Part shown: positions 1-43,409 of the stretch, one piece after another
Position numbering within the stretch: position 1 is the first letter of the stretch
How the letters are laid out: every line of letters begins with the position of its first letter
Source of the DNA: a virus
Length of the DNA stretch: 43,409 nucleotides
IMG/VR virus record: IMGVR_UViG_3300000117_000057
Span: 1-43,409 of that record
Direction: 5' to 3' (one strand)
Made by a program: the position numbers and the translations under genes
The notes under the pieces: generated by a model
The model's input: only the letters and a program-made list of their open reading frames with translations
The model's database searches: none
Told to the model about the DNA's origin: nothing

Positions 1-1215
1 AATTCACTTGCAGATGTCGGAACAACACATAAAGCATTAACTGCAACATCAAGAAGTTTAAGTGGTGCACCTTATTTATTAGACACCACATATGAAGTAA
101 CCACGAAGATTACAGGATTGTTTAATCCGTTGTATGCATCATCAACAACTTTAACTGATATGTCAGCTGGTTCGGTAACAGGAACTGCAACCATATCCAA
201 CGATACAACTTCTACAAATGGTGGAACAATTCAAACAAGTGGTAGGGTATTTGAAAGTGATGGAACTACTGCTGTAAATAGTGGAGTTCCAAGATATGAT
301 GATGTTGTAATACTTTCAGCATCTGTTTCATACGATAGTGGAACGAGTGATACCATACAGGCCTCAAGAACATTAACCGATACATCATTTACAGTTGCTA
401 CAAAGGCTAGAAATAGAGAGTCATCACAGACCACATTAGACACACAGACAATTAATTATCATACTGCAGGAACATTTGGACAGCATGTTGATAGCGGAAG
501 TTTGGGAGTATATGGTAGAGCTCAAGGATATGATTCAAATGCACTACAAGATACCACAGAAACATTTACAGGAGAAGATTTTAGAATAGTATTAGCAGAT
601 AATGTTCAGGCATTTAATGGAGCATATTTCACAACTGATAGTTATCAAACTAATGATGATGGAGATGGTGTTTTAAGTGGAAATGATTTACAAGTAAAGC
701 CAGGATTCCTTGCAGATCCAACTGGTAGTAATGGATATTGGTTTACGAATCATACTTTAGCAGCAAGTACTGCAGGATATAGATATTACATCAGAAGATT
801 TCAAACTGATGGTGGAACAAAATCAAGTATGACGGTTAATTTGAGTAGCACAACATTAGTAGCATGGAACGCAACTACAGCTGATAGTATAGCATGTGTT
901 ATATTATTTGAGAGTTCAGGAAATGGAAGTGGTAATAATGTAGAATTGAGTAGGGCAAGGATTTACGATCCAACAGCAACAACAAGTAACTTGATAGAGG
1001 CTAATATATCCCAAGACCACATTAAAAATCCATTTTCAACAGCAATAGATTTATATGGAAATACTGGTGGTAGTGTTTCAAGTGGAACATATACTATGCC
1101 AATAAGAAATGGTGATGGTATGTATTTAGATTCAAGTGATAATGAACTTTATGTAATTGTTAGATATAAAGGTGATCCAACACCAATATCTTCAATAACA
1201 TTGGGTTTTAGTTAA
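1..1215 (+). CDS. Fibre/appendage structural protein, 5'-truncated by the window edge
   Basis: The reading frame is open from base 1 without a stop, so the gene starts upstream and the internal TTG at 118 is unlikely to be the true start. The visible part (404 codons) is rich in Ser, Thr, Gly and Asn with short beta-type repeats and no catalytic motif, as in phage fibre or appendage proteins. It sits directly upstream of three more fibre-like genes, 9 bases before the next ATG. I do not recognise a named family. The role as a virion surface protein is inferred from composition and context. Confidence 0.6.
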   Translation, partial: NSLADVGTTHKALTATSRSLSGAPYLLDTTYEVTTKITGLFNPLYASSTTLTDMSAGSVTGTATISNDTTSTNGGTIQTSGRVFESDGTTAVNSGVPRYDDVVILSASVSYDSGTSDTIQASRTLTDTSFTVATKARNRESSQTTLDTQTINYHTAGTFGQHVDSGSLGVYGRAQGYDSNALQDTTETFTGEDFRIVLADNVQAFNGAYFTTDSYQTNDDGDGVLSGNDLQVKPGFLADPTGSNGYWFTNHTLAASTAGYRYYIRRFQTDGGTKSSMTVNLSSTTLVAWNATTADSIACVILFESSGNGSGNNVELSRARIYDPTATTSNLIEANISQDHIKNPFSTAIDLYGNTGGSVSSGTYTMPIRNGDGMYLDSSDNELYVIVRYKGDPTPISSITLGFS

Positions 1216-1224
1216 GGATAAGAT

Positions 1225-2202
1225 ATGGGATTAATAGATTCAGGATCGAAGTCGGGTAGATTATTAGCGTCAAGAAGATATACACACAATACCTTTACGA
1301 CAGCACAAGAAGCATTTACGGATGTATTAGATTTAGGTGCTGGAGAGGTATTTACTCAGGCAAACCTAATACCTTCAACTGGATTACCATTTAGTGGAAG
1401 TGCAGATATCGGTTCGTATTATTCTGTTGATGGTGATAATATAATGAGATATTGGTTTAGACAGAAAATGACTAAATCAAACACTAATAATGAGGTTTGG
1501 TTTTTTCTAAACCCAACAGGAAGTGATAGTGGAATAGGAGCTCAGTTGATTAGTTCAGACCAACAGACAAGTTTCATATCACCCAAGTATGGAGCATCTT
1601 CATTAGCAAACTCGACAACAGAAGATGCTACACCAGGATATTTAGCGGTATTGTATAAATCATCCGCAGTAAGTCATAGTTTACAAACTGGTTCTTTGGC
1701 TGGTGGTGATATTGTTTCCACCAATGATTATGTATTTGACTATAAAACTGGTATTGTTCAGTTTTTAAATGCAGATAAAGATCCAACTGATAGTCAATAT
1801 GTCTATATGACCACATATCAGTATGTAGGAACTTCTTTAGCAACTGGTTTAAATGTTAGTGGTTCGACAAAGGTTGGGTATAACCCATCCGTATCGAGTC
1901 ATCAGATAACAGGAAGTTTATTATTAGATAGTACAGCATTTAAGTATGGAGCATCAACTTGGAAAGAGGCAAGTGGTGTCAACGAATTTACAGGTTCGAG
2001 TTGGGAATTTAAAGCCACAAAGGGTAGTGGTGATTTATTTACCTTCAAGGATGACTCAGACAATTTATTATTCAAATCAACACACGATAGGGTTTTGGTT
2101 TTTAATGAAGTGGAAGGAGCAATGCCAACAGCAGTAGCGGGTGGACTAATATATAGTGGTTCAAATGCTTGGTATTTAGGATACGAAAATCCACCGACTT
2201 AA
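1225..2202 (+). CDS. Putative tail fibre/appendage protein
   Basis: This is a 325-residue protein starting at ATG after a weak purine-rich site (AAGGATAAGAT). Composition is Ser/Thr/Gly/Tyr-rich and beta-prone, with no signal peptide or membrane segment. It contains a segment resembling virion surface proteins (YSVDGDNIMRYWF near residues 67-79) and ends with a compact aromatic tail (WYLGYENPPT). The gene lies between two other fibre-like genes with short spacers, which suggests a multi-subunit fibre or collar. Function comes from context; no enzyme motif was seen. Confidence 0.55.
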   Translation: MGLIDSGSKSGRLLASRRYTHNTFTTAQEAFTDVLDLGAGEVFTQANLIPSTGLPFSGSADIGSYYSVDGDNIMRYWFRQKMTKSNTNNEVWFFLNPTGSDSGIGAQLISSDQQTSFISPKYGASSLANSTTEDATPGYLAVLYKSSAVSHSLQTGSLAGGDIVSTNDYVFDYKTGIVQFLNADKDPTDSQYVYMTTYQYVGTSLATGLNVSGSTKVGYNPSVSSHQITGSLLLDSTAFKYGASTWKEASGVNEFTGSSWEFKATKGSGDLFTFKDDSDNLLFKSTHDRVLVFNEVEGAMPTAVAGGLIYSGSNAWYLGYENPPT

Positions 2203-2242
2203 TATTTATAATGGAATGGATATACCCTATTAGGAGATAACA

Positions 2243-3640
2243 ATGGCTCAATGGAGAAAAGTAATAGTATCGGGAAGTAACGCGGTACTTAACGAAATAT
2301 CAGCAAGTGGAGCAATAACACCAACAAATAATGATGGTGTAGCCTTAGGAACTGAAACTCGTCAATTTAGTGACTTGTTTTTAGCAGAAGGTGCAGTCAT
2401 TAATTTTGACGCCGGTGATTTTACTGCAACACAAGCAAATAATTTACTTACACTTAGTGGTGGAAACACACGAGTAGATAAGTTAGAAATAGATGGAGCT
2501 AACGACTCCATTGATGTATCTACGGATATGGTAATAACTGCAGCAGCAGACATAACATTGGCAGCAGGTGGAGCAAATGTAAAACCAAACGCCGATAGTT
2601 CAATTGATTTGGGTATAAGTGGAACAGCATTTAGAAAATTATTTGTAGATGATATTGACTTAGCAAATCAAGGTTCTATCGCTGGAGCCGTTCACATATC
2701 GGGTAGTGGAAATATTACCGGTTCTGATATTTACGCAAGTAGTAATGTTGATGTGGTCGGTAGGGTAGATGTATTAAGTCATATCAGTTCAAGTGCCAGT
2801 ATTACAGGTTCAAATGTTTACGCAGAGGCAGGGTTTGATACAGCTGGAACAATTACATTAGGAACACAATTAGCAGTAGGACATGGTGGAACTGGATTAA
2901 ACACAACAACTGCAAAGGCAGTAGTAATTACTAACGATAGTGGTGGAACGAACGCATTAGCAACTGTAGCAATGGGAACAAATGGTCAGTTGTTAATTGG
3001 TGGTTCAAATGGACCTGCAGTTGCAGTTCCAACTGGTGGTGATGGACTTAGTGTAACCGTGGGTGATGGAACTTTAGAATATGATTTAGATGCAGCACTA
3101 ACTACGGTTACATCTGTAAAAAACAATTCACTTATAATTGGTGGTAATTCACAAAACAACACAATTGATTTTGGAACTGATGATGTAATCCTATTCGATA
3201 CTGATAATACAGAAAGAATGAGGGTGGACGCAGCCGGTGTAGATATAACTGGAGCCCTAACGGTTTCAACAAACGCAACAATTGAGGGTAACTTGATTGT
3301 AAATGGTGACACAACTACACTTTCAAATACCAATGTCGCAGTTGGAGATTCATTTATATTCTTAGCAACTGGTTCAGCTGGTTCAAATGTAGACGCTGGT
3401 ATCATTGTTCAGAGTGGTTCAGCTGTAGATAGTGGTTCTGCACTTTATCACGACATTAACTCACAAAGATGGTCGGTCGCAAAACAAATAAAAGATACCA
3501 GTACAGCAATTGCTCCATCAGAGTTTGTTGTTACGGTTAAGGCACTTGGTGATGATGGTGCTCCTGTCGAAGCAGATAAAGAATATGGTGTTGGAGAAAT
3601 GGCAATAAACAACAATGGAGACATTTGGATTTATTCATAA
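2243..3640 (+). CDS. Tail fibre-like protein with repetitive beta modules
   Basis: A 465-residue protein preceded by TTAGGAG. Its N-terminus (W-R-K-V-I-V-S-G-S) closely matches that of the S74-domain fibre at 4019, so the two probably share an attachment domain. The middle has repeated SGSG / ITGSDIYASS / ITGSNVYAEAG-type units and 'DLGISGTAFRKLFVDDI', a pattern common in marine myophage fibres. No S74 domain is present in this copy, which ends DIWIYS. A TATTTATA element lies about 33 bases before the ATG. Likely a trimeric fibre shaft, inferred from repeats and context. Confidence 0.65.
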   Translation: MAQWRKVIVSGSNAVLNEISASGAITPTNNDGVALGTETRQFSDLFLAEGAVINFDAGDFTATQANNLLTLSGGNTRVDKLEIDGANDSIDVSTDMVITAAADITLAAGGANVKPNADSSIDLGISGTAFRKLFVDDIDLANQGSIAGAVHISGSGNITGSDIYASSNVDVVGRVDVLSHISSSASITGSNVYAEAGFDTAGTITLGTQLAVGHGGTGLNTTTAKAVVITNDSGGTNALATVAMGTNGQLLIGGSNGPAVAVPTGGDGLSVTVGDGTLEYDLDAALTTVTSVKNNSLIIGGNSQNNTIDFGTDDVILFDTDNTERMRVDAAGVDITGALTVSTNATIEGNLIVNGDTTTLSNTNVAVGDSFIFLATGSAGSNVDAGIIVQSGSAVDSGSALYHDINSQRWSVAKQIKDTSTAIAPSEFVVTVKALGDDGAPVEADKEYGVGEMAINNNGDIWIYS

Positions 3641-3658
3641 AAAATAAGAGGTTTCATA

Positions 3659-3946
3659 ATGGGAATGATTGTTAAGGGTAAGAAAAGAGTAGTCGAGGAC
3701 GAAGTATTCAAGCTCAATCAAGAAGATTTAGAATTTTTAATAAATATTATTAAAAACTCGATGATACCAGGTAAGTATCTTACCTTGGGTAATGTAGTGG
3801 TTCAAAAACTACATAATCAGTTAGGAATGTTAGATAAAGCACCCTCACAGATTAAAGATGCATTAGTAAATCAGGCAAGAAAATTAGATTCACCTGAAAA
3901 GACATCTCTCGTCCATAAAGATGGTGAGATATGGTTAAAAGAGTAA
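3659..3946 (+). CDS. Small conserved-looking protein between fibre genes, function unknown
   Basis: A 95-residue, Lys-rich, probably helical protein with no cysteines or recognisable motif. It begins after AGAGG and lies 18 bases downstream of a fibre gene and about 70 bases before the S74 fibre gene. Its position suggests a fibre assembly factor or small structural subunit, but nothing in the sequence proves this. Codon use looks like that of its neighbours. Confidence 0.5.
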   Translation: MGMIVKGKKRVVEDEVFKLNQEDLEFLINIIKNSMIPGKYLTLGNVVVQKLHNQLGMLDKAPSQIKDALVNQARKLDSPEKTSLVHKDGEIWLKE

Positions 3947-3951
3947 CTTTA

Positions 3952-4009
3952 TTGGCCTGGTGTTTGGCGACATTGGGAAGTGGGCCGAAAGGTAACCAAC
4001 CGTAAGGAG
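3952..4009 (+). promoter_or_regulatory. Structured GC-rich 5' leader with GNRA hairpin and possible pseudoknot
   Basis: This leader is visibly richer in G and C than its surroundings. A hairpin CATT/AGTG (3971-3974 with 3979-3982) is capped by GGGA, a GNRA tetraloop. It is enclosed by TTGGCC (3952-3957) pairing with GGCCGA (3983-3988). TTGG at 3964-3967 can also pair with CCAA at 3996-3999, which would make a pseudoknot. The ribosome-binding site AAGGAG (4004-4009) follows directly, so the structure could control the S74 fibre gene. Pairings were found by eye; no known riboswitch class was confirmed. Confidence 0.4.
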
Positions 4010-4018
4010 ATAAATTAA

Positions 4019-4765
4019 ATGCCAAATTGGAAAAAAGTCATAGTATCGGGATCCGATGCAATTCTCAACACAATTACAGGAAGTGGTGGTATACAATTAG
4101 CAGATGATGCTGTTCTGAATATTGGTGATGGGAATGATTTACAGCTCTATCACGATGGTAGTAATAGTTACATAAAAGACAACGGAACTGGTAATATATT
4201 TGTCAGAAGTGGAACTCAAACATTTCAAAATGCAGCTGGTTCTAAGACTATGTTGGTTTTAAATGCAGCCAATTCAGTAGATTTAAATTATAATAATAAT
4301 ACAAAACTTCAAACCACAAATACAGGTATATCTGTAACGGGTGGGGGTATATTTTCAGGTAATATAAGTGGTTCATCAACTTCTCATCTTACTATGGCAC
4401 AAATATCTTCAAGTGGTGATGTAGTAGCAGATGGTGATGTTGTAGCATTTAATTCATCAGATGAAAGACTTAAAGACAATATAAAAGTTATTAAAGGTTC
4501 GTTAGATAAAATAGGTGAGATTAGGGGTGTGGAGTTTGATTGGAATGATAAGTCACCAGCTTGGGCACGAGAAAGAGGACACGATGTTGGAGTTGTTGCT
4601 CAAGAAGTTCAAAAAATCATTCCTGAAATAGTTATTGAAAGAAAAAATGGTTATTTAGGAGTAGATTACAAGAGAATCGTTCCGTTATTAATAGAATCAA
4701 TAAAAGAATTAACAAGTGAAGTAAGAGATTTGAAAACAGAGGTTGATAAGCTAAAAAATAAGTAG
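4019..4765 (+). CDS. Tail fibre/spike with C-terminal S74 self-cleaving chaperone domain
   Basis: A 248-residue protein. Residues 1-25 match the N-terminus of the fibre at 2243, followed by a short beta region with 'LQLYHDGSNSYIKD', often seen in marine phage fibres. The C-terminal ~100 residues are a peptidase S74 (intramolecular chaperone auto-processing) domain: SSDERLKDNI at about 146-155 supplies the Ser147/Lys152 dyad, then GVVAQEVQ and GVDYKRIVPLL, and a coiled coil to the end. In this family the domain trimerises the fibre and cuts itself off. The intact dyad suggests that happens here. Confidence 0.85.
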   Translation: MPNWKKVIVSGSDAILNTITGSGGIQLADDAVLNIGDGNDLQLYHDGSNSYIKDNGTGNIFVRSGTQTFQNAAGSKTMLVLNAANSVDLNYNNNTKLQTTNTGISVTGGGIFSGNISGSSTSHLTMAQISSSGDVVADGDVVAFNSSDERLKDNIKVIKGSLDKIGEIRGVEFDWNDKSPAWARERGHDVGVVAQEVQKIIPEIVIERKNGYLGVDYKRIVPLLIESIKELTSEVRDLKTEVDKLKNK

Positions 4766-4824
4766 TTTTCAACATTTTCATATATATATATTAACATATA
4801 ACTATAACATAGGAGAAAAACGTT

Positions 4825-5142
4825 ATGGCAGTTACAGAGGAGTCCAAGTTAGGACAAACAGAAACTAAAGTTTCGGAAACAAAGTTCACCGAAGAGGAGT
4901 TAAAGTCTCTTAGTGATTTACAACAAGGATATACCAATACACAGACTAAATTTGGTCAAATACGAGTTCAAAGATTATTGCTCAATCAGCAATTAGAAGG
5001 ATTGGATGAGGCTGAGTTAAGATTGGAAACTGAGTATACCGAGTTACAAAAAGCAGAACGAGAACAAGTGGAATCTCTCAACAAAAAATATGGTGCAGGT
5101 AATTTAGACCCGAAAACAGGAGTTTTCACGCCTACTTCATAA
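4825..5142 (+). CDS. Small coiled-coil protein, probable virion component
   Basis: A 105-residue Glu/Gln/Lys-rich protein with a strong ATAGGAG ribosome site. Residues ~22-90 form heptad-like helical repeats (LLLNQQLEGLDEAELRLE), predicting a coiled coil. There is no signal peptide and there are no cysteines. It lies between the S74 fibre and the sheath gene, so a fibre, neck or whisker-like structural role is plausible. I do not recognise a named family. Confidence 0.5.
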   Translation: MAVTEESKLGQTETKVSETKFTEEELKSLSDLQQGYTNTQTKFGQIRVQRLLLNQQLEGLDEAELRLETEYTELQKAEREQVESLNKKYGAGNLDPKTGVFTPTS

Positions 5143-5182
5143 AATAAACTTCTTGAACTAATCGTTTGAGAATAATTTGCTA

Positions 5183-5192
5183 TATTTATATA
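5183..5192 (+). promoter_or_regulatory. TATTTATATA element, possible late promoter (sheath gene)
   Basis: The 10-mer TATTTATATA lies about 70 bases before the sheath start. Exact copies occur in the intergenic spaces at 7805, 7895 and 20405, and shorter matches at 2203 and 28672. It is the reverse complement of the T4 late promoter core TATAAATA, extended by TA. A late-promoter role is inferred from recurrence before structural genes; AT-rich chance matches cannot be excluded. Confidence 0.3.
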
Positions 5193-5260
5193 TAATGTTT
5201 ATAGTCGAAAAAGACTAATAAGTTATTTAATTTATAAAACAATAAATTGGGAGAAAACAA

Positions 5261-7744
5261 ATGGCAGAAAGAATCGTAAGTCCTGGTGTCTTTACGCGAG
5301 AACGTGACCTTTCTTTTCTACCTCAAGGAATTGCTGACATAGGAGCGGCGATTGTAGGACCTACAGTTAAAGGCCCCGCTTTCGTACCTACTATGATTAG
5401 TAACTTCTCTGAGTTTGAAGAGATGTTTGGTTCAACGGATGACCGTTTTTACACACCTTACGCTGTAGAACAATATCTACGAAGTGCTGGAACCGTAACA
5501 ATCGTTAGGGTTTTAAATACTGGTGGATATTCAGCGGACTTAGTTCAAATACAATTAAGTGGTAGTGCACTTAGTGGTTCAACCGTTGGTGTAGCTAGAA
5601 AGACTTTAGCTATATTAGCACCATCTCGTGGTGGTTCATCTGGAACTGTGAGATTAGACGGATGTAGTATTACTCAAAATCCAACAACTTTTGGTGGTGA
5701 TTATGAGAAATTTACATTAGTTGTTAGTGGAAGTAATTTTGGTGCAAAAGGTGTATCAGCATTCACAACAACCGTATCCTTTAACACAGGAAGTACAGAT
5801 TACATTGGTGAGGTATTTAGTAGAGATGCACAAGTTCAGAAATCAGGTTTATCAACCGTAGGTGCGTATCTATATAAGAACTTCAAATATGCACAGAGTA
5901 ATTTACCAAATGCAGCACTATATGGTCAAGGTGGATACACTACAGCAGGAGCACTTACAAGTGGAACTGCTAACATAACCGCATCAGTAACAGCAGCAGG
6001 TTTTGGAACTGCAGATTTTACATCTCAGGCCTACGCCGAAGCAACAACACCTTACATACAATCTCAGTTAATTAACAAAGCAAGATATAATTTATTCAGA
6101 GTAAAAACTCGTTCTCATGGAACATTAGTTACTCAAAAATACAAAATTATTATTTTGAATGTTAAGAAAGCTGGTTCTATAGCAGGTAGTGATTATGGTT
6201 CATTCTCATTACAAGTTAGACAGACAGGATTGGATGATAACGGATTGACAACTGATAATATCTTAGAACAATTTGATAATTGTAACTTTGACCCGAAAAG
6301 TACTAATTTCTTCGCTCGTAAGATTGGAGATAGGTATGTATCAATTGATTCAGATGGTAAATTAACTTACAATGGTGATTGGGATAATCGTTCCAAACAT
6401 ATTTACATCGATCCTGATAACTACGCTGATATTAAGAATGGTTCAATACCAGTTACCTTAGTTCCAATGGGACACGCCGCACTTAGTAATACCGTTCCTG
6501 GAACAACAGAAGTTCCAGCTTGGGTATACAACACAAGTCAATCAAATGCACAAGGTGCTTTTGATAGTAATGTAGTGTTTGGTCATGATTTTGGTAATGC
6601 AGACGCTAAAGAATATTTAGCACCTATACCAACATCAGCTGGAAGTGGTAATCATGTTACTATGAGTCTTGAGGACTTCAATGGAAGTGCAGACGCAAGT
6701 GTAACAGGAACTACATTCTCAGATGGTACTGAAAAAATCACATTGGCACTATCTAATATTAAACAGAGAAAGTTCGTTGTTCCATTTCAAGGTGGATTTG
6801 ATGGAGATAATCCTGCGAATCCTAAATTAACTGGAACTAACATCACAGCAGCTAATACAATGGGATTTGATATCTCATCAACATCAGCAGCTGGTTATAC
6901 AGCATTTAAGAAAGCTATCAACGCAGTCAGTAATCCTGATGAATTTGATATCAATATGTTGGTAACTCCAGGTGTTATTCACGGATTACATCCAAGTATT
7001 ACAAACCACGCTATTCAGAAAGCTGAAGAACGAGGTGATACATTTTTTATCTTGGATTCTGTAAAGTATGGTGATTCAATAGCAACTGCAACAGCAGCAA
7101 TTGAAACATTAGATACCAATTACGCAGCAACCTATTATCCTTGGGTAAAGATTGTTGATAGAAACACAGCATTACCTGTATGGGTTCCGCCATCAGTAGT
7201 ATTAGCTGGAACTATCGCATTCACGGATAGAGTAGCTCATGAATGGTTCGCACCTGCTGGATTGAATCGTGGTGGTTTAACAACCGTAACAGAAGCTCAA
7301 ACTCGTTTGACACATGATGAACGAGATGAGTTGTATGAAGCAAGAGTTAATCCAATCGCATCCTTTCCTGGACAAGGTGTATGTGTATGGGGACAAAAGA
7401 CCTTACAAGGTCGTCCATCAGCACTTGACCGAGTTAATGTAAGACGATTATTAATTAGATTGAAGAAGTTTATCGCATCATCTTCAAGATTCTTAGTATT
7501 CGAACAAAACACAGCAGGAACGAGGAATCGTTTCTTAAACATAGTGAATCCTTTCTTGGAATCAGTTCAATCCAATAGTGGTTTGTCTGCATTCAGAGTT
7601 GTTATGGATGATACCAACAATACACCTGATGTCGTTGATAGAAATCAGTTGGTTGGTCAAATCTTTATTCAACCTACAAGAACTGCAGAGTTCATTGTGT
7701 TGGACTTCGTTGTCTTACCAACCGGAGCGACTTTCCCAAGTTAA
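5261..7744 (+). CDS. Contractile tail sheath protein (T4 gp18-like)
   Basis: This 827-residue protein forms the contractile sheath around the tail tube. The N-terminus (SPGVFTRERD, then IGAAIVGPTVKGPAFVP at ~28-44) and the C-terminal conserved block (RRLLIRLKKFI, FEQNTAGTRNRF, 'GLSAFRVVMDD', IFIQPTRTAEFIVLDF) are those of T4-type sheath proteins. It is longer than T4 gp18 (659 aa); the extra length lies in the variable middle region, probably surface-exposed insertions. It has a GGGAG ribosome site and is followed by a strong terminator, then by the tube gene, the classic sheath-tube order. Confidence 0.93.
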   Translation: MAERIVSPGVFTRERDLSFLPQGIADIGAAIVGPTVKGPAFVPTMISNFSEFEEMFGSTDDRFYTPYAVEQYLRSAGTVTIVRVLNTGGYSADLVQIQLSGSALSGSTVGVARKTLAILAPSRGGSSGTVRLDGCSITQNPTTFGGDYEKFTLVVSGSNFGAKGVSAFTTTVSFNTGSTDYIGEVFSRDAQVQKSGLSTVGAYLYKNFKYAQSNLPNAALYGQGGYTTAGALTSGTANITASVTAAGFGTADFTSQAYAEATTPYIQSQLINKARYNLFRVKTRSHGTLVTQKYKIIILNVKKAGSIAGSDYGSFSLQVRQTGLDDNGLTTDNILEQFDNCNFDPKSTNFFARKIGDRYVSIDSDGKLTYNGDWDNRSKHIYIDPDNYADIKNGSIPVTLVPMGHAALSNTVPGTTEVPAWVYNTSQSNAQGAFDSNVVFGHDFGNADAKEYLAPIPTSAGSGNHVTMSLEDFNGSADASVTGTTFSDGTEKITLALSNIKQRKFVVPFQGGFDGDNPANPKLTGTNITAANTMGFDISSTSAAGYTAFKKAINAVSNPDEFDINMLVTPGVIHGLHPSITNHAIQKAEERGDTFFILDSVKYGDSIATATAAIETLDTNYAATYYPWVKIVDRNTALPVWVPPSVVLAGTIAFTDRVAHEWFAPAGLNRGGLTTVTEAQTRLTHDERDELYEARVNPIASFPGQGVCVWGQKTLQGRPSALDRVNVRRLLIRLKKFIASSSRFLVFEQNTAGTRNRFLNIVNPFLESVQSNSGLSAFRVVMDDTNNTPDVVDRNQLVGQIFIQPTRTAEFIVLDFVVLPTGATFPS

Positions 7745-7764
7745 TCTTAGGAAACAACTAAATA

Positions 7765-7794
7765 GAAAGCCCCTCTTAATTGAGGGGTTTTTTA
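7765..7794 (+). terminator. Rho-independent terminator after the sheath gene
   Basis: CCCCTC (7770-7775) pairs with GAGGGG (7782-7787) around a TTAATT loop, with A/T pairs extending the base and a run of T directly after. It would end or attenuate transcripts leaving the sheath gene; TATTTATATA elements before the tube gene could restart transcription. Confidence 0.88.
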
Positions 7795-7894
7795 TTGCCC
7801 TTTATATTTATATATGAGAGTAGAATAATAAAACTTCAATAAAACTTCTAAAATTAAGTTTTTAAGTTAATTGAGTGTTTTTTATAATAAATGA

Positions 7895-7904
7895 TATTTA
7901 TATA
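7895..7904 (+). promoter_or_regulatory. TATTTATATA element, possible late promoter (tube gene)
   Basis: An exact copy of the recurring 10-mer lies 37 bases before the tube ATG at 7941 and downstream of the sheath terminator; a further copy is at 7805-7814. Its place between a terminator and a highly expressed gene supports a promoter role, which is inferred only. Confidence 0.35.
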
Positions 7905-7940
7905 AGAATAGAGACATCCTTAAAATTATGGAGAAATGAA

Positions 7941-8432
7941 ATGCCAGACTTATTAGATCCTTCAGAAATAATGTTCACACCGTTTGAACCAAAAACGAAG
8001 AACAGATACATTATGTACATCGAAGGAATCCCTTCTTACTTAATTAAGACAGCTAATAGACCAACTATTGCCTTCGAGACTATTGAACTCGACCATATCA
8101 ATGTAAAACGATATATTAAAGGTAAGGGAGCTTGGGAAGAATTAGAAATTACACTTTATGATCCTGTAGTTCCAAGTGGAGCACAAGCAGTTATGGAGTG
8201 GGTTAGATTATCACACGAATCAGTAACGGGTCGTGATGGGTATTCTGATTTTTATAAGAAAGATGTTACTTTTAATGTTTTAGGACCTGTCGGTGACAAG
8301 GTTGAAGAATGGACATTGAAAGGAACTTACATTTCTAACGCAACATTTGGTGATTTAGATTGGGCAAACGCAACAGATCCAGTTGATATCACATTGACTC
8401 TTAGATACGACTACGCAATACTACAATTCTAA
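7941..8432 (+). CDS. Tail tube protein (T4 gp19-like)
   Basis: I place the start at ATG 7941, preceded by GGAGA, not at the in-frame ATG 7875, which would add 22 AT-rich unconserved residues and overlap a likely promoter. The resulting 163 residues equal the length of T4 gp19. The protein has the expected tube features: FEPKTKNRYIMYI near the N-terminus, 'FETIELDHINVKRYIKGKG' around 44-62, 'WEELEITLYDPV', and a C-terminal 'LTLRYDYAIL'. It forms the hexameric inner tube enclosed by the sheath encoded just upstream. Confidence 0.92.
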   Translation: MPDLLDPSEIMFTPFEPKTKNRYIMYIEGIPSYLIKTANRPTIAFETIELDHINVKRYIKGKGAWEELEITLYDPVVPSGAQAVMEWVRLSHESVTGRDGYSDFYKKDVTFNVLGPVGDKVEEWTLKGTYISNATFGDLDWANATDPVDITLTLRYDYAILQF

Positions 8433-8510
8433 TTTAGTCTAAATACAAAAACTTTATAATAGGTCTGGCAATCTGTTATATTAAAGAAGTGAGGTTATAA
8501 TCACAAACAT

Positions 8511-8531
8511 ACTAATCAAATTAGTTAGGAG
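8511..8531 (+). promoter_or_regulatory. Hairpin abutting the ribosome-binding site of the gp26-like gene
   Basis: ACTAAT (8511-8516) and ATTAGT (8520-8525) form a perfect 6-bp stem with a CAA loop, immediately followed by TAGGAG (8526-8531), the ribosome-binding site for the ATG at 8539. It could modulate translation. It is short and AT-rich, so chance remains possible. Confidence 0.25.
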
Positions 8532-8538
8532 AAAATAA

Positions 8539-9318
8539 ATGGCTGACGAGAAACGAAAGTTTCCAACAGAAGTCGTAGATTTGCCTTCTAAAGGCCTATT
8601 GTATCCAAAAGACCATCCATGTTCGGGTGGAACTATTGAAATAAAATACATGACGGCTAAAGAAGAAGATATATTGACTTCTCGTAACCTTATTCAAAAG
8701 GGAATCGTTTTGGATAAGTTGATGGAAAGTGTCATTATAGATTCTAATGTCAAACTTGATGATTTACTATTAGGTGACAAGAATGCTGTAATGATAGCAA
8801 CTCGTATATTAGGATATGGTAAAGACTACACCGTAGATTTACAGGATCCTGATTCGGGTGAAAAACAACAAGAAACATTTGATTTAACACAAATCAAAGA
8901 TAAAGAAATTGATGAAAAACTATTTAAAGGCGGTAAGAATGAATTTACATTTGACCTACCTACTTCAAAGACATCAATTACTTTCAAACTATTAACTCAT
9001 AAAGATGAAAAGGATATAGAAGAGGAGTTAAAGGCACTAAAGAAATTTCAAAAAGGTAGTGGAGTAACAAGTGAAATCACAACGAGGTTGAAAAAGGCAA
9101 TCACGGGTGTTGATGGAGACCAAACTCTAAAACGAATCAATGAATTCGTGGATTACGAACTACTTTCAAGGGATTCATTCGCATTAAGAGAATATCTAAG
9201 GGAAATCACACCTGATGTAGATATGTCATTTACTTTTGTAAGTGAAGCTACAGGTGATACTACCGATATGGACATTCCATTAAATGTCGAGTTTTTTTGG
9301 CCTGCGGGAGGAAGATAA
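8539..9318 (+). CDS. Baseplate hub/assembly protein (T4 gp26-like)
   Basis: A 259-residue soluble protein opening with KFPTEVVDLPSKGLLYP and 'IEIKYMTAKEEDILTS', the signature of the T4-like baseplate protein family that includes gp26. The charged C-terminal half has 'KLLTHKDEKDIEEELK'. It lies between the tube and the tape-measure genes, the position of tail assembly genes in contractile-tail phages. Its last 35 bases overlap the next gene in another frame at a run of seven T, where ribosomal slippage could fuse the two products. Confidence 0.72.
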   Translation: MADEKRKFPTEVVDLPSKGLLYPKDHPCSGGTIEIKYMTAKEEDILTSRNLIQKGIVLDKLMESVIIDSNVKLDDLLLGDKNAVMIATRILGYGKDYTVDLQDPDSGEKQQETFDLTQIKDKEIDEKLFKGGKNEFTFDLPTSKTSITFKLLTHKDEKDIEEELKALKKFQKGSGVTSEITTRLKKAITGVDGDQTLKRINEFVDYELLSRDSFALREYLREITPDVDMSFTFVSEATGDTTDMDIPLNVEFFWPAGGR

Positions 9319-9538
9319 GCCCGCAATACACGACCAAATCTTCTCCCTTTGCTTTCATGGTAAAGGTGGGTTTCATTTTACAGAAGTATACAATATGCCC
9401 TCATATCTTCGCCGTTTTTACATCAAAAAGGCCTCTTTGTTTTATGATGAAGAGAATAAACAAATGGAGAAGGCAAAAAAGAAGGCATCTGGCAAATCAT
9501 CAGGACTTTCTCGTCCTGGTATCAGTAGAGGCCGTTGA
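9284..9538 (+). CDS. Baseplate hub assembly protein (gp51-like), overlaps the gp26-like gene
   Basis: An 84-residue basic protein with FHGKGGFHFTEVYNMPSYLRRFY, a pattern I associate with the small gp51-like baseplate assembly proteins of marine T4-like phages; this is recognition by eye. The ATG at 9284 has no good ribosome site and overlaps the upstream gene by 35 bases. Expression may therefore rely on translational coupling or on frameshifting at TTTTTTT (9292-9298). The C-terminal tail is Lys/Arg/Ser-rich. It immediately precedes the tape-measure region, where tail chaperones usually sit. Confidence 0.55.
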   Translation: MSSFFGLREEDKPAIHDQIFSLCFHGKGGFHFTEVYNMPSYLRRFYIKKASLFYDEENKQMEKAKKKASGKSSGLSRPGISRGR

Positions 9539-9618
9539 TTTTTACAATACTTGATATTTATTATTGAGTTATAATATTCAATATAAATCAATCAATTTAA
9601 TCATAGAAGGAGATGACA

Positions 9619-9852
9619 ATGGCCTCATCCAATAAAAAACTAACCGAAGAGCAACTCAAAGAAAGTTTATTTACTAATATCATGACAAAAATAATGCATG
9701 GTAATGTAGATAGACTTGCTAAGGCCTTAGAGGATAATCCTCAACTAAGAAAACATGCTATAGAAGCTGATAAGGCAGTAAAAAAGTTAGAAAAAACAAT
9801 AAAAAAGTCGAAAGCAACCAAGAATTTAATGAAAAAAACTAAATTCTTTTAA
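9619..9852 (+). CDS. Small basic protein before the tape measure, function unknown
   Basis: I choose ATG 9619, not the in-frame ATG 9613, because AAGGAGA (9607-9613) would overlap the earlier codon and is well spaced from the later one. The 77 residues are helical and very Lys-rich (KKLEKTIKKSKATKNLMKK at the C-terminus). It ends 13 bases before the tape-measure gene. A tail assembly role is plausible by position; no family is recognised. Confidence 0.55.
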   Translation: MASSNKKLTEEQLKESLFTNIMTKIMHGNVDRLAKALEDNPQLRKHAIEADKAVKKLEKTIKKSKATKNLMKKTKFF

Positions 9853-9865
9853 GTTGAGAATTTAA

Positions 9866-12694
9866 ATGGCTGACGCACAATCAAATAAATTACTTCAAGA
9901 AAACATTAAACTCCAAAAGGAAGCGATTGTTCAGGCAGCTGCATATCTAAAATCAATACAAAAAGGTTCTACCGAATACAAAAATCAACTTACCAAACTA
10001 AAAGACCTAAAAAAAGAATTAGTTCAACTTACCAATAATACAAAAAAGGCAAGTGAAATAGCCGAAAAAATAAAAGAAATAGATAGCACAAGAGCTGATA
10101 AAACCAAACAAATAAATTCCATTTATTTAGGACTGAATAAAAGAGAACAAAAGTCAGTAAATTTATATGGAGCAATAACAAGTCTATCTCAAGGTGTTGC
10201 TGATAAATTAAAAATTGCAAGTAGTTTACAGGCTGGAATGACACAAGGTGGTGAAGATTTAACAAAGACATATAATACATCTGCCAATAAGTTAAATATT
10301 ATGGGTGGTTTAATAGGAGACACAGTAGGATTCCAAGATGAGGCCGCCGACTTAGCATTGAAGATGGCAGAAAATTATGAAAAAATGGGAACGGGTGACT
10401 TCCAAGATATGAGTAGTGAAGTTGATGCACTACAAGAAAAGGTTTTGAAGAAAAGAAACGAAATCAACAATATGTTATCGGCTGGTAATTATCCAAAAGA
10501 ATTGGAAGCTAGTCTAAGAGAAGAATTGAAAATTGTTAATGAAGCAACTAACGCTTTAGACAAAAAGAATGTCGAATATAACAAAACCAATAACTTGGCA
10601 AATGAAGCCTCATCAATGTTAACCAAACCATTCGATATGATGAAATCAACTATGGAATCATTACCATTTGGTGGACTGGCGTCACAAATAGTTGGATTAG
10701 ATCAAATACAATCAGATTTTACAGCAGGTATAGCTAAAAGTACAAGTCACCTTATAAAACAATTTATGGCGACTGGTAAGGTGAATCAGTTGATGGTCAA
10801 CAACATCAAAGGTCAAATGACCAAGGCAATAGATGGTTTGAATCAAGGATTTAGTCAATTAAACGCTCTTACTGGTGGAATGTTAGGACCTATACTGTTA
10901 GTAGTTGGAGCCATAATGTTAGCCAGTAAGGTTATGAAGATGTTCTTTGGTGGAACAATGGAAACTCGTAAGGAACTCGGTATCACCACAATGGAAGCGG
11001 CAGGATTACAAAACACCATAAATAGTACAGCTATGGAATTTCAATTTCTCGGTGTAAGTGCCTCAGATGTAAAAGATGTTGCTATGGGTATAGCCGATAA
11101 CATGGGTGGAGTATCAGAGGTATCGAGAGAAACCGTATCAGCATTCGCAAGTTTAAACGCACATATGGGAGTTAGTGGGGCAGTATCAACTCAATTGGCA
11201 ACCACAATGATGGCCATCGGTGCATCAAGTGCTACAGCAGCCGCAGGTCAGTTAGAAAGTGTAGGTCACTTAGCTAGACAGAGTGGAGTAGCACCAGCAA
11301 AAATTATGGAAGATATGGCTTCCGATATGGAATTCTTTTCAAGTTTTGCAAAAGATGGTGGGGTTAATTTAGCAAAGTCAGCCATAATGGCTAGAAAACT
11401 CGGTGTCAATATGGCAACCGTAAGTAAAATGGCTGATAGTCTGTTAGATTTCGAATCATCAATAAATGACCAAATGGAAGCTCAGATGTTAACAGGAAAG
11501 TCTATCAATACGGATAAGGCTCGTGAAATGGCACTCAATGGTGATTTAGCAGGAATGCAAAAAGAGATAGTATCTCAAGTTGGTAGTGAAGCAGAATTTA
11601 ATCGATTGAATGTAGTTCAACGACAGGCAATGGCTAAAGCATTTGGTGTTAGTGTTCAAGATTTAAGTAGTATGGTAGCAAACCAAGAAAAACTCAACAA
11701 TATGACAGATGCTCAGAAACAGACTCAAGATATTATAGCAAAACTCATGGAATTTGCAGGTAAGGCCATGACAGGATTCCTATCAGCAGGAAAGGCATTA
11801 TTACCAGTAGTGGCTGGTATTGGTGTTGCCATGTTAGTAGCATTTTATCCAATAACTCTTGCAGTACTTGGTATAACAGCTATAGGAGCGGGATTTAATT
11901 ACTTGAATAAACAAGTTCCAATGTTAGGAACGTTTCTCGGTGTTGCATTAGGATTGATAACTGCGTTTAAAGTTCAATCTATGTTAGCCGGTAAATCACT
12001 CGGTGGTGGAATGTTAAGTGGTGCTAAAAGTCTTGTGGGTGGATTAAAAGATAAACTAACAGGTGGTAGTGCAGCTGCATCAGTAAGTGGTAAAGGTGGT
12101 GGAATGGGTAGTTCTATAGCAAAAAGTGGAAAAGGAATGGGTGCTGGATTAAAAGGATTATCAAAAGGAGTTGGAGCAGTAGCAAATCCTAAAGTTCTAC
12201 TTGGATTAGCAGCATTAACTCTAGCTGTAATTGGTATTGGATATGCACTTAAACTTGCCGCACCTGGTATAAAAGCGTTTGGTGAAGCTATGGGAGGAAT
12301 TATTCAATCTGTCGGTTCTGCATTAGTTGGTATCATTGGAGCTATAGGAGATTTCGGAGTTAAACTTATGACGATAGCAAGTCCAACAGTTGCATTAGGA
12401 TTATTTGCAACCGCTGGTGGATTTGGAGCACTGGCAGCCTCAATGGCCGCTTTCTCAGCAGCTGGATTGTTAGCAATTCCAGCAATGATTGCAGTTGGAG
12501 CATTTAATGCGGTAACTGGTGGTGGAGAAGGTGGTGGAGCGAAAAAGGATGGTGTTGAGACAAAGATAGAAATGACCAATCAAAAATTAGATAAACTTAT
12601 AGAATTAATGGGTAGTGATGGTGATATAGCACAGAACTTAATAGGTGTTAGGAAGAACACTGGTGGTTTCATAGATACAATTAACATGGCTTAA
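9866..12694 (+). CDS. Tape measure protein
   Basis: A 942-residue protein expected to set tail length and occupy the tube lumen. The N-terminal ~270 residues are charged and alpha-helical (coiled-coil-like). Hydrophobic Gly/Ala/Met segments follow, e.g. 'MLGPILLVVGAIMLASKVM' near 337-355 and several around 640-710 and 775-890, which may serve in membrane insertion during DNA ejection. The Gly/Ser/Lys linkers between ~715 and 765 are also typical. Position after the assembly genes and before the baseplate genes fits. It is the longest helical, low-complexity protein here. Confidence 0.85.
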   Translation: MADAQSNKLLQENIKLQKEAIVQAAAYLKSIQKGSTEYKNQLTKLKDLKKELVQLTNNTKKASEIAEKIKEIDSTRADKTKQINSIYLGLNKREQKSVNLYGAITSLSQGVADKLKIASSLQAGMTQGGEDLTKTYNTSANKLNIMGGLIGDTVGFQDEAADLALKMAENYEKMGTGDFQDMSSEVDALQEKVLKKRNEINNMLSAGNYPKELEASLREELKIVNEATNALDKKNVEYNKTNNLANEASSMLTKPFDMMKSTMESLPFGGLASQIVGLDQIQSDFTAGIAKSTSHLIKQFMATGKVNQLMVNNIKGQMTKAIDGLNQGFSQLNALTGGMLGPILLVVGAIMLASKVMKMFFGGTMETRKELGITTMEAAGLQNTINSTAMEFQFLGVSASDVKDVAMGIADNMGGVSEVSRETVSAFASLNAHMGVSGAVSTQLATTMMAIGASSATAAAGQLESVGHLARQSGVAPAKIMEDMASDMEFFSSFAKDGGVNLAKSAIMARKLGVNMATVSKMADSLLDFESSINDQMEAQMLTGKSINTDKAREMALNGDLAGMQKEIVSQVGSEAEFNRLNVVQRQAMAKAFGVSVQDLSSMVANQEKLNNMTDAQKQTQDIIAKLMEFAGKAMTGFLSAGKALLPVVAGIGVAMLVAFYPITLAVLGITAIGAGFNYLNKQVPMLGTFLGVALGLITAFKVQSMLAGKSLGGGMLSGAKSLVGGLKDKLTGGSAAASVSGKGGGMGSSIAKSGKGMGAGLKGLSKGVGAVANPKVLLGLAALTLAVIGIGYALKLAAPGIKAFGEAMGGIIQSVGSALVGIIGAIGDFGVKLMTIASPTVALGLFATAGGFGALAASMAAFSAAGLLAIPAMIAVGAFNAVTGGGEGGGAKKDGVETKIEMTNQKLDKLIELMGSDGDIAQNLIGVRKNTGGFIDTINMA

Positions 12695-12705
12695 TGAGAG
12701 ATTAA

Positions 12706-15700
12706 ATGGCACTTAAAGACTTAATAACAGATTTATCAAATTTCAGATATACCGATTATGGTAATGCTGGAAGTATTCAATCTCAAGTCGGTGGTAGACA
12801 CGGAACAACTGAACTTCCTATTGATAATTCAGATTTCGACAATGGGGTTGGTTTTGGTGCAGACCCGAACTCAACACCACAATCATTTACGGTTCGTGGA
12901 TATCAGATTACGGGACAAAAAAGATTTTTTATTGGATATGGTGGAGAACTATTACCTCACGATCCTTCCTTATTTTCATTAGGTGGGGTTGATACAATAG
13001 CAGGTATCGGTGGTGGAGCTCCATATTATGGAAATTTATTACCAATCACACCAAGAGGTTCAATATACCGAGATGATAGTGGAAATTATCAAGTTCCACA
13101 AGAGTTTGGAAATACATTACCGCCTGGTGGAAATAGTAAAATAGAACAATATACTAAAACACAGATAACCCTTAATATTCCACAGATAGTATTGACTGGT
13201 CCTTTTCAAGATACTTATCAATCTCAATTAAACACTACATCATTAATACCTAATTTACATGGTAGTGATTTTATGACTCAACCTAATTACACGAGTCAGA
13301 TTAAAGATACGGAAACTCAAACTCATACCGTTAGTATGATAAATTTAACAGGACCTACAACCGATACTTATCAAACGACTCTAAACATAGATAGTATAGC
13401 TGGTGGGGCACATGGAAGTGATTTCCTAACCACACCAATAGAAGCATTTAGTAGTAGATTTGCAAATCAGCAAGGTATGTTGATGGATACATTATTTGAA
13501 AGTGGTTTCAATCGTGATGATATGTATATTTCAGGACAAGATGAACCATCCATACCATTATTCAAGGAGTTTAATAGAACTGAGACATCACTTAAAAGAA
13601 TTAGTTTAGACTCACCTAATTTTGATTCTGATGGAAATGATTTTTTCACATTTCAAGATAGAATACCTTACAATATTCCAGCAAGAGATGATAGCACAAC
13701 TGGATTTGACGAACCATTTATTTTAAGACCGATTGGAAACACTTGGGGAATGGACAAACCAACTGGTGATGGATTCTTCTCAAAAGTAGGTGGATTCTTA
13801 ACCGAAATAGATTCTGCAGCAGGTGACATCACAAGAGGTGCACCTGGATTTACAGGATTGATTTCAAGAACTCTACATGACGCAGTTAGACTTGGAAAGT
13901 GGGCACTTACACCCAAAGGTATATTCTTTTTTGCTAAACAATATGGATTACAATTATTAAATCCAAGACCTGAGACAAGAGTTTACAATCCGCTATCATT
14001 AGGTTCAATAGCACCAATTGTTCATATTGATAGACATTTGGGTGGTGGTAATTATATGAATTCACCATCAGGACCCGCTGGATTTACTATACTTGACATA
14101 TATTCACAGGCAATAGAAATAGGACCTTTTGCACCACAATGGGCAGCAGCCGTGGCAACACGAACAACATTGGCACATTTAGCAGCTATGGTGCCAGGAG
14201 CTGGTGGTAAGGTATCATTCGGAGCATTACCTGAATTAAAATTTGATATATTAGCTGGAACTATTGATTCACTTTCACAAAATGTAGTTGGTTCTAATTT
14301 ATATAAACAAGTAGACTTCGTAGGTGTAGATAGAAGATATGTTGATAGAAGTGGAACACCAACCTTACCATCATTAACTTTAAATGCTGGTATTCAAGGT
14401 AGATTTCTTCCTATAAGATATGATGGTTCTCCACTTACTGATGCATTTACATCAGGACTTGAACCAGAATACATAGATTTTGGTGTTGAGAAGCCAGGAG
14501 TATTTGAAGGTGATTTTTATTCAAGGGATAAACCATATGCCGATGGTAGTAGAATTGCTGAATTTATGTCATCGTATAATGACCAACCAGAATCGGTAAT
14601 ACAGATTGGTAAGTTTCTTGATTTACCTGTTACAGATGCAGCACAAAAACGTTCTACATACACGATTAAGTTTGGAGGAAACGGACCTGTAATACCACCG
14701 ACACAAATCATAGATACTGGAACTGCAGTAAAGGTAAATTTAGATAGTATAAAGGGATTTGCCGCAGAACGACAATTTGAGTCGGATAAGTATAGTTCAT
14801 CAGAACCTTACGCTAGATTTGATGAGTTAGTTAGTCCATTCTCAATTAGAAAAAGTGCATTTTCTATTAATGAAATGGATCAACCATTATTTGATTATAG
14901 AAAAGATGTTATACATATAGGTAAACTTTCAAAGGCTGATGAGACTTTAGGTTCGAGTATTGATGTAAAAGGGAAAACATTATCTCGTGTTCAAGGGGAT
15001 AGTCCAGCATTAGGTGGATTTCAAAATGATATTTATAATGATGGTCAAGGGAATAGATATAGTGATAAGGTAAAATCATATGAAAATTTAACAACTAACA
15101 ATACAGATTTAAACAATACAAGATTAAAGATAGATTCTGATGGTGATCCTGTAGCAAAAATAGAAACTGCTCATTTAAATAGTGGTAGGTATAATGTAGA
15201 CGGACAATCAACTCTCGAAAGTCCGATAAAACTTCAAAATTTTCCATTATTCAATAGTCAAGATGGTGGTAATTTAAACTCCGAGAGACAATCATTGGGT
15301 TTTGTAAGTGAAACTGGTGAAGTAAAACTATTAGATAATAAATATGGTAGAAGTGAAACAACAAGATTTGGATTTGATAGTGTAAACTATTTAGAAAATA
15401 TAGAAGCGGGAGCAGACGAAAACAGATTTCCTGGTATGTTTTTTATTGGGGATGATAAGAAACCAAAAGTAGAAGTTGATATAAGATATCAAAATAATAA
15501 CTCACCTATACAAAATCCAAAGGATACTGGTGTTCAAGATGTTGAAATGTTACCTGATGGTGTGTTATCTGATACAAGAGCAGAGAAGATAGAATCTAAC
15601 GCACAAGGAGTGGGTTCGAAACTCGATAGATATAAAACATTAGCATATGGTATGTTACCACAAGGTGACGAAAATGGGGAACAGAGATATTCTAAAAGGG

Positions 15701-16509
15701 CAGAAAGTCATAAAAGAGGTGAACCAAATGAAGGTAAACCTATTCCTGCTGTTTTACCTGTAAACCCTACCGATACACACACAATAAATGAATTGGGAGG
15801 AGTTGGAACAGTTAGAATTGGTGGTTCCGCGGAGTCCCCTACGTTCAATACCGATAAAACTGATGATGTTAATTTAATCAAATATGGTGAGGGTGATGAA
15901 AACTTTTATGGTGATGACCATATAAAGTTTAAATTCTATGACATAGTTAATTCAAAAAATATTATATTTAGGGCAACTTTAAGTGCAATAAACGATACCG
16001 TGACACCTGATTGGTCAACTGAAAGATATATTGGTAGACCAGATAGTGTTCATGTTTATCAAGGAGTTAATAGAGAACTTAGTTTTGATTTTATAGTTGC
16101 ACCTTTTTCAAAACAAGAAATGTTAGTTTGTTGGGAAAAATTAAATTACCTTATGGGATTAACCTATCCTACTTGGAAAAAAGTCGGTGGGGCAAGTAGA
16201 ATGGAAGCTCCATTTATGCATTTAACCATTGGTGATATGTTCTATCAGACTCCTGGTTATCTTAGTGGTTTAACTTTTTCTGTTGAGGATAATGTTAGTT
16301 GGGATATAGATAAATCAACTCAACTTCCGCAGGTATTAAATGTATCTGTAACATTCACTCATATCGGTAAACACAAATTAGCATCACAAGGAAAGCATTA
16401 TGATTTACCTTGGTTGAAAGATTTAGCCGTAGGTGATGGAAACGATACATACAAACTTGGTGAAAGAGCCGAACCGTTTTCTTCATTGGGTACTTTATTG
16501 GATGTTTAG
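12706..16509 (+). CDS. Large baseplate protein with possible tube-initiator-like C-terminus
   Basis: A 1267-residue soluble protein, the largest in the window. Residues ~150-250 contain two related units (TQITLNIPQIVLTGPFQDTYQ and TVSMINLTGPTTDTYQ, each followed by HGSDF), so part of the protein is duplicated. The C-terminal ~230 residues (IFRATLSAINDTV, YIGRPDSVHVYQGVNREL, MLVCWEKLNYLMGLTYP) look like a baseplate/tail-tube initiator domain of the gp48/gp54 kind; this is a tentative reading. The long middle region is Asp/Ser/Gly-rich and unrecognised. The start is 11 bases after the tape-measure stop. Confidence 0.6.
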   Translation: MALKDLITDLSNFRYTDYGNAGSIQSQVGGRHGTTELPIDNSDFDNGVGFGADPNSTPQSFTVRGYQITGQKRFFIGYGGELLPHDPSLFSLGGVDTIAGIGGGAPYYGNLLPITPRGSIYRDDSGNYQVPQEFGNTLPPGGNSKIEQYTKTQITLNIPQIVLTGPFQDTYQSQLNTTSLIPNLHGSDFMTQPNYTSQIKDTETQTHTVSMINLTGPTTDTYQTTLNIDSIAGGAHGSDFLTTPIEAFSSRFANQQGMLMDTLFESGFNRDDMYISGQDEPSIPLFKEFNRTETSLKRISLDSPNFDSDGNDFFTFQDRIPYNIPARDDSTTGFDEPFILRPIGNTWGMDKPTGDGFFSKVGGFLTEIDSAAGDITRGAPGFTGLISRTLHDAVRLGKWALTPKGIFFFAKQYGLQLLNPRPETRVYNPLSLGSIAPIVHIDRHLGGGNYMNSPSGPAGFTILDIYSQAIEIGPFAPQWAAAVATRTTLAHLAAMVPGAGGKVSFGALPELKFDILAGTIDSLSQNVVGSNLYKQVDFVGVDRRYVDRSGTPTLPSLTLNAGIQGRFLPIRYDGSPLTDAFTSGLEPEYIDFGVEKPGVFEGDFYSRDKPYADGSRIAEFMSSYNDQPESVIQIGKFLDLPVTDAAQKRSTYTIKFGGNGPVIPPTQIIDTGTAVKVNLDSIKGFAAERQFESDKYSSSEPYARFDELVSPFSIRKSAFSINEMDQPLFDYRKDVIHIGKLSKADETLGSSIDVKGKTLSRVQGDSPALGGFQNDIYNDGQGNRYSDKVKSYENLTTNNTDLNNTRLKIDSDGDPVAKIETAHLNSGRYNVDGQSTLESPIKLQNFPLFNSQDGGNLNSERQSLGFVSETGEVKLLDNKYGRSETTRFGFDSVNYLENIEAGADENRFPGMFFIGDDKKPKVEVDIRYQNNNSPIQNPKDTGVQDVEMLPDGVLSDTRAEKIESNAQGVGSKLDRYKTLAYGMLPQGDENGEQRYSKRAESHKRGEPNEGKPIPAVLPVNPTDTHTINELGGVGTVRIGGSAESPTFNTDKTDDVNLIKYGEGDENFYGDDHIKFKFYDIVNSKNIIFRATLSAINDTVTPDWSTERYIGRPDSVHVYQGVNRELSFDFIVAPFSKQEMLVCWEKLNYLMGLTYPTWKKVGGASRMEAPFMHLTIGDMFYQTPGYLSGLTFSVEDNVSWDIDKSTQLPQVLNVSVTFTHIGKHKLASQGKHYDLPWLKDLAVGDGNDTYKLGERAEPFSSLGTLLDV

Positions 16510-16518
16510 GAATAAGAA

Positions 16519-16833
16519 ATGAGTAGATATACAAATACAATAATAAAGAACGACAAGGAAACTGGTAAGAGAGTTTATGGATTGACCTTATATCCACCAA
16601 TACCTATTCAAGATGGTGACCAATTTATCTATCCAATAGATGGTGATAGATTTGAAAATGTAGCCTTTAGGTATTATGGGGATTCAACTCTTTGGTGGAT
16701 TATAGCAGAGGCAAATAAACTTAGAGATGGTGGATTTGCTTTAGATCCATCTGTAGAGATACGTGTTCCTGGTAACATTCAACCAATTTTACAGGAGTTT
16801 CGTAGAATTAACGAAGAATTTCTTGATAGGTAA
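16519..16833 (+). CDS. Baseplate wedge-like protein with LysM-type fold (gp53-like)
   Basis: A 104-residue protein. Residues ~45-75 (FENVAFRYYGDSTLWWIIAEAN) follow the pattern of the LysM-like module found in T4 gp53 and related baseplate proteins, including the 'YGD..LWW.I...N' core. It is shorter than T4 gp53 (196 aa), so only the core is kept. It lies 9 bases after the large baseplate gene and 6 bases before the hub-like gene. Role in wedge-hub assembly is inferred from this motif and context. Confidence 0.65.
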   Translation: MSRYTNTIIKNDKETGKRVYGLTLYPPIPIQDGDQFIYPIDGDRFENVAFRYYGDSTLWWIIAEANKLRDGGFALDPSVEIRVPGNIQPILQEFRRINEEFLDR

Positions 16834-16839
16834 AAGGTT

Positions 16840-19533
16840 ATGATAAATTTAGGCCCTATAAATGAAAAGGTAAGACAAACTTTGTATCAAAGAAGTTTAG
16901 CCTTAGCCCGTGAATCAAATACAAATCCACTTGAGCCCATTGAAACATCTCAATTACTCGATACCTTTACAAAAAGTATGTGGGTTAAGATGTTTAGTCC
17001 TGTTGCAGTTGATGGTGTAGTTGGTGCTCGTATTTATGGTGGTGAAGTGTTTGAGGAAAATAATTTCAGGCCACTACAAGGATTTGAACAAGTTTACGGC
17101 CCTATACGAACACAGGCATTAGAACCTCAGATTCAAGCTCAAGATGGTCATGAATTAATTCGACCAATTCCTGGTATATTAGATTTCACTTGTGAATACA
17201 AGGGTGGATTGTCTGCAATCAGAGAAGCAACTATAAATTGGATAGTTTGGACATTTGAAGATTTAGAAAGATTGACTCCATACTTTATGGCACCGAACAA
17301 AGGTGTATTATTAGAGTGGGGTTATGGTTCATCTATCAATCAAGCAAATATAGAAACCATAACAGAACAAGACATGAAAGATGGTAAGGCATATGACAAG
17401 ATAAACACACTTGTCTTGGATAGTGGTGGTAGATACGATGGAATTTCAGGAGTAATAAGTAATTTTGAATTTAAGGCTAGGTCAGATGGTGGATTTGATG
17501 TTACAACCACGATTGTATCGAGGGGAGTAAATATATTAAACACTCAACTTGACCAAAGTGATGCACCGCTATCTTCATCACCTACTGGTGAATTTCAAGA
17601 CACAGAAGCTTGGCCCACACTTGGTGAATTTTGTTCAGCACTTGAAGAGGAATTGTATAGTTTAGCAACAGAAGATTCGAGTTTTTGGGATTTTAAAAAA
17701 TCACTACCACCAGCTAATGTTGGAGATAAAAAGTGGCAACAAGGTTCAACCTTACCACCTGGTGTATTAGTTTATGCAACTGATGGGTGGTTACAATTTG
17801 CAAGAGAAAAAGGTCCTTACATAACTTGGGGATTCTTAGAAGATAATATTTTAAACAAGTGGGTTGGTCGATATAGTAAAACAGATGGGAGAATTGGAGC
17901 ATCATTTAGAAGTATAGAACCAGTAGTAAATGCAGAAACTGGTAAATTTCTATCTGGTTTAAATCAAACAAATAATGTTTCGGAAGCGGATATGACTTCC
18001 GTTCATGTTTCAAATCATCCATATCTTGAAACTCCTCATCTTGATAGATGGGTTTTACCTGGTCAATTTAATATAAGTAAGACAACAGAAGATAGTGCAG
18101 ATGCTGAATTCTGTAAATCGGTCGCAGCGTTGATAAATGATCCTAATAAATTCGAACCATTCAGTGCAAATGATGATAATACAAAAGGATACCTAAGAAA
18201 TATTTTAATATCATTTAGGTTGGTAAAAGAATCATTTCAAGGTGTAAAAACTTTAAAGGAAGGACTACAAAATTTATTTGATGCATTAAATGAAGATGTT
18301 CAAGGATTTTGGAATTTTCAAGTTGTAAGTGATCCATACATTAGTGGTAATGTTAAGGTAATAGATTCAAAAGATACGGTTCTATCAGTAAAGGACTACA
18401 TAGATAAAGTTAATGTGGATGGATTAGAAAACCCTACAAGTCCAATGTATGTTTTTGATTCTTGGGGTGAGAGAAGTATAGTAAAGAGTCAGGATTTATC
18501 TGTTAAGTTACCATCTGCATTTGCAATAACTGCTATGTATGCAGGAACTTCCCCACCTGGATCTGGTGAAACCGAAGGTGATAAAGATGCAGCAGCTACT
18601 GGTAAGTTGTTGGGAACAGATGGGGTGGACGAATCACAAAAAGATATGATAAGACCATCTCGGATAGATCCGGATAAGCCAGCATATGGAACACAAAACC
18701 CTTACAATCTACAAGGTGCTGGAGATAATGTTTCCAATGAATTTTTTGGAAATGAAAAGGGTGTTCAGTTTAGTGGTCTTGATTTATCTTCTATATTAGA
18801 AAGGGCACGAGAATCAAAAGAAAAATCAGACGAAGAGAAGAAAAAGGATAAACAAAAAGAAAAGAGTAGTAAGGCAAGAACTCTTGAACCCATGAAAAAA
18901 TTCTTTAAGGCGAGACAAGAAGGTCAGTTGTATGATGAGGATGGTAATTTAAAAGAAGATATTAAAAATGACGAATTGTATAAGACCGTAATGGGAAATA
19001 TTATAAGTGGTAATACTCAGGTATTAGTTGGTAGTGATGGTGCCCTATTAGATGGTTCGGTGGATATTGAATTATTAGAATCTGCATCAGGAACTACTGA
19101 TTTAGTTCCTATTGAATTGAGTATAACAATTGATGGTATAGGTGGTATCTTTCCAGGTAATGTATTCCATGTTAATTACATTCCTAAACGATATAAAGAA
19201 TTCTGTGCATTTCAGATTATTTCTGTATCACAAAATGTTTCGAAAGATGGGTGGACAACAGATATAAAAGGACAAGTTAGAGTTGCGAGTGATAAGGTAA
19301 TAAAAATAACACCATCTGAGGTGAGTAAGTATTCAAAATCTACATCAAAGGCACCACAGATTAGCGGTGGTCAAAGTGGAAATAGTGGTGGACTACCAAG
19401 TAACAATGCATCTCAAGGAAATTTAAGTGATACTAGCCCAAACCAAGGCTATCAAGAAATATCTGAAAATGATGATGATGGTGTTTATGGTATTGATCCT
19501 GTTACAGGTCAATTAGTAAAAAAATCTGATTAG
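16840..19533 (+). CDS. Putative baseplate hub protein (gp27-like)
   Basis: An 897-residue soluble protein. The N-terminal ~250 residues (MWVKMFSPVAVDGV, IPGILDFTCEYKGGLSAIREATINW, 'PNKGVLLEWGYGSSI', 'ISNFEFKARSDGGFDVTT') resemble hub proteins that form the tube-like ring beneath the tail tube. A highly charged Lys/Glu linker (~655-690) precedes a C-terminal beta domain (ELSITIDGIGGIFPGNVFHV...) similar to the closing part of hub or late-control-D-type proteins. The end is Ser/Asn/Gly-rich. Assignment is by motif impression and operon position; exact T4 homology is uncertain. Confidence 0.55.
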   Translation: MINLGPINEKVRQTLYQRSLALARESNTNPLEPIETSQLLDTFTKSMWVKMFSPVAVDGVVGARIYGGEVFEENNFRPLQGFEQVYGPIRTQALEPQIQAQDGHELIRPIPGILDFTCEYKGGLSAIREATINWIVWTFEDLERLTPYFMAPNKGVLLEWGYGSSINQANIETITEQDMKDGKAYDKINTLVLDSGGRYDGISGVISNFEFKARSDGGFDVTTTIVSRGVNILNTQLDQSDAPLSSSPTGEFQDTEAWPTLGEFCSALEEELYSLATEDSSFWDFKKSLPPANVGDKKWQQGSTLPPGVLVYATDGWLQFAREKGPYITWGFLEDNILNKWVGRYSKTDGRIGASFRSIEPVVNAETGKFLSGLNQTNNVSEADMTSVHVSNHPYLETPHLDRWVLPGQFNISKTTEDSADAEFCKSVAALINDPNKFEPFSANDDNTKGYLRNILISFRLVKESFQGVKTLKEGLQNLFDALNEDVQGFWNFQVVSDPYISGNVKVIDSKDTVLSVKDYIDKVNVDGLENPTSPMYVFDSWGERSIVKSQDLSVKLPSAFAITAMYAGTSPPGSGETEGDKDAAATGKLLGTDGVDESQKDMIRPSRIDPDKPAYGTQNPYNLQGAGDNVSNEFFGNEKGVQFSGLDLSSILERARESKEKSDEEKKKDKQKEKSSKARTLEPMKKFFKARQEGQLYDEDGNLKEDIKNDELYKTVMGNIISGNTQVLVGSDGALLDGSVDIELLESASGTTDLVPIELSITIDGIGGIFPGNVFHVNYIPKRYKEFCAFQIISVSQNVSKDGWTTDIKGQVRVASDKVIKITPSEVSKYSKSTSKAPQISGGQSGNSGGLPSNNASQGNLSDTSPNQGYQEISENDDDGVYGIDPVTGQLVKKSD

Positions 19534-19551
19534 TAAAGTGAGAGATTAATA

Positions 19552-20379
19552 ATGGCAAAGAAAAAAAGAAAGATACTCAATTTATTTAACCAAGAACCAG
19601 CGATAGATTTTAGTGTAAGATTATCAGAATTGGGTAAAAAATCAATGCCATCCGATTCTCCTAACATCAGAACGGTAAATAATGCTGGTGTGGTTAAGAA
19701 TACAGATGAATTTGTATATGAAGATGGTTCAAAAGTTCCAAAGGGAATTGAATATCATATTCACATCAGTAACAAAACCAAAGAACAACTTTACATGAGT
19801 GGTGGTGTTCATGATAGAACATCAGAGAATATATTTAGAAAGAAAGGAGATACTATATTAGGTCAGTATAGAGGAGTCAAACAATCATTTTTAAAAACAA
19901 CCGATTACATCGGCCCATATGAATTTGAAGTAAAATCAAAACACGAAAAGTTAGGATTTGCCAGAAGATATTTTGCAAAAAGACTTACAGATAAGTTTGT
20001 ATTTGAGGTTAGTGAACAATCTTATAATTTGGCACCACGATTATATCAAATAATAAGTGTTAAGTGGAGTCTTTCATTGGATAAGGCACAAATGGAAAGG
20101 GAAAACATAAGAACTATCGAAGAATTGGTGTTAGGTGGTTATGATGAATTGGAATTTGTATTGAATCCAACAGAAGGATACTTAGGTGAGTTAACCAGTA
20201 AAGAAGAAAAACTTCAAGAGTTAGAAAACGCCATAAAATCCTTTCAATCAACAAGAGGAAAAATACGAAAGAAAAAAAGAAGAATTAAAAAGGGTTCTAA
20301 AAAGAAAAGTGGTGGTAGTGCACAAACCACAACTACAACTGCACCACCTACCGGTGGTAGTGGTGGTGGGGCATATTAA
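19552..20379 (+). CDS. Structural/baseplate-associated protein with basic and Gly-rich tail
   Basis: A 275-residue protein at the end of the tail module, with an AGAGATTAAT leader. The first ~205 residues are an unrecognised mixed alpha/beta domain containing KGIEYHIHISNKTKEQLYMSG. Residues ~205-250 form a charged helix ending in a Lys/Arg block, and the last ~25 residues are Thr/Pro/Gly-rich (TTTTTAPPTGGSGGGAY), like flexible tethers of virion surface proteins. Function is unknown; a baseplate or neck part is the simplest reading. Confidence 0.5.
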   Translation: MAKKKRKILNLFNQEPAIDFSVRLSELGKKSMPSDSPNIRTVNNAGVVKNTDEFVYEDGSKVPKGIEYHIHISNKTKEQLYMSGGVHDRTSENIFRKKGDTILGQYRGVKQSFLKTTDYIGPYEFEVKSKHEKLGFARRYFAKRLTDKFVFEVSEQSYNLAPRLYQIISVKWSLSLDKAQMERENIRTIEELVLGGYDELEFVLNPTEGYLGELTSKEEKLQELENAIKSFQSTRGKIRKKKRRIKKGSKKKSGGSAQTTTTTAPPTGGSGGGAY

Positions 20380-20404
20380 AAGTGTATTTCAGAAATTAAT
20401 TATC

Positions 20405-20414
20405 TATTTATATA
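20405..20414 (+). promoter_or_regulatory. TATTTATATA element upstream of thyX
   Basis: An exact copy of the recurring intergenic 10-mer lies 17 bases before the thyX ATG, close for a promoter but compatible with a short leader. It marks the border between structural and metabolic genes. Promoter activity is inferred. Confidence 0.25.
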
Positions 20415-20430
20415 AAATTAAGGTTATATT

Positions 20431-21132
20431 ATGAAAATTGATGTATTAGATAAAGGTTATGTAGAATTAGTTGATACTCTTGGTGACGATTTAACTCCTG
20501 TTAATGCTGCCCGTGTATCATTCGGTGGTCGTTCAGAAGAATTTACCAATAAAGACAGAAGATTATCAAAGTTTTTAATCAAACACAAACATTTTAGTCC
20601 ATTTAGACATCAGCACATCATGGTGATTATCAAGGCACCAGAGTTCGTGATGAGACAATGGTATAAGCATGTTGTTGGAATAGAAACCACATCATCGAGT
20701 GTTACAAAAGACCATGCTTGGAATGAGATAAGTGGTCGGTATGTTGAGGTTGAGGATTATTATTATCCTGAAGTGTGGAGAAAACAATCAGAAGATAATA
20801 AACAGGCCAGTGCTGGTGTATTGGATGATTTACAACAAAAGAGAATGACTGCGTGTTATAATGATTATATGAACGCGGTAGAACATACTTATGATAAGAT
20901 GATTGATGCGGGTATGGCAAAAGAACAGGCTCGTATTGTATTACCATTATCTCAATACACACAAGTTTGGTGGACAGCATCTTTTCAAAGTGTTATGAAC
21001 TTCATAGAATTACGAGATGAACCAACATCACAGGTAGAAATACAAGAATACGCGAGAGCATTAAAAGAAATTATGTTAGCTAAATTTCCTGAAACTACCG
21101 GGCTATGGAGTGATATTTACTTAGACAAATAG
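20431..21132 (+). CDS. thyX: Flavin-dependent thymidylate synthase ThyX
   Basis: A 233-residue enzyme that methylates dUMP to dTMP using FAD and methylene-tetrahydrofolate, supplying thymidine for phage DNA. Visible motifs: PFRHQH (57-62), MRQWYKH (74-80), WNEISGRY (97-104), EQARIVLP (165-172) with the conserved Arg168, and NFIELR (190-195). The ThyX signature RHRxxSxNExSxRY is altered: KHVVG and WNEISGRY are separated by 13 extra residues, giving a longer loop at the substrate/flavin site. Length is otherwise normal. The polymerase-like gene follows 6 bases later, linking dTMP supply with DNA synthesis. Confidence 0.93.
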   Translation: MKIDVLDKGYVELVDTLGDDLTPVNAARVSFGGRSEEFTNKDRRLSKFLIKHKHFSPFRHQHIMVIIKAPEFVMRQWYKHVVGIETTSSSVTKDHAWNEISGRYVEVEDYYYPEVWRKQSEDNKQASAGVLDDLQQKRMTACYNDYMNAVEHTYDKMIDAGMAKEQARIVLPLSQYTQVWWTASFQSVMNFIELRDEPTSQVEIQEYARALKEIMLAKFPETTGLWSDIYLDK

Positions 21133-21138
21133 GTTATA

Positions 21139-22410
21139 GTGATATTAGAAAGAAACAATCAACTCGATGAGTTTCTAAAGGAAAACGAAAACAAAGATTG
21201 TATCGTATTACCGATACTCTCAGATATAAAAAAACATCCCAAAGAAAACTCTTTATGTGCCATTTATATTAAAATATTAAATGGACAAGAGGGAATGGTT
21301 TGCTTTAATCATGGTGAAACATTGAGTATCGGATTAGATAATCTCATATCATTGGATATGTTAGGTAAGATATATTGTTATAATAAGAAAGAACTTAGTC
21401 ACATCGTAAAACTAACAAATGTAGTAGATGTAAATCTCCAACATTATATGAGTAAAAATAAACCATTGGAGTGGGAAGAACTCTCTACCAAATCTCACGA
21501 TTACTTCAATAGAACCATGTGGAAGTTCAAAAACATAAATAGAATAATACCGATTTGGAAACATATAGAATTGTGTAGGATAAAGACTAAGGTATTAGAA
21601 AAGTATATTGATTTACCGATACATCAAGAATACAATGATGAAATATTAGACAATTTAACCTATATTGAAAGTAATGGATTGCAAACCACAAATGGTATGG
21701 TTTATAGTGAATACAATCCCTATACCTCAACAGGTCGTCCATCCAATAGATTCGGTGGTATTAACTTTGCAGCACTAAATAAAAAAGATGGTAGTAGAAA
21801 ACCTTTTGTTAGTAGATTTGATGATGGGATGTTGGTTGAGTTTGACTATGATGCATATCACTTGAGACTAATCGGTGAGGTCGTTAATTATAAATTTCCT
21901 GATGGTTCAGTTCATGAACATATGTCTGAATTTTATGGATGTGATTACCAAGAATCCAAGAATCGTTCATTTCAATATCTCTACGGACACATTCCACCTG
22001 AAATTGTAGAAACAAATCCATTTTTTGACAAGGTTAACCAATATATCAATTATACTTGGATTCAGTATAAAGAGAGAAAATTCATAGAATCTGATATTTA
22101 TAACAAGAAGATATACAAAAAGAATCTTTCGGCCATGAATCGTAATAAGGTATTCAACTATATGATTCAGTTAATGGAAACTGAGAATAATATGAAAGTA
22201 TTGACTCAACTGATTCCATTTTTAAAGGACTTTGAAAGTAAGTTAATACTTTATAGTTACGATAGTTTCTTATTTGATTTTAAAATATCCGATGGATTGG
22301 AGTTTTTAAAAGGAGTTAAGAATATATTAGAACAAGATGGTAAATTCCCTACAAAATCAGGCAAGGGATTAAACTATCACGAAATGGTAAACATTACGGA
22401 GAAATTATGA
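21139..22410 (+). CDS. Stand-alone family A DNA polymerase-like protein
   Basis: A 423-residue protein starting at GTG after AGG. It carries the three polymerase A motifs in order: TGRPSNRFGGINF (198-210), motif A FDYDAYHLRLIG (235-246, Asp236), motif B K-x3-F-x3-YG (Lys274, Phe278, Tyr282, Gly283) and motif C YSYDSFLFD (372-380, Asp375). Both metal-binding aspartates remain. Other usual residues differ: the motif A Glu is His241, the motif B Arg is Tyr270 and the HDE of motif C is YDS. No clear 3'-5' exonuclease is seen in the N-terminal 150 residues. The phage also has a complete family B polymerase, so this one may be accessory, translesion or inactive. The next gene overlaps it (ATGA). 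Confidence 0.75.
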   Translation: MILERNNQLDEFLKENENKDCIVLPILSDIKKHPKENSLCAIYIKILNGQEGMVCFNHGETLSIGLDNLISLDMLGKIYCYNKKELSHIVKLTNVVDVNLQHYMSKNKPLEWEELSTKSHDYFNRTMWKFKNINRIIPIWKHIELCRIKTKVLEKYIDLPIHQEYNDEILDNLTYIESNGLQTTNGMVYSEYNPYTSTGRPSNRFGGINFAALNKKDGSRKPFVSRFDDGMLVEFDYDAYHLRLIGEVVNYKFPDGSVHEHMSEFYGCDYQESKNRSFQYLYGHIPPEIVETNPFFDKVNQYINYTWIQYKERKFIESDIYNKKIYKKNLSAMNRNKVFNYMIQLMETENNMKVLTQLIPFLKDFESKLILYSYDSFLFDFKISDGLEFLKGVKNILEQDGKFPTKSGKGLNYHEMVNITEKL

Positions 22411-24602
22411 ATTATTGGGAAAAATTATTAGAGGGCTTTAGTTTTAAATCCAAAGGTGGAGCTCCTGATTTTACAAATCCTAACGATAGAATGTTATTGA
22501 GAATGGAACTCTTGAAAAGGGGTTGGAATAAAGGTGCTGTAAATGAGTTATTACATAGATTAACCGAACAGGAAGTTCAAAAGTTACCTGTAACGGGTGA
22601 TAACGCTAAAACTAAGGGTGGTTTACAAAGATATTATTTTTACGATAAGGGTGATAATATTGTAAGAGCCCGTACCGACCAATACAATCAAAGTCAAAGA
22701 GGTGGAAATTTACCTTATGCAACATCAGACCAAGTTGATGATGAAACAATTGGAAAGGAAGATGATAATGAAAGTGGTGATAATGAGAAACAAAAAGAAA
22801 CTACTAAGGTTGGGAAACATTTAGAGGAGACGAAAAAAGGTCGTCAAGACAGATTTGAAAAAGGATTTAAAAAAGCACCAAAGAAGAAAAGTAAAGACGA
22901 TAAATCTGCACCAGGTAATGCTGGTTCATTACTAAACGAAGATGGTAGTAATGAAGTATGTGAACGAATTGTTGAAGATAAATCCTTTCAAAAACTCTCA
23001 GAAGAAGAACAAGTAAAAATTCTGTACAATGAATTGAAAGATAAAAAACTTGGACAACAAAATAATAAAGTAAAAAAGTCAAAAAGTGGTAGGTTAGAAT
23101 CGGGTGTCGCAGGATATCTTAGTGTAAAGGATATACCTGAAGATTTACCACCTGACCAAAGAGAGATTTATAGTAAGTGTAAATTAGCAGTTAGAAACGG
23201 TAGAAGAAAAGCACAAAAAGTACAATCCATTTCAAAAAAGTTAGGATACAAAAATCCAAGTGTAATAGGTCTTGGTGGTACTCAAGATGATTTACAACGA
23301 GGTCAAGACATTATAGATGATGTAGAAAAGGTTGTAGCATTTAAAAATGGAAAAAAGGTAGAAATACCAAAAGACAAAGTAAAGAATTTTATTAAGAATA
23401 GTGGTGGTGGAGAAAATCCATCTGATACTGCTACAATCATCCACGATGAAAAAAGTGGTGAGGCTACCATCTTATTTCATTCCGATAAGGATAGTTTAAA
23501 TGCCCTAATAGCACAAACTACACAAAAAGACGAATGGACTGGTGATGTCACTACTGAAACACTCGATAAAGCAGTTAAACGAGGAGACATCACAGAAGAA
23601 CAAAAAATCGAAATATTGAAAGTTAGAACCAAGTATTCTTACAAACTCGATGAAATAGAATCAAGTTTCAAACTATTATCACAAGAACCATCAAAAAAAC
23701 TTTTGGGTGGTCTTGGTGAGGATTATGATACACAAGATGTCATAGATTATTTTAAGACTGCAAGTAGCGGTGCTAATCCTGATAAATATTGGTTTGAAAG
23801 GGTGGAAACTGTTTTTGGTTCAGAAAAAATTAGTCAAAAGAAATCTGATGGGAAACCTACAAAAGATGCACAATCAGCAATAGACTTTTTAAATAAATCT
23901 AATCCAAATAGAAAACCACCATTTCCTGATGGAGATGAACCTACTGATGAACAGATGTTAAGGGCATTTTTACAAAAACAAAGTGATGAAATACCTGCGG
24001 GTGATGATTTAAATGTTGTCAATAGACTTAACTCTAAGTTTGGTATGGTTGACCAAAACGAACAAAGAGATAGGATTGAGGCAAAACGAAAAGAAGCATT
24101 AGATTATGAAAATCAAGTATTAGAAGAAATAAACCAAATCGGAAATGTAAATGGAGTGCCAGTAGGAGATGCACTAGCTGCGAATGATATTTGGGACAAG
24201 GGACATTTTGATGCAATAATGAATCCTGAAGGTACGGTTCATGAATTTGATGATATGTTTGAGGTAAATGCCAGTGGATTTCATATTGATAAAAAGGGCA
24301 TTCAAGAATGTCTTGGGGTGGATACCAAGGCAGGTTTTCAAGCAAAATTTATAAGGGGTGAACTACAAGAGCAGAAATCCTCACAAAAAAGAACAACTGG
24401 CGGATATTATATGGTTTACGCTATATTAGAAGATAAAGACGGAAAACCTGTTATAGATCCTGAAACTGGTAAACAGAAAAGGATGGAAATAATGGAAAAA
24501 AGATTGAGAACGAAACAAGGTGAAACTGGTAGACAAAATGGAGTTTATAATTGGGGTAAAGGTTTCAAAGATTGTATTGGTAAAAAAACTAAGGGATTTT
24601 AA
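22407..24602 (+). CDS. Large hydrophilic protein of unknown function
   Basis: A 731-residue, very Lys/Glu/Asp-rich protein whose ATG overlaps the stop of the polymerase-like gene (ATGA), so the two are probably translationally coupled. Residues ~110-170 and ~205-225 are low-complexity charged linkers. A central helical part (~220-480) and a C-terminal domain (~575-731, with 'ANDIWDKGHFDAIM', 'GFHIDKKGIQECLGVDTKAGFQAKF' and Lys-rich 'RTKQGETGRQNGVYNWGKGF') look folded. I recognise no family or catalytic motif. DNA-related or virion-internal roles are both possible. Confidence 0.55.
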   Translation: MNYWEKLLEGFSFKSKGGAPDFTNPNDRMLLRMELLKRGWNKGAVNELLHRLTEQEVQKLPVTGDNAKTKGGLQRYYFYDKGDNIVRARTDQYNQSQRGGNLPYATSDQVDDETIGKEDDNESGDNEKQKETTKVGKHLEETKKGRQDRFEKGFKKAPKKKSKDDKSAPGNAGSLLNEDGSNEVCERIVEDKSFQKLSEEEQVKILYNELKDKKLGQQNNKVKKSKSGRLESGVAGYLSVKDIPEDLPPDQREIYSKCKLAVRNGRRKAQKVQSISKKLGYKNPSVIGLGGTQDDLQRGQDIIDDVEKVVAFKNGKKVEIPKDKVKNFIKNSGGGENPSDTATIIHDEKSGEATILFHSDKDSLNALIAQTTQKDEWTGDVTTETLDKAVKRGDITEEQKIEILKVRTKYSYKLDEIESSFKLLSQEPSKKLLGGLGEDYDTQDVIDYFKTASSGANPDKYWFERVETVFGSEKISQKKSDGKPTKDAQSAIDFLNKSNPNRKPPFPDGDEPTDEQMLRAFLQKQSDEIPAGDDLNVVNRLNSKFGMVDQNEQRDRIEAKRKEALDYENQVLEEINQIGNVNGVPVGDALAANDIWDKGHFDAIMNPEGTVHEFDDMFEVNASGFHIDKKGIQECLGVDTKAGFQAKFIRGELQEQKSSQKRTTGGYYMVYAILEDKDGKPVIDPETGKQKRMEIMEKRLRTKQGETGRQNGVYNWGKGFKDCIGKKTKGF

Positions 24603-25021
24603 TGAGAACTCAATTACTATGTACATTCGCTAAGAAAGAAAGATTAAGTTCAATAATCGAACTAATCATCAAGTGTCATGATGTGCTATTTGATAAGATT
24701 TACATATTCAGTAATGAAAATGATTTATCACAATTAATATGCACCTATAACATTCCAAGTAATCACGATAACTTTATAGAGGGAATGGATACAATAGCTC
24801 TACATAGAAAAAAACAATCTAACACATTATATACGATAAACGCTTTAAACGAAGTTATTCGTTCTAAAAACAATGGAGTCTTGGATAAAAAATTTCCAAT
24901 AGAATGGAGTGAATTTCAAAACACACTTTTACTTGTTAATGAGGGTGGGTTAAATCAAATACCAACAAAAATATACAAAGTTATAAATACAGAAACTTGG
25001 AGTAATGAACAGCACCAATAA
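24602..25021 (+). CDS. Protein of unknown function, first gene of the GH6 operon segment
   Basis: A 139-residue protein whose ATG overlaps the preceding stop (TAATG). It has a mixed alpha/beta composition with the block 'LHRKKQSNTLYTINALNEVI' (67-86) and 'WSEFQNTLLLVNEGGLNQIPTKIYKVI' beyond it. The overall look is that of small conserved proteins in marine T4-like phages, but I cannot name a function. The GH6 gene starts on the base after its stop codon, so they are co-translated. Confidence 0.55.
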   Translation: MRTQLLCTFAKKERLSSIIELIIKCHDVLFDKIYIFSNENDLSQLICTYNIPSNHDNFIEGMDTIALHRKKQSNTLYTINALNEVIRSKNNGVLDKKFPIEWSEFQNTLLLVNEGGLNQIPTKIYKVINTETWSNEQHQ

Positions 25022-25858
25022 ATGAATTATAGGTTTTACTATCCCCAATGGAATAGTCGAAAAGATGTATGTAAGGACTATCCTGAAATCAAAGAAATTA
25101 CAAAAGAACCAATAGCCTTTTGGTATGGAGTTGGGCCTAAGAGAACAATTAGGAAAACCAAACATTCCATACAAAGATTACTCAAACGGGCACATCCATA
25201 CTTACCAATATTAGTAATATATTCAATACCATACAGAGATTTAGGTCACCATTCTAAAGGTGGTGCAGATTCAGATGATGAATACTTAAAATTTATACAA
25301 GAATTTTGTAGTGCACTCGGTGATAAATCACCCATTGTAATATACGAACCTGATTGTATTCCACATATGGAACAAATGGGTGTGGTTGATGGGTTGGATA
25401 GGATGAGGTTGATTAAGGCAAGTATTGAGTTATTAAGTAGGACAAATGCGTCAGTTTACATAGACATAGGACACCCAAAATGGTTAAGTGTTCCTAAGGC
25501 AGTAAGCTATTTAGGTTTATGTGATGTTCACAAAGTAAATGGATTCGCACTAAACACGAGTAACTATTATGCCACCACAACTTGTTATGAATATGGAAAG
25601 AAGATTTCAAAACGACTTAATAATACTCATTTTGTAATAGACACCTCAAGAAATGGAAACGGAGCTAATTCAGAACATTTCAATCCGTTTGGTCGTTCAA
25701 TTGGTGAATATCCCACAACAAAAACCTGTGATGAAATAGTAGATGCTTACTTGTGGGTAAAGGTGCCTGGTGAAAGTGATGGAAGGGTTAATGGTGGCCC
25801 AAAGGCTGGTAGATTCTCTCATCACCTCGCTTTAGATTTGATACACAATAAAAAATGA
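25022..25858 (+). CDS. Glycoside hydrolase family 6 (cellulase-type) enzyme
   Basis: A 278-residue enzyme of the GH6 fold, a family that hydrolyses beta-1,4-glucans with inversion. Motifs appear in family order: LVIYSIPYRDLG (64-75, Asp73), VIYEPD (106-111, Asp111, the likely catalytic acid), VYIDIGHPKWL (145-155), GFALNTSNY (174-182), HFVIDTSRNGNG (203-214) and LWVKVPGESDG (244-254, Asp253). All expected active-site acids are present. There is no signal peptide, carbohydrate-binding module or linker, so it is a bare catalytic domain. The downstream SGNH-like gene overlaps it by ATGA. Substrate is unknown; a host or matrix glucan is inferred. Confidence 0.9.
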   Translation: MNYRFYYPQWNSRKDVCKDYPEIKEITKEPIAFWYGVGPKRTIRKTKHSIQRLLKRAHPYLPILVIYSIPYRDLGHHSKGGADSDDEYLKFIQEFCSALGDKSPIVIYEPDCIPHMEQMGVVDGLDRMRLIKASIELLSRTNASVYIDIGHPKWLSVPKAVSYLGLCDVHKVNGFALNTSNYYATTTCYEYGKKISKRLNNTHFVIDTSRNGNGANSEHFNPFGRSIGEYPTTKTCDEIVDAYLWVKVPGESDGRVNGGPKAGRFSHHLALDLIHNKK

Positions 25859-26583
25859 GTATTTATCAATTTTCCCATTATGATAAAAATAGAACTATGT
25901 CATTTTGTCCAATGGACACTACAAAATTGTGGCGGGATAACTCACGGAAGTATCCAAACGATAAAACAACACAATACTATACAGAAAATCCAATAGAGTA
26001 TAAGTTCAATAACTATGGATTCAGAACACCTGATGATTTTAATTATGATGATGGAAATGTATTCTTAGGATGTAGTCATACAATTGGTATTGGACATCAT
26101 TTAGAAAATACTTGGTCATACAAGTTAAATAAATTTATGGGTGGGAAATTTTGGAATCTTTCTCAAGGTGGTAGTGGTGTGGATACGGCATTTAGGTTAC
26201 TATACGGATTTCAAAATCACTTAAATATAAAAAATATATTTCATTTTGCACCAACTATGCACAAGTATAGGTATGAATTTATAATAGATTCCCAACCAAG
26301 ATTTATGAATATTTTGTATGATGATGGTAAACACGCTAAACGATTCTTAGGAGATATGTTTGTCGAACAATCATTGTTAGACGATAAAGTTGCACAAATT
26401 AATTATGATAAATCCATACTTGCGATTCAATCTATAGCAGAAGATATGAATTGTAATTACTATGTTTTAGATGAAAAGGTGATGGATTTTAAAGATGATG
26501 ATTCAATTAAAGCACGAGATTTCCAACACTACACAATAAATCAACAAAACCACTTATACGAAAGTTTTTTAAAAATAATTTAA
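25855..26583 (+). CDS. SGNH/GDSL-like hydrolase, possible carbohydrate esterase
   Basis: A 242-residue protein coupled to the GH6 gene by an ATGA overlap. 'VFLGCSHTIGIG' (69-80) fits SGNH block I with Ser74 as the candidate nucleophile, NLSQGGSGVD (101-110) fits block II, and RDFQHYT (221-227) supplies a block V D-x-x-H (Asp222, His225). Block III is not clear. SGNH enzymes include polysaccharide deacylases, so pairing with GH6 suggests removal of acyl groups from the same polymer. No signal peptide. A non-catalytic SGNH-like fold cannot be excluded. Confidence 0.6.
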   Translation: MSIYQFSHYDKNRTMSFCPMDTTKLWRDNSRKYPNDKTTQYYTENPIEYKFNNYGFRTPDDFNYDDGNVFLGCSHTIGIGHHLENTWSYKLNKFMGGKFWNLSQGGSGVDTAFRLLYGFQNHLNIKNIFHFAPTMHKYRYEFIIDSQPRFMNILYDDGKHAKRFLGDMFVEQSLLDDKVAQINYDKSILAIQSIAEDMNCNYYVLDEKVMDFKDDDSIKARDFQHYTINQQNHLYESFLKII

Positions 26584-26591
26584 AAAAACAC

Positions 26592-26620
26592 TTGACTTTC
26601 TCATTTATCCTTTGTATATT
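26592..26620 (+). promoter_or_regulatory. Sigma70-type promoter
   Basis: TTGACT (26592-26597) and TATATT (26615-26620) are separated by exactly 17 bases. A near-copy, including the flanking AAAAAACAC and CTTTG before the -10 box, lies at 27084. It directly follows the stop of the SGNH gene and would start RNA near 26627, before the 31-codon ORF. Confidence 0.8.
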
Positions 26621-26646
26621 ATAGTATCAAATAAAGGGAATAAATA

Positions 26647-26742
26647 ATGAAAACAGAAATAATAATTGAAATAGATGGTGTAGTTAGAACAATGGATTTG
26701 GATGAGTATATAGAAATGGTTACAGTTAAGGGAGTTAAGTAA
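26647..26742 (+). CDS. 31-residue ORF, leader-like small protein
   Basis: ATG 26647 lies about 10 bases after AGGGA and reads 31 codons (MKTEIIIEIDGVVRTMD... ending VKGVK), ending in TAATG that overlaps the next gene's start. The good ribosome site, the promoter just upstream and the tight coupling argue that it is translated. It is a short beta-rich acidic peptide of unknown function. Confidence 0.55.
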   Translation: MKTEIIIEIDGVVRTMDLDEYIEMVTVKGVK

Positions 26743-27065
26743 TGACAAAAACACACGAGTTTATTTTAGGAAAAAATGATTCTTCAACAGATTTTGAAGG
26801 TCATATATTAGATGTTGAATATGTGGTATCAAGTGTTAGTGATGATATTAAAGTTGTGGATATGTGGAGATATTGGGATAGTAAGAATCACGACCATTCA
26901 TCACCTGATATGGATGAAGAGATGAGATTACCTTGGTTGAGTGAAGATTTCAAAGAGATGATGATGGAAGAATTAAGACATCTTGAATTTGGTGATTTTG
27001 ATTTGGATAAGTATTGTGAAGAAAATCCTGATTTCGATGAAGCTATGAATGGGATGTATAACTAA
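26742..27065 (+). CDS. Small acidic protein, function unknown
   Basis: A 107-residue strongly acidic protein (many Asp/Glu, Met-rich C-terminal half with KEMMMEELRHLEFGDFDLD). Its start overlaps the stop of the 31-residue ORF. It is first in a row of small genes under near-identical promoters, typical of early phage host-takeover genes; that role is inferred. An acidic surface could mimic DNA, but no motif proves it. Confidence 0.55.
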   Translation: MTKTHEFILGKNDSSTDFEGHILDVEYVVSSVSDDIKVVDMWRYWDSKNHDHSSPDMDEEMRLPWLSEDFKEMMMEELRHLEFGDFDLDKYCEENPDFDEAMNGMYN

Positions 27066-27083
27066 AATAAATGAAAAAAACAC

Positions 27084-27112
27084 TTGACTTTATCAAATAT
27101 TCTTTGTATATT
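27084..27112 (+). promoter_or_regulatory. Sigma70-type promoter (second copy)
   Basis: TTGACT (27084-27089), a 17-base spacer and TATATT (27107-27112). RNA should start near 27119, so the ATG at 27118 cannot be the start of the downstream gene; the ATG at 27136 with AAAGGGG before it is favoured. Confidence 0.8.
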
Positions 27113-27135
27113 ATGGTATGATAAAAGGGGATAAC

Positions 27136-27342
27136 ATGAAGAACTTAGTAATAAACGCGTTTGGTGATTTAGTTGAAAGAACTGATTATGGTAATCACAA
27201 GAATCAATTAAATCTATTTGACAATCTTAATGAGATAGTTGAAGAGAATGAAACCGCAGACGATATATTAGATTTTCTATTTAATAGAAAACCTACCAAC
27301 TTAACACAAGATTTAATTCAAGTAAATGGAGAAATAAAATAA
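27136..27342 (+). CDS. Small acidic protein, function unknown
   Basis: The start at 27136 is chosen because AAAGGGG precedes it and the in-frame ATG at 27118 coincides with the predicted transcription start. The 68 residues are helical and acidic (NLNEIVEENETADDILDFLF). The stop overlaps the next ATG (TAATG). No recognised family. Confidence 0.55.
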   Translation: MKNLVINAFGDLVERTDYGNHKNQLNLFDNLNEIVEENETADDILDFLFNRKPTNLTQDLIQVNGEIK

Positions 27343-27632
27343 TGAGAGATTTATTCGATAAAGAGTTTCAAAAAGAAATGGATGATTTTTTTGACTACAT
27401 AGATTACGAGGTATTGGGTAGGGAGAAACCCGAATCTGTCGTATTGACACGAGAAGAAGCCGATGAACTCGATAAGGACAAGATTTTTGTATACAACGAT
27501 ACTCCTGTCAATTTTACAGAAGATGACGATTGTGAAGAAGTGAGTGATTGTTGTGGAGCTGATGTATATGATGACTATGATATTTGTAGTAGTTGTAATG
27601 ACCATTGTGGTAGAGAAGAAGCCGAAATTTAA
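27342..27632 (+). CDS. Small acidic protein with zinc-ribbon-like C-terminus
   Basis: A 96-residue protein translationally coupled to the previous gene. The C-terminal 30 residues contain five cysteines (SDCCGAD, then ICSSCNDHCG) in a paired arrangement suggestive of zinc binding. The N-terminal part is acidic and helical. Small proteins with this SDCCGA...C..C..HC pattern are common in T4-like phages, but their function is not known to me. Confidence 0.6.
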   Translation: MRDLFDKEFQKEMDDFFDYIDYEVLGREKPESVVLTREEADELDKDKIFVYNDTPVNFTEDDDCEEVSDCCGADVYDDYDICSSCNDHCGREEAEI

Positions 27633-27655
27633 TAAAAAATAATTAAAGAAAAGAC

Positions 27656-27684
27656 TTGACTTTCTCGTTTTTTCTTCGTAAGAT
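27656..27684 (+). promoter_or_regulatory. Sigma70-type promoter (third copy)
   Basis: TTGACT (27656-27661) and TAAGAT (27679-27684) with a 17-base spacer; the spacer ends CTTCG, as in the 38404 copy (ATTCG). It drives the gene at 27712 and possibly reads into the structured RNA if the terminator at 27977 is leaky. Confidence 0.75.
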
Positions 27685-27711
27685 CAAATAACAAATAAAG
27701 GAAAATAACAA

Positions 27712-27957
27712 ATGAATATTAAAAATGAAATCAGAAAATTAAGTAGTCTTTCAGAACTAAACGACCTATCATCGTTTATTAGTGAGTGTAAAACTATGTT
27801 AGGTAAATCAACATTAAGAGTTGGTTCTAAAGTGTGGTGTGTTCAGAAAACTAAAAAGACCAAAGGTGTCATCACTAAGATGAACATCAAGAAAGCCATC
27901 GTAGAGATGAGTGGTATGAAATATAGTGTTCCATTTGGTATGTTAGAAGTGAGGTAA
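27712..27957 (+). CDS. Small basic protein with SH3/KOW-like core
   Basis: An 81-residue basic protein with AAAGGAA before its ATG. Residues ~35-80 (LRVGSKVWCVQ, TKGVITKMNIKKAIVEM, YSVPFGMLEV) have the alternating pattern of a small beta-barrel of the SH3/KOW kind often seen in phage-encoded nucleic-acid or protein-binding proteins. It has its own promoter and terminator. Function is inferred only. Confidence 0.55.
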   Translation: MNIKNEIRKLSSLSELNDLSSFISECKTMLGKSTLRVGSKVWCVQKTKKTKGVITKMNIKKAIVEMSGMKYSVPFGMLEVR

Positions 27958-27976
27958 AAAAAAACTTAAAAAACAG

Positions 27977-28004
27977 CAAAAAAGCCCATCGTTTGGGTTT
28001 TTTT
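27977..28004 (+). terminator. Rho-independent terminator before the structured RNA
   Basis: CCCA and TGGG form the core of a hairpin extended by G-T and A/T pairs (AAAAAAGCCCA with TGGGTTTTTTT), followed by the T run. It separates the 27712 gene from the non-coding region. Confidence 0.8.
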
Positions 28005-28017
28005 GTATATATATATA

Positions 28018-28629
28018 TTTGTATCCGTTAAGATACAAAGATTTTTGAAAAATTGAAAATGGAAGATAGGGAGAGTAATTATCTCTCTATGGGATTGACC
28101 GAACAATGGGTGGACTTTGAAGCCCATAAGGTAATCTATACTTGGACTTGTGGTGAGTTGATATTCGGGCGAATGTGAACAATATCTTATGACAATATCA
28201 AGTAAATGTACTTCAAGAAAAAAACAAGAAGCGATTCTTAGACCTTGTTGTGGGTAAGGGTAAAACCGAAATCCCACTTTATGACCGAATTAATCTAAAC
28301 TCAGAGAGATAAGGTAATGACACAGAGGTTGTACTCACTTTGACGATGATTAACCATCATTGAGGAGAACCAAAGTAACTTTTGGGTGTTAGGTACAAGG
28401 TAAAAAAAATCTGAGCTTGAAGTTGTGAGTAATCGCAAATCTCACATCCCCAAATTTTCATATCTGTAGAACTGAAGCCAGTAGTAATAAAACCGACTAC
28501 GTGCAACGCGATGTTGAAACAAACATCTTAAATCGTTATAAAGCCGGATGTTCTACACAATTTAAGGTGATGAGGATTTCTTACATATACCCGATAATTT
28601 TAATTATCTAAAACTCATCATCTTTTTTT
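28018..28629 (+). ncRNA. Large multi-branched structured non-coding RNA (~610 nt)
   Basis: No plausible gene lies here on either strand, yet complementary segments nest consistently. A 5' hairpin pairs 28018-28025 with 28032-28039. A closing helix joins 28054-28060 and 28454-28460. Inside it are 28066-28074/28082-28090, 28106-28110/28123-28127 and 28158-28165/28194-28201. A domain closed by 28211-28217/28416-28422 stacks on 28300-28305/28410-28415 and contains 28329-28334/28393-28398, 28337-28342/28371-28376, 28344-28350/28356-28362 and a hairpin with a GCGA tetraloop (28226-28239). A further hairpin is 28424-28429/28441-28446. The 3' domain is closed by 28465-28472/28550-28557, and the RNA ends in a terminator. 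Size and setting recall phage giant RNAs such as GOLLD and ROOL; identity is unproven. Confidence 0.75.
28566..28629 (+). terminator. Rho-independent terminator ending the structured RNA
   Basis: GGTGATGAG (28566-28574) pairs with CTCATCATC (28614-28622), nine pairs with one G-T, followed by seven T (28623-28629). An inner hairpin GATAATT/AATTATC (28593-28608) fills the loop. It defines the 3' end of the RNA. Confidence 0.8.
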
Positions 28630-28659
28630 AGTTTTTAGCAAGAAAAAAATGATTTTTAA

Positions 28660-28687
28660 TTGACAAGGTTATATTTATATTCGTCAA
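28660..28687 (+). promoter_or_regulatory. TATTTATA element flanked by an inverted repeat, before the ssb gene
   Basis: TATTTATA (28672-28679) lies between TTGAC (28660-28664) and GTCAA (28683-28687), a 5-bp inverted repeat. It sits in the 120-base gap between the RNA terminator and the gp32-like gene and may be its promoter or an operator. TTGACA here has no -10 box at normal spacing, so a sigma70 reading was not adopted. Confidence 0.3.
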
Positions 28688-28749
28688 AGGTTATGACCAA
28701 TGACAAATATTAAATAATAAATAAACATAAATAATAAGGAGAATATCGA

Positions 28750-29514
28750 ATGGATATTGAAGCAGTACGCAAAAGATTGGCTCAGTTACAAACTACCAAT
28801 ACCCGAACCACAAACCTGTGGAAACCTCAACCGGGAAAATCACTAATAAGGATTGTTCCTTACAAACTACAAACAGAATCACCATTTATTGAGTTGTTTT
28901 TTCATTATGACTTAGGTGGTAAAACCTATCTTTCACCAATCTCATTTGGTCGCCCAGATCCGATTGAAGAATTTGCTGACAAATTAAAGTCAAGTGGAAA
29001 TCGTGAAGATTGGAGACTTGGTAAGAAGTTAGAAGCAAAGCTTAGAACTTTCGCACCTGTTGTTGTTCGTGGAGAAGAAGGACAAGGAACGAAGTTTTGG
29101 GGATTCGGTAAAACCGTATACCAAGAACTTTTATCTATTATAGCAGATCCTGATTATGGTGACATAGCAGATCCTGTAAATGGTCGTGATGTTATGGTAG
29201 AATTCTTAACAGCAGAAGAAACCGGAGCTAACTTTCCTAAGACTAACATTCGTGTTAAACCAAATCAAACACCAATCACAGATAACAAAGCTTTGTTAGA
29301 AACTGTTCTAAAAGAACAAAAAGACATTGCTGAAGTTTATCAAGAACTCTCATATGATGAGTTAGCAGAAGCTCTGAATGATTGGTTAAACCCCTCAGAA
29401 GATGGAGACGATAGTTCAACAAAAGACGAAACAGTTCCAGCATCTACTTTAAAATCGGCAGTAAATTCTACTTCTGATGCAGGTAGTGCATTTGACGACT
29501 TGTTTAATTCATAA
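28750..29514 (+). CDS. Single-stranded DNA-binding protein (T4 gp32-like)
   Basis: A 254-residue protein, shorter than T4 gp32 (301 aa). The N-terminal basic segment is followed by TTNLWKPQPGKSLIRIVPY (16-34), the start of the gp32 OB-fold in marine T4-like phages. The C-terminus is acidic and Ser/Thr-rich and ends AFDDLFNS, matching the acidic partner-recruiting tail of SSBs. It coats single-stranded DNA at the replication fork and in recombination with the UvsX encoded 10 bases downstream. AAGGAG precedes the ATG. Confidence 0.88.
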   Translation: MDIEAVRKRLAQLQTTNTRTTNLWKPQPGKSLIRIVPYKLQTESPFIELFFHYDLGGKTYLSPISFGRPDPIEEFADKLKSSGNREDWRLGKKLEAKLRTFAPVVVRGEEGQGTKFWGFGKTVYQELLSIIADPDYGDIADPVNGRDVMVEFLTAEETGANFPKTNIRVKPNQTPITDNKALLETVLKEQKDIAEVYQELSYDELAEALNDWLNPSEDGDDSSTKDETVPASTLKSAVNSTSDAGSAFDDLFNS

Positions 29515-29524
29515 GGAGAACTAA

Positions 29525-30631
29525 ATGTCTATATCAGCAAAAGACGAACTTGCAGAAGTTCTTGCCGATACCTTAAACAAAAAGTTCAAAGACCACAAGG
29601 TAGCTTATTTTCTTGATGGTAGTGGTTCAACCCCTACCGATATTAAAGAGTTTATCTCAACGGGTTCTTCAATCTTAGACTTAGCAATCTCTAATCGTCC
29701 TAATGGTGGAATCGCCGTAGGACGAATCACCGAAATTAACGGTTTGGAGTCAAGTGGTAAGTCTTTGATTGGAACTCATATATTAGCAGAAACTCAGAAG
29801 AAAGGTGGACTCGCGGTTTACATTGATACTGAGACTTCTGTTAGTAGAGAGTGGTTGGAAACTATTGGTATCGATATACAAAATCTTTTATATCTTCATG
29901 TGGAAACCGTAGAAGATATATTTGAATGTATTGAAAACATCGTATCTAAAGTCAGAGAATCAGACAGAGATAGGTTGGTAACTATTTTGGTTGATAGTAT
30001 GGCAGCAGCCTCTACTAAGGTGGAGATGGAAGCCGACTATGACAAAGATGGTTGGGCAACTTCTAAGGCCATTGTTATCTCAAAGGCTATGAGAAAGATT
30101 ACTCAGATGATTGGTAGAGAAAGAGTGGCTTTGGTATTTACAAACCAACTCAGACAAAAACTCGGAGTTATGTTTGGAGATCCGTGGACTACAAGTGGTG
30201 GTAAAGCATTACCATTTCACGCTTCTACTCGTATTCGTTTAAAGAATATGGGACAGATTAAGGACGCGAAGAAAAATACTTTAGGTATGAAAGCTCGAGC
30301 TCAGATTATCAAGAATAGATTAGGTCCTCCATTACGACATGCCGACTTTAACCTTTACTTCGATAGTGGTATTGATGATAAGGGAAGTTGGTTACAAGTA
30401 TTGAAAGACCACAAACTCTTGAAAGTTGCAGGTGCATGGTATACTTTAGAATACGAAGGTGAAGATATCAAATTTCAATCTAAAGATTTCAATAAGAAGT
30501 TGGAAGAAACAGATGGACTCGAAGAACATTTATATAATGTTATTTGTAACGCCTCTATTCTGAAATATCAAACAGAAGATTTGGGTATCGATGATGTTGA
30601 ATATACAGATGAAGTGGTTGGAGATGAGTAA
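29525..30631 (+). CDS. uvsX: RecA-like recombinase UvsX
   Basis: A 368-residue strand-exchange ATPase. The Walker A motif GLESSGKS lies at 73-80, 'LAVYIDTE' follows the usual RecA core order, Walker B is 'LVTILVDSMAA' near 157-167, and 'LVFTNQLRQKLGVMFGDPWTTSGG' gives the DNA-binding L2 region and following block. Length is near T4 UvsX (391 aa). It loads on SSB-coated DNA for recombination-dependent replication. The AAGGAG site is well spaced. The 3' end overlaps the exonuclease gene. Confidence 0.95.
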   Translation: MSISAKDELAEVLADTLNKKFKDHKVAYFLDGSGSTPTDIKEFISTGSSILDLAISNRPNGGIAVGRITEINGLESSGKSLIGTHILAETQKKGGLAVYIDTETSVSREWLETIGIDIQNLLYLHVETVEDIFECIENIVSKVRESDRDRLVTILVDSMAAASTKVEMEADYDKDGWATSKAIVISKAMRKITQMIGRERVALVFTNQLRQKLGVMFGDPWTTSGGKALPFHASTRIRLKNMGQIKDAKKNTLGMKARAQIIKNRLGPPLRHADFNLYFDSGIDDKGSWLQVLKDHKLLKVAGAWYTLEYEGEDIKFQSKDFNKKLEETDGLEEHLYNVICNASILKYQTEDLGIDDVEYTDEVVGDE

Positions 30632-31691
30632 TGGAAAATACTTGTCTATACTTGATGAAATAAAAAAACATGGCGGCGATTCTCTCTCCAATAATCCCAA
30701 TGAGAAAGTACTGATAATAGATGGCTTAAATACTTTTATCAGAGTGTTTAGTGTTATACCAACTACTAATGAGGATGGTATCCACATTGGTGGAATAGTT
30801 GGTTTTTTAAAATCAGTCGGTTACGCTATAAAAATGTTAGGACCTACTCGTACCATCATATGTTTTGATGGTAAGGGTGGTTCTAACCGCCGCCGTAAAC
30901 TTTATCCTGAGTATAAGGCAAAACGAACAACTAAGATTCGACTAAATCGAACAAACGATTTTGAGAATATTGAAGATGAACGACACTCAATGATGATGCA
31001 GTTATCTCGATGTGTGGAATACTTAGAGAAACTACCATTAAGTATAATGTCAATTGACAATATTGAAGCAGATGATGCTATAGGATATACTGCAAAGCAG
31101 TTGTTACCTAAAAGTAATGTTATCATCATGTCAACAGATAAAGATTTCTTACAATTAGTAAATGACAGAATTTCAGTTTGGTCGCCTACTAAGAAGAAAC
31201 TTTACAATCCTGAAAAGATATTAGAAGAATACAATGTAACATCAGAAAATTTATTATTGAGTAGAGTTTTCGAAGGTGATACTTCCGATAATATTAAAGG
31301 GGTAAGAGGTATTGGTGCTAAAACATTATTAAAGCACTTTCCTGACTTAGGCACAGAAGGAAAGGTTATATCATATGATGATGTAATCAAAGAGGCACAG
31401 AAACATCAAGGAGAGAGATTTTACAATCTAATACTTGATAACACAGACACCATAGATATTAATCATAGATTGATGCAACTTTCAGATGTTGATATTAGTG
31501 GTGGTGCTAAATTAAAAATAAATAATATCGTAAATGGTAAGATACCTGAACTAAACAAGATGATATTTCAAAAGATGTTTATTGAGGATAGGATGTATGG
31601 GGCATTACCAAATATGGATAGTTGGATACTACAAACATGGACACAGCTAAATAGATACGCTAAGATTAACAACAATGGGAAGAAAGCGTAA
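30624..31691 (+). CDS. 5'-3' exonuclease of the FEN/PIN family (T4 RNase H-like)
   Basis: A 355-residue enzyme from ATG 30624, which overlaps the uvsX stop by eight bases; upstream in-frame ATGs at 30591-30609 lie deep inside uvsX and lack a ribosome site, though the start is not certain. Metal-binding motifs: VLIIDGLNTF (Asp33), IICFDGKGG, 'IEADDAIGYTAK', MSTDKDFLQLV and GDTSDN, then a helix-hairpin-helix VRGIGAKTLL. The enzyme removes RNA primers and flaps during lagging-strand synthesis. It sits between recombinase and helicase genes. Confidence 0.88.
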   Translation: MSNGKYLSILDEIKKHGGDSLSNNPNEKVLIIDGLNTFIRVFSVIPTTNEDGIHIGGIVGFLKSVGYAIKMLGPTRTIICFDGKGGSNRRRKLYPEYKAKRTTKIRLNRTNDFENIEDERHSMMMQLSRCVEYLEKLPLSIMSIDNIEADDAIGYTAKQLLPKSNVIIMSTDKDFLQLVNDRISVWSPTKKKLYNPEKILEEYNVTSENLLLSRVFEGDTSDNIKGVRGIGAKTLLKHFPDLGTEGKVISYDDVIKEAQKHQGERFYNLILDNTDTIDINHRLMQLSDVDISGGAKLKINNIVNGKIPELNKMIFQKMFIEDRMYGALPNMDSWILQTWTQLNRYAKINNNGKKA

Positions 31692-31857
31692 ATATCAAAC
31701 CAAAGAAGAGAAACTTGAGGCCCAACGAAAGTGGCAAATGGAGCACTATCATCGCAACAAAGAGGAGATTTTGCAAAAAGCAAAAGATACTTATAAGAGG
31801 AAAAAAAGAGAAAAACAGAGGCGAGATAGAGTGAAAAAAATGTATGGTGACCAATAA
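31675..31857 (+). CDS. Small highly basic protein, function unknown
   Basis: A 60-residue protein, nearly half Lys/Arg, probably a single long helix (EEKLEAQRKWQMEHYHRNKEEILQKA). It overlaps the exonuclease end by 17 bases and the helicase start by one (TAATG). The repeated 'RKWQ..HYHRNKEEIL' pattern resembles small basic nucleic-acid-binding phage proteins. Between exonuclease and helicase it could be a helicase accessory or loader, but it is far shorter than T4 gp59. Confidence 0.55.
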   Translation: MGRKRKYQTKEEKLEAQRKWQMEHYHRNKEEILQKAKDTYKRKKREKQRRDRVKKMYGDQ

Positions 31858-33224
31858 TGAGTGAACAATCAACTCTAATTCAATTCGGAACAACATTCCA
31901 ATCCAAAACCTTATCTTCACTTTTAGGAGATCAAAAGTTTTTACAGACAATATCTGATATATTAGAACCTGAATATTTCGATAGTGATGCCAACAAATGG
32001 ATAGCTAAAACAATAAGAGAATACTTTTTCGAATATAAATCTAAACCAACACTTGAAGTGATGAAGGTTAAAATTTCAGAAATAGAAAATGATATTCTAA
32101 AAGTATCTGTTGTGGATAATTTAAAAGAGGCTTGGAGATATATTGAATCAACCGATTTAAAGTTTGTTCAAGAACAAACATTAGAGTTCTGTCGTAATCA
32201 AGTCATGAAAACTGCCATTATGAATAGTGTGGATTTGATTGAAGTAGGTCAGTATGACCAAATCAAAAAACTCGTAGATAATGCTATGAAGGCTGGTCAA
32301 GATAGAGATTTAGGTCATGACTATATTGATGGAATGGAAGAGAGGTTGAATGAGTCTGCCAGAAAAACAGTAAAAACAGGTTGGGACCCAATCGATGATG
32401 TTATGGATGGTGGATTGGGAAGTGGAGAACTTGGAGTTGTAGTAGCCCCAGCAGGTATTGGTAAGTCTTGGTGTTTACAAACACTTGGTTCTGCAGCAGT
32501 TAAAGCAGGATTGAATGTAGTTCATTATACATTAGAGTTAAATGAAAATTATGTTGGACTTAGATACGATACGGTATTTAGTGGTATTACAACCTCTAAC
32601 ATTAAATTTTATCAAGATGATGTAAAGAAAAAAATTGACCAATTAACAGGAACATTACTGATTAAGTATTTCCCTACAAAAAGTGCTTCGGTTCAAACCT
32701 TAACCTCACATCTAAGTCAGATTGAACTTCAAGGTAATAAACCTGATTTGGTATTGGTTGATTACGCTGATATTTTAAAGGGTATTGGTACTGAAAAACG
32801 TCATGTATTAGAAAATATCTACGAGGATTTAAGAGGATTAGCTGGAGAGATGGATTGTCCAATATGGACAGCCTCACAGGCTAATCGTAGTTCATTAGAA
32901 GAAGAAGTGATTGACGCTACGAAAGTTGCTGAAGCCTATTCAAAGGTTATGATAGCAGACTTTGTGGTATCGGTTAGTAGGAAAGTGGAGGACAAAATAG
33001 CAAACACAGGTAGATTTCATGTGATTAAAAATAGATTCGGTCCTGATGGTATAACATACCCATCAAGTATTAATACTAATATCGGTAAGATTGATGTTTA
33101 TGAATCAACCACTCAAGGTGGACAAGACGCACAAGGAAAGATGGATAATAGTCAAGAATTTATGAGAAAAACATTATCAGAAAAGAAAAAAATGTTTGAA
33201 AAAGATGTTAGTGGCTTCGAATAG
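31857..33224 (+). CDS. Replicative DNA helicase, DnaB family (T4 gp41-like)
   Basis: A 455-residue hexameric 5'-3' helicase. The N-terminal ~150 residues form the helical domain. The RecA-like core has 'GWDPIDDVMDGGLGSGELGVV', Walker A APAGIGKS (197-204), 'VVHYTLELNENYVGLRYD', Walker B 'PDLVLVDYADIL' and 'PIWTASQANR', all in DnaB order. Length is close to T4 gp41 (475 aa). The start overlaps the small basic gene. It unwinds the fork for the family B polymerase; a separate primase was not found in this window. Confidence 0.93.
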   Translation: MSEQSTLIQFGTTFQSKTLSSLLGDQKFLQTISDILEPEYFDSDANKWIAKTIREYFFEYKSKPTLEVMKVKISEIENDILKVSVVDNLKEAWRYIESTDLKFVQEQTLEFCRNQVMKTAIMNSVDLIEVGQYDQIKKLVDNAMKAGQDRDLGHDYIDGMEERLNESARKTVKTGWDPIDDVMDGGLGSGELGVVVAPAGIGKSWCLQTLGSAAVKAGLNVVHYTLELNENYVGLRYDTVFSGITTSNIKFYQDDVKKKIDQLTGTLLIKYFPTKSASVQTLTSHLSQIELQGNKPDLVLVDYADILKGIGTEKRHVLENIYEDLRGLAGEMDCPIWTASQANRSSLEEEVIDATKVAEAYSKVMIADFVVSVSRKVEDKIANTGRFHVIKNRFGPDGITYPSSINTNIGKIDVYESTTQGGQDAQGKMDNSQEFMRKTLSEKKKMFEKDVSGFE

Positions 33225-33289
33225 AATACCATATATATTATATTTAATAAAGGTCAGCAACGAAGAATCAAAAATTAATAGGAGTTACG

Positions 33290-35305
33290 ATGGAAAAATT
33301 TAAGTTATCAGAAAATTTTATAAATAAATTTAAAAGAAAAAAAGCACCATTCGGTTTTAACGGATTAGGTGAATTAGTTTACATGAGAACCTATTCAAGA
33401 ATTAAGGAAGATGGGAAGAACGAAAGATGGTGGGAAACCGTCCAACGAGTTGTAGAAGGAACTTATACGATGCAAAAGAATTGGATTGACCAACATCAAT
33501 TAGGGTGGAATCCGTGGCAAGCACAAGCTTCAGCTCAAGATATGTACGAGCGTATATTCACGATGAAGTTTTTGCCACCCGGCCGTGGACTTTGGGCTAT
33601 GGGAACAGCCGTTACCGAAGAAAAAGGTTTGTACGCCGCCCTAAACAATTGTGCATTTGTATCAACATCAACAATCAAAGAAGATTACTCAAAACCATTT
33701 TGTTTCCTTATGGACGCAAGTATGTTAGGTGTGGGTGTAGGATTTGATTGTAAAGGTGCTGGTGAAATAGTAGTTAAAGGAGTTGCAACAGATAGAGATA
33801 ATCAAGTCTATGAAATACCTGATACTCGTGAAGGTTGGGTAGAATCTTTGAAACTACTATTGGAATCCTACTTTCATGGTCAAGCCCCAATGGAGTTTGA
33901 CTACTCAAAGGTTAGACCAGCAGGTGTTCCGATTAAAGGTTTTGGTGGAGTTAGCTCAGGACCCGAACCATTAAAAGAAGTTCATGTAGACATAACAAAA
34001 GTATTAGAGAAAAATAGTGGAGAACCAATTACCGTAACAACTATTGTGGACATAATGAACCTTATTGGTAAATGTGTTGTAGCAGGAAATGTTAGACGAA
34101 CGGCAGAGATTGTGTTTGGTGATCCTTATGATGAAGAATATTTAGATTTAAAGAATTACAAGGTTAATCCACATCGTGACCAATATGGTTGGACATCTAA
34201 CAATAGTATATTTGCTGAGTTAGGTATGGATTATACAGAGGCAGCAGAAAGAATTAAGGATAATGGAGAACCAGGATTTGCATGGTTAGAAAATATGAGA
34301 AAGTATTCTCGTATGAAGAATGGTGGAGATAACAAAGACCATAGAGTTATGGGTGGTAATCCTTGTTTGGAACAATCACTTGAATCCTATGAGTTATGTT
34401 GTTTGGTAGAAACATTTCCTGATAATCATGATTCATTAGAGGATTATCAAAGAACATTAAAATATGCTTATCTATATGCTAAATCAGTAACATTGGGTAA
34501 AACTCATTGGAGTGATACCAATAGAGTTATGTTAAGAAACAGAAGAATTGGATGTAGTGTAAGTGGAGTAGCTCAGTTTATTACGAATAGAGGTTTAGAT
34601 GAGTTAAAGAATTGGTTAGAGGCTGGATACGATACAATACAAGAGTGGGATAAGATGTATAGTGATTGGTTCGCTATTCCAAAGTCAATCAAAACCACAA
34701 GTGTTAAACCAAGTGGAACGGTTTCGTTGTTAGCAGGAGCTACACCAGGATTACACTATCCTGAATCAAGATTTTATACAAGAAGAATTAGGGTTTCTAA
34801 ACATTCAGAATTATTAGAACCCATGAAAAGAGCAGGTTATAAAATAGAACCAGCATTTGGTTCAGAAGATACCACAATGGTTGTTGAAGTACCAGTTGAT
34901 GTGGGAGAAGGAATTAGAACCGTGGGTGAGTTATCCATATGGGAACAATTCAGTTTAGCAGCTTTCCTACAAAGACATTGGGCTGATAACCAAGTTAGTT
35001 GTACAGTTACATTCGATCCTGAAACAGAGGGTGGACAAATACCATCTGTTTTGAATTATTATCAGTATCATCTAAAGGGAATATCTCTTTTACCAAGACA
35101 TGAGTTAGGTGCTTACAAACAAATGCCTTACGAGTCAATTGATGAAAAGGAATATAACAAACAAGTTAAGAAACTTGGAAAACTATCCTTTGGAGTAATA
35201 AACAACGAGGAAGCAAACATAGAGAAATTTTGTGATGGAGATTTTTGTGATGTGGATATTGTTCCTACTACGGGTGATAATGACGACCATGTGGACACGA
35301 ATTAA
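33290..35305 (+). CDS. nrdJ: Class II (adenosylcobalamin-dependent) ribonucleotide reductase, monomeric type
   Basis: A 671-residue enzyme making deoxyribonucleotides with a B12-generated thiyl radical. Catalytic residues visible: NNCAF (Cys121), NPCLE (357-361; Cys359 and Glu361) and 'YELC' (Cys370), plus a C-terminal redox pair CDGDFC (Cys648/Cys653). The N-terminus (PPGRGLWAMG, LMDASMLGVGVGFDCKG) and the lack of a partner subunit fit the monomeric class II type; no nrdA/nrdB or nrdD was seen. It needs no oxygen but depends on cobalamin, which is relevant to the TonB-dependent receptor directly downstream. Confidence 0.9.
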   Translation: MEKFKLSENFINKFKRKKAPFGFNGLGELVYMRTYSRIKEDGKNERWWETVQRVVEGTYTMQKNWIDQHQLGWNPWQAQASAQDMYERIFTMKFLPPGRGLWAMGTAVTEEKGLYAALNNCAFVSTSTIKEDYSKPFCFLMDASMLGVGVGFDCKGAGEIVVKGVATDRDNQVYEIPDTREGWVESLKLLLESYFHGQAPMEFDYSKVRPAGVPIKGFGGVSSGPEPLKEVHVDITKVLEKNSGEPITVTTIVDIMNLIGKCVVAGNVRRTAEIVFGDPYDEEYLDLKNYKVNPHRDQYGWTSNNSIFAELGMDYTEAAERIKDNGEPGFAWLENMRKYSRMKNGGDNKDHRVMGGNPCLEQSLESYELCCLVETFPDNHDSLEDYQRTLKYAYLYAKSVTLGKTHWSDTNRVMLRNRRIGCSVSGVAQFITNRGLDELKNWLEAGYDTIQEWDKMYSDWFAIPKSIKTTSVKPSGTVSLLAGATPGLHYPESRFYTRRIRVSKHSELLEPMKRAGYKIEPAFGSEDTTMVVEVPVDVGEGIRTVGELSIWEQFSLAAFLQRHWADNQVSCTVTFDPETEGGQIPSVLNYYQYHLKGISLLPRHELGAYKQMPYESIDEKEYNKQVKKLGKLSFGVINNEEANIEKFCDGDFCDVDIVPTTGDNDDHVDTN

Positions 35306-35331
35306 TATTTCACATACAAGAAAAGAAGCGG

Positions 35332-35365
35332 ATAGGCAGCTGACACACCTATAGAAAAATGTGTC
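35332..35365 (+). promoter_or_regulatory. H-type pseudoknot in the leader of the TonB receptor gene
   Basis: ATAGG (35332-35336) pairs with CCTAT (35348-35352), and its loop segment GACACA (35342-35347) pairs with TGTGTC (35360-35365). The two helices abut with no gap, loop 1 is 5 bases and loop 3 is A-rich (AGAAAAA), as in small pseudoknot riboswitches such as preQ1-I and SAM-II. The ribosome site GAGGAGA lies about 12 bases further on. Regulation of the receptor by a ligand or protein is inferred. Confidence 0.5.
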
Positions 35366-35390
35366 TTAACTAAAAACGAGGAGAACGTTA

Positions 35391-38216
35391 ATGAATAAAC
35401 GTAATCTATTAATATCATTATTGATGACAGCAGGATTGTTTGCACAAACTATCGTTGGAGTTGTTAATGGTGGTACTGAACCATTGGTTGGAGCAAATGT
35501 TGCTGTTGTAGGAACTGATAAAGGTGGTGTAACAGATGAATCTGGTAATTACACTATTGATGTCGGAACTGAAGGCACATACACATTAACTGCTTCATTC
35601 ATTGGATACTCATCTGCAACATTTGATGTTGAGGTGGGTGATATAGTTGGAACACTCAACTTCGATTTAGAAGAAGATGTTTTAACCATGTCGGCACTTG
35701 AAGTTTTAGCATCGAGAGCTGATGAAAAAACACCTGTTGCTTACACAACGATTAGTAAAGAGGATATGGAAGTTCGTCTTGGTTCACAAGATATTCCAAT
35801 GGCCTTAAACACTACTCCAAGTGTATACGCAACTCAACAAGGTGGTGGTGCGGGTGATGCTCGTATCAATGTTCGTGGTTTCAACCAACGAAATGTAGCA
35901 GTGATGATAAACGGTGTTCCTCAAAATGATATGGAGAACGGATGGGTTTATTGGTCTAATTGGGATGGAGTTGCAGATGCAGCAGAATCAATTCAGATGC
36001 AAAGAGGCCTGTCAGCTGTTAATCTAGCTACACCTTCAATCGGTGGAACAATGAACATCATAACAAGTCCTGCATCTCAAGACAAAGGTGGGAAGTTCAA
36101 ACAAGAAAGTGGGGCAGGTGGTTTTCTAAAAACTACTTTAAACTATAATTCAGGTTTAATCGCTGACAAACTAGCACTTAGTGGAACGATAGTTCGTAAA
36201 ACTGGTGATGGTATCATTGATGGAACTTGGACAGATGCTTGGGCTTACTATCTTGGTAGTTCTTTTCAGTTAAATGATAAGAACCGATTTGAGTTGTATG
36301 CGATAGGAGCTCCACAGCGTCATGGTCAGAACCTTTACAAACAAAATGTAATGGCATATGACAAAGAGTTTGCAAAAGAAATAGCCGATTATAAAGGACT
36401 TTCTGCAGCAGATTCTGATGAAGATGGAACAAGTGATTGGGATGAGTATGTAGCAAAATTCACTAACGAAGTTGGTGATGACGCAGGTAGACTTTTTAAT
36501 CAAAATGTCGCACCTATCAATCCTAATTATAATGGACAACAATATTGGTATATGTATGGAGACAAAACAACCGATAGATTTAGTCCTAACTTCCTCAATG
36601 AAAGAGAAAACTTCTTTCATAAACCATTAGTCAACCTTAACCATTTCCTAACAATAAACGATAAGACTCGTTTGAGTTCAGTTGCTTATTGGAGTGGTGG
36701 TTCAGGTGGTGGAACAGGAACCTATGGTAGAATTCCTACACTTGATGTTGATGGTAATCTCGGTGATGACGACTATAAATTCTATTATGGTGGAAGTCCT
36801 TGGACGCGTGATTGGAATACATTGATTGACTACAACTCTGGTGATTCAGATACAGTTTATGTAGACAAAAGAGCTATTCCAAGAACTCATGGTGATGGAA
36901 ATAATCAATCTGTTGGTATTCTTAGAAATAGTATCAATCGACAAGGAACATATGGACTCATTTCAAAACTTAACCACAAGGTTAATGATGAACTTGAAGT
37001 TCAAGTTGGTATCGATTGGAGAACTGCTGAAATCGAACACGCACGTGAAGTTCGTGATTTATTAGGTGGTGATTACTATATGGATTACTCGGATGATAAT
37101 CATGCTGATGGTAAGAAAGCTGGATTAGGTGACATAATCGCATATCACAATCATACTACGGTTGATTGGTTAGGTGGATTCGTTCAAGGTAATTATACCG
37201 CAGACAAGTTAAACCTATATGGTATGGCTGGTCTTTCAGGTATCAAATACACTTATCAGGATCACTTTACAGTTGAAAATGAGTTGATTGAAGCAGACGC
37301 TATCATAACTTCTCAGTTCAAAGGTGGAGCAGTTTATGATATAGACGATAATGTTAGTTTGTTTGGTAATATTGGTTTAGTAGAAAAACCACCTATTATG
37401 GATAATGTAATATACAATGATGGAACTGTCGCTTCAGATCCTGCTAATGAAAAATTTATTAGCACGGAGGCGGGTGTCAATTTCCGTTCTGAAAAATTTG
37501 CTGTAAAGGCAAATGTATATAACACAGATTGGAAAGATAGAAACCTTACTAAATCCGTAACCACGGGACAAGGTGACTCAGGTGATACTGATGTTATCTT
37601 TCTAACTGGTGTAAACCAAAAACATCAAGGACTTGAAGTAGAAGTTACTTCACAAGTTCACGATATTTTTAGGGTAGATGCAGCAATTAGTCTTGGTAGC
37701 TGGAAGTTCGATGGTGATGCAGATGGTAAATATCAAGAAAATGAATATGATGAACAAGGTAATGTAAGTGGTCTAACCACTACTGATTATCAATATGCAC
37801 TCGATGGATTGTATGTTGGTGATATGCCACAAACATCATATGTTTTCGGTGGAACTTTAACTCCTATCAAGGGACTTAAAATACAAGCACTATATAACAT
37901 CTATGATAATAACTACTCTGATTGGAGTCCTGATTCTCGTGAGGTTGATGGTGATGTAGATAGAGAACAAGTTTGGAAAGCTCCTGGCTATTCTAAAGTT
38001 GACCTACATGCAGCATACGACTTACCAGAATGGAATGGTTTAAAACCACAGGTCTTTGCTCATGTATTTAACGCATTAGATGCAGTATATGTTCAAGACG
38101 CAGTTGACCATAGTCAATATAATAGTTTTGGTGACAAGGTTCACGCAGCACACAACGCTGAAGTGTTTCTTGGAACACCAAGATATTTTAATGTTGGACT
38201 AAGTGTTAATTTCTAA
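35391..38216 (+). CDS. TonB-dependent outer-membrane receptor carried by the phage
   Basis: A complete 941-residue receptor that would import a scarce ligand across the outer membrane using TonB energy. Residues 1-19 are a signal peptide (LLISLLMTAGLFAQ). Residues ~20-97 form a carboxypeptidase-regulatory-like beta domain (PLVGANV, 'TDESGNYTI'). The plug (~110-225) has 'INVRGFNQRNVAVMINGVPQND' and 'IGGTMNIIT'. The remaining ~700 residues are alternating barrel strands, ending in Phe (NVGLSVNF). This domain order is typical of Bacteroidota and relatives. It follows nrdJ by 85 bases and ends at a strong terminator. Ligand unknown; cobalamin, siderophore or glycan are possible. Confidence 0.93.
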   Translation: MNKRNLLISLLMTAGLFAQTIVGVVNGGTEPLVGANVAVVGTDKGGVTDESGNYTIDVGTEGTYTLTASFIGYSSATFDVEVGDIVGTLNFDLEEDVLTMSALEVLASRADEKTPVAYTTISKEDMEVRLGSQDIPMALNTTPSVYATQQGGGAGDARINVRGFNQRNVAVMINGVPQNDMENGWVYWSNWDGVADAAESIQMQRGLSAVNLATPSIGGTMNIITSPASQDKGGKFKQESGAGGFLKTTLNYNSGLIADKLALSGTIVRKTGDGIIDGTWTDAWAYYLGSSFQLNDKNRFELYAIGAPQRHGQNLYKQNVMAYDKEFAKEIADYKGLSAADSDEDGTSDWDEYVAKFTNEVGDDAGRLFNQNVAPINPNYNGQQYWYMYGDKTTDRFSPNFLNERENFFHKPLVNLNHFLTINDKTRLSSVAYWSGGSGGGTGTYGRIPTLDVDGNLGDDDYKFYYGGSPWTRDWNTLIDYNSGDSDTVYVDKRAIPRTHGDGNNQSVGILRNSINRQGTYGLISKLNHKVNDELEVQVGIDWRTAEIEHAREVRDLLGGDYYMDYSDDNHADGKKAGLGDIIAYHNHTTVDWLGGFVQGNYTADKLNLYGMAGLSGIKYTYQDHFTVENELIEADAIITSQFKGGAVYDIDDNVSLFGNIGLVEKPPIMDNVIYNDGTVASDPANEKFISTEAGVNFRSEKFAVKANVYNTDWKDRNLTKSVTTGQGDSGDTDVIFLTGVNQKHQGLEVEVTSQVHDIFRVDAAISLGSWKFDGDADGKYQENEYDEQGNVSGLTTTDYQYALDGLYVGDMPQTSYVFGGTLTPIKGLKIQALYNIYDNNYSDWSPDSREVDGDVDREQVWKAPGYSKVDLHAAYDLPEWNGLKPQVFAHVFNALDAVYVQDAVDHSQYNSFGDKVHAAHNAEVFLGTPRYFNVGLSVNF

Positions 38217-38228
38217 AACAATAAACTT

Positions 38229-38258
38229 AGGGGGATTGAAACACATCCCCCTTTTTTT
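38229..38258 (+). terminator. Strong rho-independent terminator after the receptor gene
   Basis: AGGGGGAT (38229-38236) pairs perfectly with ATCCCCCT (38245-38252) around an 8-base loop and is followed by a T run to 38258. It ends the helicase-reductase-receptor transcript. Confidence 0.92.
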
Positions 38259-38277
38259 ATAAAACCAGTAGGTTATA

Positions 38278-38391
38278 ATGATTAAACAAACCGACACGAT
38301 GGATTTATTTGAGATATATGATTATATCAATAAGTTAGAGAAAAGAATTAAAAAGTTAGAAATTAAATCGAGATATAAAAAAAAGAAATAA
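38278..38391 (+). CDS. 37-residue basic coiled-coil-like ORF
   Basis: ATG 38278 is preceded by TAGG and reads 37 codons (MIKQTDTMDLFEIYDYIN..., ending KKKK). The middle has a heptad-like pattern (INKLEKRIKKLEIK), so a short helical or coiled-coil peptide is likely. It lies between the receptor terminator and the polymerase promoter; no other feature explains this 246-base gap. Expression is uncertain. Confidence 0.4.
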   Translation: MIKQTDTMDLFEIYDYINKLEKRIKKLEIKSRYKKKK

Positions 38392-38403
38392 GGCAAAAAG
38401 TCC

Positions 38404-38432
38404 TTGACTTTAATAGTTTTTATTCGTAAGTT
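38404..38432 (+). promoter_or_regulatory. Sigma70-type promoter of the DNA polymerase gene
   Basis: TTGACT (38404-38409), a 17-base spacer ending ATTCG, and TAAGTT (38427-38432). It matches the promoters at 26592, 27084 and 27656 and would start RNA near 38439, giving a short leader with GGGGAAG before the TTG start. Confidence 0.75.
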
Positions 38433-38462
38433 CTAACACGAAATAAATGGGGAAGTGCATAG

Positions 38463-40976
38463 TTGTATCAAAATATATATTACGATAGTTCAAAAAGAAA
38501 AGTCCACATTTGGGATGATAAAAGTGGTCATGTTATAGTTCCATTCAAAAAATACGCATATGTTAAAGACTCATACGGAACTCATGTTTCTTTGTATGGG
38601 GATAGATTAAAAAAAATATACAAGTGGGAGAGGGATGTAGAAGGATTACACGAAAGTGATATTAATCCTGAAACACGAACTCTCATTGATATGTATACCA
38701 ATAGTGAAGAACCATCGACAGGACATAAGACGATGGTAATCGATATCGAGGTCGAGGTGACCGAAGGTTTTCCAAGTCCTAAGAAGGCAGAAAACAAGAT
38801 TACATCTATTGCTGTTTATGATGACCAACAACAGAAATATCTATGTTTTGTATTGGATGAAAAACATAAACTGAAACACGATATGGAATGGGGTAAGAAT
38901 GAGGTAGTAAAAACCTATTCAGAAGAAACCTCACTACTTAAAAGTTTTCTAAAATATTATTTGGCACTAAGACCAAGTATTATAACAGGTTGGAACATAG
39001 ATGGTTTTGACATACCATATCTTTACAATAGAATATACAACACTATGGGTGAAGATATAGCTAATTGTCTATCACCAATCTCACAAGTCTATTGGAATAA
39101 ATATCGAGAACGATATATGATAGCAGGTGTGAGTTGTTTAGATTATCTGATGTTATATAAGAATTTTACATTTAGTTCTAAACCAAGTTATAGGTTAGAT
39201 GACATTGGAGTGTCTGAGGTTGGAACATCTAAGATTTCATACGAAGGAACACTTAACGATTTATATGAAAACCACTTAACTGATTTTGTAAAATACAACA
39301 TTCATGATGTTAGGATTGTAAAAAAGTTAGATGATAAGTTAGATTTTATTGATGTGTGTCGAGGAATTTGTCATGTAGGTCATGTTCCTTATGAGGACAT
39401 TGTTTATGACTCTCGATTTCTTGAAGGTGCCATATTAGTGTATCTAAAGAAACTTGGTGTTGTTGCACCAAATAAACCACCAAGAAAAGAGGAAGGTGAG
39501 TTCAAGAAAAAGTTTGCAGGAGCTTATGTTCAGGACCCACAAAAAGGTAAACACGATTGGGTTTATGATTTGGATATCACGAGTATGTATCCATCAATTA
39601 TTATGAGTTTAAACATATCACCTGAAACTAAATTGGGTAAGGTTATTGGTTGGAATCCAAAAGAATTTTTAAAGAAAGATAATAAGAAAACCTATACTAT
39701 TAAGATGGGGGATAAAATCAAAGGTCAACTTACGGAAGTTGAACTACAAGATTATTTTGATAAAAATCAAATATCGATATCTAATAATGGTATTATGTAT
39801 AGAACTGATAAACAAGGATTAATTCCAACTCTATTATCAGAATGGTTTGATAAGAGAAAAGAATTTAGAAAGTTGGCAAAGAAGTTTGGTGATGAGGGTA
39901 ATGAAGAACAATATGGATATTTCAATAGACGACAGCATATTCAAAAAATTGTATTGAACTCTATGTATGGTGTATTGGGTTTACCTGTATTTAGGTTTTA
40001 TGATTTAGATAACGCTGAAGCTACTACACTTACAGGTCAAGAGTTAATTAAGTTTACCAAGAAACTCGGTAATCACTTTTACAATAATGAGTTGGGAACT
40101 AACAAAGACTATTGTATTTACATTGATACTGATTCAGTTTTTTATTCAGCAGTTCCATTGGTGAAGAAACGATTTCCAAATACAGAGCTGAGTGATGTGA
40201 TGATGACTCAGAGAATCAACGAGATAGCAACAGAAGTTCAATCCTATTTAAATAAAAGTTACGATTACTTCGCACAGAAGTTCTGTAATCTTGACATTCA
40301 TAGATTTGAGATTAAGCAGGAGATTGTAGCTAAAGCTGGTTTGTTTATTGTGAAGAAAAGATATGGTATGAAGATTATCTCGGATAATGGTGTTCAAGTA
40401 AACAAGACTATGGTAAAGGGTTTAGATACGGTTCGTAGTAACTTCGCTCCATCTTTTAGAAAGTTGCTGTCTGATGTATTGGATGATATTTTAGCAAGTG
40501 TTCCAAAGGATAAGGTAGACCATCGGATAACAAGATTTAGAAAGAACCTTAGATATAGTCCGTTGGATGACATCTCATCTCCAACAGGAGTAAAGGGGAT
40601 ATGGAAATACCTACAAAGAAATAGTGAAAATACAACAGCTTTTTCAGAGACAAAGAAGGGATGTCCTGTTCATGTTAAAGCTTCAATAGCATACAATGAC
40701 TTGGTTAGATATTTTGGTCAAGATAAGAAGTATGGATTTATAAATAATGGTGATAAGATTCGTTGGGTGTATTTAAAAAATAATCCGTTAGGTTTAAGGG
40801 TTGTTGCTTACAAAGGTTATGAGGACCCACCTGAGATTATGCAGTTCATCAAAGATACGATGGATATAGATAAAATCTACGACCAAGCACTAACTAAAAA
40901 AATACAGATGTTTTATGATTGTTTGAGATGGGGTAAGCCTGTTGATAAAGAACAAACAATAGAAAGATTTTTTTGA
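38463..40976 (+). CDS. Replicative DNA polymerase, family B (T4 gp43-like)
   Basis: An 837-residue polymerase with 3'-5' proofreading; T4 gp43 has 898 residues. The exonuclease Exo I motif is DIEVEV (Asp94/Glu96), followed by 'IITGWNIDGFDIPYLYNR' (Exo II) and 'YNIHDVRIVKKLD' (Exo III). Polymerase motif A is DLDITSMYPSII (369-380), motif B 'KIVLNSMYGVLG' and motif C YIDTDSV (553-559). The C-terminal 'DKEQTIERFF' resembles the clamp-binding tail of T4-like polymerases. The likely start is TTG 38463 with GGGGAAG before it. The clamp gene follows. Confidence 0.94.
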   Translation: MYQNIYYDSSKRKVHIWDDKSGHVIVPFKKYAYVKDSYGTHVSLYGDRLKKIYKWERDVEGLHESDINPETRTLIDMYTNSEEPSTGHKTMVIDIEVEVTEGFPSPKKAENKITSIAVYDDQQQKYLCFVLDEKHKLKHDMEWGKNEVVKTYSEETSLLKSFLKYYLALRPSIITGWNIDGFDIPYLYNRIYNTMGEDIANCLSPISQVYWNKYRERYMIAGVSCLDYLMLYKNFTFSSKPSYRLDDIGVSEVGTSKISYEGTLNDLYENHLTDFVKYNIHDVRIVKKLDDKLDFIDVCRGICHVGHVPYEDIVYDSRFLEGAILVYLKKLGVVAPNKPPRKEEGEFKKKFAGAYVQDPQKGKHDWVYDLDITSMYPSIIMSLNISPETKLGKVIGWNPKEFLKKDNKKTYTIKMGDKIKGQLTEVELQDYFDKNQISISNNGIMYRTDKQGLIPTLLSEWFDKRKEFRKLAKKFGDEGNEEQYGYFNRRQHIQKIVLNSMYGVLGLPVFRFYDLDNAEATTLTGQELIKFTKKLGNHFYNNELGTNKDYCIYIDTDSVFYSAVPLVKKRFPNTELSDVMMTQRINEIATEVQSYLNKSYDYFAQKFCNLDIHRFEIKQEIVAKAGLFIVKKRYGMKIISDNGVQVNKTMVKGLDTVRSNFAPSFRKLLSDVLDDILASVPKDKVDHRITRFRKNLRYSPLDDISSPTGVKGIWKYLQRNSENTTAFSETKKGCPVHVKASIAYNDLVRYFGQDKKYGFINNGDKIRWVYLKNNPLGLRVVAYKGYEDPPEIMQFIKDTMDIDKIYDQALTKKIQMFYDCLRWGKPVDKEQTIERFF

Positions 40977-41028
40977 TTTTGAGAAAACTTGTATATATGT
41001 ATATACAGAATAATAAGGAGAATGATAA

Positions 41029-41748
41029 ATGGAAAAAGTTAAATTAACTCGTTTCATTGACAAGTACCATTTAGGTGGTAATGTAAATGCAGTAGTTATT
41101 AATAGTAAAAATGATAAACTGAATACTCGGTTCATTACAGGCGATAAAGCTCTGTTGGGTGAGTTGACAGTTAATAATTTTACTTTTAGTAATACAGAAC
41201 TCGGTGTCTATGATACAGAACAACTTAGTAAGTTATTAAGTGTTCTATCTGATGATGTTACCTTTGATTTAAAAAGTAGTGGTGATAAAGCTATTGCTCT
41301 TGAAGTTTCAGACCAACATTCATCCGTAAACTTTATGTTGTCGGATAAATCAGTTATCAATCAACCACCAGCTCTAAAAGAACTTCCTGATTTTCAAGTG
41401 AAGATTAAAGTAGACACTCAGTTTATTTTGAGATTTATTAGTGGTAAATCAGCATTAAGTGATACCGACACTTTTACGGTTATCTCTAATGATAATGGAG
41501 TTGAAGTTATAATAGGTTATGCTTCAATAAATACAAATCGTGTTACGATTCCTGTTCAAACAGAAGTTACGAGTAGTATTAAGAATGTATCCTTTAACGC
41601 AAATCTTTTTAAGGATGTGTTAGTGGCGAATAAGGAATGTGAAAGTGCAACACTTGAAGTAAGTGAACAAGGATTAGCTCGTATCAATTTTAAAGTTGAT
41701 GACTATGATGTTACTTACTACTTAGTAGCTGTCCAAGACGTTGATTAA
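41029..41748 (+). CDS. Sliding clamp (T4 gp45-like)
   Basis: A 239-residue ring-forming processivity factor, near T4 gp45 (228 aa). It has the expected two-domain beta/alpha pattern, with 'LGVYDTEQLSKLLSVL' in the first half and 'FNANLFKDVLVANKE' plus 'GLARINFKVDDYDVTYYLVAV' at the C-terminus, all characteristic of gp45. It tethers the polymerase encoded just upstream; in T4-like phages it also supports late transcription. AAGGAG precedes the ATG. Clamp-loader genes are not in the window. Confidence 0.88.
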   Translation: MEKVKLTRFIDKYHLGGNVNAVVINSKNDKLNTRFITGDKALLGELTVNNFTFSNTELGVYDTEQLSKLLSVLSDDVTFDLKSSGDKAIALEVSDQHSSVNFMLSDKSVINQPPALKELPDFQVKIKVDTQFILRFISGKSALSDTDTFTVISNDNGVEVIIGYASINTNRVTIPVQTEVTSSIKNVSFNANLFKDVLVANKECESATLEVSEQGLARINFKVDDYDVTYYLVAVQDVD

Positions 41749-42715
41749 CTTTGACAACTTTCCAACCTTTTCAGAGGAACATTTTCACGATTGGGTAAAT
41801 CAGCTTACACCGATTGAAGAATACAAGGGTTACTTGGTTAAACGAGATGACCTTTTCAATCTCGGTGGAGTAAGTGGTGGTAAGGTAAGACAATGTGCTA
41901 AACTCGTCTATGACAATTTAGATTACATTAAAAACGATTGTAATGGTGGGATATTAACAGCAGCAGGTATCCCATCTCCACAATCTTGTATTACTGCCGC
42001 AGTGGCTAAATACTTTGGATTAAAATGCTTGGTAACGATACCATATTATCCTGACCACATAAGAGATAGTTATAGAATAAATTCATCACTATCTCAAAAA
42101 TTTGGTGCTAAGGTATATGGTGTAGGTAATCCAAACATATCAGGTCCTGAACTTGATGCTAAAAAACTCGTTGGTGAGACAGGTTATTTTCAAATTAAAT
42201 TTGGAATGAATGGGTTTGAGGTTATGAAAACTGTTGCACAGCAGGTTGAAAATGTACCAAATAGTGTTGAAACGATAGTTGGTATTGCTGGTAGCGGATT
42301 ATCAATGTTAGGTGCCTCTATGGGATGTAAGATATTCAATAAGAATGTTAAGACGATACATCCTGTAGCACTTAGTGATTATGTTCATAAGAATAGAAAG
42401 GCATCATACGATAGGTTACCTGATAAATATAAATTTGATGGTGATTTTTCAGTAGTTCAATCTAACTATCCCTATCAATATAAGTTGAAACTTGAAGAAT
42501 CATTACCACTCGACCAAACATACGAAGCAAAGGCTTGGGATTGGATGGTAAAGAATATAGAACCATCTAAAAAGGTATTGTTTTGGGACGTTGGTATCAA
42601 GGAATATGAATTAGATTATATCGAACCTATTAAATGGTATAAATCAGAATACGAAACTATAATTGATAGAGAAATGAGAAGAAAACATGAGCAAGTCAAA
42701 CACGACTTTTTCTAA
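41741..42715 (+). CDS. PLP-dependent fold-type II enzyme (ACC deaminase/desulfhydrase-like)
   Basis: A 324-residue protein of the tryptophan-synthase-beta superfamily. 'LVKRDDLFNLGGVSGGKVRQ' (32-51) is the PLP-lysine motif, with Lys48 expected to bind the cofactor, as in ACC deaminase and D-cysteine desulfhydrase (KREDL...GGNKxRK). GIPSPQSCITAAVAK follows, and 'VGIAGSGLSMLGAS' is the phosphate-binding glycine loop. The start is TTG 41741, overlapping the clamp stop; no ATG is available nearby. Substrate is unknown: amino-acid catabolism or DNA-base modification chemistry are both possible. The next gene overlaps by 29 bases. Confidence 0.78.
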   Translation: MINFDNFPTFSEEHFHDWVNQLTPIEEYKGYLVKRDDLFNLGGVSGGKVRQCAKLVYDNLDYIKNDCNGGILTAAGIPSPQSCITAAVAKYFGLKCLVTIPYYPDHIRDSYRINSSLSQKFGAKVYGVGNPNISGPELDAKKLVGETGYFQIKFGMNGFEVMKTVAQQVENVPNSVETIVGIAGSGLSMLGASMGCKIFNKNVKTIHPVALSDYVHKNRKASYDRLPDKYKFDGDFSVVQSNYPYQYKLKLEESLPLDQTYEAKAWDWMVKNIEPSKKVLFWDVGIKEYELDYIEPIKWYKSEYETIIDREMRRKHEQVKHDFF

Positions 42716-43235
42716 AGCCTGGCTAGAAAAGAAAATAATGTGTGGTTTATGTAACTTCGGTTGTTGTAACCACAATTCTTTTCATGTTGAAATTACAGAA
42801 GAAGAACAAGAAAAATATCAAAAGAAGTTTGGGTTAGACTTAGAGTTGGAATGGCAACAAAATGGTTGTTGTGATTTACTAAGTAAAGATGGAAGTGGAT
42901 GTAGTTTAGGTGATGATAGACCTGTGTTTTGTAAGATGTATCCATTAGAACCAAACAAGTCAAATCGTATAATTCTTGGTAATTGGTCTTTCTTACATTG
43001 TCCAAAACCACAAGATTATGAATTGGATAGAATCGAGGATGGTAAGTATTATTACAAACTGATTAAACCACACAAGAACAAAAGAGATGAGTTGGTATTA
43101 GAAGATGATATACAAAATGTTGTCAAAGAGATTTGGAGACAATCTAAGGAGTCACTTGTCGATACCTATGGAGAGGAATTTTACGAAAAGATAAAAATAG
43201 AAATGAAACAAACAATTAAACACGGATTCTTTTAA
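42687..43235 (+). CDS. YkgJ-like cysteine-cluster protein (putative metal-binding)
   Basis: A 182-residue protein with cysteines at 19, 22, 26, 27, 61, 62, 72, 82 and 105 in the order C-x2-C-x3-CC ... CC ... C-x9-C-KMYPLEP, which matches the YkgJ family of zinc- or iron-binding cluster proteins. 'DRPVFCKMYPLEP' is its hallmark. The C-terminal ~80 residues are charged and helical. It overlaps the PLP enzyme by 29 bases and the next gene by TAATG. The family's biochemical role is poorly known; a modification or redox role is inferred. Confidence 0.72.
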   Translation: MSKSNTTFSKAWLEKKIMCGLCNFGCCNHNSFHVEITEEEQEKYQKKFGLDLELEWQQNGCCDLLSKDGSGCSLGDDRPVFCKMYPLEPNKSNRIILGNWSFLHCPKPQDYELDRIEDGKYYYKLIKPHKNKRDELVLEDDIQNVVKEIWRQSKESLVDTYGEEFYEKIKIEMKQTIKHGFF

Positions 43236-43409
43236 TGTATATAGATTACTTTGATAAATTTTACAATATGAAACCCTATCTCGAAATAGAAGATAAAGAT
43301 TGGGAATACATAAAAGAGACATTTGATAAACAAGATGTTAAAGAAAGTCTTGCCACGGTAGCAATGACCTATCCACTTCCTTATCCAGATTTGACCGAAA
43401 AGAGAGCAT
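43235..43409 (+). CDS. Partial protein running off the window end, function unknown
   Basis: ATG 43235 overlaps the stop of the YkgJ-like gene (TAATG) and the frame stays open to the last base, giving 58 codons (MYIDYFDKFYNMKPYL...). The visible part is acidic and aromatic with no recognisable motif. The tight coupling implies it is a real gene of the same operon. Confidence 0.6.
   Translation, partial: MYIDYFDKFYNMKPYLEIEDKDWEYIKETFDKQDVKESLATVAMTYPLPYPDLTEKRA

Follow-up and report, generated by a model that had tools for sequence, protein, structure and literature searches.

Two manA-like cores within one outer helix in a structured RNA of a T4-like phage

What occupies the 612 nucleotides (28018–28629) that separate a run of small genes from gp32 in the genome of a T4-like phage? 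The window, i.e. the whole stretch of DNA that was analysed, is a 43,409-base IMG/VR record with genes for the tail sheath (5261), the gp32 SSB (28750) and UvsX/RecA (29525), together with a 5'-3' exonuclease, a DnaB-type helicase, a B12-dependent RNR, a family B polymerase and a processivity factor. The initial annotation had placed here, between small early genes and the replication genes, a large, globally folded phage non-coding RNA in a region without a plausible gene, and on these points our analysis agrees with it. Namely, the fold of the region is better than that of all 20 dinucleotide shuffles (z −4.4) and its relatives share a covarying consensus structure, described below, while the sole open reading frame of at least 60 amino acids overlapping it is an antisense frame of 103 amino acids. 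No open frame is conserved across 25 homologues, in which the longest frame switches both strand and reading frame; therefore, no coding is conserved, and a protein gene at this position can be ruled out. Neither a tRNA nor a tmRNA was found anywhere in the window.

To which family does such an RNA belong? The sole Rfam match in the window is manA (RF01745), at 28249–28450 (this and all features below lie on the plus strand), with 62 bits and an E-value of 1.5e-13 at a family cut-off of 55.2 bits, which is also passed by 11 other two-core loci (58.8–68.1 bits). The manA signature, UGACCGAA followed by a hairpin and UAAGGUAAU, is present twice, at 28096 and 28282, or 186 nt apart, and the spacing measured in homologues is 184–193 nt. 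In other words, a second manA-like core (28066–28217), missed by Rfam and overlooked in the initial annotation, lies upstream of the match, its part from 28096 to 28217 comprising the signature, a GUGGUG hairpin and a junction. Relatives carrying the same RNA were obtained by a gp32-anchored search, and a scan with the core 1 pattern found at least 90 viral contigs, at least 58 of them distinct among the loci examined (counts from contig scans are lower bounds throughout). A covariance model built from 25 sequences of core 1 alone and run on 369 kb of contigs with classical, one-core manA hit, outside itself, eight places with E<1, the best of them having an E-value of 0.01, and all eight lie on classical manA cores. 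While these matches are weak singly, their positions make the homology of core 1 to manA clear, and it is our belief that the double-core manA identity, as judged from sequence comparison, is almost certainly correct.

The suggestion of a possible new RNA class thus has to be given up, the 3' half being Rfam manA and the 5' half a manA-like core, and a single continuous new class can be ruled out, the core being manA and the 3' domain a separable motif. What is new is the architecture, two manA cores within one outer helix; the family itself is known, albeit as an orphan. The literature searched contains neither an assigned function for manA nor a description of a tandem form. GOLLD and ROOL, which had been thought to fit, are likewise large ornate phage RNAs without an assigned function, but the present core matches them neither in sequence nor in structure: the model of the conserved 3' domain of GOLLD (RF02032) gave no match at E≤5 in 27950–28750, nor did the Rfam covariance models of ROOL, OLE, HEARO and group I/II introns at the same threshold, and all of these are excluded as the identity of the core. 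In BLASTN searches against phage isolates, the RNA returned weak short matches only, and a scan of the species genomes of bacteria and archaea did not find the core 1 pattern in any of them.

How well is the proposed structure conserved? The consensus, derived from 25 aligned homologues that share less than 93% identity, spans 28066–28450 and contains 99 pairs in 19 helices and one pseudoknot. Paired cells amount to 98.5%, as compared with 83.7% in column shuffles, which leave sequence relatedness in, and at most 43.6% in the slide control, which removes relatedness and is also far below the observed value. What is more, 56 pairs exhibit double (compensatory) changes as opposed to at most 19 after sliding, and the covariation score is 0.480 vs. 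0.182. In particular, the P0a hairpin of core 1 (28066–28090) has 8 pairs, 3 of them with double changes. The 5' strand of the outer helix, GGGAU (28091–28095), is 100% paired with 28446–28450, with GC replaced by AU on both sides in 6 of the 25 sequences. The pseudoknot, which the initial annotation did not contain either, joins CUCAGA from the loop of core 2 (28300–28305) to UCUGAG (28410–28415); it is paired in 100% of the 25 sequences, with double changes in 6–7 of them and three further pairing versions. Outside the consensus, an arm at 28047–28060 pairs with 28453–28460, the duplex of a sequence's own arms being better than that of swapped arms (permutation p 0.0085). The closing helix originally drawn at 28054–28060/28454–28460 is thus supported, albeit with a shifted register. 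The 3' strands of both helices (28446–28460) are supported by covariation and by the arm permutation. Two further elements of the earlier drawing were found again, namely the three-level nested arm and the hairpin with the GCGA tetraloop, which is GNRA-like (AAGAA GCGA UUCUU) and lies in the linker (28211–28248), where its stem is kept in relatives although the sequence varies. At the very 5' end, the sequence permits a hairpin TTTGTATC/GATACAAA (28018–28039), and relatives have other hairpins at a similar position. Taken as a sequence-based structure, the RNA is a manA fold into which an entire further core has been inserted, the two sharing one common outer helix.

With classical manA, it has in common the UGACYGAA..UAAGGU signature, a GUGGUG-type hairpin, a junction, and a 3' hairpin that precedes the outer helix, but it has two cores instead of one and is about 410 nt long as opposed to 192. 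The layout of RF01745, in which a single core has its outer helix directly before UGACUGAA, is not found here, core 2 being without a 5' strand of its own. Because the two strands of the outer helix come from different cores, namely from the 5' end of core 1 and from the 3' end of core 2, the RNA is a variant and not a typical member of the family. Tandem riboswitches such as that for glycine also place a pair of similar cores one after the other on a single RNA; here, however, one outer helix encloses both cores, and the RNA has its own predicted terminator, behind which the next gene has a promoter-like element to itself.

Where would such an RNA begin and end? The gene upstream has a terminator hairpin, AAAAAGCCC / GGGTTTTTT, at 27978–28004, recognized from the sequence, and directly after it stands an AT-rich phage promoter-like element, TATATATATATATT (28006–28019), of a type that recurs at 5181, ahead of the tail-sheath gene, and at 28669, ahead of gp32. 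The block 27966–28019 aligns in one relative (L132) and in two loci that lack the RNA (L131 and L135), although the copy in L135 looks degraded. Among the 49 two-core RNAs tested, a TATATATA-type element lies ahead of 42 (control 7/196) and a terminator-like hairpin behind all 49 (control 10/196); these calls are pattern-based, with random positions of the same contigs as controls, and in a few loci, e.g. L220, the terminator pattern chose a weaker hairpin. In the window, the predicted 3' terminator (28566–28629), which follows a pattern seen in relatives, has a U tract and a loop of approximately 40 nt. It had been called perfect, a description that its stem of 7–9 bp does not bear out, and a simple terminator scan misses it. 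The small genes of the window are preceded by sigma-70-like promoters, unlike the tail sheath, the RNA and gp32. As a side observation, small genes are preceded at 26592, 27084, 27656 and about 38400 by early-type promoters that are nearly identical to one another (CTTGACTT...TTCGTAAGATC, with variants). The two-core form also differs in this respect from classical manA: it has a predicted terminator of its own and a late-type AT-rich promoter-like element, while the promoter of the classical form is sigma-70-like.

Is the RNA then a part of gp32 expression? This gene begins about 300 nt downstream of the manA match, beyond the predicted terminator and beyond a promoter-like element of its own, TTATATTTATAT (28669–28680), assigned by element type; with a strict pattern, a separate element between terminator and gp32 is present at 24 of 41 loci. 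At most two-core loci, gp32 is the next gene, and two-core RNAs with a terminator also occur outside the gp32 context (L219, L226, L254, L267 and L283). Among 62 gp32 loci, presence is all-or-none, with the whole two-core RNA in 26 and none of it in 36, and L135 is an empty site; therefore, gp32 does not need the RNA. In annotated cyanophages, classical manA is followed by gp32, purS, talC or hypothetical genes, or itself follows gp23 or pstS, and in Prochlorococcus phage P-HM2 (L295) it lies directly upstream of gp32, as in this distant lineage. The gp32 leader of T4 carries a pseudoknot operator. By analogy, one could picture the present RNA as an autoregulatory leader bound by the gp32 SSB, which would repress its own mRNA, and its repeated location ahead of gp32, both in the two-core lineage and in the distant one of P-HM2, would suit such an operator. 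That said, we regard it as highly improbable, for the terminator and the promoter-like element intervene, the RNA is missing from more than half of the gp32 loci, and classical manA also stands before talC, purS, tRNAs and other genes, or after gp23.

Another form of regulation was raised in 2010, when manA RNA was proposed as a riboswitch candidate (Weinberg et al., PMC2864571), a candidate that has stayed unexplained since. In a tandem riboswitch, the two cores would be aptamers sensing a metabolite and controlling the terminator at 28566–28629, in the manner of tandem glycine riboswitches, and thereby whether transcription reads through to gp32 and the genes for replication. The invariable terminator and the prevalence of gp32 as the next gene are in keeping with such a switch, and so is the fact that classical manA often lies 10–60 nt before a start codon. 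We nevertheless consider it unlikely: at many loci, gp32 has its own promoter-like element past the terminator, the RNA and its terminator are also found away from gp32, the terminator stems are wholly different between clades, and motif X (see below) may separate the core from the terminator. For the classical form (L289–L302 and L002–L121), the flanks of the RNA fit a leader as well as a free RNA. Just upstream of manA, a sigma-70-like promoter (at least 10/12) is present in 101 of 115 classical contigs (40 of 600 random positions). Downstream, a terminator is found in 33/103 (control 11/309) and a tRNA gene in 7/103, which favours the stand-alone form, as do the non-gp32 contexts; a same-strand open reading frame starts within 60 nt after 62 of the 103 RNAs, which suits a leader and speaks against the stand-alone form. 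We do not claim, in view of these last copies, that manA always stands alone. Against it are also the position of most two-core copies just upstream of gp32 and that of the classical copy in P-HM2. In our view, the annotation of RF01745 as cis-regulatory should be reviewed.

On the whole, the constant terminator-like hairpin, the frequent promoter-like element and the all-or-none presence favour a stand-alone RNA acting in trans over a gp32 riboswitch. We therefore lean, by a modest degree of belief, towards a stand-alone two-core RNA gene of approximately 600 nt with its own promoter and terminator, which would act in trans through equivalent partner sites. This grade covers the explanation as a whole; most of the doubt concerns the action in trans, the double-core structure, its covariation, the homology to manA and the bounding elements being read from the sequence itself. 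In detail, the RNA is probably transcribed from the phage-type promoter at 28006–28019 and would end at the predicted terminator at 28566–28629. Its body would be a tandem manA, the two cores held in one outer helix and the second locked by the pseudoknot, followed in this phage by the optional motif X. As a free structured RNA, it could then offer in each core an equivalent site for the same partner, be it a small molecule or a protein of the phage or of its host, which the tandem form may bind twice or cooperatively.

Motif X (28466–28556) corresponds to the separate 3' domain that had been drawn at 28465–28557. It is indeed a separate structure, but it is optional and lies outside the RNA core: in L125 and L132 it is absent, and the manA part joins the terminator directly. 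It consists of UGAAGCC, a hairpin with UAAUAAAACCGA, and AAAGCCGGA in the closing stem. All 13 pairs tested in 36 diverse copies show double changes, no Rfam family matches at E≤1, and the pattern is present in at least 120 viral contigs (e.g. L308:1315-1369, L311:1675-1732, L349:1516-1574 and L160:1533). In other loci, motif X directly follows gp32 and stands immediately ahead of the next start codon; the gene at that place in the window is uvsX/recA. It could be a ribozyme, a processing element or a riboswitch. Of 32 loci scanned, 12 have the motif ahead of GOLLD and on its strand, frequently in the company of tmRNA and tRNAs, and this indirect link is all that remains of the GOLLD/ROOL proposal. 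One may still ask whether the present RNA is, in the manner of those two, an RNA-only multimer, a cage or another homo-oligomer assembling late in infection. Its size, phage origin, stand-alone unit and elaborate fold, the shared motif X, and the duplicated cores, which could template symmetric contacts, would all be in line with such an assembly, but with neither family matched we hold it to be rather improbable. More broadly, and quite speculatively, manA could at root be a free phage RNA machine and not a riboswitch, its core duplicated here to give a two-site, stand-alone late RNA that is co-transcribed with motif X and that would form, with GOLLD and tmRNA as companions of motif X, a shared phage set of stable RNAs.

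The stand-alone reading of the two-core gene suggests a capacity of manA RNAs to work as free molecules and not only as switches before genes. With a promoter-like element and terminator of its own, and optional at its locus, the tandem form allows a direct test of whether manA is a switch or a free RNA, and the two-fold repeat makes it well suited to cryo-EM and pull-down experiments. Motif X, common to GOLLD loci, is a second uncatalogued RNA to look for. In relatives (L131:1002-1180, L132:301-520, L135:1690-1955, L125:560-960, L123, L127 and L277), further unannotated structured modules lie ahead of the two-core RNA, among them a GTAAGGTTCGAATCCTTAC element that resembles a T-arm and a hairpin module, GATGTTAAGTCATCACTGC...ACTACTGG, the latter in at least 16 contigs; in L125, there seems to be a non-coding RNA of about 900 nt after a single promoter. 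Finally, the window encodes a protein with a domain of glycosyl hydrolase family 6 (25022–25858, E 7.7e-45) and, between the RNR and the DNA polymerase of this T4-like phage, a TonB-dependent receptor-like protein of 941 amino acids (35391–38216) with Plug and CarboxypepD_reg domains.
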